A stretch of 64,000 nt of DNA, from the IMG/VR virus record IMGVR_UViG_3300024521_000001, positions 1-64,000 of that record; one strand, given 5' to 3'. The stretch's first letter is position 1. Each line of letters begins with the position of its first letter. This DNA comes from a virus. The notes under the pieces are model-generated. The model saw nothing but the letters and a program-made list of their open reading frames with translations, did not search any database and was not told where the DNA came from. Both the position numbers and the translations under genes were made by a program. Shown here in pieces: positions 1 through 64,000 of the stretch.

Positions 1-57
1 ACATTCCCATCCGTGACTGAACGGCTCAAAAAACCCTAGCAAGGCTCACTGAGAGTA

Positions 58-462
58 TCACTCCTCCGGAGGATCTACCAGTTCTGCTTCCGGGGTTTCC
101 TCCGGGGGGCCCGCCTGTCGTGGAGGGTTACCCAGAAGGACCGCTGCTTCCTGCATTAACTGGTCTTCCATAATCCGATGATCGGTTTTCATGCGGGAGT
201 ACCGATCCAGCCAGCCTTTGAGTTTATTGCTGAACAGCCTCTCCTCGAGTAAGCTCCGATCAAAGCCCTCCTTTTGCTCAAGCATCATGCGGGAGAGCGA
301 GTCAACGTCGTGCTGCTCGTGGAGCTGGTCCGAGCGATCGGACTTTACAAGGGACTGGTCGGGTTTTTCATCGACCATGAGTATCCTCCAGAGAAATTTA
401 GAGAGAAGGCGTTGAAACCACAGCGAGAATCTTACCCGCAGCCGGTGACGAATGGAAGTCAA
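58..462 (-). CDS. Hypothetical protein, basic-hydrophobic N-terminus and acidic tail
   Basis: No family recognised. The 134-residue product starts with an Arg/Trp/Phe/Leu-rich stretch (residues 5-28) that could lie on a membrane. A charged helical middle follows, then a Pro/Glu-rich tail. The TTG start overlaps the stop of the upstream gene as TTGA and has AAGGTG about 6 nt before it. A second start at 378 (ATG, 106 residues) has a stronger GGAGG 6 nt upstream, so either or both may be used. The last gene of the left arm; everything from here to position 1 is a gap holding a truncated copy of the dispersed 11-mer. Confidence 0.55.
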   Translation of the reverse strand: MTSIRHRLRVRFSLWFQRLLSKFLWRILMVDEKPDQSLVKSDRSDQLHEQHDVDSLSRMMLEQKEGFDRSLLEERLFSNKLKGWLDRYSRMKTDHRIMEDQLMQEAAVLLGNPPRQAGPPEETPEAELVDPPEE

Positions 463-830
463 AAGTTCACCTTTTTTTCGTGATTGTCATTGAAGTAGTT
501 CTCCAACGGCCAAAGACGATAGTGGACGAGGCCGCGGCCGAGTTTGATCCGGATCCGGTCCTTCATGTGCCGATAGCCATCCCATGAGAGCTGTAGCGTC
601 TGACGACAATCGGTTGGTTTTATCCTGTACTTGGCTCTCATTTTGAATAACTTGAGCTCTACGGGAGTGAGGACCCGGGAAGCGACGATATCGAAGTCAA
701 CAATGAAGTCTTGGAGAAGTGGGTCATCGGCCAGTAAGCGAGGGTCTGCCTCACCCAAGACTTCATACTGAATGAAGCACTCAGTAAAGATGTGAGAGGC
801 GGCGGCGTTAGTAACTCTAAGAGGTTTCAA
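459..830 (-). CDS. Sigma-70 region-4-like helix-turn-helix protein
   Basis: 123 residues. The segment from about residue 58 (LTPVELKLF) to 105 looks like a sigma region 4: a helix opening with L-T-x-x-E, a Cys/Gln-rich helix (TDCRQTLQLS) and a recognition-type helix with a run of Arg/Lys (YRHMKDRIRIKLGRG). It ends in a short WPLENYF tail. Inference: a promoter-recognition or DNA-binding factor for phage transcription. The TTG start overlaps the stop of the upstream gene as TTGA. Alternatives are a small-terminase-type HTH or another DNA-binding protein. No region 2 is present, so it is not a complete sigma factor. Confidence 0.5.
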   Translation of the reverse strand: MKPLRVTNAAASHIFTECFIQYEVLGEADPRLLADDPLLQDFIVDFDIVASRVLTPVELKLFKMRAKYRIKPTDCRQTLQLSWDGYRHMKDRIRIKLGRGLVHYRLWPLENYFNDNHEKKVNF

Positions 831-1051
831 TCAATAGATTCCAGAAGGTCGGCTAGTTCATCTTCAAGAGGCACAGCCTCTTCGAAGGGTTGATCGGCCT
901 GGTCCTGTACTGATTGGTCCTCGTGTGCTGCCAGCGGCAGCGGAGATAAGTCTGGCGGTTCTTCATCGAAGAGTGGCGCCGACTCGGGGTGAGTGGAATT
1001 ACTACTGAGTTTAGTGAAGAATTTACTAAATCCATCCTTCCGCTCATTCAT
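827..1051 (-). CDS. Small acidic hypothetical protein
   Basis: 74 residues from the ATG at 1051 (MNERKDGFSKFF). Acidic, Pro-rich and low in complexity after residue 20, ending in an amphipathic Leu/Asp/Glu helix. No family recognised. The open frame runs on to 1135, but that extension enters the iteron-like repeats, so I prefer 1051 although it has no clear Shine-Dalgarno. Its stop overlaps the TTG of the sigma-like gene. It is the first gene after the long non-coding region, so its promoter probably lies in that region. Confidence 0.5.
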   Translation of the reverse strand: MNERKDGFSKFFTKLSSNSTHPESAPLFDEEPPDLSPLPLAAHEDQSVQDQADQPFEEAVPLEDELADLLESID

Positions 1052-1106
1052 GGTTTTATGCAAGAACTGGAAGGCTGGTGCACAACATGTGTGCAGCTGG
1101 ATAAGT

Positions 1107-1412
1107 GGTGAAAGGTCCCTGGAGCCAGAAGACATTCTTTTTCAGTGACTTCAGAGGGAAGTGGTGAAAGGTGGTGAAAGGTCCCTGGACACTTTTCACC
1201 AGAGTTAAGATCTTTTCTATCAAGAGGATATCCTGTGTAAATGTATTGGGTGCAAGGAAAGGGGGTCATAACTCTTTCTATAAATCTCTAAAAGGGTTTC
1301 CGGGTTTCCTATACTAAAGTCTTGGAAGAGGGGGGGGTACCTTTCACCATCCTGTAAGTCCTTTCTTGTCAGGCTCTAATTTGGTGAAAGGTGGTGAAAG
1401 GTGGTGAAAGGT
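1107..1412. repeat. Iteron-like direct repeats GGTGAAAGGT
   Basis: Exact GGTGAAAGGT at 1107, 1163, 1173, 1383, 1393 and 1403. An exact inverted copy lies at 1339 and a one-mismatch inverted copy at 1191. Two groups are in tandem with a 10 bp step, one helical turn. The copies at 1107 and 1173 extend into a longer shared block ending in CCCTGGA. Such phased iterons are typical of initiator or repressor binding at replication origins. Confidence 0.7.
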
Positions 1413-1430
1413 GTTTTAGTCAGCTAAAAC
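1413..1430. other. Perfect hairpin next to the iterons
   Basis: GTTTTAG and CTAAAAC form a perfect 7-bp inverted repeat with a 4-nt loop, starting one base after the last tandem iteron. It could be a dyad operator, part of an origin, or a weak stem-loop. There is no U-tract on either side that would make it a terminator. Confidence 0.45.
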
Positions 1431-1641
1431 AAAACAAGGGGGTTTTCGGGGTCAGTCAAATACTTTGCTGATTTACTACGCACCCTATTCACCAAACCGG
1501 CTCCCGAAATGGTGCAAGGGTGCATGCTATTTGACCATCTTTTTTATTTGACCCGGAAACTACCCACCTAACCCACACTCTCTCTATCCTCCCGATCTCG
1601 TATTTATACACTTATCTCTGCATAAATCTTTGCTGATTTCG

Positions 1642-1819
1642 CTAACATTCCCGAGGAGATCCAGTACCTAACACTCTCCCTCTGTTGTGTGAAAGATCCC
1701 ACTAACATTCCCTGTACTGAAGCCCCTATCTAACACTCCCAGGGAACACCGTTCTAACATTCCCCATCCCTCCATCCCTCATCAATCTGGCTCATAATAG
1801 GGACGCTGCTAACACTCCC
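1642..1819 (-). promoter_or_regulatory. Cluster of 11-mer repeats, left control region
   Basis: Exact copies at 1642, 1702, 1730, 1754 and 1809 and a degenerate one at 1668. Adjacent spacings are 26, 34, 28, 24 and 55 (about twice 27) bp, close to two and a half helical turns. The last copy forms the stop codon of the zinc-ribbon gene at 1809-2018. A phased array like this suggests cooperative binding of a protein on the DNA or the transcript. Confidence 0.65.
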
Positions 1820-2018
1820 CTGGTACCGACTCTTTCCCACCGTCGCAGCAGGACTCGAAGTAGCCGCATTTGCGACAGAGCTGCTTGTCACGGACGTGTA
1901 CGGTCTTCGCTCCGCAGAGCGGGCAGCAGTAGTACGCTTTAAGGCTCATTCCCTCGGGCCAGGCCAGAGGCTCCGGTCCCAGGACCCAATCGTTGTCGAG
2001 CGGTCTATCTCCGTCAGT
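1809..2018 (-). CDS. Small zinc-ribbon protein
   Basis: 69 residues, GTG start at 2018 with GGAGAGAG just upstream, inside the stop region of the preceding gene. Two CxxC pairs (CPLC and CRKC, 16 residues apart) make a zinc ribbon; further Cys follow near the end. No specific function can be assigned. Small zinc ribbons of this kind bind nucleic acids or host proteins. The last three codons (GEC, stop) come from the dispersed 11-mer. A longer frame up to 2123 runs through the upstream gene and is not needed. Confidence 0.6.
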   Translation of the reverse strand, partial: TDGDRPLDNDWVLGPEPLAWPEGMSLKAYYCCPLCGAKTVHVRDKQLCRKCGYFESCCDGGKESVPGEC

Positions 2019-2286
2019 CACTCTCTCTCTCTCCCCTTTGCAGGTGTTCGTAGATATACATTCTGAGTCGGAGCCGTGATTCGTCCTTGGCGTGACCCAG
2101 GACACTACTCTCGTTCTCCTCATCCCCGACGTAACAACGAGCCTGAATGTAGAGCTTCCTATCTTCGTGGAAGCCCACCCAGGACCCTTCCTTCAGCGGC
2201 CAGGACGAACATAGTTTCCAACCCGTCCACTCGACCTTCCAACCTTCCTCCAGGTGAGCTGTTGCCTTCAATGCTCGTTCACTCAT
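2014..2286 (-). CDS. Hypothetical protein
   Basis: 90 residues. Trp-rich N-terminal half (VEWTGWK, SSWPLKEGSW) suggesting a small beta domain, then a charged helical end. No family recognised. ATG start at 2286; a copy of the 11-mer lies 12 nt upstream and no strong Shine-Dalgarno is seen. The end overlaps the following zinc-ribbon gene by a few bases, so the two are probably co-translated. Confidence 0.6.
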   Translation of the reverse strand: MSERALKATAHLEEGWKVEWTGWKLCSSWPLKEGSWVGFHEDRKLYIQARCYVGDEENESSVLGHAKDESRLRLRMYIYEHLQRGERESD

Positions 2287-2310
2287 GACGTTGTGCAGCT
2301 AACATTCCCT

Positions 2311-2553
2311 TCAATACGTTGGGGGCCATGAATCACCGTGGCCATCATCCCAAGGCTGAGGGTCCTTCATGTTCGATTGCGTGGGTGCCCTCTTGTGACT
2401 GTGCCGTTTCTCCCAATCCTTCTTCATATCCTTGAGGAAGTCCCACCACCAGATGTTCAGCTGGTGATGCTGCGCACCATACAGCAAGCTGAGTAGGAGA
2501 AGCCAGAGGACCAGTAGCCCGATGGCGATCCACTGGAGGGTTTCGTTGTCCAT
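2311..2553 (-). CDS. Single-pass membrane protein
   Basis: 80 residues. One strong transmembrane segment (residues 8-26, WIAIGLLVLWLLLLSLLYG), then a basic and Trp-rich tail. Probably an inner-membrane peptide with a cytoplasmic tail. The ATG directly follows the upstream stop and has GGGG 6 nt before it. No family recognised. Other single-pass peptides in this arm are at 5536, 6783, 9569 and 11774. Confidence 0.6.
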   Translation of the reverse strand: MDNETLQWIAIGLLVLWLLLLSLLYGAQHHQLNIWWWDFLKDMKKDWEKRHSHKRAPTQSNMKDPQPWDDGHGDSWPPTY

Positions 2554-2763
2554 CTACCCCAACACTCCCTCTTTGGTGTCGATAATGACGGGCGAGTGCC
2601 ACAGTGGATGCTCTTTGACGATTCTCATGGGGGTCCCCCCGCTGCGCAGCGAAGACCATCCGACGACAAAATCCTTACCTTCACCGTCGATGGCTCTGAT
2701 CATGTAGCGCATTTCGTCCCGGTAGAGCAGTTTTTTGAACCATTGAGTCCACTTGTTATCCAT
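2554..2763 (-). CDS. Hypothetical protein
   Basis: 69 residues from the ATG at 2763, chosen because it overlaps the upstream stop by 8 bp (ATGGATAA), as many gene pairs here do. A GTG at 2790 is the alternative. The protein mixes short strands and a Trp/Phe-rich helix (WTQWFKKLLYRDEM). No domain recognised. A one-mismatch copy of the 11-mer covers its last codons. Confidence 0.55.
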   Translation of the reverse strand: MDNKWTQWFKKLLYRDEMRYMIRAIDGEGKDFVVGWSSLRSGGTPMRIVKEHPLWHSPVIIDTKEGVLG

Positions 2764-2983
2764 CCCTCTGCGGTCCTTTTCCTTCCCCACACTGACGCTT
2801 TGCTAACACTCCCTCGTCCGGATCGACGCCCATTGCCCTCATCTCTGCGCGGATGGGCCGTAGATCAATCGTTCTTCGCCATTTTCGGCACTTGCAGCAG
2901 AACTCCTCGTAGCCTTCCCTGGATGCGTGGACCTGGGTGATCTGGTGATTGCTGTTCTGTGGGCAGACTCCTAAGCTCATCAT
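2756..2983 (-). CDS. Small Cys/His protein, likely zinc-binding
   Basis: 75 residues. CPQN and CCKC with several His between form a likely zinc site in the first half; the second half is an Arg-rich helix. An exact 11-mer (2803) is read here as Gly-Val-Leu-Ala, showing the repeat inside a gene. Start ATG at 2983 or 2980, four bases after the TAG of the upstream gene. No specific family recognised. Confidence 0.6.
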   Translation of the reverse strand: MMSLGVCPQNSNHQITQVHASREGYEEFCCKCRKWRRTIDLRPIRAEMRAMGVDPDEGVLAKRQCGEGKGPQRDG

Positions 2984-2987
2984 CTAA

Positions 2988-3443
2988 CTAACACTCCCTG
3001 ACCGGCCTCGTCTTGGCGATAATCTCGTAGGTCACCTGGTCGATATCTGAAAGGTCCTCGCGGTAGGACCAGGCATCGGACTGGACGCTTACCCCTATTC
3101 CGGATTTCTCTCTGTTCCTGAGTACGACATTCCAGACGGGATCGGGTGTGTCGACATCTAACATTCCCACGAGCTTCTCGGTAGTCAATCCCGCGTCCTC
3201 TGCTGCTGCTCTGGCAAGAGCCTTTTTCACTAGCCTTCGCTCGTTTCTTTCAGCTTCGTCCCACTCACACTTGTTGCATGGCCACACGGCCTCGTCCGCG
3301 ATCTTCTCCAGGATCAGTTGAGGAGCCGCTGGCTTCCTTCTGCGCTTGTATTCAGTGATGTGGTCGTCACACTCAGCGAAGGGTTGGCCGTGCTCATTCT
3401 TGTCGAGGTTGAAGAAGCGGTAGAGCCTGACGTTCTTACTCAT
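2988..3443 (-). CDS. Hypothetical protein with CxxC
   Basis: 151 residues. Basic N-terminal third (YKRRRKP), one CNKC pair near residue 56, a helical middle and a mixed C-terminal domain. No family recognised. Start ATG 3443 overlaps the upstream stop (ATGA) with AAGGA 7 nt before it. It contains an 11-mer at 3158 (Met-Leu-Asp frame) and ends in another at 2988 (Arg-Glu-Cys-stop frame): two frames in one gene. Confidence 0.6.
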   Translation of the reverse strand: MSKNVRLYRFFNLDKNEHGQPFAECDDHITEYKRRRKPAAPQLILEKIADEAVWPCNKCEWDEAERNERRLVKKALARAAAEDAGLTTEKLVGMLDVDTPDPVWNVVLRNREKSGIGVSVQSDAWSYREDLSDIDQVTYEIIAKTRPVREC

Positions 3444-3769
3444 CTAAATTCCTTGAGCACAAGATCGACCACTTCCCCGACCGACACTTCTCTCCCTAGG
3501 GCCTTGGATAGCTCCTTCCGACTCGCGTCGGTAAAATAAGCCTTCAAGTCCTCCTCCGGAATTTCACCGTTCTTGAGCTTCACACGAAAACACCCGGTAC
3601 AGATTTTGTTAGTCATCACTGAGGTTTCCGGTCGAAGGTAGATGGTGCAGCCGCACTCATCACACTTCTCTACAACGTCATCGTCGTGATAACCCACATC
3701 GGAGCAGATAGCAAAGCTCTCCTCCTCACCATCGTTGACAATTTTAGGAACAGACTTAATTTCCACCAT
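3440..3769 (-). CDS. Zinc-ribbon protein with C-terminal helical part
   Basis: 109 residues from the ATG at 3769, which shares one base with the upstream stop (TGATG). CDEC and CTGC, about 24 residues apart, form a zinc ribbon or treble clef. A helical tail follows. The frame extends to 3814, but the coupled ATG is preferred. Function unknown; fits the series of small zinc proteins in this arm. Confidence 0.6.
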   Translation of the reverse strand: MVEIKSVPKIVNDGEEESFAICSDVGYHDDDVVEKCDECGCTIYLRPETSVMTNKICTGCFRVKLKNGEIPEEDLKAYFTDASRKELSKALGREVSVGEVVDLVLKEFR

Positions 3770-4029
3770 CACTCGTACTTGACCACCCAACAGCCTTTCT
3801 TGCCACAGTCGCATTTGAGGTCCTCACGCGGGAAGGTCGTGAAGTTGTAGGTGTACTCCTTCCCGCAGCAGCCCGTCAGGATCTTCATGGTGAACAGCTT
3901 GGCAATCAGTTCGTCCTTCTCTGGAGTTGGACCGGCTCCCCCCTGGACCCCGGAAAACAGGACTCCAACCAGCTTGTCCGATGTGACTCCTTTAATGTCG
4001 ATCTTGACTTTGTTTCCGTTGGTTCTCAT
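3769..4029 (-). CDS. Small Cys-rich protein
   Basis: 86 residues from the ATG at 4029 (MRTNGNKVKIDIKG), which overlaps the upstream stop as ATGA. A beta-type first half is followed by CC, CDC and C residues near the end (TGCCGKEY, CDCGKKGC), a likely metal site. The longer frame to 4152 runs through the upstream gene. No family recognised. Confidence 0.6.
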   Translation of the reverse strand: MRTNGNKVKIDIKGVTSDKLVGVLFSGVQGGAGPTPEKDELIAKLFTMKILTGCCGKEYTYNFTTFPREDLKCDCGKKGCWVVKYE

Positions 4030-4229
4030 GCCGCCATTCCCTTCAGGAGTTTGAGGACCCGCTTCTTGACTCCCATCCATCCGAAATACTTCCCATCTCC
4101 CAGGTTGAGGGCCATCATGAAGCAATCCCAACAGAGGTCGATGTTGTCCCAATGCCTCTTGCCGATGGTGTAGACCTCTTTGCTGTCCTCGATGATCACT
4201 CCGCAGCTCTCACACTTGTAGACGATCAT
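4026..4229 (-). CDS. Small zinc-ribbon protein
   Basis: 67 residues. CESC near the start and CWDC about 24 residues later give a compact zinc ribbon, then a Leu/Lys helix (KKRVLKLLKG). Start and stop both overlap their neighbours by 4 bp (ATGA), so it belongs to a tightly coupled run from 5392 down to 2554. Specific role unknown. Confidence 0.65.
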   Translation of the reverse strand: MIVYKCESCGVIIEDSKEVYTIGKRHWDNIDLCWDCFMMALNLGDGKYFGWMGVKKRVLKLLKGMAA

Positions 4230-4633
4230 TTCGGCCTTCGCTCCTTGGCGTGGCGGATCACCTGATTGATTGTCTCGGTGTAGATCTGAGTCTCACAGAC
4301 CTTCTGTGCCTCATCTGGAGTGACAAAGGCCAGGTCTTGGATCTCCTCCGGAGGGTCAACCCCCCAATGGTCTTTATAGGTGTTCCCGCAGGACAGTTTC
4401 TCGTCAGGCCAGCTGTCCCCGCCTGTATCCAGGCCGCGAATGTGAACGTGGATGGTCTGGCAGCGGAGACAGCGTTTGACGGTCTCCGCGACCTTCTCGA
4501 AGATGATGCCAATACGAGTGTAGAGGTGACCAATGGAGATCTTCTCGGTACAGGCATCACAGATATGCTCGACGCGGGCCCGTACCGTTTTCTCGTCATA
4601 GACCTCATAGTAATCTTCGACGTAATAGCTCAC
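4226..4633 (-). CDS. Zinc-binding protein, two CxxC pairs
   Basis: 135 residues. CDAC at about 24 and CLRC at about 55 frame a beta-rich middle (HLYTRIGIIFEK), the look of a treble clef as in small phage zinc proteins that check a bound ligand. A longer helical C-terminus follows. Coupled by ATGA overlaps on both sides. Function not known. Confidence 0.65.
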   Translation of the reverse strand: MSYYVEDYYEVYDEKTVRARVEHICDACTEKISIGHLYTRIGIIFEKVAETVKRCLRCQTIHVHIRGLDTGGDSWPDEKLSCGNTYKDHWGVDPPEEIQDLAFVTPDEAQKVCETQIYTETINQVIRHAKERRPK

Positions 4634-5193
4634 ATCACCGCCTTGTCGTAGACCTCTTTGATCTGCTTCGCCAGTGACCGGATCTCTTGCTGGACGTAGT
4701 CGAGGTCCTTGTAGGTGGTTTCAAAGCCTCCACCAAAATCAACCGCGTCGGAAAGGTGTCGGGCCACAGCCCCGGGACTAGGTGCTGGAATTACGCCGAG
4801 GGGATCCCCGTCGAACTTGGGACAGTGGTCCCAGGAGTGGGCGCAATCGAAGCCGATCCACCAGACGTGATCTGATCGGCCGGCAGCGGGAACGTGGCAC
4901 ACTCCATGCTCCTTCTTGTCCTCCTGACACAAGCTGGCGAAGGTGACCCCTCCGTGCACGTCCATATCCCCAGGCCCAGGATACGCAGAATAGTCCTTTT
5001 CAAAGAAGGGGTGACCCTCCATCACTCCGACATAACCGCACCACGCGCCACTAGGACCGCGAACCATGAGGCAATCGAGGTCTGTTCCCTCGTCAATCCA
5101 TTGCATCTTGTCCGGTTCGCTCTGCCAGGGGCCTTCTCCCCAACCGGCCTTGTCGTGGAATCGGTACTCTTTAAGGTTCTTCAGTTCAGTCAT
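4630..5193 (-). CDS. Conserved phage protein of unknown function (CGYVGV / WWIGFDCAH)
   Basis: 187 residues from the ATG at 5193. It carries the hallmarks of a protein family I know only as a widespread hypothetical of phages and actinobacteria: WCGYVGV, GHPFF, DVHGGVTFA, CHVPAAG and WWIGFDCAHSWDHCP in that order. The conserved Cys, His and Asp residues look like a metal or catalytic site, but no reaction is established to my knowledge. Both ends overlap neighbouring genes. Confidence 0.7.
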   Translation of the reverse strand: MTELKNLKEYRFHDKAGWGEGPWQSEPDKMQWIDEGTDLDCLMVRGPSGAWCGYVGVMEGHPFFEKDYSAYPGPGDMDVHGGVTFASLCQEDKKEHGVCHVPAAGRSDHVWWIGFDCAHSWDHCPKFDGDPLGVIPAPSPGAVARHLSDAVDFGGGFETTYKDLDYVQQEIRSLAKQIKEVYDKAVM

Positions 5194-5392
5194 CACGCTC
5201 CTTCAGCTCTTTCTCCTCCTTCTCGATCCGCTTCCTGGTTTCCAGGCTGGCCTTGTGCTCTCTCTCTGCTCTGTGGACACCCCGGCCGCAGGGACCGCAA
5301 ATCGCGTCGATCTCCATATCCTCTTTGATCGCAGCTTCTTCGCAGTTGCACTCGCTACACTCACATTTCCAAATCGGGCCTGGGTTGGTCAT
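5186..5392 (-). CDS. Small Cys-rich zinc protein with charged helix
   Basis: 68 residues. CECSECNC at residues 10-17 and CGPC about 15 residues later suggest one zinc ribbon. The second half is a very charged Lys/Glu/Arg helix (likely coiled coil). Start ATG at 5392 has GGAGGATGA just upstream. It opens the coupled run 5392-2554; a three-copy 11-mer cluster sits directly before it. Confidence 0.6.
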   Translation of the reverse strand: MTNPGPIWKCECSECNCEEAAIKEDMEIDAICGPCGRGVHRAEREHKASLETRKRIEKEEKELKERDD

Positions 5393-5416
5393 TCATCCTC
5401 CTAAGGTGGCTCCACA

Positions 5417-5482
5417 CTAACATTCCCTCTGGCGGCGATCACGAGCTAACATTCCCGCAAAGAGCTCCCCACTAACACTCCC
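5417..5482 (-). promoter_or_regulatory. Three-copy 11-mer cluster
   Basis: Exact copies at 5417, 5446 and 5472, spaced 29 and 26 bp, fill the gap between two genes. The 5472 copy supplies the stop codon of the upstream gene and the 5417 copy is 25 bp before the next start. Position fits control of the run of zinc-ribbon genes that follows. Confidence 0.65.
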
Positions 5483-5687
5483 CCTCCTTCCAGTTGATCC
5501 CCTTCATTTCCTCAAGCTGGCGGATCTTGGTGTCGTCACGCTTGATCCGCTCGAGAAGGCTCTGGATCTCCTGCAACATGGCCCCCTGAGAGGCTGAGGG
5601 CTTCAACTTCCATCCCCGCTCGACCTTCAATTCCATCTTGGCTACTTCCATGTTGTCCGCTGGCTTCGGTAACTTCGGCCGTTTCAT
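5472..5687 (-). CDS. Small coiled-coil protein
   Basis: 71 residues; residues 34-60 form a clear heptad-type helix (LQEIQSLLERIKRDDTKIRQL). The ATG has GGGAG 6 nt before it. It lies within the 3' part of the overlapping membrane-protein frame 5536-5808 and in another frame. Either the two are independent overlapping genes, or the membrane segment and the coiled coil form one product through a frameshift. Ends Gly-Glu-Cys-stop from the 11-mer. Confidence 0.55.
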   Translation of the reverse strand: MKRPKLPKPADNMEVAKMELKVERGWKLKPSASQGAMLQEIQSLLERIKRDDTKIRQLEEMKGINWKEGEC

Positions 5688-5808
5688 AGTGTCTCCCGAT
5701 GATGTAACCGACGACTCCCGCAGCGGCCATCATGCACAGCTGCGCAATCACGAAAAAAACCAAAGCCATGAACCCCGGGGCCTCCATAAACAGTTCGATG
5801 GTAGCCAT
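5536..5808 (-). CDS. Short membrane protein overlapping the coiled-coil gene
   Basis: 90 residues. Residues 12-38 form one or two hydrophobic segments (FMALVFFVIAQLCMMAAAGV). After residue 45 the sequence becomes low in hydrophobicity and overlaps the next gene by about 150 bp. The membrane part is convincing; the tail may be a read-through of the overlap. No good Shine-Dalgarno is seen. If joined to the following coiled coil it would resemble an i-spanin-like layout, but it is far from the lysis genes. Confidence 0.45.
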   Translation of the reverse strand: MATIELFMEAPGFMALVFFVIAQLCMMAAAGVVGYIIGRHYETAEVTEASGQHGSSQDGIEGRAGMEVEALSLSGGHVAGDPEPSRADQA

Positions 5809-5866
5809 AAAGTAGTGTGATCTACCCTTGCTTACCTCCTCAGATTACTTACAAACTAACATTCCC

Positions 5867-6139
5867 TTACGGTGCTGGACCCACTTCGGTCTCCAAAGCC
5901 ACTTCTTCTTCCTCAATTATTTCGGTTTCAATCTCCCGAGAAAAGGTTTCCAGTTGAGGCAGCACGACTGAATTAAGGAAGCCCCAAATCTGTTCGGAGT
6001 GCATGAGATCGCCGTGGGCCTTCATGTTGATCTCCAGTCGGCCGAGGAAAGCGGTATCCTCTCCTTGGCGCAGCACGGTCCCATCGTCGTACCTCGCATC
6101 AATAACCCCCCTGTCCATGACGATCACGATTTTTTTCAT
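5867..6139 (-). CDS. Hypothetical protein
   Basis: 90 residues. Starts with a beta strand (MKKIVIVMDRGVIDARY), then a helical middle and a Glu-rich tail. No family recognised. ATG 6139 has GAAGGAA 5 nt upstream. An 11-mer lies directly after its stop (5856) and four more lie upstream (6180-6267), so this short gene is bracketed by repeats. Confidence 0.6.
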   Translation of the reverse strand: MKKIVIVMDRGVIDARYDDGTVLRQGEDTAFLGRLEINMKAHGDLMHSEQIWGFLNSVVLPQLETFSREIETEIIEEEEVALETEVGPAP

Positions 6140-6179
6140 AGTTCCTTCCTCGATTTTGGGCCTCTTGGAGAACCTTCTG

Positions 6180-6267
6180 CTAACACTCCCAACCGGGCAT
6201 GATGCCCTAACACTCCCCGTAGCTTCAATCTAACATTCCCCGATTCAAAATCAGTTCTAACCTTCCC
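6180..6267 (-). promoter_or_regulatory. Four-copy 11-mer cluster
   Basis: Exact copies at 6180, 6207 and 6230 and a one-mismatch copy at 6257; spacings 27, 23 and 27 bp. A 13-bp palindrome (GGGCATGATGCCC, 6195-6207) lies between the first two. The last copy overlaps the stop of the upstream gene. It fills the 117-bp gap before the gene at 5867-6139. Confidence 0.65.
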
Positions 6268-6556
6268 CTTCGGTCCTCTGCTCCCAGAGTTCCATGATGG
6301 TCACCTTGCCGTTGCACTGTTCCTTCAGTCCCTCAATAAATGTGGCGTAGCCAGCGTGACCATCAGCTTCGTACTTCTCTATACCCTCGTTCCACTCCTG
6401 GAGGGTCATCTGATAACCCACGGACCCACACTCCGGACAGCAGGGGATACCGTGACTGATTTCCTCACCCTCAACTGGTTCTGTGGCCGACAGTTTCTCC
6501 CACTCGTCGGTCCAGTAGGTGCAGAATCCATACCAAATCTCTTGTTCGTCATTCAT
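6257..6556 (-). CDS. Hypothetical protein with a CPEC motif
   Basis: 99 residues. One Cys cluster (CCPECGS at about 39-45) and a further Cys at about 81; otherwise acidic and helical. No family recognised. Its start overlaps the upstream stop as ATGA and its last codons are formed by a variant 11-mer. Confidence 0.6.
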   Translation of the reverse strand: MNDEQEIWYGFCTYWTDEWEKLSATEPVEGEEISHGIPCCPECGSVGYQMTLQEWNEGIEKYEADGHAGYATFIEGLKEQCNGKVTIMELWEQRTEGEG

Positions 6557-6786
6557 ACTTCTTCTCCTCGTTGTCTGAGTTGTTGCCTCAGCTCTTGTTC
6601 GATCGAACAGGCTTCGTCGATCAGTTTGTTTAGATGGGCCATCCCTTTTTCCATGTGTTCAGCGAGGATGGCAGCGTCCAGGGTTTCAAGGTGACCATAT
6701 TGAAAGCCCTCCTGCATCCCCTCAGAGTAGCCCTTGATCTGGGACAGTTTCGACATGAGTTGGAGCAATGATTGGGGTACGCTCAT
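6553..6786 (-). CDS. Small helical hypothetical protein
   Basis: 77 residues from the ATG at 6786 (MSVPQSLLQLMSKL). Almost wholly helical, with an amphipathic C-terminal helix (SIEQELRQQLRQRGEEV). The long frame to 7008 runs through two upstream genes; the chosen ATG overlaps the stop of a 31-residue membrane peptide as ATGA. No family recognised. Confidence 0.6.
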   Translation of the reverse strand: MSVPQSLLQLMSKLSQIKGYSEGMQEGFQYGHLETLDAAILAEHMEKGMAHLNKLIDEACSIEQELRQQLRQRGEEV

Positions 6787-6878
6787 ATCAATCCAAACCC
6801 CTTGAGAAAGAGTCCCAGGATGATTGTCCCCAAGACAGACAGTAGGATGAGATGGAACCAAATCCCCGTCCAAGTCAT
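6783..6878 (-). CDS. 31-residue single-pass membrane peptide
   Basis: Starts MTWTGIWFHLILLSVLG and continues hydrophobic almost to the end: one membrane helix. ATG 6878 has GGGAGAAG 5 nt before it and overlaps the HAD gene's stop as ATGA; its own stop overlaps the next ATG the same way. This double coupling is the evidence that so short a frame is real. Function unknown. Confidence 0.6.
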   Translation of the reverse strand: MTWTGIWFHLILLSVLGTIILGLFLKGFGLI

Positions 6879-7228
6879 AGCTTCTCCCTCTCCTTCTCCT
6901 CGATCTCAAGGATATCGAAAAAGGCCTTCTCCCATTCCGTGAAGCGTAAGGCCCGATCATCCAGGTAGACGTGCGCTGGTGGTTTCCCTCCGCTGTAGAA
7001 GCGGTCATAAGGGATATCGTGCTCCTTGAGCCACTTCGTAGCTTCTGCCTTCAGCTCCTTGTCGTTGCCGCGAGTGGTGAAGATAATGATCCTGTGGCCT
7101 AGCTCCTTCAGCTTCTTCATGGCATCTTGGCATCCAGGCATGGGTGGGTCGTATATCGTCCCATCGTGCCAACCCTTCGAGTACCTGTGAATCACTCCAT
7201 CGAAATCAACCGCGATCTTCAGCTTCAT
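6875..7228 (-). CDS. HAD-superfamily phosphatase
   Basis: 117 residues. Motif I DFDGVI (Asp nucleophile and acid/base Asp at about 8 and 10), motif II TTRG after strand FTTR, a Lys in GGKPP and motif III YLDDRA. The size is that of the minimal, capless HAD fold found often in phages, close to the 3'-phosphatase or nucleotidase type. Likely dephosphorylates nucleotides or nucleic-acid ends; the substrate cannot be read from sequence. First gene after the regulatory hub at 7229-7338. Confidence 0.8.
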   Translation of the reverse strand: MKLKIAVDFDGVIHRYSKGWHDGTIYDPPMPGCQDAMKKLKELGHRIIIFTTRGNDKELKAEATKWLKEHDIPYDRFYSGGKPPAHVYLDDRALRFTEWEKAFFDILEIEEKEREKL

Positions 7229-7247
7229 GGACTATCCTCCTCCTATA

Positions 7248-7263
7248 TGTTTCACATGAAACA
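7248..7263. promoter_or_regulatory. parS-like palindrome
   Basis: TGTTTCACATGAAACA differs by one central base from the near-universal bacterial parS consensus (TGTTNCACGTGAAACA). It sits in a non-coding gap 20 bp before the HAD gene. The phage encodes a ParB-family protein at 23128-24750, so a partition or ParB-spreading site is plausible. One site only was found. Confidence 0.55.
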
Positions 7264-7278
7264 CTCCACCACCTGGGG

Positions 7279-7334
7279 CTAACCATTCCCGTACAAACGT
7301 CTGTACTCCCTGTGGCGTGCGTTCTAACATTCCC
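7279..7334 (-). promoter_or_regulatory. 11-mer pair flanking an 18-bp palindromic operator
   Basis: A one-base-insertion copy of the 11-mer lies at 7279-7290 and an exact copy at 7324-7334. Between them, at 7291-7307, is the palindrome GTACAAACGTCTGTACT, also found at 48568 and 32547. With the parS-like site at 7248 this 110-bp gap carries three different candidate protein-binding signals. Confidence 0.6.
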
Positions 7335-7338
7335 CCGG

Positions 7339-7743
7339 TCATGCAACCTTCCGCAGCAGCTTCACGCCCTGGACCGCCAGTGTTCCTGCAGGAGCCGTGA
7401 TCCAGAATCCTCCGTCTTCCCACAGAGCAGCTCGTCGCAAGATCCCGGCACGGAGTTCCGCTGGATCGTCGGGCCATGTGAAGACCTCGATCTGCTTCGA
7501 CACTTGGCCCAGGTACTTGACCTCCTTGGCCGGCCCTTTGATCTCGCACTCCCAAATCTCCCGGCCTCCATGACTCCAGCCCTTCGCGTTGTGGAGATCG
7601 TTGAAGACGAGCAGCCCGATAGTCCCATTAATGGGATAGGCCCACTTCTTTTTGGGATATTTGACCTTGGCTCCCTTCGGAGGACAACAGGACTCCAGGC
7701 TTAACCCGCTCTTTTGGACAACCTTGTAGTAGACATCACCCAT
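7339..7743 (-). CDS. Hypothetical protein
   Basis: 134 residues from the ATG at 7743 (MGDVYYKVVQKSGL), which overlaps the upstream stop by 8 bp and has GGAGG 7 nt before it. Mixed alpha/beta, with a Trp/Gly-rich central part (YPKKKWAYPINGTIGLLVF) and a strand-helix repeat later. It resembles phage proteins that mimic an ADP-ribose or small regulatory domain only in size; I do not recognise a family. Stop lies 5 bp from an 11-mer. Confidence 0.6.
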   Translation of the reverse strand: MGDVYYKVVQKSGLSLESCCPPKGAKVKYPKKKWAYPINGTIGLLVFNDLHNAKGWSHGGREIWECEIKGPAKEVKYLGQVSKQIEVFTWPDDPAELRAGILRRAALWEDGGFWITAPAGTLAVQGVKLLRKVA

Positions 7744-8167
7744 TCCGGTCCTCCTTTTCTGCGAAGTCCTCCGGGTCAATACCCTGGTCAGCCAAGCTCG
7801 GATGGTCTTCATTTTCCTTCTCCCTCACATCGACTTCCCGGAGGTCCTCCAGGTTGACACCCAGGCCCGTCAGTTTCTCTTTCATTACCCTGATAAATTC
7901 GTCCTCATTGGCAGCGGATCCCGCAGCGAAACTTCCCTCGAAAGGAGTCATGCAACCCGCAGGGAAGCCATTGAACTCGACAAAGAGGCAATACGGGGGA
8001 ATCCCATCGACTGTCTCAGGGTGTCCGTTGATCTTGATGAACCACTGGTCGTCAACCTTGTGGGTCCAGACCTTGTTCCGGATGGGAGCCTCACCCAAGG
8101 CATCGGCCAATTTAGCGACCAAATAATAGAGTGTGCACAACTGACCTGATTCCTTCTGCTTCATCAT
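7736..8167 (-). CDS. Hypothetical protein
   Basis: 143 residues from the ATG at 8167, overlapping the stop of the small Cys protein upstream as ATGA; a second ATG follows at once. Mixed domain with Trp-Phe-Ile-Lys-Ile strands (DDQWFIKINGHPE) and a 'GIPPYCLFVEFNGFPAG' segment, then an acidic helical tail. No family recognised. Confidence 0.6.
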   Translation of the reverse strand: MMKQKESGQLCTLYYLVAKLADALGEAPIRNKVWTHKVDDQWFIKINGHPETVDGIPPYCLFVEFNGFPAGCMTPFEGSFAAGSAANEDEFIRVMKEKLTGLGVNLEDLREVDVREKENEDHPSLADQGIDPEDFAEKEDRNG

Positions 8168-8331
8168 TCCTCTTTCCAATAATCAGAATGTTCTCGCTTC
8201 AACTCCTTCAGCTCCTTGATCGTCTTGTCGACGGTCCCGGCCTCCATGTACTCATCACACATCATGACCCCCTGCCAGCAGCAAGCTCTCAGACAAGCAT
8301 CGCAGACGGTTACTTTGCGGTCAGGATTCAT
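8164..8331 (-). CDS. 55-residue Cys-rich protein
   Basis: Begins MNPDRKVTVCDACLRACCWQ: a Cys cluster CDAC-x3-CC with another Cys shortly after (MMCDEY), then a charged Lys/Glu helix. Likely a small metal-binding protein. The frame overlaps the RyR-domain gene upstream by 11 bp and the next gene by 4 bp, which supports it as real. No family recognised. Confidence 0.6.
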   Translation of the reverse strand: MNPDRKVTVCDACLRACCWQGVMMCDEYMEAGTVDKTIKELKELKREHSDYWKEE

Positions 8332-8692
8332 CGTCCCTCACCCAGAGCCTAGCGATCTCACAGAGGGCCACGAACACAGCATCCTTGTCCCGCTCCAACG
8401 TGCCGAGGTCGTCGTAAGGCACTAGATCAGGATGGATGCGCTTCTCAGCATCGTACTTCTCTCCATAAACCCACCCTCGGTCCAGGTAGGCTTGCATCCA
8501 CCCTCCATGCAGCTCCTCCGGGGAAGAAGAACGGTTCGGCCCACACTGACGCTCGATCACCTTTAGAAATTGCTCCTTGAAATCCTCTTCCCGCTTATCC
8601 CAAGGCGCAGGAACGATTGGTGCCCGAGCAGCGTCAGCTGCCAACCGCGCACCTTCGTAAACAAACACAGCCCGTCGAGTGTTCAAGTCCAT
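8321..8692 (-). CDS. RyR-domain protein
   Basis: 123 residues. The segment from about residue 58 to 120 matches the RyR domain known from ryanodine receptors and many phage proteins: EELHGGW, then GWVYGEKYDAEKRIHPDLVPY, then LERDKD and a closing helix. The order H-x2-W, GWxYG, HPxLxPYxxL and KD is typical. The domain probably binds a small ligand or protein; the phage role is unknown. Adjacent to the upstream stop. Confidence 0.75.
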   Translation of the reverse strand: MDLNTRRAVFVYEGARLAADAARAPIVPAPWDKREEDFKEQFLKVIERQCGPNRSSSPEELHGGWMQAYLDRGWVYGEKYDAEKRIHPDLVPYDDLGTLERDKDAVFVALCEIARLWVRDDES

Positions 8693-9055
8693 TCAGTCCT
8701 CCTCCAGCATTTCGGTTACTTCAGTTGATTCTCCAGCCATCCTGCGAGTTTCAATCCAGCTGGCCCGGAGCCTCCGGAAGCCCCGCAGCAGGGTATCGAC
8801 AGGACTCTCGCCAGTCTCCCCCCGGCCTATGTCGTGCTTAACGAACTTGATGACCTTCTCCAGCTCCCGGTTCGCCAGCACCAAGCGGTACTCCGCGCAC
8901 TCCGCAAGCGTGTGAGTCCACCCGCAGCGGCTACACTTGAAATTGCCGATCGCATCGAAGCTGATGATCTCCTCCTCTGTGTGCATGAGGTTTAGATTAG
9001 GCGGGATAAGAGCTCCTCTGCTTGTTTCCGGTTCATCGTCTGTAGTTTTGACCAT
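8693..9055 (-). CDS. Zinc-ribbon protein with helical C-terminus
   Basis: 120 residues. CSRCGWTHTLAEC gives a zinc-finger-like site at about residues 41-53. A long helical part rich in Arg and Glu follows. GGGGGA lies 7 nt before the ATG. No specific family recognised. Follows the winged-helix gene after an 87-bp gap with no evident gene. Confidence 0.6.
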   Translation of the reverse strand: MVKTTDDEPETSRGALIPPNLNLMHTEEEIISFDAIGNFKCSRCGWTHTLAECAEYRLVLANRELEKVIKFVKHDIGRGETGESPVDTLLRGFRRLRASWIETRRMAGESTEVTEMLEED

Positions 9056-9142
9056 AAATGTCCCCCAAAATGTCCAAGTTAAGTTTAAGGATAAGTTGAG
9101 TTAGAGGGAAAATGACCCACACCATGTCCTCTTTTTTTTCCG

Positions 9143-9538
9143 TTAAAATTCCACGTTCATTTCCACGTTCATTTCCGTTTCATTTACTTCCCACTTGGCA
9201 AGCAGATCGTCCTTTATCTGCCAAACAACAGCGTCCCTTCCGCTTCGGTTTGCCTTTCGTCGGCCACTATCAACCAACAAACCCATCAACACCAGCTCTC
9301 TCCGTCGTGGCCGGTAAGTATTCTGTTGGGTGATGCGCCCAAGACTGTCGAACATTTGCTCATCGGTTGATCCTACGCTGCTGCAATTCTTGAAATACTC
9401 GAAAACCTCTCTCTGGATGGTTCCCACGTCCGGAAGGATCTTTTGGGCAGCGGCAATACTTGTGTCCACGTCCTCATGGGGGGGTTCCCCATCGTACAAG
9501 TTGTAATCTCCGCTAAATAGATCACCTTGGTCAGTCAT
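9143..9538 (-). CDS. Winged-helix-type DNA-binding protein
   Basis: 131 residues. Residues about 38-105 form a helix-helix-wing pattern known from phage hypotheticals: IQREVFEYF, then a TDEQMFDSL helix, then a recognition helix TYRPRRRELVLMGLL with a wing VDSGRRKANRSGRDAVVW. Likely DNA-binding; target unknown. The extreme C-terminus repeats EMNV twice, caused by a 12-bp tandem duplication. A 9-T run on the + strand lies just after the stop. Confidence 0.65.
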   Translation of the reverse strand: MTDQGDLFSGDYNLYDGEPPHEDVDTSIAAAQKILPDVGTIQREVFEYFKNCSSVGSTDEQMFDSLGRITQQNTYRPRRRELVLMGLLVDSGRRKANRSGRDAVVWQIKDDLLAKWEVNETEMNVEMNVEF

Positions 9539-9568
9539 GATGCCGGTATTTTACTAACAGTCCTCTTT

Positions 9569-9664
9569 TCACATCATGGTTATATTGTCGAGATACCAGA
9601 TCAGTCCACCCGCCACTAGACCCGCCAGAATGATAAAAGAGAGAATAAGAATCGTAACTTTCAT
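9569..9664 (-). CDS. 31-residue single-pass membrane peptide
   Basis: Starts MKVTILILSFIILAGLVAGG and continues as one membrane helix ending near Trp-Tyr. The ATG overlaps the stop of the RMF-like gene as ATGA. A near copy of the 11-mer (9554) lies right after its stop. Function unknown; similar in size to the peptides at 6783 and 11774. Confidence 0.55.
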   Translation of the reverse strand: MKVTILILSFIILAGLVAGGLIWYLDNITMM

Positions 9665-9822
9665 TTCCGTTTCATCTCCTTCTCCCCCTCAGCTTTGCCC
9701 TTCTCCCAGGCATCCGTGTACTCCCGCTTGCTGAAGATGGTGAAGTGGCAGTTCTTTTCATTGGGTCCGTTCCTTCCTGCGTCCAATCCCATCTGGTAGG
9801 CGTAGGTTTTCTTCAGGCTCAT
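9661..9822 (-). CDS. RMF-like (ribosome modulation factor family) small protein
   Basis: 53 residues. Its layout follows ribosome modulation factor: an N-terminal basic helix, AYQMGLDAGRNG, an EKNCHF segment matching the family's K-x-x-C-P-Y, an Arg residue in SKREY, and a closing W-x-x-G helix (AWEKGKAEG). In enterobacteria RMF dimerises 70S ribosomes into inactive 100S particles. Inference: modulation of host ribosomes or a related binding fold. Coupled by ATGA on both sides. Similarity judged by eye only. Confidence 0.55.
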   Translation of the reverse strand: MSLKKTYAYQMGLDAGRNGPNEKNCHFTIFSKREYTDAWEKGKAEGEKEMKRK

Positions 9823-10085
9823 TTCAGATGATGCTCCCTCTGGATCTCGTTAAGCTCATCGACCAGCTTGTCCACTTCTGGCGACCAGGGAAGGTGAACT
9901 TGCATGACTCCGCTGATCACTTTACCGTCCGGACTGCGAGACAGCTCCTTCCATACGACCTCGATATCGTCCATCGAGTACAACTCCTTGACCTCCAGGG
10001 CCGCTTCGATCTTCTCAATCGGTAGAGCTGCCCCTGCCAGAATCACCAGCATACTGAGTGCTTGTCGTCGATCCATTCCATTCAT
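9819..10085 (-). CDS. Exported protein with Tat-like signal
   Basis: 88 residues. N-terminus NGMDRRQALSMLVILAGAAL: twin Arg, hydrophobic core, then a possible cleavage region around residue 27. The mature part is small, acidic and helical (VDKLVDELNEIQREHHLK). GGAGGGG lies about 9 nt before the ATG. One of five twin-Arg proteins here (also 10923, 11853, 19617, 32543). No family recognised for the mature part. Confidence 0.6.
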   Translation of the reverse strand: MNGMDRRQALSMLVILAGAALPIEKIEAALEVKELYSMDDIEVVWKELSRSPDGKVISGVMQVHLPWSPEVDKLVDELNEIQREHHLK

Positions 10086-10098
10086 GATTGGTCCCCTC

Positions 10099-10160
10099 CT
10101 AACACTCCCACCTACAAGTTATATCTAACAGTCCACCAACACGTTATATCTAACATTCCT
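10099..10160 (-). promoter_or_regulatory. Three-copy 11-mer cluster with 25-bp direct repeat
   Basis: Copies at 10099 (exact), 10125 and 10150 (each one base off at the last position), spaced 26 and 25 bp. The last two share an extended flank, GTTATATCTAACANTCC. The 10150 copy forms the stop of the upstream gene. The cluster fills the gap before the Tat-like gene at 9819-10085. Confidence 0.65.
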
Positions 10161-10656
10161 TCTCATAAAAGAGAGTCTCGACGATCTGCCAGATCTCGGA
10201 CATATCCCCGTTCTTCCACCCTTCTTCGCTGTCGGCGTACCGTTCCGAGATCTCCTGGATCTCCTCCATGGCTGAACGAACCTTGGTCGGCTCTGATAGT
10301 ACCGTCCTAACACTCCCCAAATAGAACTTACCCGGATTCAGGGCGAACCTGGCCTTGCTCCCCTTGTCGGTGCGCATCCTCGTCCCACCCAGGAGGCCGT
10401 AGTTGGTTTTGTCGGCGTAAAACAGGAGAGCCTCGACCATGATGGCGTTCGCTGTCTCCGAATCCTCGTTGACGGTCCCTCCCAGAGCCAGCTTCTCGTT
10501 GAGCGCGTCGATCTCGTTGGCGCAGCAAGCGGAGCAGAGGCCGTGACGCTGATAGTGACGGAAGTGGGAGTTTTTGGGTTCGATGAGGGTGGTGGGACAG
10601 TTTTTACATGTCGATGAGGGTGCTAACATTCCCTTCTTTTTCTTCTTGCGTTTCAT
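10150..10656 (-). CDS. Zinc-finger protein with basic N-terminus
   Basis: 168 residues. Lys-rich start (MKRKKKKK), then CKNC and CSACC about 24 residues apart with His between: a zinc ribbon. A helical domain and a longer mixed C-terminal part follow. Two 11-mers lie inside (10623 read Gly-Met-Leu, 10307 read Gly-Ser-Val) and one ends the gene (Glu-Cys-stop): all three reading frames in one gene. Probably nucleic-acid binding; no family recognised. Confidence 0.65.
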   Translation of the reverse strand: MKRKKKKKGMLAPSSTCKNCPTTLIEPKNSHFRHYQRHGLCSACCANEIDALNEKLALGGTVNEDSETANAIMVEALLFYADKTNYGLLGGTRMRTDKGSKARFALNPGKFYLGSVRTVLSEPTKVRSAMEEIQEISERYADSEEGWKNGDMSEIWQIVETLFYEKEC

Positions 10657-10668
10657 GGATTTGCCACT

Positions 10669-10926
10669 CTAACAATCCCCTCCGGTGGGGACACCTGGCG
10701 CCCGATCCGGATTGATACCAAGGAGAGCCTCGACTTCCTGGAAGTTCTCGATGAATGTGGGTCCGTCGTAGGTATGGCCGTGAATGTGATCCATGACGAT
10801 AGCTCCCTCTACGGCCTTGCTGATTGCTTGGGCCTTGTCGTAGAGCCGCTTCAAGGCTTCCTCCAACCTCTTGATGCGCTGCTCGTCCCCCAGGAAGGTC
10901 TTGTGCATATCCAAGACTCCACTCAC
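10669..10926 (-). CDS. Small coiled-coil protein
   Basis: 85 residues from the GTG at 10926, which overlaps the upstream stop as GTGA with GGAGG upstream. Residues about 10-42 form a charged helix (DEQRIKRLEEALKRLYDKA). The end, Gly-Gly-Asp-Cys-stop, comes from an exact 11-mer. A TTG at 10947 is the longer alternative. No family recognised. Confidence 0.55.
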   Translation of the reverse strand: MSGVLDMHKTFLGDEQRIKRLEEALKRLYDKAQAISKAVEGAIVMDHIHGHTYDGPTFIENFQEVEALLGINPDRAPGVPTGGDC

Positions 10927-11393
10927 GCGACCTTCGGCCTCCAGCAATTAACTGTCAATGCTGCTCCTCCATCGGTCTTGATCACACCGTCTTGGCATCT
11001 GATCCAGAGACTATCCATAATGAACGTACTGCCATCAATAGGTGTCTGAAACAACAGGTCGTGCTCCCTCCGGGATTCCGCAAGGGGCCTCACCGAGACT
11101 TTGCACCCCACCGTATCCAAACACGCTGCTGAGATGCCCTTGATATAGGTAAACCCTGGCAACTTCGCTTCTCCACCACTCTGAGGAAAGCGGAGAGTAA
11201 ACATTTGAAAATCCTCGGCCCCAATGGTGTAGAGCTTGCTCTCTGAATCGGTAAAAGCGGAAGTAACGATCTTGTCGTAGTCCGGATCCGGAAGCTCCGG
11301 AAGCTCCGGGCCTGGGTGTACGTCTAACAGTCCCCCGGCAGTAGCTGAGACTACAACGCCGGCAGTTACCTTGAAAAACTCTCTACGTTCCAT
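10923..11393 (-). CDS. Exported protein with Tat-like signal
   Basis: 156 residues from the ATG at 11393 (MERREFFKVTAGVVVSATAG): twin Arg followed by Phe-Phe-Lys and a hydrophobic core, a textbook Tat pattern. The mature part is a beta-rich domain of unknown type with three or four Cys. An 11-mer (11324) encodes Gly-Leu-Leu-Asp just after the signal. Overlaps the upstream gene by 11 bp. The longer frame to 11552 has no support. Confidence 0.65.
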   Translation of the reverse strand: MERREFFKVTAGVVVSATAGGLLDVHPGPELPELPDPDYDKIVTSAFTDSESKLYTIGAEDFQMFTLRFPQSGGEAKLPGFTYIKGISAACLDTVGCKVSVRPLAESRREHDLLFQTPIDGSTFIMDSLWIRCQDGVIKTDGGAALTVNCWRPKVA

Positions 11394-11607
11394 TGGGCCA
11401 CTCCCTGTAAAGAAAAGTGTCGTGGGTAACCTGTCGCTCGTAGTGGAAGGTGTGTTCGTTGACCTTGACGCTCGCATACGGGTCAGGGTCGGGTGCCATT
11501 GCTCCTCGCTCCGGGGCTGCGAAGCGGATGGTGTGCAGCGGGTGTCCACCACCCTCTATCGGTATCACCTTATGAAAACCCTTCAGGTCCGTGAGGATAG
11601 CGAACAT
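11383..11607 (-). CDS. Hypothetical protein
   Basis: 74 residues, beta-rich (MFAILTDLKGFHKVIPIEGG). No family recognised. Start shares one base with the upstream stop (TGATG) and its end overlaps the next gene by 11 bp, so it is translationally coupled on both sides. Confidence 0.55.
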   Translation of the reverse strand: MFAILTDLKGFHKVIPIEGGGHPLHTIRFAAPERGAMAPDPDPYASVKVNEHTFHYERQVTHDTFLYREWPNGT

Positions 11608-11774
11608 CAGACCTTCTCCCCTGGATTCAAGATCTGGACGTTGCTCATATAGAAGCCCCTCGGATGCTTCTCGATCAGTTCCTTCAGGAACGACACATCA
11701 GCTTTGTTGAAGAGGACAGTAGCCATCTTGCGGCCACTGGAAGCCTTGTCCTTCTGCATCTTGATCTTCGCCAT
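11607..11774 (-). CDS. Small basic hypothetical protein
   Basis: 55 residues from the ATG at 11774 (MAKIKMQKDKASSGRKMATV), sharing a base with the upstream stop (TGATG). Lys-rich first half and a FLKELIEKH helix. The frame extends to 11810 but the coupled ATG is preferred. No family recognised. Confidence 0.5.
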   Translation of the reverse strand: MAKIKMQKDKASSGRKMATVLFNKADVSFLKELIEKHPRGFYMSNVQILNPGEKV

Positions 11775-11863
11775 CAGAACAGATAATCCAGTACGTTCAA
11801 AACGAGCCAAACGACGAAGACAAAGACGACCACCTGGACGCCTATTCTAATCCTAATGTCCAT
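11774..11863 (-). CDS. 29-residue single-pass membrane peptide
   Basis: MDIRIRIGVQVVVFVFVVWL then Val-Leu-Asn and a short tail: a basic start and one very hydrophobic helix. The ATG overlaps the upstream stop by 11 bp and has GGGA 9 nt before it; its stop shares a base with the next ATG. Real by context. Function unknown. Confidence 0.5.
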   Translation of the reverse strand: MDIRIRIGVQVVVFVFVVWLVLNVLDYLF

Positions 11864-12077
11864 ACCAAATGTCCCTGGCTAGACGCATGGACATAGCTTC
11901 ACGAGCAGCGACCATTTTAGCGTGGACGAGCTGGCTCATACCGATGCTCCTGGCCTTCATGATGAGGATGCGATCTCCCCAATAATCGCGTAGCCGTCGT
12001 CCTGGTATTCCTAACACTCCCTGCTTGGCAGCGACAATGGGCAACAGACTTGTGAGTAGAAACGATCTCCGATCCAT
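11853..12077 (-). CDS. Small protein with Tat-like signal
   Basis: 74 residues starting MDRRSFLLTSLLPIVAA: twin Arg, Ser-Phe-Leu-Leu and a hydrophobic run. The rest is a basic, Met-rich helical domain. An 11-mer (12011) encodes Gly-Val-Leu-Gly right after the hydrophobic run, as in the gene at 10923. No family recognised for the mature part. Confidence 0.6.
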   Translation of the reverse strand: MDRRSFLLTSLLPIVAAKQGVLGIPGRRLRDYWGDRILIMKARSIGMSQLVHAKMVAAREAMSMRLARDIWYGH

Positions 12078-12243
12078 AGTCTCAGGCTCCAGCCAGGATG
12101 AATGAACCTAACATTCCCGGGAGCGGTCTGGTGGGGCTAGAGTATCAGAGATCTTGAAGAAATTTAAGACAGAAAGGCGGTTAGCTAACAATCCCCTGGA
12201 ATTTCTGCCACTATACTGGAATTTTCACCAATATATCGGTCGC
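12078..12243 (-). promoter_or_regulatory. 166-bp gap with two 11-mers
   Basis: Exact copies at 12108 and 12185, 77 bp apart (about three times 26). No gene seen. The gap separates the vWA gene from the left-arm run of small genes, so it may hold a promoter for 12077-10669; no clear -35/-10 pair is visible. Confidence 0.5.
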
Positions 12244-13056
12244 TCAGCTGGTCTTCTGATAGAACTTGTCAACCTGATCATCGTCAACGGGCGTTTTGGC
12301 CGAGGTCACAGGATCAGGTTTGTCCGTTAAAACGGACGATTGTCCTTCGGGCTTCTCGATGGGATCTTCTGTCCCGCTGTAGAAATCCGACGACATAGTG
12401 ACTCCCGCCTGTCTCGAGGTCATGTAGTTGCTCAATCCCCGGTTGGTCTGAGTGAACGCCTGGGCGTAGCCAGCTGGAGTGTTGACGAAGGTCTGAGTGT
12501 TTCCCCTGGGAATGTTGAGGTCCTGTTGGATCTTGGAGAGATCCTGATTCGATCCCAGGTAGACGAATGTCCATCGGCCTGTCTTGGTGAGCCGCTGCAC
12601 CCGCTCGGAAATGCTCGGGTAGGTCTCTCTCTTGGAGTTGTTCTCCTGACCATCAGAGACCACCAGGACCAGGACCGCAGTTTGCCCGTCCTCGATATCC
12701 TCTTGCTTCTCCAGCTTGTCGATGGTCGCGCCGACACAATCCAGCATGGCGGTCATGCCTTCCGGTCGGTAGTTCTCCTCGGTGAGATCGTTGAGGTTGT
12801 TCGCGTTCTCGCACCACAGCAGCGGGGGGTTGACATAGCTGGCGAAGGTCATCAAACAGACCTTCGAGTCCATCTGATTACCCGATCCCGCGCGGATCGT
12901 GGCTGCGTGTTCGTTGAATCCAGCAATGACCTCTTTCTTGATGGCCTGCATGGATGAACTTGAGTCCAGGACCACGGCAATGTAGGTCTTCTTCTTCTTG
13001 TCGATCTTCATTGGGTCCTGTTTGGCGAGGGCTTCGCCGTTTGGTTTGTCTGTCAT
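12244..13056 (-). CDS. von Willebrand factor A-domain protein
   Basis: 270 residues from the ATG at 13056 with GGAGG 7 nt upstream. vWA fold with a full MIDAS: DSSSSM (about 31-36), Thr in GMTAMLD and Asp in VVSDGQEN. A disordered Pro/Asp/Lys-rich tail follows the domain. No MoxR-type ATPase lies next to it. vWA domains bind partner proteins through a metal ion; the partner here is unknown. Located between the small-gene arm and the DUF1508/radical-SAM pair. Confidence 0.8.
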   Translation of the reverse strand: MTDKPNGEALAKQDPMKIDKKKKTYIAVVLDSSSSMQAIKKEVIAGFNEHAATIRAGSGNQMDSKVCLMTFASYVNPPLLWCENANNLNDLTEENYRPEGMTAMLDCVGATIDKLEKQEDIEDGQTAVLVLVVSDGQENNSKRETYPSISERVQRLTKTGRWTFVYLGSNQDLSKIQQDLNIPRGNTQTFVNTPAGYAQAFTQTNRGLSNYMTSRQAGVTMSSDFYSGTEDPIEKPEGQSSVLTDKPDPVTSAKTPVDDDQVDKFYQKTS

Positions 13057-13213
13057 GTTTCCCTCCTTTTGGGTGATGGGTACCACCCCATCCTGTGTAA
13101 CACCGCATCAGAGTTGGACATCTCTGACGCTTCTGTGACCGAAATGGTCGGATGGGGTGATCTCTGCATAAGTGTAGTGTGTGTATAAGATCGACAGAAG
13201 GGAAATGCCAGCT

Positions 13214-13417
13214 TTAATACCAAGGACGCGGGGGCAACTCAGCTTCGGCTGTTGTTTTCTTGACCGTTTTGATTCCCTCGATGCAGCCTTTTCGCTCAGC
13301 GTAAATTTTGGCTGATTGAGCGAGAAGATGGCCTTTGCTCGATTTCAGAACCCAGGAGAATCCTTCTCGACGACGGTGAACCATGAATTGAGGTTTCTTT
13401 GCGCTACTTGGTGACAT
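13214..13417 (-). CDS. DUF1508 (YegP-like) small protein
   Basis: 67 residues. FMVHRRREGFSWVLKSSKGH, then LLAQSAKIYAERKGCIEGIK and a closing VKKTTAEAEL match the DUF1508 pattern (strand, turn with Gly-x-x-x-W-x-L, 'Y-x-x-K-x-x-C-x-x-G-I-x-x-V'). Function of the fold is not established. Overlaps the radical-SAM stop by 14 bp. A tandem version of the same domain is at 20222. Confidence 0.7.
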   Translation of the reverse strand: MSPSSAKKPQFMVHRRREGFSWVLKSSKGHLLAQSAKIYAERKGCIEGIKTVKKTTAEAELPPRPWY

Positions 13418-14357
13418 GGGTCAACCTTTCCGGCTTGTATTTAGCCTTTTTCCATTCTTCCCACGGAACTCTTTTGTCGTAAGCTCCCACTACCCACCTT
13501 TGAAAGCCGACCAGCTCCCTGGTTCTCTCGTAGGGCATGGGATAAGGGATGGCTCCGAAATCCCTCAATTTCTGCTGACGGTAGAGCCTGTCTTCCTCAG
13601 TCTCGCCGGGCCAGTAGCCGACAAGGATGTAGACCATGATATCTCTAGGCTTTACACCGTGTTTCACCAAGGCATTGAGTCCAGCAAAGAGCCGCTTTTC
13701 ATCTTTGCGGTTGTCCCAGGCGGTGTAGATTTGCTTCCTGTCCATCCTGGCGTTGCGGTAATCAACGGACGCGATCGCCGCGGCCGTTTCGTCATTCAGC
13801 ATCCGAGCGTTGATCCCCTGGTTGAAGTTCACCTTGAAGGGACCGGCCTGGATCTCTTCAATACGATGAGGCCAGTCGGGATGCCCGAAGAAGTCATTGT
13901 CGAGCAAGATCAACTCCTTGGGCCAAGGTTCCCCCCGGTAGATCGTGTCTATGCTGTTATCCCATCTCACGGCTCCCTCTTTCCGGGGGACCACGCAAAA
14001 CGGACATTTCAGGCGACAGCCTCGCTGCGTAAATCCCAGAGATTGCCGAAATTGGGGATAGTCCGTGTAGTCAGGCTCGATATCGTAAATGCCTATTGAT
14101 TCGATCGTCAGGGTTTCATCCCATCCAGTTCCTCCGACCAGTGCGCGGGGATGGACTTGAATTGCTTTCTCGGCGGTTTCTCGTGTTCTCTGGAAGATCA
14201 GGGAGATATAGACTTTATCCCAGGTCGGATCCCACAGCTTCGTGCTGTAGCCCCTTCTGAGAAGCACGGTATCGCCTTTCCTTCGATGGTGAGTGGCGAT
14301 CCGCATTAGGGCGAGATTTGGCAGCTTTCCATCGAGCTGGAGGAGTAGGACGTTCAT
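13404..14357 (-). CDS. Radical SAM protein
   Basis: 317 residues. GCRLKCPFC (about 112-120) supplies the three Cys (CxxxCxxC) of a 4Fe-4S cluster that cleaves S-adenosylmethionine. The first 100 residues look like the N-terminal part of B12-binding radical SAM enzymes (MNVLLLQLDGKLPNLALMRI). Later strands fit the partial TIM barrel (FNQGINARMLND, IMVYILVGYWPGETEED). Substrate unknown. Sits between DUF1508 and a small gene, coupled to both. Could modify a nucleotide, a tRNA or a peptide. Confidence 0.8.
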   Translation of the reverse strand: MNVLLLQLDGKLPNLALMRIATHHRRKGDTVLLRRGYSTKLWDPTWDKVYISLIFQRTRETAEKAIQVHPRALVGGTGWDETLTIESIGIYDIEPDYTDYPQFRQSLGFTQRGCRLKCPFCVVPRKEGAVRWDNSIDTIYRGEPWPKELILLDNDFFGHPDWPHRIEEIQAGPFKVNFNQGINARMLNDETAAAIASVDYRNARMDRKQIYTAWDNRKDEKRLFAGLNALVKHGVKPRDIMVYILVGYWPGETEEDRLYRQQKLRDFGAIPYPMPYERTRELVGFQRWVVGAYDKRVPWEEWKKAKYKPERLTHVTK

Positions 14358-14677
14358 CAGTTGATGGGCGGTTTCTCCAGGTCATCCTGGCGAACCACGA
14401 GAAGACGGGGATCCCAGGGTGGATCTTGCACTTTGACAAGGCAGAAAGTATCCCAATCGGAGTAATCATCAGTGGCTTCGCAGTTGATAATCCGAACCTC
14501 GTCTTCTTTGGGCCCAAAAATCATTTTGCCGCCAGTGGGACAGAATGCGACAGCAGCGACCATAGAGCCGATCTCGTCGGGCTTTAATCGGAATTTGGCA
14601 AGCTCTGATTCCAGTTCTTCTTGCTCAGCTTTGGTGAACCAGCGCATCTTGAGATACTCAAGCAACATTGAACTCAA
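14357..14677 (-). CDS. Hypothetical protein
   Basis: 106 residues. Helical N-terminus (FTKAEQEELESELAKFRLKP) then a beta-rich domain with Asp/Trp residues near the end. No family recognised. TTG start at 14677 is supported by a TTGA overlap with the small gene upstream and the G-rich GGAGG before it; ATG at 14668 is the alternative. Shares one base with the radical SAM start (TGATG). Confidence 0.6.
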   Translation of the reverse strand: MSSMLLEYLKMRWFTKAEQEELESELAKFRLKPDEIGSMVAAVAFCPTGGKMIFGPKEDEVRIINCEATDDYSDWDTFCLVKVQDPPWDPRLLVVRQDDLEKPPIN

Positions 14678-14820
14678 TCCCCCCCCCTCCTCCAGAAACC
14701 CGAATTTTTACATTTCCTGGGCGGTTCTTTTTTGCTTTTGGGTTTCGACTTGTGGTGGGTTGCCCCAACCCCGCATTGCCCACCGGAGCTGATTACCGTG
14801 CAGTCAACGTCCTGTCGCAT
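14674..14820 (-). CDS. 48-residue basic Cys protein
   Basis: Starts MRQDVDCTVISSGGQCGVGA and continues Lys/Pro-rich with a third Cys. The ATG shares a base with the stop before it (TGATG) and its stop overlaps the next start as TTGA. Without this pair the stretch 14678-14947 would be an unusual gap. Composition is less protein-like than its neighbours, so coupling is the main support. Confidence 0.4.
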   Translation of the reverse strand: MRQDVDCTVISSGGQCGVGATHHKSKPKSKKEPPRKCKNSGFWRRGGD

Positions 14821-14948
14821 CAACCCTTACCCTCACGGAGAATGGTCCGGGAACGCTTCAACACAGGACCCACTCGAAAAGGCCCTCGCCCCCAACGTCC
14901 CGGTGTCACTTCAGGCTGTGAGTCGAATGAATGGAGGCGTGGTCCCAT
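14820..14948 (-). CDS. 42-residue basic protein
   Basis: Starts MGPRLHSFDSQPEVTPGRWG, Arg/Gly-rich to the end. Its ATG shares a base with the stop of the primase-helicase (TGATG). No family and no clear Shine-Dalgarno. Kept as a possible gene because it continues the chain of overlapping starts and stops. Confidence 0.35.
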   Translation of the reverse strand: MGPRLHSFDSQPEVTPGRWGRGPFRVGPVLKRSRTILREGKG

Positions 14949-17590
14949 CATATACCTTTGTCCTGTTTCAATCTGAAGGTGTAGACCTTGCGTCGACCAC
15001 GACCCACTGTCTCTGTGATCTCGAAGAACTCATCCAGATTGCTCCGGAGGTTCCGGAACTTCTGCGAAAAGGACCGCTCCTTACCTGCATAGACGAACTC
15101 GTATCCATCCCGCTGCGCGATCTCTGCCAGTGCACGGCACAGCCCTGCCCCTGAGATCTCTTTACCTTCATTCTCCTTGACCCAAACAATCAACACGTCG
15201 AAGATGGCTGTTCCTTCAAGAGCGTAGTAGCTCTGCTCCTGCATGAGCTTCGTAAAGATCTGCTGGAGTTGATCTGAAAAGCCAGCTCGCGTGGCAATCT
15301 TGAGGCTGAAGTCTGCGAAGTCTGCCATGCGAAAGGCCGTCGAGAAATCATCATCGGCGTGATCCTTCAGGGCATGGATGCAATGCTGGAGCTGGAAGAT
15401 GAGCTCGACCCAAATCTGATCTCGGTTCTTGAGGACCTCAGCGATCAGCTTATTCTCAGGGAGGAAGTGCTTGTAACGCATGCACTTCATCATCAAAAGC
15501 CTGTCGGCCACATCATCACGCTTGAACTTTGGAGTCCTGGCCGTGATCGAACAGAAGCAATCGAGCATGAACTTGACCATCTCATTGGTGGTGTAGAGCT
15601 TGCGCCTTGAGATAGCCCCACTGGTTGCCAGGGTAGCAAGCCGGTCCTCGAACCAGGGCTTCCTGGTATCGGCATTGTCCACGCAGACAAAGGCATTGTT
15701 GGTGATGATCGCGTCGAAGTCCTCACACTTATCGGGAAGCGGTGTCAGTTGGAACTTGGATCCAAAGAAGGTGCAGCCGAGCTTCTTGTTGGTGATCGAC
15801 TTACCTGATCCCTTCTCTCCGATCCAGGCCAGCTCCGGGCGAGTCTGGTTGATCTCCCTGAAGAAATTACAGTAGGTCCAGAGCATGAATAGGATGCAGC
15901 GATCATTCGGCTCCAGAATATCCTCGGCAAAGTTAATCATTTCAACGATTAGCTTCAGAAACTTGGAGTCTTTGCTGGCATCCCATATATCGGGGTTGGA
16001 CACCTTCTCGAACTGCTTCTGGAACCACCGGTGATCGGTCAGGAATGGCTCGGCCTCCGAGTCGGTCAAGAATAAGACCCCATCAGTGCCATTGTCGACC
16101 AAGTCAACGGCTTCCGTTGTCAGGCGGTACATCTGATTGTTGTAATTGTGGATGTATAGGGTGTAGGAGTCTGGCTTGTAGTGGGAAAAGCGGTGAGCGT
16201 GAATCCGTGGACCGTCATGAAAGGCTGCGTTTCGCAAGCCCTCTATGATGTACCTGGAGATATTCTCCGCTGCATTGACCCCGTACTTTGCCAGCAGCAA
16301 GACAAACTCATGATCGTTGGGGCTGACCTCCAGCAGCTTCTTCTCCTTCCTCTTGAAGAAGTAGGCCGTGTAATCGTCATGGTAGAGCGTTCCCCGGATC
16401 AGAATGTCCTCTAATATCAACTGCTTAACCCGATCATTGATCCGGTGTTCCTTCTTCTTAACGTCCCTGGCCTCCTGGATCTCCGAAGCCAGTCCGGAGA
16501 AGTGACGGTAGAACCACTCGCGGTCCTCCAGCATTTCCCTGACAGCGGTCCAGGCCTCCGTGTTGTTCTTGAATTGAAGGATGAACTCATCCACGTCCGA
16601 GCAGCCGTTGGGCGTGGTCGCTGCCTCGATAGCCATGAACTCCTGCGCTTTACTGACCAGCATGAACCCTGCGTTGTCCTTCTCGCTGTCGTTGTCGTAA
16701 AGCAGGATAGGGTCCGAAGACACTTGGCGAATGGTGCTGTAGTCGGCCTGGTTGACCCCGCCGGCCGAGGCACAGTACAGATAACTCAGGTCCGTACCGG
16801 TGTCGTCACCATATCTGACCAGAAGGGATTGAAGCTGGAGGGAATTGAACTCCCCCTCCGTGACGATGAGCTTGTCGATGGGCGTGGCTGCGTTGCCCTT
16901 GGGGAACATCTGGTGACCGAACAACCCGAAGGCTTTGAATGGGTTATAGGAGACGAAGGCAAAGTTCTTCTCCACTTCGAAGGGATTCCGCAGCCGAATG
17001 GCGGTGAATCGGTGGGTAGAATCGGCGTAGTGGAAGGTCAGCCAGTTCTCTCGCTTCTTGATCTTCTCCGCGAGGTCCTTCTTCTTGGCCTGGATAAAAT
17101 TCAGGCTCTTTTGGAGGGACTCGACTCGCTGCTGCTGCATCTTGCTTGGCCGACCGCCCTTCCTCATGTCTGCTGCTGCATCATCGAGCGTATCTGTGAG
17201 CTGTTTAATGACCGGATCAAAGGCAGGCCCAAGGTCGTATCCAGGGGGAACGCATCCTAATGGGGCATCCTGAAGCACCTGGGCATGGATCTGACGCTTG
17301 TTGCTGCAATACAAGTAGACATTCGGGCCTTCCTGGTCAGCCAGGGAGAGGAAGTGCTTGTGGAAGTCATGGTAGACCCCTTCTAAGGCTTTGTGGAGGC
17401 TTCGTTGATAGGAAGGACTGGCTGCGTGGAGGGTGATATAGCGGAGACAGCTGGCATGGAAGCACTTGGCGAGAGTGTCGTCCGCTTTGATCGACATCGT
17501 GTGATGCTTACAAAACGGGCAGTCGATCCGTGCGCGGGGCTGTGTCTGGATTCCGAACTGATTGGCAAGGATTTCTACAACGCTCAACAC
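14948..17590 (-). CDS. Primase-helicase (CHC2 zinc finger, TOPRIM, D5/SF3-type ATPase)
   Basis: 880 residues. CPFCKHH with a later Cys pair (about 24-48) forms a DnaG-like zinc finger. IVTEGEFNSL and LLYDNDSEKDNAG (about 245 and 300) are the TOPRIM acidic motifs of bacterial-type primase. GEKGSGKS (about 595) with FVCVDNAD gives Walker A and B of a D5/NrS-1-type helicase; a winged-helix-like C-terminus follows. It would prime and unwind at the phage fork. GTG 17590 or the next TTG may start it, AGGAG lying just upstream. Follows the SF2 helicase by 13 bp. Confidence 0.85.
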   Translation of the reverse strand: MLSVVEILANQFGIQTQPRARIDCPFCKHHTMSIKADDTLAKCFHASCLRYITLHAASPSYQRSLHKALEGVYHDFHKHFLSLADQEGPNVYLYCSNKRQIHAQVLQDAPLGCVPPGYDLGPAFDPVIKQLTDTLDDAAADMRKGGRPSKMQQQRVESLQKSLNFIQAKKKDLAEKIKKRENWLTFHYADSTHRFTAIRLRNPFEVEKNFAFVSYNPFKAFGLFGHQMFPKGNAATPIDKLIVTEGEFNSLQLQSLLVRYGDDTGTDLSYLYCASAGGVNQADYSTIRQVSSDPILLYDNDSEKDNAGFMLVSKAQEFMAIEAATTPNGCSDVDEFILQFKNNTEAWTAVREMLEDREWFYRHFSGLASEIQEARDVKKKEHRINDRVKQLILEDILIRGTLYHDDYTAYFFKRKEKKLLEVSPNDHEFVLLLAKYGVNAAENISRYIIEGLRNAAFHDGPRIHAHRFSHYKPDSYTLYIHNYNNQMYRLTTEAVDLVDNGTDGVLFLTDSEAEPFLTDHRWFQKQFEKVSNPDIWDASKDSKFLKLIVEMINFAEDILEPNDRCILFMLWTYCNFFREINQTRPELAWIGEKGSGKSITNKKLGCTFFGSKFQLTPLPDKCEDFDAIITNNAFVCVDNADTRKPWFEDRLATLATSGAISRRKLYTTNEMVKFMLDCFCSITARTPKFKRDDVADRLLMMKCMRYKHFLPENKLIAEVLKNRDQIWVELIFQLQHCIHALKDHADDDFSTAFRMADFADFSLKIATRAGFSDQLQQIFTKLMQEQSYYALEGTAIFDVLIVWVKENEGKEISGAGLCRALAEIAQRDGYEFVYAGKERSFSQKFRNLRSNLDEFFEITETVGRGRRKVYTFRLKQDKGI

Positions 17591-17603
17591 CCTCTCCTGG
17601 CGG

Positions 17604-19004
17604 TCAGAACAGCATGGCTTCGGTCTTTTTCATTCGATACAGCCGACGACGTTTCGTGGCTGCTTCTCTGAGTGGGAAGTAACGCTCCCGGATGCCCCGT
17701 TTGTTCTCTCTGAATCCATCAACGCAAACGTCCACGAAGTCGATGACTGACGCGGCACTCTTTCCTTCCTTGGCCCTGGCGACCCGCCCGATGGCCTGGA
17801 CGGTACGCGCTCCCCCGGCAATAGGTGTGACAAGGTAGAGGAGATCCCACCCGGGAACGTCCACTCCCTCTCCAACGATGCCAATGGTAGCAATCGTCAA
17901 CTTGGTTCCCTTTCGGACTTTCTCCATCCTCTCTCGCCTGTCCTGGGCCTTCAGTTTTCCGTGGAGGAGGACGGGTTGAAACTCGAACAATCGTCGGGCT
18001 AGAAGCTCTGCGTGGGCGACTCGATCGGTGAGGACCAGGGCTGACTCACAATGGGGGATGCTGTCCGTGATCTCCCCGATGATCGTGTTGTTGCGCTCCG
18101 GGTTAAAGGCCAAGTTGTTGAGCATGGCGGTCCAATCGCCCTTGTCGTAGAGCGTGTACCTGTAGTCGGTTGACCGGAACATGAAGGTGGGCCATATAGT
18201 ACGGCCAGCTTCGATCACTTCCTCCTGGCTGATCTCGGCTGTCTTGGCCCCGGTGTACCGCCAGATCAGGAAGGTGAACCCATCCTTGCGCTGCGGGGTA
18301 GCGGTGAAGGCGTACTTGTATCGGGCGGGGAACTGATTCAGGACAGTGGCCCAGGTCTTGGCAGCTACATGATGGCCCTCGTCGGTGAGGATGGCCCCGA
18401 AGTACCCTGTGATCTCGGACAGATCCCGGCGCGACAGGGTTTGGATCATGGCTACGGTGATCTCCTTGATCTCCCACTTCCCGGAGCCGATCATCCCAGG
18501 TGTCACCCCAAGCCAATCCTTGCAGCGTTGGATGGTCTGAGCGAACAGCTCCTTGGTGTGGACGATGATCATGGCACGAGTCTTGAGTTGTGGAATAGCA
18601 GAGAGGAGGATATTGGTTTTCCCGCAGCCGGGGGGACCGACCAGGGTTCCGCAGGGGTAATGGAGTAGGTCTTCTAGGGCATTCTCCTGATAGGTTTCCA
18701 GGTCACCGTTGACCTCCAATCCAAAGTTGGCCCACGGTTCTAAGGTGTCGTCCTGAATGTGGAAGACGATATCGTTGCGCCTGGAAATGGCAATGACCGC
18801 AGGGAGATAGCCGCGTGGCAGCTGCATCTCTCCGTCTTTCATCGACCACAGTTTGATGTGTTGTGGAGTGTTTCTGAGGTACTTACCGAGTGCCTTCAGC
18901 TTGCGGTACTCAGGATTGTCGAATGTGTTTTCTTCAATGAACTGTTTCTTCAGGGCCTCTGGCACTTGGGCCAGGGCAAGGTTGGACGTGATCGTGATTT
19001 CCAT
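17604..19004 (-). CDS. Superfamily 2 DEAH-type helicase
   Basis: 466 residues from the ATG at 19004 (a GTG lies three codons upstream). An N-terminal about 100-residue domain, then Walker A GPPGCGKT (about 121), motif II DEGHH (about 206), motif III FTATPQRKDG and motif VI QAIGRVARA. This order matches UvsW/RecG/XPB-like phage helicases that remodel forks or recombination intermediates. Asp-Glu-Gly-His replaces the common DEAH. Directly upstream of primase-helicase, so one replication operon. A structured leader (19021-19100) precedes it. Confidence 0.85.
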   Translation of the reverse strand: MEITITSNLALAQVPEALKKQFIEENTFDNPEYRKLKALGKYLRNTPQHIKLWSMKDGEMQLPRGYLPAVIAISRRNDIVFHIQDDTLEPWANFGLEVNGDLETYQENALEDLLHYPCGTLVGPPGCGKTNILLSAIPQLKTRAMIIVHTKELFAQTIQRCKDWLGVTPGMIGSGKWEIKEITVAMIQTLSRRDLSEITGYFGAILTDEGHHVAAKTWATVLNQFPARYKYAFTATPQRKDGFTFLIWRYTGAKTAEISQEEVIEAGRTIWPTFMFRSTDYRYTLYDKGDWTAMLNNLAFNPERNNTIIGEITDSIPHCESALVLTDRVAHAELLARRLFEFQPVLLHGKLKAQDRRERMEKVRKGTKLTIATIGIVGEGVDVPGWDLLYLVTPIAGGARTVQAIGRVARAKEGKSAASVIDFVDVCVDGFRENKRGIRERYFPLREAATKRRRLYRMKKTEAMLF

Positions 19005-19020
19005 GTGACCCACATAATAA

Positions 19021-19100
19021 CTGGAGGCCAGGATCGGACCCTGAACTATTCAGGGCGATCTGAACCTTTTTCAACGAGCTGATTCCGAGCCAGCCTCCAG
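19021..19100 (-). other. Structured leader before the helicase gene
   Basis: An outer 8-bp stem (CTGGAGGC 19021-19028 with GCCTCCAG 19093-19100) encloses a 7-bp hairpin with a 3-nt loop (CCCTGAA-CTA-TTCAGGG, 19039-19055), itself flanked by GATCG/CGATC. It lies 17 bp before the helicase start in a 110-bp gap with no gene. It could be a 5'-UTR control element or a DNA site. Confidence 0.45.
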
Positions 19101-19123
19101 CCCCGCGATTATAGTTTTTTAAC

Positions 19124-19624
19124 TTACCAAAAGACCAGCCAAATTATCAGGGCCAGCAGACCACCCGTTATATACATATAAATGTGGCCCCAGGTCCCGC
19201 TGCCCCGGACCCGGATCAGGTCGTAGTAAAAATCGACTTCGTCAAGACGGGCTATGCCCAGGCTGAATAGATTTTCATTCTTGAATCGCTTGGCGAACAT
19301 CGGAACCGGGAGCCAGCCCCGGTACATCACCGCAGAGAGCATCGTGTACCCCGCCTTTGGAATAGGCAGAATATGGCCGTACAGCTTCAGGAACTCCTCG
19401 GCCCCACTGACGTTGTAGTGGTCCTTATGTCTGGGCTTGTTGAAGTGGCCGAACCTGTAGGCATCGGCCTCGGTCCACCCTGAATTGCCAAGCAGCAGCT
19501 TGGGCGGGAACGGCCAGTTCTTTCCGCACCTGGCGGTCCAGGCACGCTTCACCCATCGGAGATACCAGCGCCAATCGTCGTGTCTCTTTCCCTTCAGACC
19601 TTCCGGTAAACAATCGTCAGACAC
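19124..19624 (-). CDS. Tail-anchored membrane protein
   Basis: 166 residues. Soluble, Trp/Arg-rich N-terminal part, then one membrane helix at the very end (MYITGGLLALIIWLVFW). This is a tail-anchored layout with the body in the cytoplasm. GTG start overlaps the Tat-like gene by 8 bp. The N-terminal domain resembles no family I recognise. Confidence 0.6.
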   Translation of the reverse strand: MSDDCLPEGLKGKRHDDWRWYLRWVKRAWTARCGKNWPFPPKLLLGNSGWTEADAYRFGHFNKPRHKDHYNVSGAEEFLKLYGHILPIPKAGYTMLSAVMYRGWLPVPMFAKRFKNENLFSLGIARLDEVDFYYDLIRVRGSGTWGHIYMYITGGLLALIIWLVFW

Positions 19625-20225
19625 CCTTCACCACCTTCTTAAACGCACGAGCCGTTAAACCGTCTTCCTTGAGTACCCTGCTCAATGTTTCGCTCAATGG
19701 AAAGTCGCCATCAATCAAGGCCCCTGGGCGCAGTTTGCTCCGGTCAGATATGTGACCGTTGCCGACGTACTTGAACTCTGGCAGTTCCCACTCCTCGATG
19801 TACTTGATGAGCCTGTGTAGGGCTTCGTCTTGGGCCTCCCACTTTTCATCCACTGTGGACTTGTCGGTGATCAGAGGGAAGTCTTCCTGGTAGGTGAGAT
19901 CCATGACGTTGTTCATGTTGGATATTGGACCCATTGTGCCAGTGGTTGTTGCGTAAAAGGCAGGATGTTCCCTCACATAGAAGGCGTGTAGTCCACCCGA
20001 ATACTCAAGCCCATCGACTGGCTCCGCGATCCACTGTCCCACATTGACGACTTGGCTGATGGTTTTCTTCCAGCCCGTCCAGTAGAAGTAGTAGTCACCG
20101 TGCTTCGTCTTGAGGGTGAAGCGGGTGATGAATTTGTCCGGCGAAGCTGCAACAGTTTTGCTGCCACTAACAGTCCCCACGGCAGCGGTCCCTAGCAAGG
20201 CCCCAAAGAAAGTTCTTCTATTCAT
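19617..20225 (-). CDS. Exported protein with strong Tat signal
   Basis: 202 residues starting MNRRTFFGALLGTAAVGTVS: twin Arg, Thr-Phe-Phe, a Gly/Ala-rich core and a plausible cleavage site near residue 27, the clearest Tat signal of the five. The mature part is mixed, with Trp/Tyr-rich strands (YYFYWTGWKKTI). An 11-mer (20167) lies inside the signal region. Coupled by ATGA to DUF1508 upstream. Family unknown. Confidence 0.7.
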   Translation of the reverse strand: MNRRTFFGALLGTAAVGTVSGSKTVAASPDKFITRFTLKTKHGDYYFYWTGWKKTISQVVNVGQWIAEPVDGLEYSGGLHAFYVREHPAFYATTTGTMGPISNMNNVMDLTYQEDFPLITDKSTVDEKWEAQDEALHRLIKYIEEWELPEFKYVGNGHISDRSKLRPGALIDGDFPLSETLSRVLKEDGLTARAFKKVVKGV

Positions 20226-20791
20226 TTCCTCTCCTTTACAGTGATGCTGGCTTCAAGCGCATACTCAGGCAGCTTGAAGGCGGTCCTGAATGCCTGGGTC
20301 TTGGACGAGTAGGCTTCCGAGTACATGAGGATCTGTCCGTTGCCCCCGATCAGGTGGATCCTCCACTTCTTCGCCTTGTCTTTGAACAGTCCGATCCTGG
20401 GTGAGATGCGTGGGTGTTCCGTTTCTTCCTCGTTCTCCAAGTCCGGACACGCTGCCAGGACCTCTCTCGCACGGTTGGCAGCACGACGAGCGTTGGATCG
20501 GCTATGGCCCTCGCTGGTTAGAATGATTCTGCCATTGGGAGTGAGCAGATGAAACCGCCACTCCTCCCTCTTGTCAATGAACAGCTCGAACCTGACCTTG
20601 CTGACCATAGCCCTGACCTTGGACTGTCCGATGTAGAAGTAAACCCCTACTTCATCCGTGTGCTGCCACTTCAGGCCAAGCTCGTCCAGGATCTTCTTGT
20701 GACGGTCAGGGGGGATGGTGATCACTTCGGGTATCCCGGTCCCGAAGATGGTATGGACTGAGTTCTGAAGCTCCTCAAATTGTTTGAACAT
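20222..20791 (-). CDS. Tandem DUF1508-like protein
   Basis: 189 residues with two copies of a DUF1508-type unit at about residues 66-110 (FELFIDKREEWRFHLLTPNG) and 133-175 (IGLFKDKAKKWRIHLIGGNG), each followed by a helix. The first 60 residues are helical. Related in fold to the single-domain gene at 13214. Role unknown. Its start lies 17 bp inside the membrane-protein gene upstream. Confidence 0.6.
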   Translation of the reverse strand: MFKQFEELQNSVHTIFGTGIPEVITIPPDRHKKILDELGLKWQHTDEVGVYFYIGQSKVRAMVSKVRFELFIDKREEWRFHLLTPNGRIILTSEGHSRSNARRAANRAREVLAACPDLENEEETEHPRISPRIGLFKDKAKKWRIHLIGGNGQILMYSEAYSSKTQAFRTAFKLPEYALEASITVKERK

Positions 20792-21170
20792 GGATATCCT
20801 CTCTGCTGTAAGCGACCAGGACGTGCGTTCCGACCTCCTTCACTCCACTGGCCCGCGCTTTATCAAGCAAAGGTATCCTCTGTTGATCCAGTTTCATCTT
20901 TGCCTCTCTCTCATCGTTAGCCACGACTCCCACAAGAAACTCTCTGCGGTCGTTGCGGTCGTCTTCCCGGCCTGTCCACCAATGCCAATAGATGGGTTGG
21001 CTGTAACCCCTGAGTCGTTCAATTACCTCGTCCTTGGTAGCCATGCGCTTCTTGTATGTCTTAGCTCCATGGTCCCGACCAAAACCCCATCCGATAGCAC
21101 CACCCATGATGGCGACGACCAGCAAAACAAACGAGGCCTGTAACCAAGTCCACATTGATATCTCACCCAT
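20775..21170 (-). CDS. Membrane-anchored hypothetical protein
   Basis: 131 residues. N-terminal membrane helix (FVLLVVAIMGGAIGWGFG), a charged linker, then a small alpha/beta domain containing WHWWTGRED. Start shares one base with the TnpB-like stop (TAATG), so it is co-translated with it; the gRNA of a canonical TnpB would be expected to overlap this junction. No family recognised. Confidence 0.6.
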   Translation of the reverse strand: MGEISMWTWLQASFVLLVVAIMGGAIGWGFGRDHGAKTYKKRMATKDEVIERLRGYSQPIYWHWWTGREDDRNDRREFLVGVVANDEREAKMKLDQQRIPLLDKARASGVKEVGTHVLVAYSREDIHVQTI

Positions 21171-22453
21171 TATTGCTCTCCCCTCTGGCCTACGGCCAAC
21201 AGTCTATTCTTTAACCGTGACTCGATCATGTTCAATTCCTCCACCTTTCCCTTCAGGATCTTTCCCGGCTTGCGGGTGATCTTCCTTCGGCTCTTAGGCA
21301 ACAGGTTCTTGAGCGCGTTCCACTCAGCCCAATGGGACCGGCCACACTTCTCGCACAGGACGGAATGAGAAGCGTTGACCACCTGGGTCTGGCCTCCGCA
21401 GCGGCAACAATTACGGGTGACTCCAACCTTGTAGTCATTGACCACCTTGAAGGGCAATCCTGCCAGGGCCATCTTGTATTGAAGCTCGTCCAGCAGCTTC
21501 GCAAAGCAGTAGTTGGCCATGCGATAGTTCTTGGCCTTCTCCGGAGGACTCTTGCCCTTGGTGAACTTGTCGCGCACACGATTGTGACGACCTACGGTGA
21601 TGGCAGGATTGGTTCCCTCAACAGCCACGAAGATCCAATCACAGACCTGGGCCGAGACTGTATGCGTGATCCAGGTAGCAAAACGGTTCTCTCTCTGCCC
21701 AATCTGCTTGATCTTCTGGAGCTTCTTCTTCTCTCCCAGGGCCTTGCGGAGATTCCTCCATTTCCTTTTCAAATTCCAGTAGCTCTGGCCTCGGACGGTG
21801 AGGTAGCGGTAGGAGTTGTCGGCGTACACCACCAGGACAGAGACCAGCTTCCGCTGGCCTGTGTGGATGGTCACCAGGGATTTCCCTACGCCCTTCTCCC
21901 GTTTCACAATCGGCAACCGGCAAGCGATCGCTGCATACCATTTGCTTTTTCTCCGGAAGATCTCAACCTCTCCGTGTTTGACCGCCTTCTCGAGTACGAC
22001 CTTCTGTCTTTCACCGCAGCGGAACTCACAGTCAATGACCAGATCCTTGCGGAGTTGGATCCGCAGCCGGTACTCTCGTTTCATTTCATCATCCACAGGC
22101 AGCACCGAGACAGCCCGATCACGCGCACAGACGCGAGGTCTCCCGTCAGTCACGGAGGGCAGACCCCTCTCTTTGCTTTTCCATAGGCCAACATAGGATC
22201 TCCAGTTAGCGTTGATTTCCTGTGCAGCGGAGTCTTTCAGGTGGGAAGGGTAATCCTTCGGCATGGCGTGACGGGCCACGGAAGCGGTAGCAGACTCATC
22301 CTCGGCTTCTTTGGCAGCTAGGACAGCGCGGGTTCCTCGAACGAGACAATCTTTGTAGAGTTCACACCAGTAAAGAAGTTCAGCTTCGATCTCCGGAGTG
22401 ACGAGGAGTTTGACTTTGGCGGCAACGGTCTGCTCGGTTTGGTCCTGTTTCAC
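21170..22453 (-). CDS. TnpB-family protein with degenerate RuvC site (TldR-like candidate)
   Basis: 427 residues from the GTG at 22453 (AAGGG 9 nt upstream; an earlier GTG at 22480 would include an 11-mer). Layout is that of IS200/IS605 TnpB: N-terminal wedge and helical part, YRYLTVRGQSYWN, REN, AVEGTNPA, LLDELQYKMA and a zinc ribbon NCCRCG...LCEKCG. The first RuvC Asp (GIDxG in the family) is His in VTIHTG (about residue 197); the second site keeps Glu (279); the third (DxN in the family) is Glu in AEWN (377). No TnpA and no transposon ends. Inference: RNA-guided but cleavage-poor, possibly a repressor. Confidence 0.8.
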   Translation of the reverse strand: MKQDQTEQTVAAKVKLLVTPEIEAELLYWCELYKDCLVRGTRAVLAAKEAEDESATASVARHAMPKDYPSHLKDSAAQEINANWRSYVGLWKSKERGLPSVTDGRPRVCARDRAVSVLPVDDEMKREYRLRIQLRKDLVIDCEFRCGERQKVVLEKAVKHGEVEIFRRKSKWYAAIACRLPIVKREKGVGKSLVTIHTGQRKLVSVLVVYADNSYRYLTVRGQSYWNLKRKWRNLRKALGEKKKLQKIKQIGQRENRFATWITHTVSAQVCDWIFVAVEGTNPAITVGRHNRVRDKFTKGKSPPEKAKNYRMANYCFAKLLDELQYKMALAGLPFKVVNDYKVGVTRNCCRCGGQTQVVNASHSVLCEKCGRSHWAEWNALKNLLPKSRRKITRKPGKILKGKVEELNMIESRLKNRLLAVGQRGEQ

Positions 22454-22467
22454 TACGGTTGTCCCTT

Positions 22468-22503
22468 CTAACAATCCCACGATTAATGAGACCTAACATT
22501 CCC
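22468..22503 (-). promoter_or_regulatory. Two 11-mers before the TnpB-like gene
   Basis: Exact copies at 22468 and 22493, 25 bp apart, immediately upstream of the preferred GTG start. They are followed (upstream) by CCCCTAAAAAGGGG, a short self-complementary stretch at 22501-22514. Confidence 0.6.
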
Positions 22504-22513
22504 CTAAAAAGGG

Positions 22514-22561
22514 GATGGGGAGTGTGTGGCCCGACCTTTTGGGTCTACCACCCTCCCCATC
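22514..22561 (-). ncRNA. Structured RNA or terminator after the tRNA
   Basis: A perfect 9-bp stem (GATGGGGAG 22514-22522 with CTCCCCATC 22553-22561) encloses further pairing (GACC with GGTC around TTTT). On the minus strand the stem is followed by CCCTTTTTA, so it may act as a rho-independent terminator after the tRNA. As an alternative it is part of an RNA serving the TnpB-like protein next door. Confidence 0.45.
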
Positions 22562-22563
22562 GT

Positions 22564-22582
22564 GCGCTGTGTTAGGCAGCGC
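22564..22582 (-). ncRNA. Hairpin between tRNA and TnpB-like gene
   Basis: GCGCTG (22564-22569) and CAGCGC (22577-22582) form a perfect 6-bp stem with a 7-nt loop. With the neighbouring 9-bp stem it makes the whole 115-bp gap between tRNA and TnpB highly structured. No open reading frame fits. Confidence 0.4.
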
Positions 22583-22619
22583 GGACGGTTAGCGAACTTG
22601 AGCGCACACCGCCTCACTA

Positions 22620-22696
22620 TGGTAGCGGGGGAGGGATTCGAACCCCCGACCTCAAGGTTATGAGCCTTGCGAGCTACCGGACTGCTCTACCCCGCG
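22620..22696 (-). tRNA. tRNA-Met(CAT), initiator type (fMet)
   Basis: 77 nt with encoded CCA. Anticodon CAT in loop CTCATAA. Three initiator marks: no pair at 1:72 (C1 with U72), A11:U24 in the D stem (GAGC/GCTC), and G30:C40 plus G31:C39 next to the anticodon loop (the third G:C of enterobacterial initiators is A:U). T loop TTCGAAT. The 5' end follows directly after the stop of the DnaJ-type zinc-finger gene, with no gap. Would deliver formyl-Met to phage starts. Confidence 0.9.
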
Positions 22697-23128
22697 TTAA
22701 TTAACCAAGGCATCCGATTGAATGAGTTTTCCCTGTTCGACCAAGTCAACGGCTTTTTCTAGCATCCACAATACACTCTGCCTATTGCCAGGGTCCAGAT
22801 GTTTGACCTCGATGGTGACTCCTTGGCCTAATTCCTTACCTTCTGGGCCTGTCAGCTTCCAGGTCTGAATCTCCAAAGTGGGGTTTAGAATGTTTCGGTC
22901 GATGTCACCAACACCGCCACAGTACGGACAGGGATCGAGGATCTTACCTTCCGACTTCAGTTGCCCTACTCCCCGGCAGAAGTTACAGACGACTCTAGTA
23001 CCACCTGTCTTGCGCTGCTCCTGCAGCAACGCTTCCCTCATGGCTTTAACAGTCTGCTGGAGGACCTCAACGGCTTCCATGAGGTCCTTGTTGGCCGAGA
23101 GCAGGATCTCGATTACTTTTCCTTCCAT
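22697..23128 (-). CDS. DnaJ-type zinc-finger protein
   Basis: 143 residues. N-terminal coiled coil (residues 5-38), then CNFCRGVG and CPYCGGVG, two CxxCxGxG repeats of the DnaJ central domain, about 18 residues apart. A beta-rich C-terminal part follows. No J-domain (HPD) is present. Such stand-alone DnaJ zinc fingers occur in phages and bind proteins or RNA. Start shares a base with the ParB stop (TAATG). Confidence 0.7.
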   Translation of the reverse strand: MEGKVIEILLSANKDLMEAVEVLQQTVKAMREALLQEQRKTGGTRVVCNFCRGVGQLKSEGKILDPCPYCGGVGDIDRNILNPTLEIQTWKLTGPEGKELGQGVTIEVKHLDPGNRQSVLWMLEKAVDLVEQGKLIQSDALVN

Positions 23129-24750
23129 TATGATACTAGCTTTTCAAGGTTGACGGGTTCGAGTTTCGTTTTCTTTTTCGTGGCCTTCTTCTTGGCCGTT
23201 TTCTTCTTGGCTTTGGCTTTCTCTTTCGCCTTGGCCTCTCGCTTCACATCTTTTTCAATCTGTGCCGAGTCGATATCGAACATAGTACACGCATCCTTGA
23301 AAGAATCGTGAAGTTTTCCTTGCCAATCTCTGTGTCCTTCACGGCTCACGGTCAACTCGACAACGATGCTTCGCACTTCAGAGCCTTTGGCCGTTTCCAG
23401 ATAGTCGAGCAGAAACTTGCCCCATTTCATATTCCAGGCGTCCTTCGCCATGGTGTAGGGGATCTCTCGACGCTTGATGAGAGCCTGAACTGTGTCGCTG
23501 GTGTACCAATTATGGGTCAGTGATTTAGCAAGAAACAACCAGAATTTGTCGGTGACTTTCGTTGACTTGGCGTTGTCAGCGATCTGAGCTAGAGATTCCT
23601 TGAATACCTCGGACTGGAGCTTCCTTTTCGCTGTCTCTTTTTTCTGCTCGTCCTTCCATTTATTATCTCGATTCCCTGACTCTCGCGCCCACTTGAACTT
23701 CTTTTTGAGGACCGCTTCGGCTTCCGTTTTCTTCACGGTAGGGATAAGCCCATCCTCGGTTTGAACCAACGTGATCTCAGGACAATCCTTACCGAGCAAC
23801 TCTTGATAGCTCCGGGTCTTGCCATCCTCGTAGCATTGTTTTTTGAGTTCAAGCAGGGAACTGTTGTGCGACAGCCGACCATAGGAGATATGCTTCTCAG
23901 CTTCTTTCCCCGCCAGAACTTCCTTGCCTTGGGCTTTTGCTTTCTCTATGAGGATCGCTTGGTTGGTTTCCACTTTAGCGCGAAAACACTCCGGGTCAGT
24001 ACACACATCTGCACTCGTATTCGGGTAGAGATCCTTCTGGTTCCCGGTGCGCTTGGGACAGGTCGTACAGGGTCCTGCCTTGGGTAGCAGCTTTTCATCC
24101 TTCGTGGAAAAACCACACCCCTTGAGTCGGATCATGTAGTTTTCCTCGATATGCTCCTTAGATGCACGGAAAGTCATTGCTCCGTCTTCGTTCCAGTTGT
24201 CCCCTTCAAGAATTTCTTCCAGAGCCTTGTCCTGTTGGGCTTTGCCGGGGATACGAGCGATCAGCAAACCTATGGAGGCAGAGATCTCCCCCTTGTCCAA
24301 AGCCTTCCGGCCTTTTACGCAGAGACTTACCAGCTTTAGCCGACCATAGATATAGGCACGGCTCTTGTTGATCTTCTCGGCCAAGTCCTCGGCCTTGTAC
24401 CCGAACTTGTCGAGCATGTAGCGGTAGCCAAAGGCTTCTTCGATCTCTGTGAGGTCCTGACGTTGAAGGTTCTCGATCATCCCAAGCTCAAAGGCTTCTT
24501 CGTCCGTCAGTTTCTTGGTGATAGCTGGAATGGTTTTGAGTTTGGCCTTTTGACTGGCTCGGAACCGGCGTTCCCCGACGACCAGCTGGAACTTATCGCC
24601 ATCGGGACGAACCAAGATTGGTTGCAGCACCCCATGTGTCTTGATGTTTTCGGCCAGATCAGCCAGAGCTTCCGGGTCGAAATACTTGCGCGGGTTGGTT
24701 TTGGAGAGGGTGACGCTCTCCAATGGAAGATTGATTACAGTGTTTCCCAT
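23128..24750 (-). CDS. ParB/Spo0J-family partition-type protein
   Basis: 540 residues, longer than chromosomal ParB (about 290). N-terminal CTPase: TNPRKYFD, LADLAENIKTHGVLQPI, GERRFRASQKA and ENLQRQDL. HTH: YKAEDLAEKINKSRAYIYGRLKLV. A Cys-bearing part follows (CTTCPKRTG, CTDPECFR, likely a metal site), then a coiled coil and a Lys/Ala tail (KAKKKTAKKKATKKKT). Binds specific DNA and spreads, or acts as a regulator. No ParA seen. A parS-like site exists at 7248. Upstream gap carries a near copy of the 11-mer. Confidence 0.85.
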   Translation of the reverse strand: MGNTVINLPLESVTLSKTNPRKYFDPEALADLAENIKTHGVLQPILVRPDGDKFQLVVGERRFRASQKAKLKTIPAITKKLTDEEAFELGMIENLQRQDLTEIEEAFGYRYMLDKFGYKAEDLAEKINKSRAYIYGRLKLVSLCVKGRKALDKGEISASIGLLIARIPGKAQQDKALEEILEGDNWNEDGAMTFRASKEHIEENYMIRLKGCGFSTKDEKLLPKAGPCTTCPKRTGNQKDLYPNTSADVCTDPECFRAKVETNQAILIEKAKAQGKEVLAGKEAEKHISYGRLSHNSSLLELKKQCYEDGKTRSYQELLGKDCPEITLVQTEDGLIPTVKKTEAEAVLKKKFKWARESGNRDNKWKDEQKKETAKRKLQSEVFKESLAQIADNAKSTKVTDKFWLFLAKSLTHNWYTSDTVQALIKRREIPYTMAKDAWNMKWGKFLLDYLETAKGSEVRSIVVELTVSREGHRDWQGKLHDSFKDACTMFDIDSAQIEKDVKREAKAKEKAKAKKKTAKKKATKKKTKLEPVNLEKLVS

Positions 24751-24828
24751 TTCCCTATCCTTTCTTTTCGTCCTAACAATTCCCCTGGGGAGTTATTCCC
24801 CATTAAAGAATTTTAACATAGAACCCTG

Positions 24829-25077
24829 TCAAAACCCGCTCAGATCTTCTCCCTTCATCACGGCAATCAGGCGTTCATACCTCTTGGTCAGGCTCTTGTC
24901 ACCCATAGCTTCGACCAAAGGTCGCATATGCTCTGCCTCCGTGACGCTCTTGAGGAAATCCTTCTCAACATGCCTGAAATAGATCCACAGACACTTGGTA
25001 CAGCCTGAACGAAACCCCTTGGGCGGTCCTTCTGCGGGGAAATAGAGGGGATGGGTCTCGCAGTAGCCCTCTGTCAT
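24829..25077 (-). CDS. Small Cys/His hypothetical protein
   Basis: 82 residues. Cys6, His9, Cys26 and Cys29 (YCETHPL, GCTKCLW) could bind zinc; the rest is helical and acidic. ATG overlaps the resolvase stop as ATGA. No family recognised. Ends before a 78-bp gap with a short hairpin (TGGGGA...TCCCCA). Confidence 0.55.
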   Translation of the reverse strand: MTEGYCETHPLYFPAEGPPKGFRSGCTKCLWIYFRHVEKDFLKSVTEAEHMRPLVEAMGDKSLTKRYERLIAVMKGEDLSGF

Positions 25078-25652
25078 ATGAGACTTGCTGCTTCCAGGGC
25101 TGCTCGTTGATAGACGGTGACGTGGTCAGCGTTGGGATCCTCGATGGCTTCACCTATCTTGGTGAGCACCAGGGCATCGGCCAGGTCGTCGGAGTCCAGG
25201 TCGATCTTCCACCGCTTGAGGACCTCCTTGGGAATCATACTCTTGCTCCCGGGACTACCCACGAAACGCTTCAAGGTGGTGGGTGAGACAAGAATGTAAG
25301 GCACGTCCATATCATTGAGGGTAAACCTTACGATTCCCCCGATCTCACAGAGGATGGACTTGCCGCGGCCTATGGCTCCAAAAGCGTAGTCCTCCAGGAT
25401 TACTTCGTCGGCGTGGTCAGCGAAGAACCTTACCCTTTCAACGATGTGATTCCATTTCTCTTCTCTTGATGGTCCAGGTTTCTTTTTCGTCGGCCGAGGG
25501 AAATCAATGAGGAAAAAAGAGTAGCCTTTCTTATTCAGAACGCCTGGGTGAGACACGCTATCTATAGTGCCGGCGAATTGTTGCAGAGCATCAGTGCGTA
25601 TGCACAGCCCTGTGGAGTTGAGCGACAGGTCAATACCTAAGATGCTTTTCAC
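25074..25652 (-). CDS. RuvC-like Holliday-junction resolvase
   Basis: 192 residues. RNase H fold: Asp in ILGIDLSLNSTGLC (about 7), Glu in VILEDYAFG (about 99), and Asp pair in DSDDLADALVL (about 158-163). KRFVGSPGSK fits the substrate loop. It would resolve recombination intermediates or replication branches before packaging. Groups with the Rad50-like and RecB-like genes upstream. Poxvirus/mitochondrial-type RuvC relatives are the nearest alternative. Confidence 0.75.
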   Translation of the reverse strand: MKSILGIDLSLNSTGLCIRTDALQQFAGTIDSVSHPGVLNKKGYSFFLIDFPRPTKKKPGPSREEKWNHIVERVRFFADHADEVILEDYAFGAIGRGKSILCEIGGIVRFTLNDMDVPYILVSPTTLKRFVGSPGSKSMIPKEVLKRWKIDLDSDDLADALVLTKIGEAIEDPNADHVTVYQRAALEAASLI

Positions 25653-26055
25653 TGTCCATCACCTTTCTGAAGGGTCCGTAGAGATCGTCCGACACCTTGA
25701 GCAGACGCTCAAAGATTCGTCTTACTGGCTTCTCCTTGATCCGTTTCTTGGGTCTGCAACCGAAAGGACAGTGCATCCTCTCGTCTTTGGTAGCACCGTA
25801 CAGCTGGCAGAGGATCGGCCTGACCTCATGGATCGAGCAGAGCCCCTCCTTTAAGTAGGGACAGGTGAGAGAGTCCAGGTCCGTGGCTAACAGTTCCCCC
25901 CGGTCCCGCTGCTGGAGCCAGTCCACGATGACGATCTGTTCCGCTTCGCTCCAGAAGACAGGACCGCAGGCTTCCTGGCACTTCTGCTTGCAATGGAAGT
26001 TCGGGATCTTCCTGGAGACCTGAGCGTAGAGATCCTTGGCGTCCCTGAGATTCAT
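25630..26055 (-). CDS. YkgJ-like Cys-cluster protein
   Basis: 141 residues from the ATG at 26055, overlapping the Rad50-like stop as ATGA. Cys spacing CKQKCQEACG, then CPYL, CSIHEVRPILCQLYG and HCPFGC is that of the YkgJ-type metal-binding (Fe-S or zinc) family. Function unclear. A near copy of the 11-mer (25887) lies inside. Overlaps the resolvase start by 23 bp. Confidence 0.7.
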   Translation of the reverse strand: MNLRDAKDLYAQVSRKIPNFHCKQKCQEACGPVFWSEAEQIVIVDWLQQRDRGELLATDLDSLTCPYLKEGLCSIHEVRPILCQLYGATKDERMHCPFGCRPKKRIKEKPVRRIFERLLKVSDDLYGPFRKVMDSEKHLRY

Positions 26056-27917
26056 AGCTGTGTAACGCTGGAGACTCCTTCCTCGTTCTTCACCATATAG
26101 AACTTGGCCCACTTCACCGGGGGCTTCTTGAACTCCTCGTCAGGGATCATGAGGCTCCAGAAGACGAAGCTCTGATCCAGCTTCGCTTCCTTGATCATAT
26201 CTAGCATGACCATCCTAAAGGGTGGGGTCAGAAGCTCGGCGTTGTCCACACAGATGAAGTTGAATTTTGACCACTTCGCCAGGGCGATCTGTAGAGCCAC
26301 ACCCAAACGAAATCGTTCCGACCTGGACAAGCTGGCTACGGGTCGTGTCCTGGCCTTGATCAGCCAGGGGTCCACTTGGATATCTAGCTCAAAGCCGAAC
26401 CGCTTCAGGGGTCCGTTGACCGCATCTTGGAAGGCGGTAACCTTGTCGTGGATCAACTGCAACCGTACCCCCTTGGGCCCGAAGAAATCGACCAGAGATT
26501 CCAGGTGTCCGGACTTGATCTCCAGCTCCTTCATTTTCTCGGCTACTTGCTCGACCAGGTCCCGGCGCAGTTTCCATTGCTTCGCTTTTTCCAGGACACT
26601 CCGACCTACCTTGATTCTCTCCGCAAGTTCAGCCTTCCACTTCTCCAGCTTGACCACTTCCGGGTTCTCCGTGGTATCTTCCTGGGCCTCCAGCTCCTTC
26701 AGCTTTTCTTCCAGTTCTTTCAGCTTCTCCTTATTGCTGTTGTAACTCTTGGTCGTTTTCCGGAAGACTTCAGCCTCTGCTTCGACTTGAGAGGGAGAAG
26801 TGTAGTCAGCCTCTAGCTTCTCCATTTTCTCCTTGAGGTCATGGGCTTCCCCCTGGCGCGTTCTCTCCAGGTCTGTCTGTTCCACCACACCGGCCTGGAT
26901 CTGCTTTACCTGGGCAGGGCATTTGAATGTGGCGCCAATGCAAGACCCGTCGAAGTGCTCCAAGAGAACCTTGGCCTGGGAGTGCTGTGTCATGTGGGCT
27001 AGGGCGTAGGTGCGCTTGCGCTCCAGCTCGTCGTACTTCTTCTTGTGTGCTGCCTCATCCTTCTTTGCCTTGTTCAACTTGGCGGTCAGTGCCTTGGCTG
27101 CTTCTTTGGTGGGCTTCTGGAAGTTCTCGAACCAGTTGTTCAGGATGGTTATCTCACCCTGCAGCCGTTCGATTGCGTTGCGCTGAAACCCCTTGCCGTG
27201 TCCAATCAGCTCTGCTGTCTCTGCAATCGCTTTCTTCTCCTGATCCTCAATACCCCGCAGCTGTGCCTCGATCTTGTCGATGGGTGGTTCATCACCCTCC
27301 GGAGGATCTGGGGCCTTGGTCTGCTTGATCTCCCGGTTCACATCGGTGCGTTCCCGGTACACCTTTTCGTAGGCAGCGTCCAGGACCGGGATAGAATTGA
27401 ACTTCAAGCCACTGACGAACTCTAGCGCAGCGGGATCCCCGTCGAACTTCTCGAGGATCGCTTCATGTTTGACCTCAACCCCAATGATATTCAGGATCGC
27501 TTCCTTCTGCGCCTTGGAATCCCACAGAAAGAAGTCCGTCGTGTTGAGGCACGCCGATATGATCTCCGGACGAAAGGGAAGCTCGACGGTCTCGCAGGAC
27601 TCACCCTTTTCGTTGATCCATTCGATGTAACGATTTGTCAGGGCAACACCCCGCTCGGCTATGCCCCAATCCGTTTGCACTCGGACTACAAATCTCTTGG
27701 CTTCGTCCAGGTCGTGAATCAGATCCCTCACGTTGTCGTTGCGCTTGCGATAGCTCTCGCACTGACCGACCAGGGCGAACTCGACGGCCTTCTTTATTGA
27801 AGACTTGCCGGCGTTCAACGCACCGAGGAACAAGTGTATTTTGGGAGTCTTCTTGAACTCCAAGAAGGTGCTCTTATGACTGGTGAAATTGTCCAACTTC
27901 AAGCTATTGATCTGCAT
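26052..27917 (-). CDS. Rad50/SbcC-like ATPase
   Basis: 621 residues. Walker A GALNAGKSS (about 33), two long coiled coils (about 230-320 and 350-470), a C-terminal signature SLSRSERFRLG and Walker B FICVDNAEL. No CxxC hook is seen at the coiled-coil tip; the nearest is CIGATFKC. No SbcD/gp47-type nuclease lies next to it. Inference: DNA-end recombination protein like T4 gp46, or a RecN/SMC-like relative. Precedes YkgJ-like, RuvC-like genes in the same run. Confidence 0.8.
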   Translation of the reverse strand: MQINSLKLDNFTSHKSTFLEFKKTPKIHLFLGALNAGKSSIKKAVEFALVGQCESYRKRNDNVRDLIHDLDEAKRFVVRVQTDWGIAERGVALTNRYIEWINEKGESCETVELPFRPEIISACLNTTDFFLWDSKAQKEAILNIIGVEVKHEAILEKFDGDPAALEFVSGLKFNSIPVLDAAYEKVYRERTDVNREIKQTKAPDPPEGDEPPIDKIEAQLRGIEDQEKKAIAETAELIGHGKGFQRNAIERLQGEITILNNWFENFQKPTKEAAKALTAKLNKAKKDEAAHKKKYDELERKRTYALAHMTQHSQAKVLLEHFDGSCIGATFKCPAQVKQIQAGVVEQTDLERTRQGEAHDLKEKMEKLEADYTSPSQVEAEAEVFRKTTKSYNSNKEKLKELEEKLKELEAQEDTTENPEVVKLEKWKAELAERIKVGRSVLEKAKQWKLRRDLVEQVAEKMKELEIKSGHLESLVDFFGPKGVRLQLIHDKVTAFQDAVNGPLKRFGFELDIQVDPWLIKARTRPVASLSRSERFRLGVALQIALAKWSKFNFICVDNAELLTPPFRMVMLDMIKEAKLDQSFVFWSLMIPDEEFKKPPVKWAKFYMVKNEEGVSSVTQL

Positions 27918-27972
27918 GGTTTTATCTTTCTATCTCCTGGTTTTAGTGTGAAGTCCTAACATTCCCCAAGCT

Positions 27973-28191
27973 CTAGGTCGGGATTCGTCGGAACTGCCAC
28001 GCTTCGAAGCGTTTGATGGACAGCTCTATGTTTTCCACTCCTTCCTTGTTCCCTATCGCCAGCATGAGATCCCGGTAGGCTCTCAAGGCGTGGGAAGCCA
28101 GAATGTCCTGTGCCCTGAAGACGACAACTGGCTCGTTGGGATCGTGGATCCTGTCAATCTGAATCTCTCCGTACTTTACGTCTTGTGCCAT
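27973..28191 (-). CDS. Small conserved phage protein
   Basis: 72 residues. VVVFRAQDILASHALRAYRD and a closing FEAWQFRR-IP match a small protein I know only as a hypothetical in many phage recombination or replication clusters. No reaction known. Adjacent to the nuclease gene upstream; an 11-mer (27956) lies right after its stop. Confidence 0.6.
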   Translation of the reverse strand: MAQDVKYGEIQIDRIHDPNEPVVVFRAQDILASHALRAYRDLMLAIGNKEGVENIELSIKRFEAWQFRRIPT

Positions 28192-28193
28192 GA

Positions 28194-29315
28194 CTACTCC
28201 TCCTCTTTTGATGGTTTCTTTTTGAACTCGAACTCACTATGAGATCGGTTCTCGGATACTTCCTGGAGATCCTGCTCAAACTCAGGGTATCTCCGGAAGG
28301 TCTTTTTCAAGAGCTGTTTGCTTGGGGCCAGACCGTTGAGTGGATCCAGTCCGTACTGCTCGTTGAGTTTCATCAGCGCAGCCCTGTCGTACTTCCACTT
28401 CTCGACAAGATGGAAGTCCAGGACCTCCTCGGTCAGCTCGATCTTCGTGTCCTCTTTGGAGGCAAAGTGCTTGAGGGCTTGCATCATCTTGGCTGATCGT
28501 TTCCTCATCGTCAGGGCTGTCTCAGCCATGCTCGTGGCATCATCGTACTTCTGGACCTGGACGATAGCCTTGCTATCCAAACCAGCGGTAATCAAGGGAC
28601 ACTCCAGCTGGCAGTAGTTACATGTGCTGTGACCACCCATGGCCGGGAAGTGATTGTTCTCTATGGCCTCCAGCAAATTGCTTTCCCATCCCTCGATCTG
28701 TGGCTGCACGGCGAGATCCAGCTCGTCTTTGCTGAACTTACGGTCCCGGATCACCCCGAACCTCACGAAGTCCAGGTGGAAGTTGATCTCAGTCAGGTGC
28801 GGGAACACCTTGGAGAGCAACCAAGGGTAGTAAACGGTTTGGATGGTCTCCACGTCAAAGACAGCACGGTTCGTCTTGTAGTCGTAAATGTCAGCCACGT
28901 CTCCAAACATTTCTACACGATCTAGAGTGCCAGAGTAGGGGCTGTATTTGATGGGCGTGTCCGGTGGGACGGGCTTGAAGTCCCAATTCAGAAGGATGTT
29001 GAACTCCGTTGCATAGATCCGCTCCGGGTAGAAGATAGAGCGTTCGCACCAACGATTGATGAGACCCTGACAATCAGGGTAAGCCTTGGCAATCTCCTCG
29101 GCTTTCGCGTAGTGGGTGTACTGGCCTGTCTCTACAAGGTGGTCCACATATTCTTTAGCGGCCTTATGGAAGTGAGTCCCTCGAACGGAGGCTTCCGAGT
29201 CACCCTTGCGGATCCCTTTGATGTGATGTTGCTGGTAATGGTAAAGGCAGCGAGCGTCAGTGAGAGAGGATTGTCGGATTCGGACTGGAAGTTCTAGTTC
29301 AACTCGCTTCGGCAT
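28194..29315 (-). CDS. PD-(D/E)XK nuclease, RecB/Cas4-like
   Basis: 373 residues. Cys in DARCLYHY (about 23), GTHFHKA, Asp in SGTLDRVEM, and DIYDYKTNR giving the D-x(n)-D-x-K core at about 125-150. CNYCQLECP (about 235-242) with the early Cys fits a 4Fe-4S cluster as in AddB/Cas4. Likely an end-processing exonuclease for recombination. Starts next to the RDF-like gene. C-terminal third is helical and of unknown role. Confidence 0.8.
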   Translation of the reverse strand: MPKRVELELPVRIRQSSLTDARCLYHYQQHHIKGIRKGDSEASVRGTHFHKAAKEYVDHLVETGQYTHYAKAEEIAKAYPDCQGLINRWCERSIFYPERIYATEFNILLNWDFKPVPPDTPIKYSPYSGTLDRVEMFGDVADIYDYKTNRAVFDVETIQTVYYPWLLSKVFPHLTEINFHLDFVRFGVIRDRKFSKDELDLAVQPQIEGWESNLLEAIENNHFPAMGGHSTCNYCQLECPLITAGLDSKAIVQVQKYDDATSMAETALTMRKRSAKMMQALKHFASKEDTKIELTEEVLDFHLVEKWKYDRAALMKLNEQYGLDPLNGLAPSKQLLKKTFRRYPEFEQDLQEVSENRSHSEFEFKKKPSKEEE

Positions 29316-29324
29316 TGGAAGACC

Positions 29325-30659
29325 TCAAAAGGCCGTCCACTCGGAACCCTGGTCTTCATCATCATGCGGGGGGGGTTCTTCCGGAGGTTCTTCCGGGAGT
29401 TCTTCCTGCTTCGCCTCTTCCTTCTTTTCTTCCTCTTTGGGAGCCGCTTCCTTTTTAGCTGGCTTCAGCTTCTTGATCTGATCCGCTAGCTCCTTCATCA
29501 GCCAGTCAGGATTGGTGATTCCCTGCTCCATCCATTCGGTGACCTGTTTGACGGTGGGCTTCAGCTTTTTGACAGCCTTGAGGACATTGGCAAGGAACTT
29601 CGTTGCAGCTTCCAGGTCCCCGCCGTAGTGGTGCAGCAGCGCATCGTGCTTGGCCTTGGTCAGCTTCATCTTCTTGGACAGCTTGTCGAACTCGATAATG
29701 TCTTTGTGGTCAGCCTTAGCCTCTGCTGCTGGCTCGGCTTCCTCCGGGGCTTTCCCTTCCGGATAGAACTCAGGCTGTATGACCTTGGCATCCTCTTCTT
29801 CGGTGAGAGTCACAACGCCGGGAAGCTCCCTGCCTGATCCAAGGGCGTGCACCTTTCGTTCCTGCATGGCCAAGTGAGTCTCCAGCTGGAAGGACTGCGC
29901 TACCATTTCCTCCAGCATCTTCTCGTGATCCTCGGCGCGGAACTCAACGTGCGCAAAAAAAGCATTGGATGTTTTGGTCGCTCCCTTCGAGTCGCGGTAT
30001 CGCGCCTGCCCAGGTTTGAGGACAAGGCGTAGCTTCAACCCTGCCAAACGACCTCGCGTGAGCGTGTGGATTCGGTTCAGACCACTGAAGATCCTGCGGA
30101 TCGATTCATACGATGTGGTGTTGAACACGGAGACTGCACCCATGACTCTCTGCTCTGGAATCATGAACCGCAGCTGGCCGTGGGGCTTGCACATTTTCTT
30201 CTCTAACTCAGGGCAACCATCATCCCCGCAAGGCGTCCAGGGTGCGGACCGCTTGCCTTCGTATTCCTTCAGGAGTTTCGGCCGACCCTTGATCTCAGAG
30301 AGAACACGCTGCGCTTGCAGCCCGTCACCATGGCATTTCCGCTCTGAGGATCCCCACCATGCGTAGCTGGTCCCAAAGACCTGTTCGATATCGTCACTGA
30401 CAAACTGAATGTTGAAGGACCGGACGGGGATATTGTCCTCGGTTCCCTCTTCCGCGGCCTGTTTGGTTATCAAGAGCTGCTGCAGCTTCTCGTCAACGAT
30501 CCAATCTCCACTTGGGTCCTTGGTCTGGAAGCGGAAGTGATCCAGCTTCTTAGGATAGTTCCGTCCCTCTTCCGGAGGTTCACCGATCGAAACTTTGGTG
30601 ATAACGGTCAGCTTCTCGATGGCTTGCCCGTCACGAGTGTGGGTGAGTCCGATAATCAT
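29325..30659 (-). CDS. Recombination directionality factor-like (Gp3-like) protein
   Basis: 444 residues. KLDHFRFQTKDPSG, RSFNIQFVSDD, YAWWGSSERKCHGDGLQAQR, CGDDGCPELEKKMCKPHGQL and a later TSYESIRRIFSGLNRI belong to a family often labelled 'recombination directionality factor / Gp3-like'. The C-terminal third is Lys/Glu/Pro-rich with coiled coils. In phiC31 Gp3 turns the serine integrase to excision; no integrase is visible in this window, so a general DNA-metabolism role is as likely. Confidence 0.6.
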   Translation of the reverse strand: MIIGLTHTRDGQAIEKLTVITKVSIGEPPEEGRNYPKKLDHFRFQTKDPSGDWIVDEKLQQLLITKQAAEEGTEDNIPVRSFNIQFVSDDIEQVFGTSYAWWGSSERKCHGDGLQAQRVLSEIKGRPKLLKEYEGKRSAPWTPCGDDGCPELEKKMCKPHGQLRFMIPEQRVMGAVSVFNTTSYESIRRIFSGLNRIHTLTRGRLAGLKLRLVLKPGQARYRDSKGATKTSNAFFAHVEFRAEDHEKMLEEMVAQSFQLETHLAMQERKVHALGSGRELPGVVTLTEEEDAKVIQPEFYPEGKAPEEAEPAAEAKADHKDIIEFDKLSKKMKLTKAKHDALLHHYGGDLEAATKFLANVLKAVKKLKPTVKQVTEWMEQGITNPDWLMKELADQIKKLKPAKKEAAPKEEEKKEEAKQEELPEEPPEEPPPHDDEDQGSEWTAF

Positions 30660-30931
30660 TCTTTCTCTCCATTCAATGAATTGAGCGTTTTGACCAAATT
30701 CTTTTGCGTGGCTTTTGCCAGTTCGATTTTCTCCCGGAGAGCCAGACGATCAATGGCCTTGATCAGTTTCTTGATGGCACTAGAGTCCAGTTGCTTACCG
30801 CCCTGAGCACGGGCAAGAAGGTAGGAATAGTGCGTGGCATGAAGCCCCGCCTCCTTTGCCAATTCTCCCTTTTTGATTCTGAGTTCGACGCGAGCATTTT
30901 CGATTGCCTGGACAATCTCCATAGAGTTCAT
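30656..30931 (-). CDS. Helix-turn-helix regulator
   Basis: 91 residues. RIKKGELAKEAGLHATHYSYLL is a helix-turn-helix of the XRE/Cro type, followed by a helix ALREKIELAKATQKNL. GGAGG lies 6 nt before the ATG. An inverted repeat (30958-30981) ends 27 bp upstream of the start, as expected for autoregulation. Overlaps the RDF-like gene as ATGA, so it may control the whole recombination run. Confidence 0.7.
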   Translation of the reverse strand: MNSMEIVQAIENARVELRIKKGELAKEAGLHATHYSYLLARAQGGKQLDSSAIKKLIKAIDRLALREKIELAKATQKNLVKTLNSLNGEKE

Positions 30932-30957
30932 TGTGAACCTCCTAATTCTAATTCAAG

Positions 30958-30981
30958 AACTTTAACGTGGCAATTAAAGTT
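30958..30981. promoter_or_regulatory. Inverted repeat, likely operator of the HTH gene
   Basis: AACTTTAA-N8-TTAAAGTT, perfect 8-bp arms, between the stop of the upstream gene and the HTH start. Spacing of half sites (16 bp centre to centre) suits a dimeric HTH repressor. No second copy was found in the window. Confidence 0.5.
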
Positions 30982-31363
30982 ATTTAATATCCTTGAGTTC
31001 TAAAAGTTCCCACCGATCCTTAGCTTTCAACAACTCCCCTTCTTCCACAATCTCTCCATCATGAGTGAGCTGATAAAAGTATTGCACCTTTAGCCCACTC
31101 ACTTCCTTTGCTTTTTGGATCTTGGAAGGAACTGATTGTTGGAACGGCTTTACTTTCTCCAGCGGTGGTGGGGTTTCCTTCTCCGGAAATTGGGCGGCAA
31201 ACTCTTCCTTGGTACCCTCGAACGAGAACACTACGTCTGCTGGATCTGTCGCCAGGCCTACAGTGGAAGGCTTCTTCTTCGTGAGAGCCTTTGCTATAAG
31301 AGCAGCCTCGAATTGATCGTCGGTGACGTTGATAAAAGCGTCAGTTGTGTTGACGTTCTTCAC
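30980..31363 (-). CDS. Hypothetical protein
   Basis: 127 residues. Helical N-terminus (DDQFEAALIAKALTKKKP), an acidic/Pro-rich middle and a beta-type C-terminus (KVQYFYQLTHDGEIVEEG). No family recognised. Coupled to the KTSC gene by ATGA. Stop lies within the operator-like inverted repeat. Confidence 0.55.
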   Translation of the reverse strand: MKNVNTTDAFINVTDDQFEAALIAKALTKKKPSTVGLATDPADVVFSFEGTKEEFAAQFPEKETPPPLEKVKPFQQSVPSKIQKAKEVSGLKVQYFYQLTHDGEIVEEGELLKAKDRWELLELKDIK

Positions 31364-31623
31364 AGCTTTTCGCAGGGACAGACTTGCTTGATTACTTTGT
31401 GGAGATAATTTCCTTTGGAGGGGGAATCCATGAAGGCTGTAAAGACGACTGAGTCCACATTGGAATATCGGTAACGCGATCCATTATTAAACTCGATGAA
31501 CATCACTTGGTTTTCATCATCATATTCCGCATTGAGGATATGGCCGGAGGCAATAGGGATCTTCTTTAGAACCTTCTCTGGGGTCTGGGGGATTCCCTGC
31601 GGGGTCTCTTCTTCGTCAGCCAT
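31360..31623 (-). CDS. KTSC-domain protein
   Basis: 87 residues. GHILNAEYDDENQVMFIEFN, then GSRYRYSNVDSVVF and SPSKGNYLHKVIK match the KTSC fold (small beta-barrel-like, often next to nucleic-acid enzymes). Function unknown. No Shine-Dalgarno and an AT-rich leader before the ATG, so it may be poorly translated or start a new unit. Confidence 0.7.
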   Translation of the reverse strand: MADEEETPQGIPQTPEKVLKKIPIASGHILNAEYDDENQVMFIEFNNGSRYRYSNVDSVVFTAFMDSPSKGNYLHKVIKQVCPCEKL

Positions 31624-31649
31624 TGAAATAATTTAACACCGAAGGCGGG

Positions 31650-32546
31650 CTACCTCAAGATGATTCGTATCAACCTCTGTGCACCGATGCCAGCTGCAAC
31701 CAGGGCTCCGTCCCTCCCACCAATGGCTACGGCCGTGGCAGCGAGACCCCCTTCGATGGCAAGATCCTTGGCGCCACCCCAAATCAGACGCTTCTTGTAG
31801 TTGGCAATCTGTTCTTCCTGGAGGGTGTTCTTGACCCCTCTGGCATCGGCCAGCTCGTTGGTGATCGTCAGGGATTCGACCAGGGCAAGGCGGGTCAGCT
31901 CATGCTGGTCGACCTCTCGTAGAGCTGACGCAAGGGAAGCGTCCAGGCCCTCGTTGATCACGATCAGGCCAGCGTTCTCCTCATTCAGATTGGTGAGCAT
32001 GAAACGATTGAGCTCAACCTCCTGCAGGGCCTCCTGGACGCTCTCGGCGGCTTCCCGATCCAGAACGTGATCGACCCCGAACAGCTTGACAGAGATTTGG
32101 TCGCGGTGAGGAAAAAGTGCCAGCAGCCTGTCCCGATTGGCAAGGGCCAGATCGGTATCATCTGTGGTGTCAATGGCAGCTATAGACTCAACCGATTCGA
32201 CAACGGCTTCGTCCCGGGCGGTGCGGAGCCGACGGTTCTCTTGCTCAGCCTGGATGCGCCTGGTCCTCTCCTGAGCCCGGAACTGAGCCTCTCGGTCCTT
32301 GGCTATGGCAAGGGCTTCGTTCTCGGCCAGAAGGTTGGCATCGTCGCGCTTCTTTTGGTCAATGATCTCCTCGATCTTCTCGGTCCAGAGGTCAATCTCT
32401 GCCTGTTTCTCACGGATAGCCCGGCCAGCCCCGGCACTCTGCCAAGCTGTCCAGACCACAAAGATGCCAGCAATGATGATGATCCAGACAAAGATGGGCC
32501 ACTCGCGGGGGGATCTGACGATGGGCATCCGGACTTCGTTTGTCAT
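31650..32546 (-). CDS. Membrane-anchored coiled-coil protein (spanin-like or lysis accessory)
   Basis: 298 residues. One membrane helix (about 17-36, WPIFVWIIIIAGIFVVWTAW), a long coiled coil (about 45-110 and later), and a Gly/Ala-rich hydrophobic end (about 265-290). The N-in, coiled-coil layout resembles an inner-membrane spanin but is longer than usual. ATGA-coupled to the Tat-like gene. An 18-bp palindrome lies 1 bp before its ATG. Confidence 0.5.
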   Translation of the reverse strand: MTNEVRMPIVRSPREWPIFVWIIIIAGIFVVWTAWQSAGAGRAIREKQAEIDLWTEKIEEIIDQKKRDDANLLAENEALAIAKDREAQFRAQERTRRIQAEQENRRLRTARDEAVVESVESIAAIDTTDDTDLALANRDRLLALFPHRDQISVKLFGVDHVLDREAAESVQEALQEVELNRFMLTNLNEENAGLIVINEGLDASLASALREVDQHELTRLALVESLTITNELADARGVKNTLQEEQIANYKKRLIWGGAKDLAIEGGLAATAVAIGGRDGALVAAGIGAQRLIRIILR

Positions 32547-32869
32547 AGTACAGGCGTCTGTACTCGATCAAGTTGCCATTGCCATTTGGTTTCGTCCAGT
32601 TCTTCGTTCCATTGCTTGAGCGTCCACCCTCGCGTGTCTAGAGACTTGGCCGTGGCAAGGCATTTATCAGCCATTGTTTCAACCAAACTACGGTGTGGCG
32701 ACCACAAGTTGGGTAATCGCTCTCTGTAGTATTGAGGGTTGGCTGTAAAAACCGTCGATCCATCTGATCCCCCGAGAGGAACGGCGCGAACCAAGTAGAT
32801 CTGTTTGAACGAGGCCAACAGAGCCAGAGGGCTGACAGTAAAGAGTTTAAGTAGTGTTCTTCTCAGCAT
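32543..32869 (-). CDS. Small protein with twin-Arg signal-like N-terminus
   Basis: 108 residues starting MLRRTLLKLFTVSPLALLAS: twin Arg and a hydrophobic core, Tat-like or Sec-like. Mature part Trp-rich and helical (WTLKQWNEELDETKWQWQL). Function unknown. It lies inside the lysis module. Its last codons contain the 18-bp palindrome at 32547. Confidence 0.55.
   Translation of the reverse strand: MLRRTLLKLFTVSPLALLASFKQIYLVRAVPLGGSDGSTVFTANPQYYRERLPNLWSPHRSLVETMADKCLATAKSLDTRGWTLKQWNEELDETKWQWQLDRVQTPVL
32547..32564. promoter_or_regulatory. 18-bp palindrome, copy 2
   Basis: AGTACAGGCGTCTGTACT, one mismatch from full symmetry. Same site as at 7291 and 48568. It lies at the end of one gene and 1 bp before the ATG of the next (32546). 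Confidence 0.55.
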
Positions 32870-32872
32870 TTC

Positions 32873-33109
32873 CTACGGCACTGGCGGGTCGGGTTCACTG
32901 TGGTCAACGGGCCTTCGTCGCCGGGGACCATGCCCGTTGCTGACCCAATCCGCTGCGACCTTGGCTCCAGCATACAAGCCGAGGACCGCGATCACAACCG
33001 TCACCCAGGAGCTTTCCCCGATGTAGTCCATGACCAGGAACACTGAGGCTGTGGCAAAGACCAACAAGCTCAAGGCCAGCTTGGTCCTGCTTCGGGCGAA
33101 CCCTCTCAT
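32873..33109 (-). CDS. Holin-like membrane protein
   Basis: 78 residues. Two membrane helices (about 11-28 and 36-54: ALSLLVFATASVFLVMDYIG and VTVVIAVLGLYAGAKVAAD) with a short turn, then a basic/Pro tail. Size, topology and place next to the endolysin fit a class II holin. ATGA overlap with the endolysin stop. Confidence 0.65.
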   Translation of the reverse strand: MRGFARSRTKLALSLLVFATASVFLVMDYIGESSWVTVVIAVLGLYAGAKVAADWVSNGHGPRRRRPVDHSEPDPPVP

Positions 33110-33732
33110 GGCTCCTTGGTCCCATAGCGTAGGGCTTCCTCGACACTCGGCCGCTGCACCTTGGGGCTGGAGAAGCTGCTGATCAGAAGGATCTCTCGCT
33201 TGCTCTGTCGCTTGGAGGCTGCAACGTGGACCCAGGCCGGCTGACCGAAGTCTGGGCCGAACTCGTGAATGAGCTGGTCGATATCGAATCCTTCCAAGCG
33301 CAGACAGATCACGGCAAAGAGGTAGAAGTTCGCGTTGACTCCGTGACGGACCTCAAAGCCCGTCTTCTCCCGGATCTGCTCCTCGATCCTCCAACGGATC
33401 AGGGCGGTATCTGGATCACTGAGGAAGTTCCGGGACACCCCCAGGTCCCCGGCCTCACCGATAAGGTGCTGCGAAGATGGAGTGCTGCCTACGGCCTCGT
33501 TGACTCCCGGACCTCGGTAGCCACTGGACACCCTGATCGGATAGGAGAGGGCGTTGCGTATAGGCTGGATGGCTGTCTCAACCAGGTACTCCAGGCTCTC
33601 CACGACCTTGTCGGGGGGATTGAACTGCTCCTCCATCCACTCATCGTTACGCTCTGCCGTTTGAGATCGGAGGAACTCATGCAGCGTGAAGTGAGAAGAG
33701 AGGTTGCGGTTACCAATCACTCGAGTTCGCAC
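33106..33732 (-). CDS. M15-family peptidase endolysin
   Basis: 208 residues. Domain at about 17-180: FTLHEFLRS, SSGYRGPGVNEAVG, SQHLIGEAGDLGV with a later WVHVAAS: the His, Asp and His of a zinc L,D- or D-Ala-D-Ala carboxypeptidase of the M15 (VanY/peptidase M15_3) type. It cuts the peptide stems of peptidoglycan for host lysis. No separate cell-wall binding domain. Next to the holin-like and lipoprotein genes. Confidence 0.8.
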   Translation of the reverse strand: MRTRVIGNRNLSSHFTLHEFLRSQTAERNDEWMEEQFNPPDKVVESLEYLVETAIQPIRNALSYPIRVSSGYRGPGVNEAVGSTPSSQHLIGEAGDLGVSRNFLSDPDTALIRWRIEEQIREKTGFEVRHGVNANFYLFAVICLRLEGFDIDQLIHEFGPDFGQPAWVHVAASKRQSKREILLISSFSSPKVQRPSVEEALRYGTKEP

Positions 33733-33956
33733 TGACTGAGGATATCTTCGCTGTCCTCGTCTACCTCAGCCGTTCCGTTGTAGGTCCAGGTCGTAGGGGC
33801 CGGGTCCAATTCCTCGGGACACCATACTACCGAGCCGCCGTCCTCAGACGTATAGACGTGGACGGTGACCAGTACTGCCGGGGCAGCTGGCCCTCCATTA
33901 CAGCCCGAAAAACCCATTAGGACAGTCACTAAAATTAGCTTGTTGACTAAATTCAT
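33717..33956 (-). CDS. Lipoprotein (possible o-spanin)
   Basis: 79 residues. Signal peptide with a lipobox-like FSGC (Cys at about 19) after a hydrophobic core LILVTVLMG. Short, acidic mature part with two more Cys. In a lysis module this could be the outer-membrane spanin of a Gram-negative phage; but the lipobox is not ideal (Phe at -3). Overlaps the endolysin start by 16 bp. Confidence 0.55.
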   Translation of the reverse strand: MNLVNKLILVTVLMGFSGCNGGPAAPAVLVTVHVYTSEDGGSVVWCPEELDPAPTTWTYNGTAEVDEDSEDILSQCELE

Positions 33957-33965
33957 GATCCCTCC

Positions 33966-34514
33966 TTAGTCGTCGTCTTTTTTGGTCTCAACATGAACCG
34001 GCTCCAAGGCCACGTCGATCTCGCTGCCTGAAGCCTCCAGTGCCTCGCCAGCCCTTTTACTCAGGCGCATCAAGATATCGGGGTCATCCCGGAAGGAACG
34101 CTCCTCGATCTTGACCTTTACTCGCACGTCACCAGGATCGGTGTAATTGGTGATCCAGACTTCCTGGCCTGGACGGAATCTCAAGGCTTGCGACTTGGTA
34201 TTGATGGCCGCGCTCAGCTCGTCACCTGTGGTCCGGACCTGGGCGATCCCGGTCAGCATCTTGAGGTAGGTCAGGTCTTGCTGGATCTGCTGGAGCTGCC
34301 TCTCCTCCTCGACATTGTGAGCGTTCATGGCTGTCGTCATTGTGGCGATCTGGGCAGCGTTATCCTTTGACCTGCCCACAGCTCCCCAAATGTCACTACC
34401 CCAGGCGAAGGCTGCACCCCCGCTGCCGCTGCCGACAAGCAGCCAAATGATAACTCTCAAGCTCATGTTTTCCACGACCTTGGTTTTGAAGCTTTTGTGG
34501 TTAATGTCATTCAT
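33966..34514 (-). CDS. Membrane-anchored helical protein
   Basis: 182 residues. One membrane segment (about 19-37, LRVIIWLLVGSGSGGAAFAW), then a coiled coil (about 66-90) and a beta-rich domain (VWITNYTDPGDVRVKVKIEE). Candidate i-spanin partner of the lipoprotein, not certain. Last gene before the giant polyvalent protein in map order; the ATG has GGAGG about 5 nt upstream inside that protein's end. Confidence 0.5.
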   Translation of the reverse strand: MNDINHKSFKTKVVENMSLRVIIWLLVGSGSGGAAFAWGSDIWGAVGRSKDNAAQIATMTTAMNAHNVEEERQLQQIQQDLTYLKMLTGIAQVRTTGDELSAAINTKSQALRFRPGQEVWITNYTDPGDVRVKVKIEERSFRDDPDILMRLSKRAGEALEASGSEIDVALEPVHVETKKDDD

Positions 34515-34532
34515 ACAAACCTCCTTCTTCGG

Positions 34533-37500
34533 CTAGGGGGTTGGTGGTAGTTCGGTCGGGACTTCCGGTGTGACCGGAATATTTTCCGGAGTTACCGGAA
34601 TTGGTTCCATCTGCATCCTCGCTCCGGAACGAGTGGCTTTGAATCTGGATTGATTTCTCTCCCAATACAGTTGGTTGAGTTGGGTGTTTATCTCCTCCAG
34701 GTTTTTTACGCCTGGCATAGCTCTTGCAGCTTCGAGAAGACTTATTTTCATCCTTAAACTGTCCAGCCTTTGGGCAATGTTTTTTATGTCCATTGAGGGG
34801 CCAGGCTGCTCTTGAATGACTTTCAATTTGGACCAAAAAGCCGCTGGATCTTCATCTACGAGTTGAGCTTCGATGGCAGCATCCGTCGCTGCTTCGTATT
34901 TGTCGCCCAATTCCATGTTCACTCGACCCGCTGCATACGCCAGCATCTCATCTGGGTTCGGCGCGATACCTTTTTTGTCCACAGCGTCCCGAGCAATGTG
35001 CCTCTTTGCGACATTGAAATCCGAGACTTTCTGTTTCTGTTTCACAGGATCCAAAGCTCGCTGCACATGGTTAATCATGATTATGGTGTCGTGGGCGTCC
35101 TCCAACACTTGTCTGTAGTGCCGCTGATTGGTTGTTTCCGACTCCCCTTTATTCTTTTGGCCGTTGAATCGCCGTTGTTCCCGCGACAAATCCTCGTAGA
35201 AAGTGTCAACAGCCAAAGATCGTCTTCCCTCACGCCCACCTGGACGCACTAGCGAACTGAGTATGGGTACTCCTTCGAGCTCCTTAAGGGAAATCCTTCG
35301 ACTTGGAACACCTAGACCTAGAGTGTCTAAAATGTCAGGACCAAGCCCTCCAAAGAAACCTCTAATCGCATGGTCTATCCTTCTCGGGGAAGCCTGATTG
35401 GGAAACATATCACCAAGCATTCCAGCGAGTTTTGAGGTATAAGGTCCACGTTGGTCGCCGGGGGGATCGTTCAACTCACCGATGGGAACGATTGGGGAGT
35501 TTGTGAAAAACCGCTCGTTCGCAAATTGCTCCAGGACTACGTCCGGAATGACCGGGAGTGCCGCAGGATTTACTTGTTCCGACCATTGACCGAAGACTTC
35601 TATAATAGCTTCAGGATCTTGCCGATACATAGCGTCCCAGATTGCCTCCGGAACCGCAGTAAAGATAGTTCCCCATTCAAAGCCTCGTGGAATTTGCCAG
35701 ATGTGTTTGCCATCGTCGATGTTCCAGTAGGTGAATCGCTCCCAATAGGGCATGTCCGTGTACCACTCTTCGTCCTTGTTCAACCACCAAAGCGCAAGGG
35801 TGAGACTGGTCAAGCCCATCACTCCTCGAATGACCGTCCTTTTCGGCTTGCTCTTGAACGTCCTGAGTGTGAGGCGAGTACCTTGAATCTGTGCATTGAA
35901 GAACGGAACGGCCTGGTTGACTGCCTGGCCGACGCTTCCTCCTGCGGAGAAATCAACGGTGACCCGCTTTGTATCCAAGAGCAGCTGCAAGGATTGGGCG
36001 AAGGACATGGGTTGCCCTGGCTTCCAGCCCATTTCTTTTGCCCGAAGTTTCAGTTCGGCTGTTCTTGTGGCTGACTCTGGGATCTGCATGATCTCTCGTA
36101 AGTGATCAATAGGGTTCGTGACGACCTTCATAACCCGTCCTCGGAATAATCTCTTAGCGGCTCTCCTGGTAAATCGAATGTCTATACCAAGAGGCTGAGA
36201 GACTTCCGCTCCAAGCCGACGCATCAGATCGTAATGTTCTGATTGTTTTCCATGCCTAATAATGTCCTGCATCTGGAAGGTCCAGGCAGCGGCCAGCTCT
36301 GCTGGATTGGCATTACTCGCTGTCTGCATGAAAAAGGTCTGAAGATCTCGGGCGGGATTCCGTACCCAGGCAAAGGAAGCCCGTAATCCAGTCGTTCCAA
36401 GACGGAACAATCTCGCCGGTTTACCGAGGACAATATCCCATCCTTTAGGAAGGCGGTAAACATCCAACCCCGACAAGGACGCGTACAGTTCCGGATCAAT
36501 CTGAAACCATCTTACGACTCCGTTTTCCACAAGCGGAATGATCGGGTCCATCCCTTTCGGGTGTTGAGCGGGGATGAAAAAAGTCAGGATCGAATCCAGG
36601 GTTTCTTCGGGGGATTCTAGTTTCTGGAATCCCTCAGCCTTGAGCAGAACATCTTCTGCTGTTTCACCGATTTCGATTCCCTTTTGTTTCAGAACACCAA
36701 GAACCTGTGCCGTACTTATGGTGACTGGAACAACCCCACGATCGACTTCCTCGATCATATGGCCCATTCCTTCGATGTGTCTCAACTTCAGGATTTGATC
36801 AATGATAATTCGTTGATGGGTTTTAAGGATGATATTTGTAGCATTCTCTATCATCACTTCAAAGGGATCTCTGATTCTGCGCCCGGAACCTCTCATTCTG
36901 TTGGTGATGCTTCCGGTCGACCATCCCCCGCGAAGTCTCCTGACGTAGCCAGAGTCTATATCGTCCAACACGCGGGCCAAGGGGATGTAGTCTTGGCTTC
37001 CCTCTATGATTTTATCGAGGGCTTGCTGTGTGATTAAACCACCTTGAACAGCGTAATTGAGTACCCCCCGATTCCACTCATAGACCTTCTGGGCAGCTCT
37101 CTGAAATTCCGGAGTCTCAAAATGTTCTACAAGAAATTCAGCATCGTTTTTCGAGATTCCAGGGTTCTTATTCTCCTTCCATCTTTCTATGGCACGCCTA
37201 CCCCAGAGATAAAGAGTAAATTCTTCTCTCTGATCTTTCACCAAGGCTCCAGCATCTTCCAGACTCGGCCCAACAGGAACGCCAGCGATATTGATCATAT
37301 GATCTTCAACCATGTAGGCCGCTCTTGCAGTATGGGTGTGGCGAAGGGCATGAAATGTCAACTCTGGATTTTCCTCAATCGCTATCCCTGATCCTTTCAG
37401 GGTTGTAGCAATGCTGGTCAAATGCTCATATGCGGATCCGGCCTCGACCCATTTTTGATAGGAGAACAGATCCAGGATTGAAAGAAGTCTCTGCTTGACG

Positions 37501-40500
37501 GTCGGAGTGATAGCGGCCTTCATTGCTTTGCCCCGCTGCACAGCACCTTGAAGTCGCCATTTGGTAACGGCTGACTTGGCTTCGTTGAAGGCGTCCGCGA
37601 TCTTTGGGTTGTCCTTCAGGAACTCCTTAACAAACCATCTGTGGGTCTGAGGGGCTTTTCGAGCTGCTTCAATATCGGTTGTCAGTTCGAGTCGGATGAA
37701 CTCAGCAAATCCTTCGCGCTTGTATCCACCCTCCGGGTGCTTGCTTTTGTATAAGTCCTTCCCCATTTTCACGAGTTCAGCCCGCACTACCGGAGGACGA
37801 GTTTCCCAATGGCTTTTTGATCCTCTGAGGTATCCGAATACTGCTTTATCAAGTGCATGGCCCATCTCATGGGCAGCAGTTGGAAGGTTGTTCGCAACTC
37901 TCAATCGAATGACTTCTGCTAAAACCTTGAAGATACCTCTGGCCTTCTTCCTAAACCTGTGTAAGCGGAACGGAACTGTTCGATCGGCCGCGGTGAGCAC
38001 ATTCTCGAAAGACTTAATGATCTCAGGTGCACCCATTGGCTTACCCTTATCCGTCAGTTGGTCTAGCATTTCCATTTCCATATCCCGTTCTGCATTGAAT
38101 CCCAGGATTGGATCTTCCACATTCTGCTGAAAATCCGCTGGAAGCTGGTCTAAACCAAACCCTGTTGCAGACTCCGTTTTGAACGGGAACAACACTTGTT
38201 CTGGTGATGCTGGAAGCACAGAAGCAATTCCTGGAGCACCACCACCCTCTGGAGAAGGAGGTAATGTTCCAGGTTCCGCTGTCTCTCCGGGCATGACATC
38301 GGGATCACCGTATGTAGCGGCCTCCGGACGTACATCTGGCTGCATGCCAGTCCTGTCTTTAACCGCTTTGTGGCGTTCGAGGAGTCGCCCGAGAGCGTTT
38401 GGACCTTCGACTGAATCAAGCGGAATGAAAAATCTCCGCTTGTAATCAATCTTTTCTGATTTCAAACCAAAGGTTTCCAGTTCCTCCTTGTTGTAATTTC
38501 TACCAGCATCCAGCTCCATGCGATCTTCTCTTTTAACCTTGGTCATGAGAAGTCGCCAACCGTTGTCCAGCTCGATCATCGACTTGTTGTTCAAGACCAA
38601 GTCGTAGATTTCCTGTGCTGTGGCATTACCTAACGGAGTACCGATGCCAAGTCTCTGCTTAAGCCCTCCTATTTCTCCGGGTTGGACCGCAATACCAATG
38701 TGAGAGCTACCGTCGTCCAGAGTTGCTCGAACCACACCCAAGCGTCTGATCTGCTCGTCTCCCGTGACCTTGTCATAGATCGGGAAAATGGGTGCTGTTA
38801 GAAGGTGAACCGGTTTCTTTACGCTATCGGGGATCTCGGAGTATTCTTTGTTCCATTGTGTTTCAGCGGCTGCTTCCTCCAGTTGGGTGAAGTTCTGATC
38901 TTCCTCAAGTTGGTAAGCCTCGACCTCATGTGCATTTCCTGTAGGACTTGAGAGGAGGACCTGGGCCTGATAACCCTCTTTCCCGGCCTGAAGTGCTTGA
39001 TGGCTCCATTTTGATTTCTCGGTTCTGTGAGCAACGTAGATCTTCTCGCTCCGCTTATTGACGTAATAGCCCATCGGCCTAGTCGTCATAGGACTGTCGC
39101 CAAAAGCCATCTTCGGTACGGGAAAGTCCCCTTCAAGCTCGATGAGAACAGTCTCAGCCTTGGATTCCGGGTGGGTATAAACAACTTCTGGCTTGCTTTT
39201 CAGCACAAGGCTAGTTGGACGACGGTTGCGCTCGTCGGTGACTGGTGTCACTCCAACGTCAAAGGTTCCATCTTGTTTCGCTATTTGAGATATGCGCTGA
39301 TACTCGGCATAGAAATGTTCAAAGACACTGTTTTGAACATCAACGTGAAGGGCCATGATCCGATTGAGAAAGCGATTCACATCCGTTAAGTGCGCCCTTC
39401 TGAGCTTGCCATCGGCCGACGCAATTCCCATCCGCTGTAGGAGCTGCATCCCTGTCTTCACACCGTCAATGGCGTCCCTCTGTATCGCTCTGTAGGTCTC
39501 AGAAAGGGCCGCTTCTCCGTACTGGTCGGTAATGTCTTCGACTTCAAAGAGGCTTCCACCGAGCGTTTCCCGACCGCCCTTAGTTAAAGCACCAAGGCTT
39601 GCCAGTCGTTTAGCTACGGTATTGATCAGGCGTTCTTGGCCGCGTAAGTTGGTCCTAAGTAACTTGATGATCGGAGCCTCAGCCTGAAAAGAACGATGCA
39701 CTCGGCCAAAGGCTTGCATCTGTTGATCCGCGCTCCAACTGAGCTGCATCGCGTAGAAAACACGACGTTGTTGGTTCTTTGCGGTTTTGTCAGAGTGTAG
39801 AGAAATGCCCGTCGAAGCTGCGCCGGTGATGATGGCAATTCTCACGTCCTGATTTTGAAATCTGGCAGTCTCGTGTAAGTTGAGATCTTTGAAAGAGACA
39901 CCCTTTATGCTTCGACGTTCGGGTTTACCGTTTACTATTCTGCGGGGACGACCGGAGATCTCTGCAATGTTGCTCACGCCGAAGTGATCGACGATCTCAT
40001 CCATAGGATTGACAGGAAGTTGGATATCAGAGACCTTGTCAATTAAGTCTTGTTGCTTCGCCAAGTTTTCTCTGTTGATGAGAGGTTCACCGTCCTGAAG
40101 AACCGGAACTGGACTCGTTCTCCCGGTCGCTGGATCGTACTTATCCTCGTATTGTTCGAGCGGGAATTGGCTCTCGATCAGTTGCACGATCATTTCTCTG
40201 GGCGTGAGATCCAGATTCTCTGCATCTTCCCCTGCTGCTGTGGCTTTCGTGATCGCTCGATCCGTTTGAGCTTGATTGGTGTTATAGAGACTGATCACCG
40301 TAGATCTTCCAGCTGCCAGATCCTTATCCGCAGCAGCAAGTAAATCAGGCAACTGATAACTCATCATGAGCTGGAGGAAAAACTGCTGCTGCCTGGCGTA
40401 GAACTGACTAAATGCAGTCCCGCCTTTTTTCTGACCGGCGTTTTCCTGTGCTTCCTCAAACGCTGTTAGGAGATCGTCCCACAGATCAGCCATTTGGTTG

Positions 40501-43500
40501 TATTGTCCGACCTGGAGATCGTTGAGGTCATGGGTGATGGTCTCGTAATCAACGCCCTTATAACTGATTGACCGGCTAATGTAAGCACCGATCGACTTCA
40601 GGTCTCGGGAAAGCATTTCCATGGCCCCGATACCACCCCGCGTCATGGCCCCGAGAAAGTCTATGAAGGTACTGAAAGGACCTCCAGCTCCCCATAGTCC
40701 AAGACGCTGCATGTAACCCATATTGCGCGGGACGGTAGCTCCTGTGGCGCTCACATAGACTATTTTGGCCTTGGGGAACGCTTCTTGTACGCTGAGTCCC
40801 ATAGCCCCACGATCGGTCCCGGCCTTATCACTGACAGTCCCGCCATGCCCCGTACCGATAGCGTTCTTCATGGCATGAGCCTCATCGAAGACAATGACAC
40901 CGTCGAAATCTTTGCCTAGCCAGCTCTCTAGCTGCTTGTAACGGGCTTTTGTGCCTTTCCACCCATGCGCGAGTAGAGAATAAGTTGTGAAAAGCACCCC
41001 GTCTTCATCGGCGATCTGATCTTTTGTCTTAGTGATGCCATGATGGATCAGGTCCATTGGCACACCGACGCCTTTAAGATCTCTTTCGGCATCGGCTCTT
41101 AATTGGTGAGAAACGGAGACCCAAACGGCCCTCTTTCGTCCCCGGTTGAAATTGTCGTAGATGATCCCGCCAACTTCTCTACCTTTCCCGACCCCTGTTC
41201 CATCTCCGATCCAGTACCCAGGTGTTTTGCCATCAGCCATGGTCTGAGAATGCCTTTGCCCTGCGTAGGTGACAGCTTCCATCTGTACGTCGCTCAGTCT
41301 GCCTTCTTGGACTACTTCAGGTGGTAGGTTTGGAGTGTAGGTAACGTCTGGAGCTAGGACACTAGCCATCGTTGAACTCTCAACGATATCGGCAGGATGA
41401 GGTTGGGAACCTTCGAAGAGGGCTTTTTGAACGGTGTAGGCCGAGAAGACTTCTTCTTCTTCTACAGCGGATTGACGAGCTTCTTCAATGCGCGTTAAAC
41501 CGGGAGATACAGGTCCAACTCGTCCAGCACCAGGACCACCAGGCTCGCCGCCCACGTCGCCAGGTCTTCTTCCTTCTCCGGTATCGGGCTGTCTTCCCGT
41601 AACATCAGCTTCTCCAACTCCCGCAACAGGACCTTCGGATTCCGGTTCCACACGGCCAGCCACCGGTCCCACTGTGCCGGTGACGGCTCCCCCGACCCCG
41701 GTGGGAGTTGGAGGGATGCGTTCTCGTCCCCCAGGGCCTCTGCCAGTAGCACCAGGAGAGGGTACTCCTTCGGGAGCGGGACTCGGCCGAACTCCTCCTG
41801 GAGTAGCTGGAATGCCCGCTTGTTCTGCTGGTTTAGAAAGTCGCCCACTTATATCCTCTTTGGCTAAAGGTCCAAGGAGTTTGAGAGCCTCTTTGGGTGA
41901 TAAGTCTTTCCCTAGTATAACATTATTGAGCTGATCTATGCGGGTATCGCCTGGAGTTGGACCCGTCTTGTCAATGACAATGATGTTGTTATCAAAAGTA
42001 GTTCCATACTTCGCATAGTGCTTCCCACTGATCCCGATGTTGGCCCGAACAGTGTACTTACCTTCTATCTTTTTCCACCACTTCTGAAAGTTGGGCCTGT
42101 CGTGGGCCATTCCTTGCCCTACAATGGCCACCAGTCGACCGCCTTCATTTAGCCTAATCAACGCCTGTTCAACGTGCTTTGCGCCATGTAGCGTAGCGTG
42201 GCCCTTGGTTTTACCCCCTGTTGCGGAGAAGGGTGGGTTCATTACGATAACGTCAGGTTGGATTTTCGGGTCAAGAGTGCTGTTCAAAAGCTCTGCATCC
42301 ACTTGTTCTGTTTTGAACCCTTGGTTTCTGAGGATCTGGGCCCGTCGATCGGTGAGTTCATTGACAGAAACATTGGCGCCGGCCAGTCGCATTTGTACGG
42401 CGATATTTCCAGTTCCTGCCGATGGCTCTAACGCAGTCATTCCAGGCGTGATACCGGCTGCATAGGTAGCGGTAAAAGCCTGACCAGGAGGAGTGCTGAA
42501 CTGTTGAAACTCCTCTTTCTCTGTAGTTCTATCTGTTTGCCTGGGTAATCGAGCGGTGATCTCCAGCAATCTGTCGTAGGTCCCCTCCGGATCGTTGAAA
42601 TCTACGATGGCGGGATCCGCTGCCTCGATCATCATATTGACACCGGCTTCGGCGGCATCCTGAGAATCACTTGGAGTGTATTTCCCTTCTCCCTTCTCTC
42701 CTCCAAATGCCTCGTTTGCGATCTCTGTGAGCCTGGGGTTGCCAATGGTTTCGCCAGCTGCCAGTTCGTCCTGGATGGTCTGAGCAATCAGCTGGTGAGG
42801 ATTGAGTCCTTCCCCGGCTTCTAACTCAGCCTCCTCTTTCATGTCTTTTTCCAGTTCCCTAATAGCTCCTAATAACTCGGCTTCTCTTCCAGTAAGCCCC
42901 TTCAATCCGGTTTCCTCTGGCGTGGGAGCTATGGCTGCTGTCGGTTCCTGCCTAGAGACTTCGCTCACAGGGACGCTTGTGGCCCCTACTGCCCCCGTTG
43001 CAAGCGAGACCATCTCTACCCCTTCATCGTTAACGAAGGTATCCATCACATCGACTTCCTTGCCTTTGTAGATGACCGTCTCTCCCGTGGCGATAGGCAA
43101 AGGTGTTACGCCTAGAGGTGTCATACCAGGGATGGCCTCAACTTGAGGGGTTACTGGCTTTTTGGCTGCTGGCTTTTTGGCTGCTGGCTTGTCAGGCGTG
43201 GGAGCTATTGCAGTAGGTAAGACCTCTTCTACTGGCGGTGTCCCTCTCGCGGGGACCCCAAACCGTTCTGCAATTTCATCAACCTGTTTTCGGATAACCT
43301 TGGAGGCAACGATAGTCTTAGGAGGAAAAGGAATTTCAGTTCCAGCTCCATACCTCCAGTTCGTGTATTCCCCCGCCCATCGTTTCTGCTCGGGGGACCT
43401 TAAACCGTCGACGTATTCCGCGCTCGCCTGACGCGCCTGATCCAAGGGAACTGGAGGTGCTACGGCCTCTTCAGCCGGGGTAACCACAGAAGCCACCTCT

Positions 43501-45665
43501 GGGGCTACGGCTTCAGTGGGCGGAGCCTCCTTCTCGCGCTCTCTTTCAATCTGTTTTTCTTCCTCCGCCTTCACCCTCATTGCCCCGGCCGGTGGTTCTT
43601 TCGGTGGGGCAACACCTTCTTCTTCTGCCGGTGTTGGAGGTACGGCAGCGGGGGGAGCGGATGCAGCGGGTGGTATCGCTGGCGGTTGCTGGACTGTCTC
43701 GAAGGGTAAAGGCTTTTGAACCCCTGCGGCTTTTACCATCGCCTCTGTGCGAACTTTCTGTGAGGCTTCCGCGTAAGACTTATCGAAACGCTCCATGTTT
43801 CTATAGAATTTGTCCATCTCATCCTGGGTTTCGAATCCCATTTCCCTCATTCTTCGAATACCCATGGCGGACATCATCATGTTTGCAGCAAACCCTAGTA
43901 TTCCTCCAGCACCAGCTCCTTCTGAAACCCCTTCCCAATAATCTCTTTGCTCGTCAAAGGTCATCTTTGCTGTTATGTTCCCACCTAACTGCTGCACAAG
44001 CTCCTGCACGCCTTCTTCGATTGATCCAGCAAATCCGGATCGCAACATCCTGGTTGCATTTCCTCCGGTAGCCTTGTTGAACCTCGAGAACGCCATGCCA
44101 ATAGGAACCGCTTCAGTTGATCCAGTAAGAAGCCCTCCGACCCAAGCGGCCAGGGCCGCTTCGTCATTAGCTCCGTGCTGTTTAGCTTCCCTGTAAAGGG
44201 CTGCTGATTCTGTTGCACTTCCAGCCAACAAAGGAACGGCCCAAGATGAAAGTCCAGCCTTAGATCCAAGCCCTCCAAGTAGGTAGAATCCCGCCAAACT
44301 GCCAGCTCCCTGAGGGAGAACTGATACTGCGAAAGATTCTGCAAACACTGGATTTTGAGGGAAAGCCTTAACCAGTCCTGCTCTTAGCGATTCTCCAAGT
44401 TGGTACATGTCTTTGTCGGTTGGAGATTCATAGGCTTTCTCTATTTCTTTAGGAGTCCTTACTCCAAATTCTCCAGGTAGCTTGAAGTCGAATTTAATGG
44501 CAAGTTTCTCTAACGCAGATTGGGCAATGGCTGGTGTTTGAATAACACCAGCGAAGATATTCCCAAGACCCATGGCGATTCCACCTATGGACTGTTCCAC
44601 TCTCCCCAATTCCTCGGGGCCAAGGTCTATCTTGGCCATGTCTACTTCTCGTTTACCCCAATCTTTGAAGTCCTTCCATGTGGTCCTCGCAAGTCCTGGA
44701 AGTTTACTCATAAGCACCATTGGGTGAGCGGCATCAATCCAATCTATGGCAAGGGGATCTTTCTCTGGTCGCTGCTCAGGAGTAGAAATTTGACGATGGG
44801 TATTTAACTGCCCTTCCTTCAGAGCGGCTTGTAGTTCCGGAAAGGGTTTCCCCGCTTTTGCAAAGGCATCAATGGTTCGAGAGATATTCAGATCGCCCTG
44901 CCACTTTTCATCCAGCATGGACTGGCGGCTTTTATTATCCATGCCGACATAGTCCTGGTAGTCATCTTCGGCATGGACCGCATCTTCCCACCTACCGCCT
45001 TGAAATTTACTTTCCAGCTGGTACATCCATGTTCCACCATCCTCTGTCTCAAAGGCGTACCGCGCTCCAGGTGTTCCTTCATCTATCACGGGCGGTCTAT
45101 TGAAGTTGAATCGACCGGGCCGACCTCCCATCACTAGAGGTGGACTGTAGCCTGACGGGAGCTTTGGTGTGACCAACTCCGCTAGATCGGGTTCGGGTTT
45201 CACTCCTGAGACCGCTAGATCGGGTTCGACTCCTGGGACCGAAGGTTCCACCAGTTCTGGAACTGGTGGGATGGTTTCCCCAATTTTCTGATGAGCAGAC
45301 AGCAACGCAGCAGGGGGAAGTTCCATCTCCTTTGGCTTTTCCTCTGGCGTAGGAGCTATCGTTGCAGCGGGCGCAGCCTGGATCCGTTGAGCAGCTCCAG
45401 TAGGAGCTAGACTCGGAGTCGGAGTCGGAATTGGAGCGGGTGCAGCTGGCATCCGGCCCCACTTGAGATTCCAGATCGCCGCTTTCGTGGCATCGGGTAT
45501 GTCGAGAGGATCAAGAACTCCCTGTAGGTTTTTGCCAGTGTAGTTGGTCCTAAAGACATGATCGGATATCTGAGTTTTCGACCCTTCTTCGATCGCAAGG
45601 GGGCGCAGGATTCCCTGGAGTGCATCCCGACGTTTTTGCTTGGGTCCCGTCTGTTCTTCAGCCAT
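34533..45665 (-). CDS. Giant polyvalent protein: N6-methylase, Strawberry-notch helicase, zincin, LPD38-like region
   Basis: 3710 residues. In order: Pro/Ala-rich N-terminus; a Gly/Ala-rich hydrophobic zone (about 360-600); EPSAGTGNIAVQM and NPPFSATGG (about 1078-1145), an N6-adenine methylase; a disordered Gly/Pro/Arg linker (about 1275-1390); GDGTGVGKG, DEAH and a QAFGRVHR-type motif (about 1487-2010), the Strawberry-notch SF2 helicase; a zincin AAHEMGHALD (about 2600); then a C-terminal helical LPD38-like part (VPFFNAQIQGTRLT, about 3240). Such polyvalent proteins are injected with the DNA and protect it. Catalytic residues look intact. Confidence 0.85.
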   Translation of the reverse strand: MAEEQTGPKQKRRDALQGILRPLAIEEGSKTQISDHVFRTNYTGKNLQGVLDPLDIPDATKAAIWNLKWGRMPAAPAPIPTPTPSLAPTGAAQRIQAAPAATIAPTPEEKPKEMELPPAALLSAHQKIGETIPPVPELVEPSVPGVEPDLAVSGVKPEPDLAELVTPKLPSGYSPPLVMGGRPGRFNFNRPPVIDEGTPGARYAFETEDGGTWMYQLESKFQGGRWEDAVHAEDDYQDYVGMDNKSRQSMLDEKWQGDLNISRTIDAFAKAGKPFPELQAALKEGQLNTHRQISTPEQRPEKDPLAIDWIDAAHPMVLMSKLPGLARTTWKDFKDWGKREVDMAKIDLGPEELGRVEQSIGGIAMGLGNIFAGVIQTPAIAQSALEKLAIKFDFKLPGEFGVRTPKEIEKAYESPTDKDMYQLGESLRAGLVKAFPQNPVFAESFAVSVLPQGAGSLAGFYLLGGLGSKAGLSSWAVPLLAGSATESAALYREAKQHGANDEAALAAWVGGLLTGSTEAVPIGMAFSRFNKATGGNATRMLRSGFAGSIEEGVQELVQQLGGNITAKMTFDEQRDYWEGVSEGAGAGGILGFAANMMMSAMGIRRMREMGFETQDEMDKFYRNMERFDKSYAEASQKVRTEAMVKAAGVQKPLPFETVQQPPAIPPAASAPPAAVPPTPAEEEGVAPPKEPPAGAMRVKAEEEKQIEREREKEAPPTEAVAPEVASVVTPAEEAVAPPVPLDQARQASAEYVDGLRSPEQKRWAGEYTNWRYGAGTEIPFPPKTIVASKVIRKQVDEIAERFGVPARGTPPVEEVLPTAIAPTPDKPAAKKPAAKKPVTPQVEAIPGMTPLGVTPLPIATGETVIYKGKEVDVMDTFVNDEGVEMVSLATGAVGATSVPVSEVSRQEPTAAIAPTPEETGLKGLTGREAELLGAIRELEKDMKEEAELEAGEGLNPHQLIAQTIQDELAAGETIGNPRLTEIANEAFGGEKGEGKYTPSDSQDAAEAGVNMMIEAADPAIVDFNDPEGTYDRLLEITARLPRQTDRTTEKEEFQQFSTPPGQAFTATYAAGITPGMTALEPSAGTGNIAVQMRLAGANVSVNELTDRRAQILRNQGFKTEQVDAELLNSTLDPKIQPDVIVMNPPFSATGGKTKGHATLHGAKHVEQALIRLNEGGRLVAIVGQGMAHDRPNFQKWWKKIEGKYTVRANIGISGKHYAKYGTTFDNNIIVIDKTGPTPGDTRIDQLNNVILGKDLSPKEALKLLGPLAKEDISGRLSKPAEQAGIPATPGGVRPSPAPEGVPSPGATGRGPGGRERIPPTPTGVGGAVTGTVGPVAGRVEPESEGPVAGVGEADVTGRQPDTGEGRRPGDVGGEPGGPGAGRVGPVSPGLTRIEEARQSAVEEEEVFSAYTVQKALFEGSQPHPADIVESSTMASVLAPDVTYTPNLPPEVVQEGRLSDVQMEAVTYAGQRHSQTMADGKTPGYWIGDGTGVGKGREVGGIIYDNFNRGRKRAVWVSVSHQLRADAERDLKGVGVPMDLIHHGITKTKDQIADEDGVLFTTYSLLAHGWKGTKARYKQLESWLGKDFDGVIVFDEAHAMKNAIGTGHGGTVSDKAGTDRGAMGLSVQEAFPKAKIVYVSATGATVPRNMGYMQRLGLWGAGGPFSTFIDFLGAMTRGGIGAMEMLSRDLKSIGAYISRSISYKGVDYETITHDLNDLQVGQYNQMADLWDDLLTAFEEAQENAGQKKGGTAFSQFYARQQQFFLQLMMSYQLPDLLAAADKDLAAGRSTVISLYNTNQAQTDRAITKATAAGEDAENLDLTPREMIVQLIESQFPLEQYEDKYDPATGRTSPVPVLQDGEPLINRENLAKQQDLIDKVSDIQLPVNPMDEIVDHFGVSNIAEISGRPRRIVNGKPERRSIKGVSFKDLNLHETARFQNQDVRIAIITGAASTGISLHSDKTAKNQQRRVFYAMQLSWSADQQMQAFGRVHRSFQAEAPIIKLLRTNLRGQERLINTVAKRLASLGALTKGGRETLGGSLFEVEDITDQYGEAALSETYRAIQRDAIDGVKTGMQLLQRMGIASADGKLRRAHLTDVNRFLNRIMALHVDVQNSVFEHFYAEYQRISQIAKQDGTFDVGVTPVTDERNRRPTSLVLKSKPEVVYTHPESKAETVLIELEGDFPVPKMAFGDSPMTTRPMGYYVNKRSEKIYVAHRTEKSKWSHQALQAGKEGYQAQVLLSSPTGNAHEVEAYQLEEDQNFTQLEEAAAETQWNKEYSEIPDSVKKPVHLLTAPIFPIYDKVTGDEQIRRLGVVRATLDDGSSHIGIAVQPGEIGGLKQRLGIGTPLGNATAQEIYDLVLNNKSMIELDNGWRLLMTKVKREDRMELDAGRNYNKEELETFGLKSEKIDYKRRFFIPLDSVEGPNALGRLLERHKAVKDRTGMQPDVRPEAATYGDPDVMPGETAEPGTLPPSPEGGGAPGIASVLPASPEQVLFPFKTESATGFGLDQLPADFQQNVEDPILGFNAERDMEMEMLDQLTDKGKPMGAPEIIKSFENVLTAADRTVPFRLHRFRKKARGIFKVLAEVIRLRVANNLPTAAHEMGHALDKAVFGYLRGSKSHWETRPPVVRAELVKMGKDLYKSKHPEGGYKREGFAEFIRLELTTDIEAARKAPQTHRWFVKEFLKDNPKIADAFNEAKSAVTKWRLQGAVQRGKAMKAAITPTVKQRLLSILDLFSYQKWVEAGSAYEHLTSIATTLKGSGIAIEENPELTFHALRHTHTARAAYMVEDHMINIAGVPVGPSLEDAGALVKDQREEFTLYLWGRRAIERWKENKNPGISKNDAEFLVEHFETPEFQRAAQKVYEWNRGVLNYAVQGGLITQQALDKIIEGSQDYIPLARVLDDIDSGYVRRLRGGWSTGSITNRMRGSGRRIRDPFEVMIENATNIILKTHQRIIIDQILKLRHIEGMGHMIEEVDRGVVPVTISTAQVLGVLKQKGIEIGETAEDVLLKAEGFQKLESPEETLDSILTFFIPAQHPKGMDPIIPLVENGVVRWFQIDPELYASLSGLDVYRLPKGWDIVLGKPARLFRLGTTGLRASFAWVRNPARDLQTFFMQTASNANPAELAAAWTFQMQDIIRHGKQSEHYDLMRRLGAEVSQPLGIDIRFTRRAAKRLFRGRVMKVVTNPIDHLREIMQIPESATRTAELKLRAKEMGWKPGQPMSFAQSLQLLLDTKRVTVDFSAGGSVGQAVNQAVPFFNAQIQGTRLTLRTFKSKPKRTVIRGVMGLTSLTLALWWLNKDEEWYTDMPYWERFTYWNIDDGKHIWQIPRGFEWGTIFTAVPEAIWDAMYRQDPEAIIEVFGQWSEQVNPAALPVIPDVVLEQFANERFFTNSPIVPIGELNDPPGDQRGPYTSKLAGMLGDMFPNQASPRRIDHAIRGFFGGLGPDILDTLGLGVPSRRISLKELEGVPILSSLVRPGGREGRRSLAVDTFYEDLSREQRRFNGQKNKGESETTNQRHYRQVLEDAHDTIIMINHVQRALDPVKQKQKVSDFNVAKRHIARDAVDKKGIAPNPDEMLAYAAGRVNMELGDKYEAATDAAIEAQLVDEDPAAFWSKLKVIQEQPGPSMDIKNIAQRLDSLRMKISLLEAARAMPGVKNLEEINTQLNQLYWERNQSRFKATRSGARMQMEPIPVTPENIPVTPEVPTELPPTP

Positions 45666-47416
45666 TATTCATAGGGGTTAGGTTCAACATCTTGGAGGTA
45701 ATCTCTGAGCTTCGTAGCCGCGGCCTCATCCATGAAGTCCAGGAATGGAACGACTTGCTCTGGTCTCACAGCGCCCGTAGAAACCGACAGCATGACAAGT
45801 GCGGGATCTATGACCGCAGTTTCAACGAAGCCCATTCCGGTTGGGCTTGGACCCATTTGTTTAACCATCCAACTCTCCCAATCTATATTCTTTGGTATGA
45901 GCACGGGCTTACCATCGACCTTAACCACACCAGCCTTACCCTCAACGTCCCCACGCTGCGGGAATCTACCCATAACTGTCTGGCCGGTAGCGGGGTCTTG
46001 CATAGGCCTGTGGACCCAGACTTGCGTTGCCTGTTGCCCGCCTGGTCTCTTTTCCCAGGCTGTGATAGACAAGTCCTGCTGAGAGGTTCGTTGGTTCACA
46101 GGAGTGCCCTTGGCCTCAAAGTATTTTTGTTCCGCTCGCTGTGATGGAGTGAGACTTCCTTCCTTGGCAGTTTGCAACCACACATCGTAGGCTTGTTTAG
46201 CCTGTCTCAGTGCGGGGGGCCAATCCTTGATAGGTCGCGTCAGATCGAATCCTGTCCGTTGCGACTTATCGAGTTCTGCTGCAAAGGTTCGCTGCAATCC
46301 ATCTCCAGCGTCAGGACGGTGTTGCCTCATTTCAGGGAAAGCAGCCGAGAGAGCATCTTGAAATGCTTGCCTATCCATGAGTCCCATTTCCACAGAACGT
46401 CGGCCAGCATTGTAGTGCAAGCGAAAGTTAGGATCTTGAAGGGCTTCTGTAAAGGTCTCCTGGGCTGGAGTGCTCAGGACGTATTCCAGCATATTGTCGA
46501 CCGCTCCAAATGCCTCTTGAGCCAGACGTTCCTCCTTCTGTTCAGCCGGTTCTTTGAACCGCGCGGATTGCCATGGAGGAATCTCCTCCAGCAAACCAGG
46601 ATAAAGGCTCTTGGTTGTCGGAAGTACGCTCGGCGGTGCTGCTGCTGCTGGAGCTGCTGCCTGCTGGTCACCAAACACGGCCTGTCCCGGGGAAGTGAAG
46701 TCTCCGCGTGTTGGAGCTCCCGCCGGTTGCGTTCCCCCTAAAATGCTTTCCGGAGGTCCCGCTGCTCCACCAGCTGGAGGAGGAGCAGCTGACAATCCCG
46801 CCAGTGTTGACGCGGCCGGGGAGACTCCCGCTTGCATGGCTTCCCCGGTAGCGGATCCGACAGGCGGTAGCTGCGCAAAGGTTTGACCGGCTGTGGGTTC
46901 TGCGGGGGCTGATCCAGTCGGAGTCTGTGTTGCTCTGGCAATTCCCCCTTCAGGACTTCCTCCACCCCCCCCCCCCTTTCCCCCGCCAGTCATAATCGAA
47001 GAGACCATTTCTTGAAATTGCTGCCCCTGCTCTCCCCCTGGTCCCCGCCGTGTGAATGGATTAAGGAAACTCAACATTTGCATGGCAGGGTTCTGTTTCT
47101 TACCGCCTTTGGGTTTTTCGTCGATCATCCCAAAGAGTTCGCTCGCACCGGAGTAGAAACGCTCTCCCTCTTGTTCGAGCCTCTGAGCTTCTGACTCATG
47201 CTGCTCCCTGGCCTGAAGGGTGAGACTTTCATCCAAAGAAAGGGTGCGGGCCGTATCGGACTGCTTCTTTCTGGCTTCGGCAAAGTCAAACATCGTGGAA
47301 ACAGTATCGAGCCGACGGTCTTTCTCGGCCGCATTCGATGTTTCTATTTGCCCTCGCTTTTGCGAAAAGCCTTGGATGAACTCGCCAATATTGCCTAAAG
47401 CACTCATGGCCATCAT
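45665..47416 (-). CDS. Gly/Ala/Pro-rich virion protein
   Basis: 583 residues. Helical, Arg/Glu-rich start (about 1-110, coiled coil), a Gly-rich and Pro/Ala-rich linker (about 145-270), then a helical domain with RSVEMGLMDRQAFQDALSAA and a C-terminal Gly/Pro-rich part. No family recognised. Place between the polyvalent protein and tail genes, and the coiled-coil plus linker form, fit an internal virion or injection protein. Starts with ATGATG overlapping the upstream stop. Confidence 0.6.
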   Translation of the reverse strand: MMAMSALGNIGEFIQGFSQKRGQIETSNAAEKDRRLDTVSTMFDFAEARKKQSDTARTLSLDESLTLQAREQHESEAQRLEQEGERFYSGASELFGMIDEKPKGGKKQNPAMQMLSFLNPFTRRGPGGEQGQQFQEMVSSIMTGGGKGGGGGGSPEGGIARATQTPTGSAPAEPTAGQTFAQLPPVGSATGEAMQAGVSPAASTLAGLSAAPPPAGGAAGPPESILGGTQPAGAPTRGDFTSPGQAVFGDQQAAAPAAAAPPSVLPTTKSLYPGLLEEIPPWQSARFKEPAEQKEERLAQEAFGAVDNMLEYVLSTPAQETFTEALQDPNFRLHYNAGRRSVEMGLMDRQAFQDALSAAFPEMRQHRPDAGDGLQRTFAAELDKSQRTGFDLTRPIKDWPPALRQAKQAYDVWLQTAKEGSLTPSQRAEQKYFEAKGTPVNQRTSQQDLSITAWEKRPGGQQATQVWVHRPMQDPATGQTVMGRFPQRGDVEGKAGVVKVDGKPVLIPKNIDWESWMVKQMGPSPTGMGFVETAVIDPALVMLSVSTGAVRPEQVVPFLDFMDEAAATKLRDYLQDVEPNPYE

Positions 47417-47907
47417 TTACCTCCAAACATAGAACCAAGCCCACCGAACAAACCACCTCTCGATTGCGAAGCGGACAGGTTTCCCAATGCTTGACCACCC
47501 TGCATACCCGTACCCAAAGCCGATATCCCCGCCTGCGTTCCACCAACCCCTAGTGAGGCTAGACGTGCCAGGCTTTCCGAAAACATCTGAGGCCCGAGGC
47601 TACCAATCGTGCCAGCTTCAGCCTTGGCAAGATCCCCGCGGGATTGTTCAAGAGTACCGCCACGAGGCAAACTCCTTTCTATGGACGACCTGGCTTGACC
47701 GAACTGGTTTCGTATTCCCTGGATAGAAGGGGCCAGGGCTTGGGTCGTCGTCTCCGGATCCCCACTCACCAGAGCTCTGTATTTCGCAATGGGTATAGTC
47801 CGTGCTGGCTCGGTCTGCTCCTCGAGTTTTTCCGACAGGGCCAAGGCCCTCTCAGTGGACTGAGTCAATGCTGACTGAGCTGCCTTTCCTGCGCTTTTAC
47901 CGCCCAT
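47413..47907 (-). CDS. Virion-associated protein with Gly-rich end
   Basis: 164 residues. Ala/Gln/Ser-rich helices (about 60-100, SIERSLPRGGTLEQSRGDLA) and a Gly/Phe end (GLFGGLGSMFGGK). This end is common in small proteins of podovirus-like internal or tail modules that I know only as hypotheticals. No catalytic motif. Probably part of the ejection or tail assembly set. Overlaps both neighbours. Confidence 0.6.
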   Translation of the reverse strand: MGGKSAGKAAQSALTQSTERALALSEKLEEQTEPARTIPIAKYRALVSGDPETTTQALAPSIQGIRNQFGQARSSIERSLPRGGTLEQSRGDLAKAEAGTIGSLGPQMFSESLARLASLGVGGTQAGISALGTGMQGGQALGNLSASQSRGGLFGGLGSMFGGK

Positions 47908-48556
47908 TGGTTTCCCCCTTTGCTAAATACTTGGCCTCGGCAATATTAAATTCTTCCTTGGTTTGAACCGCCACGAGTCCATCTACGGTTTCTCCGTGGT
48001 AGGTGGTGAAACCCGGGATCTCGGCTGCATAGTGGAATCCCAGGTTTCTGACATAGCGTTGTGCCAGCTTGTTTGGCTTCGGAGTCAGGCCGAAAACCAG
48101 ATCAAACCCTTGACCTGTCGGCATGTTCTGAGCATCGAACTCCTCACCTTTCAATAGGAGCTTCCAAGGAAACCTAAACCACTGAGAGACACAGATCATT
48201 CCGAATCTTTGGGTGATCTTCGGATTCCAGAACTTACGAAAGAAGACGAAGGAGCCACAGCCTTTGAGCATGGAGTCAGTATGGTTGATATCATTCAGCC
48301 AGCCGATTCCGTGATACTGATTGGTTTTCACATCGGTCAAAATGCTCAGAACCGTGTGAGGGTACATGCCCATGAAGTCGATAAACTCCTCTTTCGGTAG
48401 CTCCCGCTCGTGCATGACCTCACGATAGAGACCATCGGCATGCAGATCGTTGTAGATCCTCTCCAGCATGTCTTCCGGAAAGAGGTTCTTGTTGAAGGCG
48501 TACGGATAGACCCCGTATCGCTCCTCCTCAGCTACTTCTTCTTCAACTGCTAGCAT
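47897..48556 (-). CDS. GNAT-fold-like protein
   Basis: 219 residues. Late motif RYVRNLGFHYAAEIPGFTTY matches the last part of GNAT acetyltransferases (N-x-x-A-x-x-x-x-x-x-LGF, here LAQRYVRNLGF). The first 100 residues are helical with a Trp/Asn-rich turn (GIGWLNDINHTDSM). The acetyl-CoA loop is not clear, so activity is uncertain. Phage homologues of this kind often sit near structural genes. Preceded by the 18-bp palindrome 12 bp before the ATG. Confidence 0.6.
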   Translation of the reverse strand: MLAVEEEVAEEERYGVYPYAFNKNLFPEDMLERIYNDLHADGLYREVMHERELPKEEFIDFMGMYPHTVLSILTDVKTNQYHGIGWLNDINHTDSMLKGCGSFVFFRKFWNPKITQRFGMICVSQWFRFPWKLLLKGEEFDAQNMPTGQGFDLVFGLTPKPNKLAQRYVRNLGFHYAAEIPGFTTYHGETVDGLVAVQTKEEFNIAEAKYLAKGETNGR

Positions 48557-48713
48557 GTTGACCTTTCAGTACAAACGTCTGTACTCATACCCCCCCTACC
48601 CCGAGGCTTGAAAATTTTTAATTTTTTTTTCTAAAGCGACCACAAGGGCCTCCAGGTTTTTGAACACCTTTTTAATAGGAGCTCAAGTCCATTTCAGAAT
48701 ATCCATTTTGTCC
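48557..48713 (-). promoter_or_regulatory. 157-bp control gap with palindrome and A/T tract
   Basis: Holds AGTACAAACGTCTGTACT at 48568-48585 (third copy of the palindrome), a G-run (GGGGTAGGGGGGG on the minus strand) and an A/T tract (48613-48633). It separates the tail-protein run from the ejection/polyvalent run, so a promoter is likely here, but no clear -35/-10 pair can be named. Confidence 0.55.
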
Positions 48714-49145
48714 CTATCTCCATTTTAGTCGGCCCTTCAAGTAAAATGCCCCCAAATCCCACACTCTCCTCGCCAGATCGCTGAGTGATAAGCAGTTGCA
48801 GGGATTCTTTTCATTGTCCGGAGGCCAAGCCTTGGCACGATCGTACAGCGTGAATGTATCGGTCTCGGGATCGTAGGCAAACGCCGTCCACCCTGGCCCA
48901 TCCAAGTCGAGGCCCTCTTGTGTCCTACCTGTCACCTCAACAATATTCGGGGGGATCTCAGGTCCGTAACCTGGAACCCTGCGGGACTCTAGTACGGACA
49001 TAACAAAAAACCCAATAACAGTTCCGTCTATCTCGATAGGTATATCCGGAACATACTGCGCAAACATTCTGTAGGTGCGCGAATACACCCTTGCCCTAGG
49101 GTTTTCTATTTCAATTCCAGTCTCAAAAGGATCCGAAGTGCTCAT
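48714..49145 (-). CDS. Structural or tail-associated hypothetical protein
   Basis: 143 residues. Beta-rich (IEIDGTVIGFFVMSV, WTAFAYDPETDTFTLYDRA), single Cys pair CNC. No family recognised. Coupled by ATGA to the paralogous tail protein upstream. Location suggests a virion part. Confidence 0.55.
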   Translation of the reverse strand: MSTSDPFETGIEIENPRARVYSRTYRMFAQYVPDIPIEIDGTVIGFFVMSVLESRRVPGYGPEIPPNIVEVTGRTQEGLDLDGPGWTAFAYDPETDTFTLYDRAKAWPPDNEKNPCNCLSLSDLARRVWDLGAFYLKGRLKWR

Positions 49146-49582
49146 AGATACTCCACGAGTTTGGTAAAAAAGCGGTGCTCACAGCCATCCGTGCCATCGG
49201 GTGCCCCCGGGTTCGGGGTAGGTGAGCCACTTCTTTCCACGACAGCAGTAGTCGGACCAGTCAGTTCCAAGCGCCATTGGCTTATTTTTCCATCATTAAT
49301 GACCCCCAGATCTCCTACCAAGCCAATAGGTCCCGGAGCTGGTGGAACCGCGAGACTACTGCAGCTGCTCCCTATCGAACCGTCAAAGGGAAGAACCCCC
49401 TGACACCTGAAAAAGCCGGCATTATACGCAGAGTGTTGGTGGTAGGCTCTTGTGACATCCACGGCTGAGATGACAACACCAGGCAGTATAAGGGTTGTAT
49501 ACGCCGCAGCCGCCGTATTGCCTGGAACAAAGCTGAAAGATATTCGCTGTACGTCTATAGGTAATGTCGTTCCGCCTGCCAT
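49142..49582 (-). CDS. Small beta-rich tail protein, paralogue family A
   Basis: 146 residues from the ATG at 49582 with AAGGA 6 nt upstream (a frame to 49654 is not needed). Contains VISAVDVTRAYHQHSAYN and ends TKLVEYL. The same pattern, a VDVTR/ADLTR turn and a closing V(E/I)EYL or VIEFL, recurs in 49594 and 50493. Probably a host-recognition or decoration unit. Function not known. Confidence 0.6.
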   Translation of the reverse strand: MAGGTTLPIDVQRISFSFVPGNTAAAAYTTLILPGVVISAVDVTRAYHQHSAYNAGFFRCQGVLPFDGSIGSSCSSLAVPPAPGPIGLVGDLGVINDGKISQWRLELTGPTTAVVERSGSPTPNPGAPDGTDGCEHRFFTKLVEYL

Positions 49583-49593
49583 CGTTGTCCTTT

Positions 49594-50496
49594 TTATCCA
49601 GGTGGTGGAAACCAAATCAGGGACGCATAAACACCTAAACATTGAGCACCACAAGCATTTTGAGCAAGGGTGCGAAAGTTACTTCCATGTGCATAGTTAC
49701 TGTATTCAATGACCGTAGCGAAACCACTTGCAGAGTTCGGAGCAGGAATACCTGCGCTCGACCTTACAAGGTTAAGTTGGCCCTGCCACTGTTCCGGATG
49801 GAAGCGAGATGTTGGGGGGGTGCTGAAGGAAGCACCCACCTCTGTGAACTCAAGGCCCCGGAAAATGGGAACGGCGTTAGTAATCCCACTGGCGATTCCA
49901 AGATCTAGGTCCAATCCAGTTGCAGGATCTACAACCCTAGCGCCTGCGGCGGTGTTCCCAAAAATCCCGCTGGTGTTGGGCACTTTTTGACTTGAGGTGA
50001 AATCATAAGGACCGGGATCAGATGGGCTTGGTGAAGCTGAGCAAACAGGAGGACTGGCGGCCGGGCCCACATCTGCGACTTTCACATCTATACTAGAACC
50101 TCCTGTGCCTGTGTAAGAGACCACTGTAAAACTAACATCTAGGCTCACTCCGGCAGTGGTCCTGGTTGCTAGAACCTCATCACTGAAACCGGCAGCAATA
50201 GATGTAAAAGCCAGGTGAACGCGCCAGGTGGCGAGGTTCGTGGTGGAGCTGTTCACGAACAGTCCAGTAAAGAGAATCCAACTTCTGGTAACGTCGACTG
50301 GAGTTGCGAGCACTAAGCTAGCGGTGAGCGAACCAGAGCCTACGACGATCTTACCTCGTTGGACCAAAACTCCAGCTCCGCTAGCAATAGCGACAAAGGG
50401 ATCCGGAAAGGAACGAACCCCTGCTGCGGTTCCAGAGGTGTTGAGACCCTGTGAATTAATATCCGGAAAAGTTTGAGCTATGCGTTCTGTCGTCAT
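49594..50496 (-). CDS. Beta-rich tail protein, paralogue family A (longer)
   Basis: 300 residues. ATPVDVTRSWILFTGLFVNS and a late FATVIEYSNY carry the family A marks; a Ser/Pro-rich linker splits the protein at about 150-165 and two or more beta domains flank it. No receptor-binding motif can be named. ATGA overlap upstream, 11-bp gap downstream. Confidence 0.6.
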   Translation of the reverse strand: MTTERIAQTFPDINSQGLNTSGTAAGVRSFPDPFVAIASGAGVLVQRGKIVVGSGSLTASLVLATPVDVTRSWILFTGLFVNSSTTNLATWRVHLAFTSIAAGFSDEVLATRTTAGVSLDVSFTVVSYTGTGGSSIDVKVADVGPAASPPVCSASPSPSDPGPYDFTSSQKVPNTSGIFGNTAAGARVVDPATGLDLDLGIASGITNAVPIFRGLEFTEVGASFSTPPTSRFHPEQWQGQLNLVRSSAGIPAPNSASGFATVIEYSNYAHGSNFRTLAQNACGAQCLGVYASLIWFPPPG

Positions 50497-50861
50497 AGAA
50501 ACTCAATCACGGCAATCTTAAGGGTTGCGAAACCCCCGCCGGAAACCTTCACGCTGCTAGTGCTCGCAAACTCCCAACGATTAGTGTGAACCAACCCATT
50601 TTCGTCACCGCCGGCGCTAGGGATTCCATGCGGTGAACCCTGAATCTGTAGGTAGGCTCTCGTCAGGTCAGCCACGGCGGTAATGGCAACCGTCACACTC
50701 CCAGCCACCAAAACAGCGGTGATCTCCTGAACCGCAACATCAATGTCAAATCCACCACCAGCCAGAAGCCCAGGGACGCTAGGGAACTGTTCCAGGTCAC
50801 TCCCCGCCTTCGGGATACCCGGAAGAGTCTCAGCTTCATCTGTCGGGTCGTGCTGTGTCAT
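50493..50861 (-). CDS. Small tail protein, paralogue family A
   Basis: 122 residues. ITAVADLTRAYLQIQG and a closing FATLKIAVIEFL give the family A signature. First 40 residues are Pro/Gly-rich. Coupled by ATGA on both sides. Shares the pattern with the two genes that follow it. Confidence 0.55.
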   Translation of the reverse strand: MTQHDPTDEAETLPGIPKAGSDLEQFPSVPGLLAGGGFDIDVAVQEITAVLVAGSVTVAITAVADLTRAYLQIQGSPHGIPSAGGDENGLVHTNRWEFASTSSVKVSGGGFATLKIAVIEFL

Positions 50862-51223
50862 GCGTTCTCCATCTCGGCACAGCTGACGGTTATGGAAATG
50901 TCACCAAAGCCGCCCGATTGCTTTGCTGCTTCGATGACCCATTCTGATCCTGGCCTGATATGCAATCGCCAGATCTCGGTATTACCCGCTCGCAACTGTC
51001 CAGCTCCTCCTGTGGCCGATCCCCGCCAGAAGTGCTTATTGGCCGTGGCCTCACCTTCTGGCCTGACCTTCAAATCGTATCCAGTGTCAATTAAGGAGAA
51101 ATTACAGACGATGATCGTGATCTGGAGCGCAGTTCTCCCGGCGGTGATCGCGGTGATCTCGGTGAGGACCGTCGTCAATTCCTCTTGCGCTGGTTCTGGA
51201 TAAAAAACGTCGCCTACTGCCAT
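50858..51223 (-). CDS. Small tail protein, paralogue family B
   Basis: 121 residues from the ATG at 51223, sharing a base with the upstream stop (TAATG). LQITIIVCNFSLIDTGYDLK, KHFWRGSATGGAG and RPGSEWVIEA recur in the upstream gene as LQLTIIVCNF, KHLLRGSNTAGF and RPREEWEVLV: recent paralogues. Beta sandwich expected. Structural or decoration role inferred from place. Confidence 0.6.
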   Translation of the reverse strand: MAVGDVFYPEPAQEELTTVLTEITAITAGRTALQITIIVCNFSLIDTGYDLKVRPEGEATANKHFWRGSATGGAGQLRAGNTEIWRLHIRPGSEWVIEAAKQSGGFGDISITVSCAEMENA

Positions 51224-51639
51224 TAGGCACACACCTCCGGGTTTCCTGAATTAAAGAGTTGAGAAGTACCGATAGTGGTTGCTACCGAATCAGCTGCATC
51301 GGCTTCGACTAGCACTTCCCATTCTTCCCTGGGCCTCAGCCCAAACTCCATGAACTCAGTTTGTCCCGCCTGGATCTCCCGAACAAAACCGGCGGTATTT
51401 GAGCCACGCAATAAGTGTTTATCAGCATTTCCAGCCCCGCCTGGTTTCAATCTCAGGTCGTAGCCCACAGGGACGTTAGCGAAATTACAGACGATGATCG
51501 TAAGCTGAAGACCGCTCTCTCCACCGTCAATTACGCAAGCTACGGTCAGTGCGTCTGGAATGACGAGCTGGCAGATATTCGTGAACTCAACAAAGACAGG
51601 ACCTCCTTCTGCTGCCAGGCTCGGTGGACAAATTCCCAC
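51223..51639 (-). CDS. Small tail protein, paralogue family B
   Basis: 138 residues; GTG start shares a base with the upstream TAG (TAGTG). Paralogue of 50858-51223 (see shared segments there). About 45 residues longer at the N-terminus region, with a Val/Ile-rich strand set (CQLVIPDALTVACVIDGG). Structural role inferred. Confidence 0.6.
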   Translation of the reverse strand: MGICPPSLAAEGGPVFVEFTNICQLVIPDALTVACVIDGGESGLQLTIIVCNFANVPVGYDLRLKPGGAGNADKHLLRGSNTAGFVREIQAGQTEFMEFGLRPREEWEVLVEADAADSVATTIGTSQLFNSGNPEVCA

Positions 51640-52106
51640 TAGAAAACTCCTGATACCATCGTGTGAATCTCATGAGGGTTGGACCATCTCCAGGCCCCGC
51701 GAGCCTGATTGTTGGTCACCAGCATCCGACTGTTCACGGCCTCTTCCGGTTGTGCAGAGCTTCCGTCGTTGGAAATGTCCATCGTGCGCCGATCAAAGCC
51801 CCGGCCAACATTGAACCGCGCATTGGCTCGGACGTTTAAGGGAGTATTGGGTTGATCTTGCAGCTCCGGAGGCTTAGCCAGGAAGTTGGTTTCAAGGTAG
51901 AGCTTTGTCACTAGATCCTGGTCCTCAGTCGGGTCAGCAGAATTGATGACCTTGTTACCACCAAGGTTGATGCTGTCCTGGTGGACGGTACTCCCTCGAT
52001 TTCCTCCGAGAGCGTCCAGGCGGTCCTGCACATCTCGCAGGACAAAGTTGAGGTATTCCCAATCACCTTCATTGACCTGAAAGTGACCAGCGGTTTCGTT
52101 AGGCAT
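51639..52106 (-). CDS. Tail-fibre-type connector
   Basis: 155 residues. N-terminal helical part, then INLGGNKVINSADPTEDQDL and VTKLYLE, the 'L/I-x-G-N-K-V/I-x-x-x-x-x-P-x-x-x-x-D-x-V-x-K-x-Y-L' motif of phage tail-fibre tips. This motif marks collar or fibre proteins linking to the tail. Binding target unknown. Between the 1232-residue tail protein and small paralogues. Confidence 0.65.
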   Translation of the reverse strand: MPNETAGHFQVNEGDWEYLNFVLRDVQDRLDALGGNRGSTVHQDSINLGGNKVINSADPTEDQDLVTKLYLETNFLAKPPELQDQPNTPLNVRANARFNVGRGFDRRTMDISNDGSSAQPEEAVNSRMLVTNNQARGAWRWSNPHEIHTMVSGVF

Positions 52107-52117
52107 TTGTACTCCTT

Positions 52118-55100
52118 TTAAGCAGCTACGCCTGCCTCACGTCCTGAGACAAGTCTTGCTCGTTCGTAACCCCGTTCTCCTGCAAGTGGATGCCATTCCA
52201 CATCTGATTGCTCGAACCAGACCTTGAACGCACTCGGGGAAGTAAAGATAAAGCGGAACAGCTGACCCTTCAGGCCAGCGGGTAAACGAATAGGTCCTTC
52301 TCTTTCCCATCCTGTCGTGGGATTGGTGAGGAAGGTCAGGGTATGATCAGCGGTTGCCGATTCATCCACGAAGATCTCCAAAGTGATAATGTCGGCTCCC
52401 TGTGAAGAGATCCACAAACGTCGAATGAACTTGAACCGGCTGTAACCAAAGTCCAGCTCGTAGGTGTCCCAACGGGTAACATCGAGGGGATCCCGGAGAA
52501 ATTCAAAGTTGTGGTCGTAATAGGAGAAGGGTCCACCCTCGAATGTCAGGCGAACCAGTTTCCCAATCGTATCTGCATCCAGGGAAATGATTTCTATCTG
52601 TCGATCACTGGTGGTAACGACAGGGGATTGAGTCACGACCCCATCGACCTCCACATTCACAGTCACGGGATTGCCCTGGGTGTCGATATCCAGCATGAGC
52701 TGTCGGAACCGTTTATCTCCGGGCCAGCTCTCTGAGGACCATTCGGTTTGGTTTGATCCAGGCGAAGCTCCTGTTGCTGGCCTGGGCTCAACCAAGGTCT
52801 CAAAGTCATGCTTGTAGTAGATGAACTCCGTCGCTGCAGCGGTAGCCAACTTGAGACGAATCAGCGTTCCCTTGGTGTCCTTCGGGAAGGAAAGGTAAAC
52901 CTTCTGCTGGCTGGTCGTGTTGACCGTGAATGGCGGGGCCAGGTCAACCCCGTCGATCTCTGGTGTCACCGTCACGTCAGCACTGTTGGTGTCGATCTCC
53001 AGCATGAGCTTGGTAAAGAACTTCTCCGTAGGTGCACCGACCTCTTCCCAAGGAGTTTGCATCCTCGTGGTCGATTCCAGGGAGTTGTCGAGCCAGTCGA
53101 AGCTGTGAGCATAGACCTTCACCGGAACGGTTGCAGAGGTTGACTCCACCAAGATCCGGGCGATCTTGCAGTCCGTGTCAAAGGGCAGCGACAGAATCAG
53201 CCTTTCCCGGCCAGTCGACGATACAGCTGGAAACGTCTTTGCGGGTGAGCTGACCTGGGTTGAGCTGCCATCCAGGAACACGCTTACGTCAGCGGTCACT
53301 CCTCGGGTGTCGATCTCCAGGATGAGCTCTCGCAAGAACTTCCGTTTGGGTGATCCGTAATCGTCCCAATCGGTAGCGGTCTTGAGCAGCGTTCGAGGCT
53401 CGACCCAGAAGTTATAGATCACCTTGTAGAACTTCATCCGGGATGCGCCGTTATCGCCTGTCAAAGCGATTGAGCAGTTCCGGGCGTCCGTACCTATCCC
53501 TCCGTTGACAGGGAAGTGGATCTGATCCCTGGTCGCTGTGTTGAGGGTTCCCAGAACTACGCTGGTATCTCCGTTGTCGAAATGGGCGGTCACGGTCACG
53601 TCAGAACCAGCGGTATCTGCGTCCACAATGATCTCGGTAAAAGTCTTCTCCTCCTGCTTGGCCCCGAAGTCATAGAACTTCATGCGGAGGTCAAAGACGA
53701 TATCTGATCCATCGTCTGTGTTTCCGGTCTCTCTCTGGAACACGAATCCAGAACTATCACCAGACTGGAACTCGCCCAGGTCGTCGAGAAGCAGATAGGA
53801 AGTGGCAGGCCTATCTGAAGGCTCCCACCTTTGCGTGACGAAGTCGTAAACGATTTCCCGGCGTACCGCTGAGGTGTCGGTGTAGGCAAAGTAGAGCTTA
53901 TTGTCGAAGAACCCGAGCCGTTCGCTCTCGGCCTCTGCGGGATCAATCGGGGCAAATCCCTCTACGGTGAATCCTTCAAAGAGCGTGTCTATCTTCTCGG
54001 TGAGCTTCTCAGCCCTACCGCTGCCTGTGAACGCATAGATCCCATCGTAGGCTCGGAAGAAGATCACTCCCGCTCCCAGGATCAGGGCGAATCTCGAGAA
54101 CAGACCTCTCTGCGCTCCCGTCTGGAGGGGTTGAAACGTAGTTGGGCCGCTACCCACTATCCGGTAAATGGTCCGATCGGTGAAGCAGTAGAGCTGATCG
54201 TTGTAGGCAAAGGGCCTTCTGACTCGATCACCGCCCTGTGAGGCCACGATAAAGCCACTGGAAGTGATCTCCTCAACCTTGATGCGCCGGGAGAAGATTA
54301 GCCTATCCGGATTGGCACTGTCGTCCATCCAGGACCGATTTTGATGGATAGCGATAACGCCTGACGTAGAAGGAATGTCGATCTGATCCGTATTAATGGA
54401 TTCGCCAAGAGACAGATCTCCCAACCCATCGAAGAAAGTGTCCGTTCCTACTCCATTCGCAATGGAGTCAACGAATAGATACTCCCCGGGCAGCGTACCG
54501 CCCCTACGGTAAATGTCTACAAAGTCCACCTGGGGATCGGTCGAGAAGGTAATCAGAACCTCTGCACGGTTCCGGGTAACTGTGGTCTCAGAGCCAGCCG
54601 TGGGGGAAAGCGGGCTGATCGTTCCCGTCACGCTGTAGCGGTAAACGTATCGCCAGTCATAGTCTCCCTTGAGCCGAAAAGACAAACCACCGACCATCTT
54701 GCCATCGTCGATGTTGACGTTTACAGCTCCACATTCAGTAGCTTCGACGACGACCCTGAAGGACATAACATCGGCCCAGGTGGTCGAAGCACTACCTACT
54801 CTCTGGAAGTCTCTTTTCTTGATGAAGACCTCGGTCCACTGGTTCTCACCACCAACGGCCGAGAGGAAATTGAAAGATTCGAGACTGCGAGATTCGAGAG
54901 TGGTGTCGTCTACCTGCTGAATGTCGTCATCTTCGGTCAGGAAGGACTCATCCAAAGCAAATTCCCGCAGTCCTCCATCCCGACCTTCCTTGGAGGTGGC
55001 ATCAAAATCAAAGACGCGAGTGAAATCGTTGGGAGCAACAGATTTGGTGTAGTAGTTCTGTGTGTAATCGTTTGTGGTCGGATCCACATCAAACATCAAC

Positions 55101-55816
55101 CTGATTTCCTTCAGGTTCTTGGGAACGTCGATTCTGAGGAAGAAGTGAATAAAGTCCTCGTCGTCACTGTCACCTGGAGTAGTGAACTCATCCAGGTCGA
55201 TCACAATCCCTTTGGTCGCCGTACCCCTAACCCGCTCATCGACCGCAATATTCATCGAGAAGGTTCCCTCTTGAGGCTCGAAAGCGTCATCGGATAGGAC
55301 CGCATTGACACCTACATAGGACGCGGCAGACTCAAAGTCGTCGATGGTCTTGAACTGCTGCGTTCCCTCTACGGCCGTAGCCACTGGACCTGGAGCAATG
55401 CCAAAGCGGTGAGTGAGGCTCCCATCGTCCTTGATCCGCTTGGTCGGCTCGAAAGCGATCATTGAGGAAGTGGGCGAGTTATTGATCTTGTAGTCTTCGA
55501 AGACCACCGGAGATCCGGAATGACCCGTTGAAATGGAAACAAAGTCGCGGAAGATCTCCGTGCCGGCGCCCTGGTAGTTGATCCCCACATCTGACACGAT
55601 CTGGCGGGCCAGGGAGTGAACCACATCGGGAGCCGCGGGGATCGCTGTGACGTTCTGCTTCACGCTTCCCGCACGAGTCTCAATGAAGCCTGTGCGCCTG
55701 GAGGTCATGTTGTCCAGACGGACGTAGTGACCTTCCTCTATTACATCTCCCGGCCGGGAGAGCGTGAGGCCCAGGTTCTCCAGATCTATTGGAGCGTTGC
55801 GTTCTTCAGTCGGCAC
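52118..55816 (-). CDS. Large tail protein with five repeated beta modules
   Basis: 1232 residues, GTG start overlapping the upstream stop by 11 bp. The N-terminal half is beta-rich with a propeller-like part (FQPLQTGAQRGLFSRFALIL, FRAYDGIYAFTGSGRAEKL), like podovirus tail-nozzle proteins. The C-terminal half holds five about 100-residue units recognisable by KTFTEIIVDADT, KFLRELILEIDTRG, KFFTKLMLEIDTN, KRFRQLMLDIDTQG and KFIRRLWISSQG at about 722, 822, 932, 1035 and 1129. The exact place in the virion cannot be proved from sequence. Confidence 0.65.
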   Translation of the reverse strand: MPTEERNAPIDLENLGLTLSRPGDVIEEGHYVRLDNMTSRRTGFIETRAGSVKQNVTAIPAAPDVVHSLARQIVSDVGINYQGAGTEIFRDFVSISTGHSGSPVVFEDYKINNSPTSSMIAFEPTKRIKDDGSLTHRFGIAPGPVATAVEGTQQFKTIDDFESAASYVGVNAVLSDDAFEPQEGTFSMNIAVDERVRGTATKGIVIDLDEFTTPGDSDDEDFIHFFLRIDVPKNLKEIRLMFDVDPTTNDYTQNYYTKSVAPNDFTRVFDFDATSKEGRDGGLREFALDESFLTEDDDIQQVDDTTLESRSLESFNFLSAVGGENQWTEVFIKKRDFQRVGSASTTWADVMSFRVVVEATECGAVNVNIDDGKMVGGLSFRLKGDYDWRYVYRYSVTGTISPLSPTAGSETTVTRNRAEVLITFSTDPQVDFVDIYRRGGTLPGEYLFVDSIANGVGTDTFFDGLGDLSLGESINTDQIDIPSTSGVIAIHQNRSWMDDSANPDRLIFSRRIKVEEITSSGFIVASQGGDRVRRPFAYNDQLYCFTDRTIYRIVGSGPTTFQPLQTGAQRGLFSRFALILGAGVIFFRAYDGIYAFTGSGRAEKLTEKIDTLFEGFTVEGFAPIDPAEAESERLGFFDNKLYFAYTDTSAVRREIVYDFVTQRWEPSDRPATSYLLLDDLGEFQSGDSSGFVFQRETGNTDDGSDIVFDLRMKFYDFGAKQEEKTFTEIIVDADTAGSDVTVTAHFDNGDTSVVLGTLNTATRDQIHFPVNGGIGTDARNCSIALTGDNGASRMKFYKVIYNFWVEPRTLLKTATDWDDYGSPKRKFLRELILEIDTRGVTADVSVFLDGSSTQVSSPAKTFPAVSSTGRERLILSLPFDTDCKIARILVESTSATVPVKVYAHSFDWLDNSLESTTRMQTPWEEVGAPTEKFFTKLMLEIDTNSADVTVTPEIDGVDLAPPFTVNTTSQQKVYLSFPKDTKGTLIRLKLATAAATEFIYYKHDFETLVEPRPATGASPGSNQTEWSSESWPGDKRFRQLMLDIDTQGNPVTVNVEVDGVVTQSPVVTTSDRQIEIISLDADTIGKLVRLTFEGGPFSYYDHNFEFLRDPLDVTRWDTYELDFGYSRFKFIRRLWISSQGADIITLEIFVDESATADHTLTFLTNPTTGWEREGPIRLPAGLKGQLFRFIFTSPSAFKVWFEQSDVEWHPLAGERGYERARLVSGREAGVAA

Positions 55817-56138
55817 TAGGCGGTTTGTCTCCGTTGGTTTGCTGTGCTTGCTGTCCAGCAGCCTGTTTCAGTTCTTCGGCGGTGATCTCCCGGACGAACA
55901 TCTTCTCGGGATCCTTCATATCCAGACCCAACTTCATCCCCTTGGGAATCCCCAACTCCACTCTGAGTACGTTGACGGTATCCAGCAATTCGCGGCCGTG
56001 GTGTCTCTTGAGCATCATGACCACTTCTTGGATCTCTTTGTTCTGCTGGCCCACGATCCCCACGACCATCTGGCGTTGAGAGGCCCCCAGGTCCCACCTA
56101 GTTTGCTTTTTTGCGCTTCCTTTGCTTTTTGTTCCCAT
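55806..56138 (-). CDS. Small hypothetical protein
   Basis: 110 residues from the ATG at 56138 (MGTKSKGSAKKQTRWDLGAS), with AGGAG 8 nt upstream. Basic N-terminus, a central helix (about 35-50, QQNKEIQEVVMMLKRHHGRE), and a Gln-rich tail. No family recognised. Overlaps the 1232-residue protein by 11 bp and the RHH-like gene by 41 bp. Confidence 0.55.
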   Translation of the reverse strand: MGTKSKGSAKKQTRWDLGASQRQMVVGIVGQQNKEIQEVVMMLKRHHGRELLDTVNVLRVELGIPKGMKLGLDMKDPEKMFVREITAEELKQAAGQQAQQTNGDKPPSAD

Positions 56139-56355
56139 TTTTCTTGGCTCCTTTCCCAAGTGCTTTTACGGCAGCTTTTTTCTGTTCCAGAGTTGCGTTG
56201 GCCCACTTCTGCTCGGCAAGTGTCGTTTCATAATGAGCAATCCTTCCGGACAGCAAACTCCAGAGACAGTCTTTCACTGTCATGTTTTTGTGGGAGGCCA
56301 TTTCTTCGGCAATCGCCTGTTGTTCATCGTCTAAAGTGAAGGTGAATCGTGCCAT
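56098..56355 (-). CDS. Ribbon-helix-helix-like small protein
   Basis: 85 residues. Starts MARFTFTLDDEQQAIAEEMA, a strand then a helix as in Arc/MetJ-type regulators, with a second helix MTVKDCLWSLLSGRIAHYET, then a basic tail (KKNGNKKQRKRKK). Could bind DNA or be a structural helper in the tail module. Assignment is tentative. Confidence 0.45.
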   Translation of the reverse strand: MARFTFTLDDEQQAIAEEMASHKNMTVKDCLWSLLSGRIAHYETTLAEQKWANATLEQKKAAVKALGKGAKKNGNKKQRKRKKAN

Positions 56356-56366
56356 TATTTCTCCTA

Positions 56367-57137
56367 TTAGTCGTCGATCAATTCTCCTGCGATGATCGCG
56401 GTTACGGCTGTGCTTGCAACCGAGCCGGTTGCCGAGAGTCTCAAGTGTGTGCCAGCCACGAACGTAGGCAAGGCAATAATTTCAGTCGTGAAGTCTCCCG
56501 CTTCCAGCCCAAACGGTCCCTGGATATACCACAGTACGCCATCGCTGCTTGTCTCAATGAATACCTCAACGTCTTTATTCGATGTACCAATGGTCGCAAT
56601 GAACTGTCTTAACACCAGCGTCTTTGCGTTAGGCACGACAAAATATCCCGACAAGGAAATGTTGAATCCAATCCCCATCGACAGCATTCGTACAGCGGGA
56701 ACTCCTGCCGTGAAGACTCCAGTACCGCAATAAATGGTTCCAGTGTTGGCATTGTTGCTGCCAGCAGTAAGCACTGACAGTTGATGTACCGCCGAGAAAG
56801 TTGCTACCGTATTCACGGCGGTCGTTCCGGTCATTGTTACGTCTTCAGTGGCAGGGTCTCCAGAGGCATCCAGCCCGAAAACCCTGACCGTCAGCGCGCC
56901 AGTTCCACCGCCTGTGTCATTGGTGTTATCGGTAGAGGCAACCCCCACAACGGCGGGAGTAGCAGAAATCGCACTTTGGTCAATGGTAAAAGCATTCACC
57001 CCAAACGTCGGTGATAGGGTAAACGGTCCACCATTGGGGACAGTAGGATCATGCCCTCTGACAGATACTCTTGATCGTCCTGCGACATTGCCGAGAATGA
57101 CCTCAGTTGTATAATCTCTGGTAAATTGTCGGCTCAT
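56367..57137 (-). CDS. Beta-rich virion decoration or fibre protein
   Basis: 256 residues, Thr/Gly/Val-rich. The middle NNANTGTIYCGTGVFTAGVP and later FNISLSGYFVVPNAKTLVLR match a phage structural family common in environmental tailed phages and known to me only as hypothetical. Ig-like beta sandwich likely. No enzymatic motif. Precedes the RHH-like gene by 11 bp. Confidence 0.6.
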   Translation of the reverse strand: MSRQFTRDYTTEVILGNVAGRSRVSVRGHDPTVPNGGPFTLSPTFGVNAFTIDQSAISATPAVVGVASTDNTNDTGGGTGALTVRVFGLDASGDPATEDVTMTGTTAVNTVATFSAVHQLSVLTAGSNNANTGTIYCGTGVFTAGVPAVRMLSMGIGFNISLSGYFVVPNAKTLVLRQFIATIGTSNKDVEVFIETSSDGVLWYIQGPFGLEAGDFTTEIIALPTFVAGTHLRLSATGSVASTAVTAIIAGELIDD

Positions 57138-57140
57138 TTT

Positions 57141-60100
57141 TTAATACCATCCATCTGTTGAATCAAAGGTAATATCCAACGACTCACCATCAAAAAGAGT
57201 AAAGCTGGAGTTCACGCCAAGTAAATCTTCTGCACCGTCTGGGGCCACGGTGAGTTGGTTCCCACTAGATCCCGAGTTGATAATCCTAAGCGTTTGCCCA
57301 CTCACTCCAGCCGGGAGAGTAGCTGTGAAACCCGCGGAGTCCGTATTACCGAAGACCACCGAGTCTGTCACTAGAACCGTATAGGTAGTCGTCTGTCTCG
57401 TAACGGTTTTGATCCGGCCAACCGTAGTCGTTGTGCCAGCTACATCTAGATCACCGCCGAAGAACACACTTCCTGAAATTACGCGGATAGCAAAATTACT
57501 GAGACCTTCTGTGGGGGCATTGACGATCAAAAGGGTCTGCGCGTTGGTAATGTCACCCGTCAGATTGTCGCTTATGAAGGGCTCATTTATCTCGACCTGG
57601 GAAATATTGGCAATGCTCTCGGTCTCCGTTTGTGTGGTGATGGCCGAGATAAAGGTAGTTCCAGTTAAAGACGTAGTATCCCCTGACGCTCCTACCAGGG
57701 TTTGGGTGACGAAAATTCCAGAGGCCAGTGTGCTGGAGCCATCGGAGGTGAATGTTTCGGAAATGATCAGGCCGATGATACCGGACGGTGTACCAGCAAT
57801 CGCATGGGGTCCTGCACCTGAAACAGCTAGATTCCCCCCTAAGATCACATCGCCCGACACGACGCGCAAAGCGTAGTTATTGACACCTTCCGTGGGCGCA
57901 GCGACGATCAAAAGGGTCTGCGCGTTCGTGATACTCGATCCAGCACCAACGGTGATTATGGGCTCCTCAATGCGGACCTGAAAAACATCGGTAACGACCT
58001 CGGCTACCGTCTGAGTGGTAACCCTGGCTGCGAAAAGCGCCCCGCCTAAAAAGACGGTATCACCCGAAACTCCGATTACGCTCTCTTCAATCTCGAACTT
58101 CGCTGCCCGATTGGAAGTCCCGCCTGAAGTGAAATTTCCACGGATCTGAACTTGCCAAACGTCGGTTGGAATATTGGTCCCAATGGTGAAGGGTAGGCCA
58201 ATGAACATCGACCTGGCTGGTCCGGTGGACCGCAGAGCATAGTTATTGACTCCTTCCGTGGGAGAACCCGTGAGAAGCAGAGTGTGAGCATTGGTGATCA
58301 CACCTGTCAGGTTGTCGGTGATGCTAGGATCGAAGATCTTGACCTGGGCGATATCGTTAATAGTCTCGGTGGCGGTCTGGGTGACAATCGAAGCCCCGAA
58401 GAAGGCCCCATTGAGAGTGCTATCCCCTGCAACCCCGGTCAGGCTACTTTCAACTTTGAATTTATCTGCTTCACTAGCAGATCCCCCTGAAGTGAATGCT
58501 CCGCTCACCACGACTTGATGCCAGTCCTCTAGCGTGGTCCGGCCGATGGCAAGCTGGAGACCTTGAAATATAGAAGGAGCGAGTGCAGTAGATCTGATTG
58601 TCCAGTTGGCCTCGCCTGCTGTGGGTGAAGCGGTTATGAACAAGGTTTGCGCGTTTGTTATGTCACCCGTCAAATTATCGGTGATGTTTGCCCCGTCGAA
58701 GCGGCACTGGCTGATATTGGCAATGTTCTCAGTCTCGGTTTGAGTGACAAAGGTTGCGTCGAAATAAGTACCGACCATCCCGGCGGTATCTCCCGATGCT
58801 CCGGTCAATGCCCCTTCTATTCTGAGCTTGGCCGATTCGTTTGAAGATCCCCCAGAGGTGAAATTTCCAGCAAGTAGAAGCTGCCAATTATCATCTACGG
58901 CACTTTGCCCAATCGCATGTGGCCCTGCACCAGATACGACCAAGTTGCTGGCGAGGGTGACAAGGGTGGAGTAGAGATTAATTCTCGCCCAAGGAGTACC
59001 CGATAAACCAATTTCCAAGCGGTTGGTCGGAGCGACTGACAGAGCACTTAAACTACCGCCGCCACCGTCATCAAAAAGGAATGCCGATGAATTGTCTATT
59101 TCAATGTCCCCGGCAAGGATGCGGAAAGCGAAATTACTCTCCCCTTCTGTGGGTGCGCCTGTGATCAGAAGCGTTTGGGCGTGGGTGATATCTCCCGTCA
59201 AGTTGTCCAGAATATTTGGCTCGTCAATGCTTACAGTGGCGATATTCGCCACATTCTCTGTGGCGGTCTGGGTTCTGATGTTGCCGCCAAACCAGGACTG
59301 GAAAATACCTACCGTTTGCCCACTTGCACCAGTGAGCCGGTTCTCAGTCTTGAATCTGGAGGCCGTGGTCCCGCCAGAGAGCAATGAGAAATAGTCTCCG
59401 CTGAGGGTGAGCTGGCTTGATAGGTCGATTGCAGCACCGATGGCGTGTGAGGGCAAAGGAAGAGGAAAGTTGAACCCGCCATCGTCGGTTATCGAAAAGT
59501 TAGTGACGAAGCCGCCCCCGTTTTTGTCGTCCTGGAGGGTCCAGATCGAATCGCCTCCGACGTTTATTACGTCAACAAATGTCCTCCATGTGGCTCTGTT
59601 GGCATTCTCGCCAGCTCCAATGAGGTCGATAGAGTGAGAATCCTCAAAAGCCGCCGCGCCTTGACCGGCAATGTCGATCTTCAGAGCTACACCAGCAGTA
59701 CCCTCCTGGGGTCCAAAAACCGCAAAGCCGCTCAGATTGAGGCTATTAGAACCCATGGAAGTGATGGAGAAAGGAGTATTGAGCGAAGCCGAGCCGGTTG
59801 ACATTTGGAGCAGCGCGGAACCGACCATCAGATTTAACCTACCGTCAGCCGAGGATCCAGACCGCGCCTCAATGTCAATGGAGATGCCCTGGTTGGCAAC
59901 CGTAGACTCGGCAACGAACTCAATCGTTTTGAGCGGAGGACCGCCGCCGATGTAGATTGCCAGCCTGTCGTAGTCCGAGAGGCTGACGAATCGGTCATAC
60001 AACCGCCACTCCTGGGGATTAAGCCCGCGCCGTTGGGCGATAATATCAGCGGCATCCCTGTGCATTTGGGCGTCACTGGCAGCACCGAAGGCCAAAAAGG

Positions 60101-60296
60101 TGTCATCGGAAGCTAGCCTTACCGCTTCGTTGGTCGTATCGACGATGAATATATCCTCGGTATCACCATCTTTGCGGACCAGGAGAGCTTCCGCGTTGTC
60201 CACGTCGATGATCGTTTGACCATCGAAGGTCTGCCCTCCAGTGAAGGTGCTCATGCCGAAAACGATCAGATTGGTTGAAATTACAAAATCAGTCAT
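57141..60296 (-). CDS. Modular tail fibre protein 1
   Basis: 1051 residues from the ATG at 60296 (frame to 60485 unneeded). Opens with an ALLVRKDGDTEDIFIVDTTN unit, continues through a beta-rich region and then five repeat units carrying a GDT turn, TQTxTE, and DNLTGDITNAQTLLI followed by APTEG. The C-terminus SFTLFDGESLDITFDSTDGWY closes as a fibre tip. Each unit is about 120-175 residues. Host-adhesion function inferred from composition, repeats and position next to fibre 2. Confidence 0.7.
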   Translation of the reverse strand: MTDFVISTNLIVFGMSTFTGGQTFDGQTIIDVDNAEALLVRKDGDTEDIFIVDTTNEAVRLASDDTFLAFGAASDAQMHRDAADIIAQRRGLNPQEWRLYDRFVSLSDYDRLAIYIGGGPPLKTIEFVAESTVANQGISIDIEARSGSSADGRLNLMVGSALLQMSTGSASLNTPFSITSMGSNSLNLSGFAVFGPQEGTAGVALKIDIAGQGAAAFEDSHSIDLIGAGENANRATWRTFVDVINVGGDSIWTLQDDKNGGGFVTNFSITDDGGFNFPLPLPSHAIGAAIDLSSQLTLSGDYFSLLSGGTTASRFKTENRLTGASGQTVGIFQSWFGGNIRTQTATENVANIATVSIDEPNILDNLTGDITHAQTLLITGAPTEGESNFAFRILAGDIEIDNSSAFLFDDGGGGSLSALSVAPTNRLEIGLSGTPWARINLYSTLVTLASNLVVSGAGPHAIGQSAVDDNWQLLLAGNFTSGGSSNESAKLRIEGALTGASGDTAGMVGTYFDATFVTQTETENIANISQCRFDGANITDNLTGDITNAQTLFITASPTAGEANWTIRSTALAPSIFQGLQLAIGRTTLEDWHQVVVSGAFTSGGSASEADKFKVESSLTGVAGDSTLNGAFFGASIVTQTATETINDIAQVKIFDPSITDNLTGVITNAHTLLLTGSPTEGVNNYALRSTGPARSMFIGLPFTIGTNIPTDVWQVQIRGNFTSGGTSNRAAKFEIEESVIGVSGDTVFLGGALFAARVTTQTVAEVVTDVFQVRIEEPIITVGAGSSITNAQTLLIVAAPTEGVNNYALRVVSGDVILGGNLAVSGAGPHAIAGTPSGIIGLIISETFTSDGSSTLASGIFVTQTLVGASGDTTSLTGTTFISAITTQTETESIANISQVEINEPFISDNLTGDITNAQTLLIVNAPTEGLSNFAIRVISGSVFFGGDLDVAGTTTTVGRIKTVTRQTTTYTVLVTDSVVFGNTDSAGFTATLPAGVSGQTLRIINSGSSGNQLTVAPDGAEDLLGVNSSFTLFDGESLDITFDSTDGWY

Positions 60297-60301
60297 AGCC
60301 T

Positions 60302-63300
60302 TTAAGCCGCTGAGGTCTGGAGTGTCGTGTAGTGAACAGTAATTCGAACCGTACCGGCCGTGAAATCCACCCCGGTTGATGTGAGCACCACATCGTTTGC
60401 AGCCGGGAAGGTGGTAACGGCCCCGGAGGTAAAATCTGTAATATCGGTAGTTGTCCCGATCCCAGACGCAATGGAAGCACCCCAACGGTCCACATCAATT
60501 CCGTCACCCACGTCGAAGCTAGCTGGACCGCCGACATTACTGATCACCCGAACAGTGATTCCGATTAAGAAACTTCCAGCCGGGATAAGACTCGCTGCCG
60601 TCACCGAAGATCCAGCCGATGTTGCCACATCAACAAATGTGGTCTGCATTTGAGTTTCTGCGAGGTGGTCGGCCAAGTTTGCAACGCTGACCAGCTGACC
60701 AACCGCTCGCACCTGAGTTCGAGAGACTCTGAAAAGCTCTTCGTTTGGAGTTAAGCTTCGAACCTGAAATGGGTTGGTGGCGTCCGTAAAAACCGTCACG
60801 TCATCGGCGGGCCTTAAATCTATCGAGCCAAGAGAGTAGATATTGACTCTCTCCCACTCTCCCGCGCCTACTCCCCCAATTTCCAAGAAGTCGGTAGGAG
60901 CGTTTGAGAGAGCGGTTAAATCCCCGCTGTTGCCGTTGTTTCGGAAAAGGATTGCCGATGAAGCAGCTACTTGGAAGTCACCGCCGAGGATCCGCTGTGC
61001 ATAATTGCTCTCCCCTTCTGTGGGTGCGCCAGTGATCAGCAGGGATTGGGCGTTGGTGATCTCCCCCGTCCCCGTCAGGTTGTCTTGAATATTGGGTTCA
61101 TCAATTCGGACCTGGGAGATATTGGCAACATTCTCGTCGGCCTCTACCTGGGTTCTGAGTGTGCCCTCGAAAAAGGTCCCCGTAATATGGTCCGTGGTCC
61201 CATCCGTGGCTTGCAATGTTGAATGAACGTGCAGCAACATAGCCTCAGTCTGCAATCCATCGGGTTGGTAAAAATTGGTGAGGCGCATCTGGGCAGTACC
61301 CTCTATATTCTCAGCCCCAACACCGCCACCGACCAGTAACTTCATACCCTGATTAAAAGATTTTCCGATCCGTGTAAGGGCGGTCAGAGTGGTCGCTGAT
61401 GAGGTGCTGTCCACAAGCAACCCATAGTTTTGGGTTGCGTTCGTGGGATGGTTCGTGACTTTCAGGGTGTACCCTATGTTGATCGTGTCCGAGCCTGGAA
61501 CGAGGAATGGAGCGGTCAGGAACATTCCTCCGGCCTCATTAACAACCTCACTGTTACTTTGGGTGAAAATGTTCCCTTCGAGATCAAAGATGGTCTGCCT
61601 ATTAGTCCGTCCTGCATCTCCCGTCTGGGAACCTTGGATCTTGACCTTATGGGTGGTTGTTGGCCCCCCCCCATAGTCGTCAATGAAAGATCCGGTGATG
61701 TTCACCTGGACGTTGTCGATGAAGGACTGAGAGCCAATGGAGACCTGTTCAGGTTGGGCGATAGCAAAGCGCCCCTCGTCGGTGACGAACACTAGATTCA
61801 CATTGCCTCCACCATCAAAGCGAGACCTGAGCGTCCATTGACCGGCCCCGGCATTGGTCTCCATATCGACGAAGGTGATGAACTGTTGCGTGTGGGGTGT
61901 GGAGTCGAAGGATTTTCCCTCGTAGATCACACTCGGGGAATCCTCAAAACCCGCACCAGTGAGATCTGGCTGAGTGAGCACAACCCTGCTAGGTGCAAAA
62001 CTCTGTCCAACGAAAAGATCCCCGGCAGAGGTATCCACGCGGAAGAGAATAAGGTTGCTGTCGTTGTTAACTTCAAAAGCCGCTGCGTTGGTATGGGTAA
62101 TTCGGATTCGATTTGTGATCAAGCGACCCGCGTTGATATCCATCCTCGGTATACCGGCTTCACCGAAGAGCATCTGGTTCGAGTCGTCAAAAGAAATAAT
62201 GCTCAAATCCCCGTCGTCGGCGGTGTTCCTGAAGGTGATTGAGTCAGCGTAGGACAGTCGGATCGAGCCTGCTGCCGCAGGAGTAGCACCTATCTCGAGG
62301 ACCGCACCACCTCTCAGTTGAACCAGGTTGCCGGAGGTATCGACGTTGAACACATCCCCGCCATCAGCATTCTTGCGGACCAGGAAAGCCTCTGTGGAGG
62401 TAACGTCGACGATCAGGCCATCAATGGTGAAGCTGCCTGGAACCGTGAGATCTCCAGTATCAGAAAGGGTGAAGACCGTGGTGGGTCCTCCAGCGTCGAT
62501 TTCAGCGGTGATCTTAAAGACCGATTGCCCATCAAAGCCTGTCCCGGTCAGAGGCTCAACGAACATCCTCCAGTTGGAATCGTGATTCACGCCTCCAGCT
62601 TCTCTGGACTTACCAACGAGCAAAAAGGTATGAGAAAAACCCACGGTGGAGTTCACGGTCAGGTTTGGAGCGTCGATGTTGAGGCGATCCACAGATGAGG
62701 ATGGCGCAAGAGCAACACCCTCTCCGATGGTCACGTCCTGATTAACCCCATCGGCTTTGAATATGATTGGACTTAATCCAGCTCCAAGCATAGAAAGATT
62801 ACCCGTGTCGCTGGTAACGCCGATCGAATCGAAAGCTCTCAATTCTGGAACCACCCCGATAAAAGGACCGCTGGTGCTCTCTCCCAGGAGTAATTGATCC
62901 GATGCCCCAATAGAGAACCAGACGTTGTCGCCGGCGTCGCCACTGTTGCGCCAGCGAATGTCGTCCGTATTTCGAAACCGGACGGTTCCCGATTGGGCTG
63001 GCCCGTTAGCCCCGATTGGACCAAAGGCCAAGGCCCCATCAGTCGAGCCTGGGCCGATATGAGCGAGCGTGGGAGAGGTCGTAGCCGTGATGGTAAATTC
63101 GTCCACAAAGGACGCACCATCAATCCTGGCCTGGATGGTGAAGATCGAGCCTGTGCCATCATTGGCGGTCACGTCTACAAACTGCTTCCAGTCAATGTCG
63201 TGGGGAGACCCATCGTTGGACAAGCCGGTAAGGATAATCGCCCCTGAGTCTTGCTGACCTGGAGCAGCCAGATCCGTCCCATCAATGGTTATCGCATCAT

Positions 63301-64000
63301 AGGCTGCGATCTGATCCTGGCCGAGAAAGACGCGGTTGGTGAAAACGTCCCTTACCGCTAGAAGTGTAGTTCCAATGTCGTATCTGTTGGTGATAATGGG
63401 TCTGATTTCGGCATCAAAGCCTCCACTCAAGGATCCGAAGTTCCAGCGTTGCACCCCATCAGTCCAGATCTCAACATTACCCGAGGAGGTGAAAAGTTCT
63501 AAATCGAAACGACCTCCTCCATCGGCTCGTAGAGCTGAAACCCGAGCTTGACTGGTCCCATTTGCCAATAGCTGTAGGTATCTCTCCACTCCTGGATCGT
63601 CCCTTGCGACAATACGAAGTTCGTTGTCGCTGTCTGCAAGAGGATCGGAGTTCATCTGAAGGACCCGCGCCGAAACTCTCTCCAAGATAACGTCACTGGA
63701 ACCGCCGAAGGTCAGTAAGGTCGTGTCTGAAGCCATCCTCACCGCATCGTTGACCGTATCGACGATAAAAACGTCCCCGGCATCCCCATCCTTCCGGATC
63801 AGCACGGCCTCGGTGTTGTCCGAGTCGATGATGAGCTGGTCCATGGTGAAGGTCGCACCGCTGACCGTCAGCAGCCCGTTGTCGTCGACGGTCAAAATGT
63901 CGGTGTAAGGAGCCCCATCAATGCGAGTCTGGAGGGTCCAGAGCGAACCTGTCCCATCGTCGGCGGTTACATTGACAAAGGCTTTCCAGTCAATCGTGTG
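60302..64000 (-). CDS. Modular tail fibre protein 2 (5' end outside window)
   Basis: At least 1232 residues; the frame stays open to the window edge, so its start lies beyond 64000. It repeats the units TEAVLIRKDGDAGDVFIVDT and TEAFLVRKNADGGDVFNVDT, and W-K-x-F-V-x-V-T-A-x-D-G-T-G-S segments at about 63980 and 63170. Near its C-terminal third it contains one copy of the DNLTG...ITNAQSLLI unit found five times in fibre 1. Ends 6 bp before fibre 1. The true N-terminus and tail attachment are not visible. Confidence 0.7.
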   Translation of the reverse strand, partial: HTIDWKAFVNVTADDGTGSLWTLQTRIDGAPYTDILTVDDNGLLTVSGATFTMDQLIIDSDNTEAVLIRKDGDAGDVFIVDTVNDAVRMASDTTLLTFGGSSDVILERVSARVLQMNSDPLADSDNELRIVARDDPGVERYLQLLANGTSQARVSALRADGGGRFDLELFTSSGNVEIWTDGVQRWNFGSLSGGFDAEIRPIITNRYDIGTTLLAVRDVFTNRVFLGQDQIAAYDAITIDGTDLAAPGQQDSGAIILTGLSNDGSPHDIDWKQFVDVTANDGTGSIFTIQARIDGASFVDEFTITATTSPTLAHIGPGSTDGALAFGPIGANGPAQSGTVRFRNTDDIRWRNSGDAGDNVWFSIGASDQLLLGESTSGPFIGVVPELRAFDSIGVTSDTGNLSMLGAGLSPIIFKADGVNQDVTIGEGVALAPSSSVDRLNIDAPNLTVNSTVGFSHTFLLVGKSREAGGVNHDSNWRMFVEPLTGTGFDGQSVFKITAEIDAGGPTTVFTLSDTGDLTVPGSFTIDGLIVDVTSTEAFLVRKNADGGDVFNVDTSGNLVQLRGGAVLEIGATPAAAGSIRLSYADSITFRNTADDGDLSIISFDDSNQMLFGEAGIPRMDINAGRLITNRIRITHTNAAAFEVNNDSNLILFRVDTSAGDLFVGQSFAPSRVVLTQPDLTGAGFEDSPSVIYEGKSFDSTPHTQQFITFVDMETNAGAGQWTLRSRFDGGGNVNLVFVTDEGRFAIAQPEQVSIGSQSFIDNVQVNITGSFIDDYGGGPTTTHKVKIQGSQTGDAGRTNRQTIFDLEGNIFTQSNSEVVNEAGGMFLTAPFLVPGSDTINIGYTLKVTNHPTNATQNYGLLVDSTSSATTLTALTRIGKSFNQGMKLLVGGGVGAENIEGTAQMRLTNFYQPDGLQTEAMLLHVHSTLQATDGTTDHITGTFFEGTLRTQVEADENVANISQVRIDEPNIQDNLTGTGEITNAQSLLITGAPTEGESNYAQRILGGDFQVAASSAILFRNNGNSGDLTALSNAPTDFLEIGGVGAGEWERVNIYSLGSIDLRPADDVTVFTDATNPFQVRSLTPNEELFRVSRTQVRAVGQLVSVANLADHLAETQMQTTFVDVATSAGSSVTAASLIPAGSFLIGITVRVISNVGGPASFDVGDGIDVDRWGASIASGIGTTTDITDFTSGAVTTFPAANDVVLTSTGVDFTAGTVRITVHYTTLQTSAA

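What the first reader, a model, noticed from the sequence alone, without database searches (positions are those of the whole stretch)
21170..22453. TnpB homologue with His and Glu in place of two RuvC Asp residues: candidate phage TldR
The first RuvC motif reads VTIHTG where the family has GIDxG, and the third reads AEWN where it has DxN; the Glu of the second and both zinc CxxC pairs remain. No transposase and no element ends are seen, and it is embedded in a phage operon. TnpB-like nuclease-dead repressors (TldR) with guide RNA are known from prophages, so RNA-guided silencing of host or rival-phage promoters is plausible. Some TnpB lineages move catalytic residues elsewhere, which would keep cleavage.
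Basis: partly seen in the sequence, partly recalled or inferred. Interest (0 to 1): 0.82.

Follow-up and report, generated by a model that had tools for sequence, protein, structure and literature searches.

The report
Phage dead TnpB beside structured RNA
A bacterial virus carries a conserved relative of the RNA-guided DNA cutter TnpB in which the cutting residues have been replaced, and the most strongly folded RNA in the window's coding strand lies directly in front of the gene, so the protein probably binds RNA and DNA without cutting.

Summary
The ORF is real (21170-22453, minus strand, 427 aa). It is an orphan TnpB/Cas12f-like protein in a 108-kb tailed-phage record. Its only close relative found is 97% identical, at the same place in a second phage contig (dN/dS 0.09). 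H197 replaces RuvC-I Asp, E377 replaces RuvC-III Asp, and HMMER, HHalign and MAFFT all put G288, not E279, in the RuvC-II Glu column. Related TnpBs with residues in those columns read D 109/109, E 107/108, D 106/106. H for the first D also occurs in natural Cas12m2, which binds and silences without cutting.

The TldR label is only partly earned. The 3' end shows no guide-RNA signal: the next gene starts inside the stop codon and folding is ordinary there, while related TnpBs fold strongly at that point. Instead, the most structured of 983 tested windows lies directly 5' of the gene, between tRNA-Met and the ORF, and 144 nt spanning it are identical in both phages. One apical loop (CCUAACA) is complementary to an 11-nt motif repeated 35 times on one strand of this phage. 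Best reading: a domesticated, non-cleaving TnpB, possibly with a 5'-encoded RNA partner. RNA binding and targets remain untested.

The parts
21170..22453 (-). TnpB/Cas12f-like protein, 427 aa (P0001), RuvC triad replaced; GTG start at 22453 or an upstream in-frame GTG at 22480
21863..21865 (-). H197 codon at the RuvC-I Asp position (VTIHTG)
   Evidence: D in 109 of 109 relatives with a residue there
21590..21592 (-). G288 codon at the RuvC-II Glu column
   Evidence: E in 107 of 108 relatives with a residue there
21617..21619 (-).
21323..21325 (-). E377 codon at the RuvC-III Asp position (AEWN)
   Evidence: D in 106 of 106 relatives with a residue there
21344..21409 (-). Zinc-ribbon cysteines C349/C352 and C367/C370, retained
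22505..22619 (-). Candidate structured RNA between tRNA-Met and the tnpB-like start; most structured of 983 windows (z -5.9), within a 144-nt run identical in the second phage
22570..22576 (-). Apical loop CCUAACA of that RNA, complementary to the phage-wide motif core UGUUAG(G)
22468..22478 (-). Copy of the phage-wide strand-specific motif GGGRNTGTTAG in the leader
22493..22503 (-). Second copy of GGGRNTGTTAG, directly 3' of the structured RNA
22620..22696 (-). tRNA-Met (CAT) directly upstream of the structured RNA
20775..21170 (-). Downstream ORF131 whose ATG overlaps the tnpB-like stop (TAATG), leaving no noncoding space for a 3' guide RNA

Best explanation
A TnpB-derived protein that this phage lineage has domesticated and whose RuvC nuclease no longer cuts. 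Shown: its TnpB homology and domain layout, replacement of the catalytic positions, purifying selection, fixed location, and a conserved structured RNA element directly 5' of the gene. Inferred: it keeps RNA binding and works as an RNA-directed (or at least structured-RNA-binding) DNA-binding regulator, like TldR or Cas12m2, blocking transcription of phage or host genes during infection. Its RNA, if any, is probably the 5' element and not the usual 3' omega RNA.
For: TnpB family by HMM and fold (Cas12f, TnpB, Fanzor2 and Cas12m among the solved-structure hits). Catalytic columns D/E/D in 109/109, 107/108 and 106/106 relatives with residues there are H/G/E here, identical in the second phage. 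The zinc ribbon and N-terminal conserved residues are kept. dN/dS 0.09, lowest of 11 genes compared, with no amino-acid change in the last 170 residues. No Y1 transposase in the record. The window's strongest coding-strand RNA structure abuts the gene, within a run identical in the second phage. D-to-H occurs in natural Cas12m2, which binds and silences without dsDNA cleavage (PMC10442227).
Against: No demonstrated guide RNA, TAM or target. Only two members known, too few for covariation. The RuvC-II assignment rests on alignment at about 22% identity, and no independent model supports it. The 5' RNA could be a tRNA trailer, terminator-like element or leader; 5' flanks of other TnpB genes are also often structured. 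The two phages show mosaic identical stretches, so the conservation of the RNA is suggestive only.
Confidence: 0.55

Rival explanations
1. A true TldR: guide RNA overlapping the 3' end of the ORF, silencing a host or rival-phage promoter.
For: Triad loss and domestication in a phage; few changes in the last 510 nt of the ORF (6 synonymous, 0 nonsynonymous), which could hide an overlapping RNA.
Against: The 3' region folds no better than chance (z -0.1 to -1.1) while related TnpBs average about -2.5 near the stop; the next gene starts in the stop codon and its 5' part is poorly conserved between the phages.
Confidence: 0.13
2. Still a nuclease, with relocated or substituted catalytic residues (E279, E377, H197).
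For: E279 and E377 are carboxylates near the site; RuvC-type nucleases with His in the site exist (own knowledge); the E279 reading cannot be fully excluded (forms strands at both 274-278 and 285-290, at very low confidence).
Against: Position 1 is His and position 2 most likely Gly. In Cas12m2 the analogous His leaves one metal and no dsDNA cleavage (PMC10442227).
Confidence: 0.14
3. A TnpB-derived protein that no longer uses RNA guides: a plain DNA- or RNA-binding phage protein, with the 5' RNA a leader or terminator of the tRNA-Met unit.
For: No 3' guide RNA; extreme divergence from all TnpBs (about 20-26% identity); the 5' element ends in a U tract and is followed by ordinary phage leader motifs.
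Against: Conservation of the whole TnpB layout including the zinc ribbon; the structure is far beyond a simple terminator, and the terminator scan does not call one there.
Confidence: 0.16
4. A decaying transposon remnant with no function.
For: Catalytic residues lost; no Y1 transposase in the record.
Against: Intact ORF, dN/dS 0.09, fixed locus in two phage contigs.
Confidence: 0.02

Closest known systems
TldR (TnpB-like nuclease-dead repressors; prophage fliC-, csrA-associated)
   Same: TnpB-derived, RuvC inactivated, phage-borne, separated from any transposase (PMC13418256).
   Different: TldR guide RNA lies downstream of the gene; here no 3' RNA signal and no room outside the next ORF. No known partner gene (fliC, csrA, hin) seen beside it. 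Sequence relation to TldR clades not tested.
Cas12m2 (type V-M)
   Same: His in place of the first RuvC Asp; binding without dsDNA cleavage is the expected outcome (PMC10442227).
   Different: No CRISPR array; 427 aa; the other two positions here are Gly and Glu, not Asp and Asp.
Active TnpB / Cas12f
   Same: Domain layout, zinc ribbon, fold hits.
   Different: Catalytic DED replaced; about 20-26% identity; no omega RNA signal at the 3' end.
IscB (own knowledge)
   Same: Its guide RNA lies 5' of the protein gene, as the RNA candidate does here.
   Different: IscB is a Cas9-type RuvC-HNH protein, not related at family level.

Membership tests
TnpB superfamily | RuvC-like core plus C-terminal zinc ribbon, family HMM match | tested here: met
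   NCBIfam match is below its curated cut-off
TnpB (active) | DED catalytic triad | tested here: not met
   H197/G288/E377; the second position is less certain
TnpB (active) | structured omega RNA at the 3' end of the ORF | tested here: not met
   z -0.1 to -1.1 against about -2.5 mean near the stop in relatives; this indicates absence, not proof
TldR | RuvC inactivation in a TnpB homologue | tested here: met
TldR | no transposase, association with non-transposon genes | tested here: met
TldR | guide RNA encoded downstream of the gene | tested here: not met
TldR | guide matches a promoter or gene next to a TAM | tested here: inconclusive
   no guide could be defined; the sequence 3' of the 5' RNA has no second match within 3 mismatches in the window
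TldR | RNA-guided DNA binding and repression | not testable with these tools
   needs RIP-seq and ChIP-seq
TldR | phylogenetic placement within known TldR clades | not tested
   no TldR sequences at hand
Cas12m (type V-M) | CRISPR array with crRNA | tested here: not met
   no repeats of CRISPR form in 108 kb

The most novel reading that the evidence does not exclude
The dead TnpB-like protein and the 5' structured RNA form a phage self-regulatory complex. The RNA's exposed 7-nt loop CCUAACA pairs with the motif GGGRNTGTTAG, present 35 times on the coding strand and 0 times on the other in this phage, mostly between genes or at stop codons. RNA-directed binding by a domesticated TnpB would then control the phage's own messages or leaders, including its own.
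Probability: 0.08. Interest if true: 0.88.

Novelty: new variant of a known kind. Interest (0 to 1): 0.6.

Why it matters
It would be an independent loss of TnpB cleavage in a tailed phage, in a lineage far from the other TnpBs examined here, with the first position changed to His as in Cas12m2. If the 5' RNA is its partner, the usual TnpB rule that the guide RNA is made at the 3' end does not hold here. The window also gives a concrete pull-down target (115 nt) and a phage-wide motif to test against it.

Tried and rejected
Rfam on the 5' element: nothing beyond tRNA. Guide search: the bases 3' of the RNA have no second match within 3 mismatches in the window; as a guide they would reduce to the phage-wide motif, which has no conserved 5' flank to serve as TAM. 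CRISPR array: none. Serine recombinase at 106090-106518 considered as an IS607 transposase: 84 kb away, rejected as partner. Search for further members: protein and DNA scans of IMG/VR, GTDB species genomes, INPHARED and PLSDB gave only the one 97% relative and distant TnpBs of about 20-26% identity. Synteny route via ParB and helicase: contigs of nearer relatives end before the locus or carry ParB elsewhere. Folding without the distant relatives failed (pLDDT 36). 100% conservation of the RNA alone was not taken as proof, since longer identical runs exist elsewhere.

Full report
Observation. The ORF is on the minus strand, 21170-22453, 427 aa. The window is part of a 108,390-base virus record. 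Family searches give NCBIfam guided_TnpB 1.5e-16 (60.7 bits, cut-off 100), Pfam Cas12f1-like_TNB 8.5e-8, PHROG 'transposase' 9.7e-12 and PADLOC Cas12f 1.8e-12. Solved relatives by fold of the model are AsCas12f, ISFba1 and other TnpB, Fanzor2 and Cas12m.

Active site. I gathered related TnpBs from species genomes and viral contigs. A profile from 77 of them aligns the query at 97 bits and puts H197, G288 and E377 at the three catalytic columns; HHalign agrees, as does MAFFT with 62 sequences. Over the wider set, including viral TnpBs, the columns read D 109/109, E 107/108 and D 106/106 where a residue is present; every viral or phage member that spans all three columns reads DED, and the rest of those listed are partial. 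Spacing favours G288 too (my count): reading E279 as the catalytic Glu would need about 13 extra residues before the next conserved block, G288 about 4. The AlphaFold model (pLDDT 71.6, pTM 0.66) ends the long helix at 278 and makes the strand 284-288, but it was fed the same alignment and is weak locally. A model without it is useless. I treat G288 as likely, not proven. Either way the first and third carboxylate positions are changed, the first to His, as in Cas12m2 (His-Asp-Asp), which coordinates one metal, does not cut dsDNA and silences by binding (PMC10442227).

Selection and context. The only close relative is in IMGVR_UViG_3300037459_000158, 97% identical, with the same neighbours in the same order. 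dN/dS is 0.094, lowest of 11 genes compared; the last 170 residues have no amino-acid change. Neighbours on the same strand: SbcC-like, RuvC resolvase, ParB-like, ORF143, tRNA-Met, [RNA], this gene, ORF131, a DUF1508 protein, two further ORFs, helicase, an 880-aa protein. No Y1 transposase in the record; one serine recombinase 84 kb away. One TnpB-like locus only.

RNA. In active TnpB and in TldR the guide RNA lies at or beyond the 3' end of the gene (TldR: PMC13418256; TnpB: own knowledge). Here the next start codon overlaps the stop (TAATG), and 3' folding is ordinary: z -1.1, -0.6 and -0.1 at three offsets, whereas 113 related loci average -1.4, -2.5 and -2.7, with 61-68% below -2 at the last two. 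By contrast the 5' interval 22491-22620 is the most structured of 983 coding-strand windows in the 64 kb (z -5.9; 200-shuffle test on a slightly longer piece z -4.7). A 144-nt run that includes it is identical in the second phage, where neighbouring genes have dS about 0.15-0.2. Caution: 5' flanks of other TnpB genes are also often structured (mean z -2.5), and identical runs up to 281 nt occur elsewhere in the pair. Rfam, plasmid and phage searches know only the adjoining tRNA.

A possible target. Directly 3' of the RNA lie two copies of GGGRNTGTTAG. This 11-mer occurs 35 times on the minus strand and never on the plus strand of the 108 kb (control pattern 0 and 1); most copies are intergenic and 5 overlap a stop codon, though the selected ORFs cover 88% of the genome. 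The same strand bias holds in related phage contigs. The RNA's middle hairpin GCGCUG-CCUAACA-CAGCGC shows a 7-nt loop (about 86% unpaired) complementary to UGUUAGG; CTAACA occurs only 5 times on the coding strand against 11 expected. In 6,000 dinucleotide shuffles of the RNA, 18 put CTAACA in an apical loop (0.3%). This test was made after seeing the match, so I count it as a lead. The loop could equally pair with the adjacent copies in cis.

Conclusion. A domesticated, very probably non-cleaving TnpB of a tailed-phage lineage. It works plausibly like TldR or Cas12m2, but it is not filed as TldR because the downstream guide RNA was tested and not found.

Noticed in passing
G000 whole record; e.g. 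window 1642-1819, 5417-5482, 6180-6240, 22468-22503, 27956-27966: Strand-specific 11-nt motif GGGRNTGTTAG, 35 minus and 0 plus, mostly intergenic or at stop codons, in short irregular clusters; also strand-biased in related phage contigs L003, L019, L023, L024, L026. Function unknown (leader, processing site or promoter).
   Followed up: partly
window 1161-1560: Second most structured coding-strand RNA window (1301-1430, z -5.0) with a repeated TGGTGAAAGG unit nearby, next to a cluster of the 11-nt motif.
   Followed up: no
window 34533-45665 (-): 3710-aa protein with AAA_34, Strawberry-notch helicase C-terminal and LPD38 polyvalent-protein domains.
   Followed up: no
window 22697-23128 (-): ORF143 upstream of tRNA-Met has a CxxC zinc motif weakly like Anti-TRAP (E 0.005, below cut-off).
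   Followed up: no
G000:C1:106090-106518 (+): Serine recombinase in the phage record; a serine recombinase gene also lies beside a ParB-like gene in L006.
   Followed up: partly
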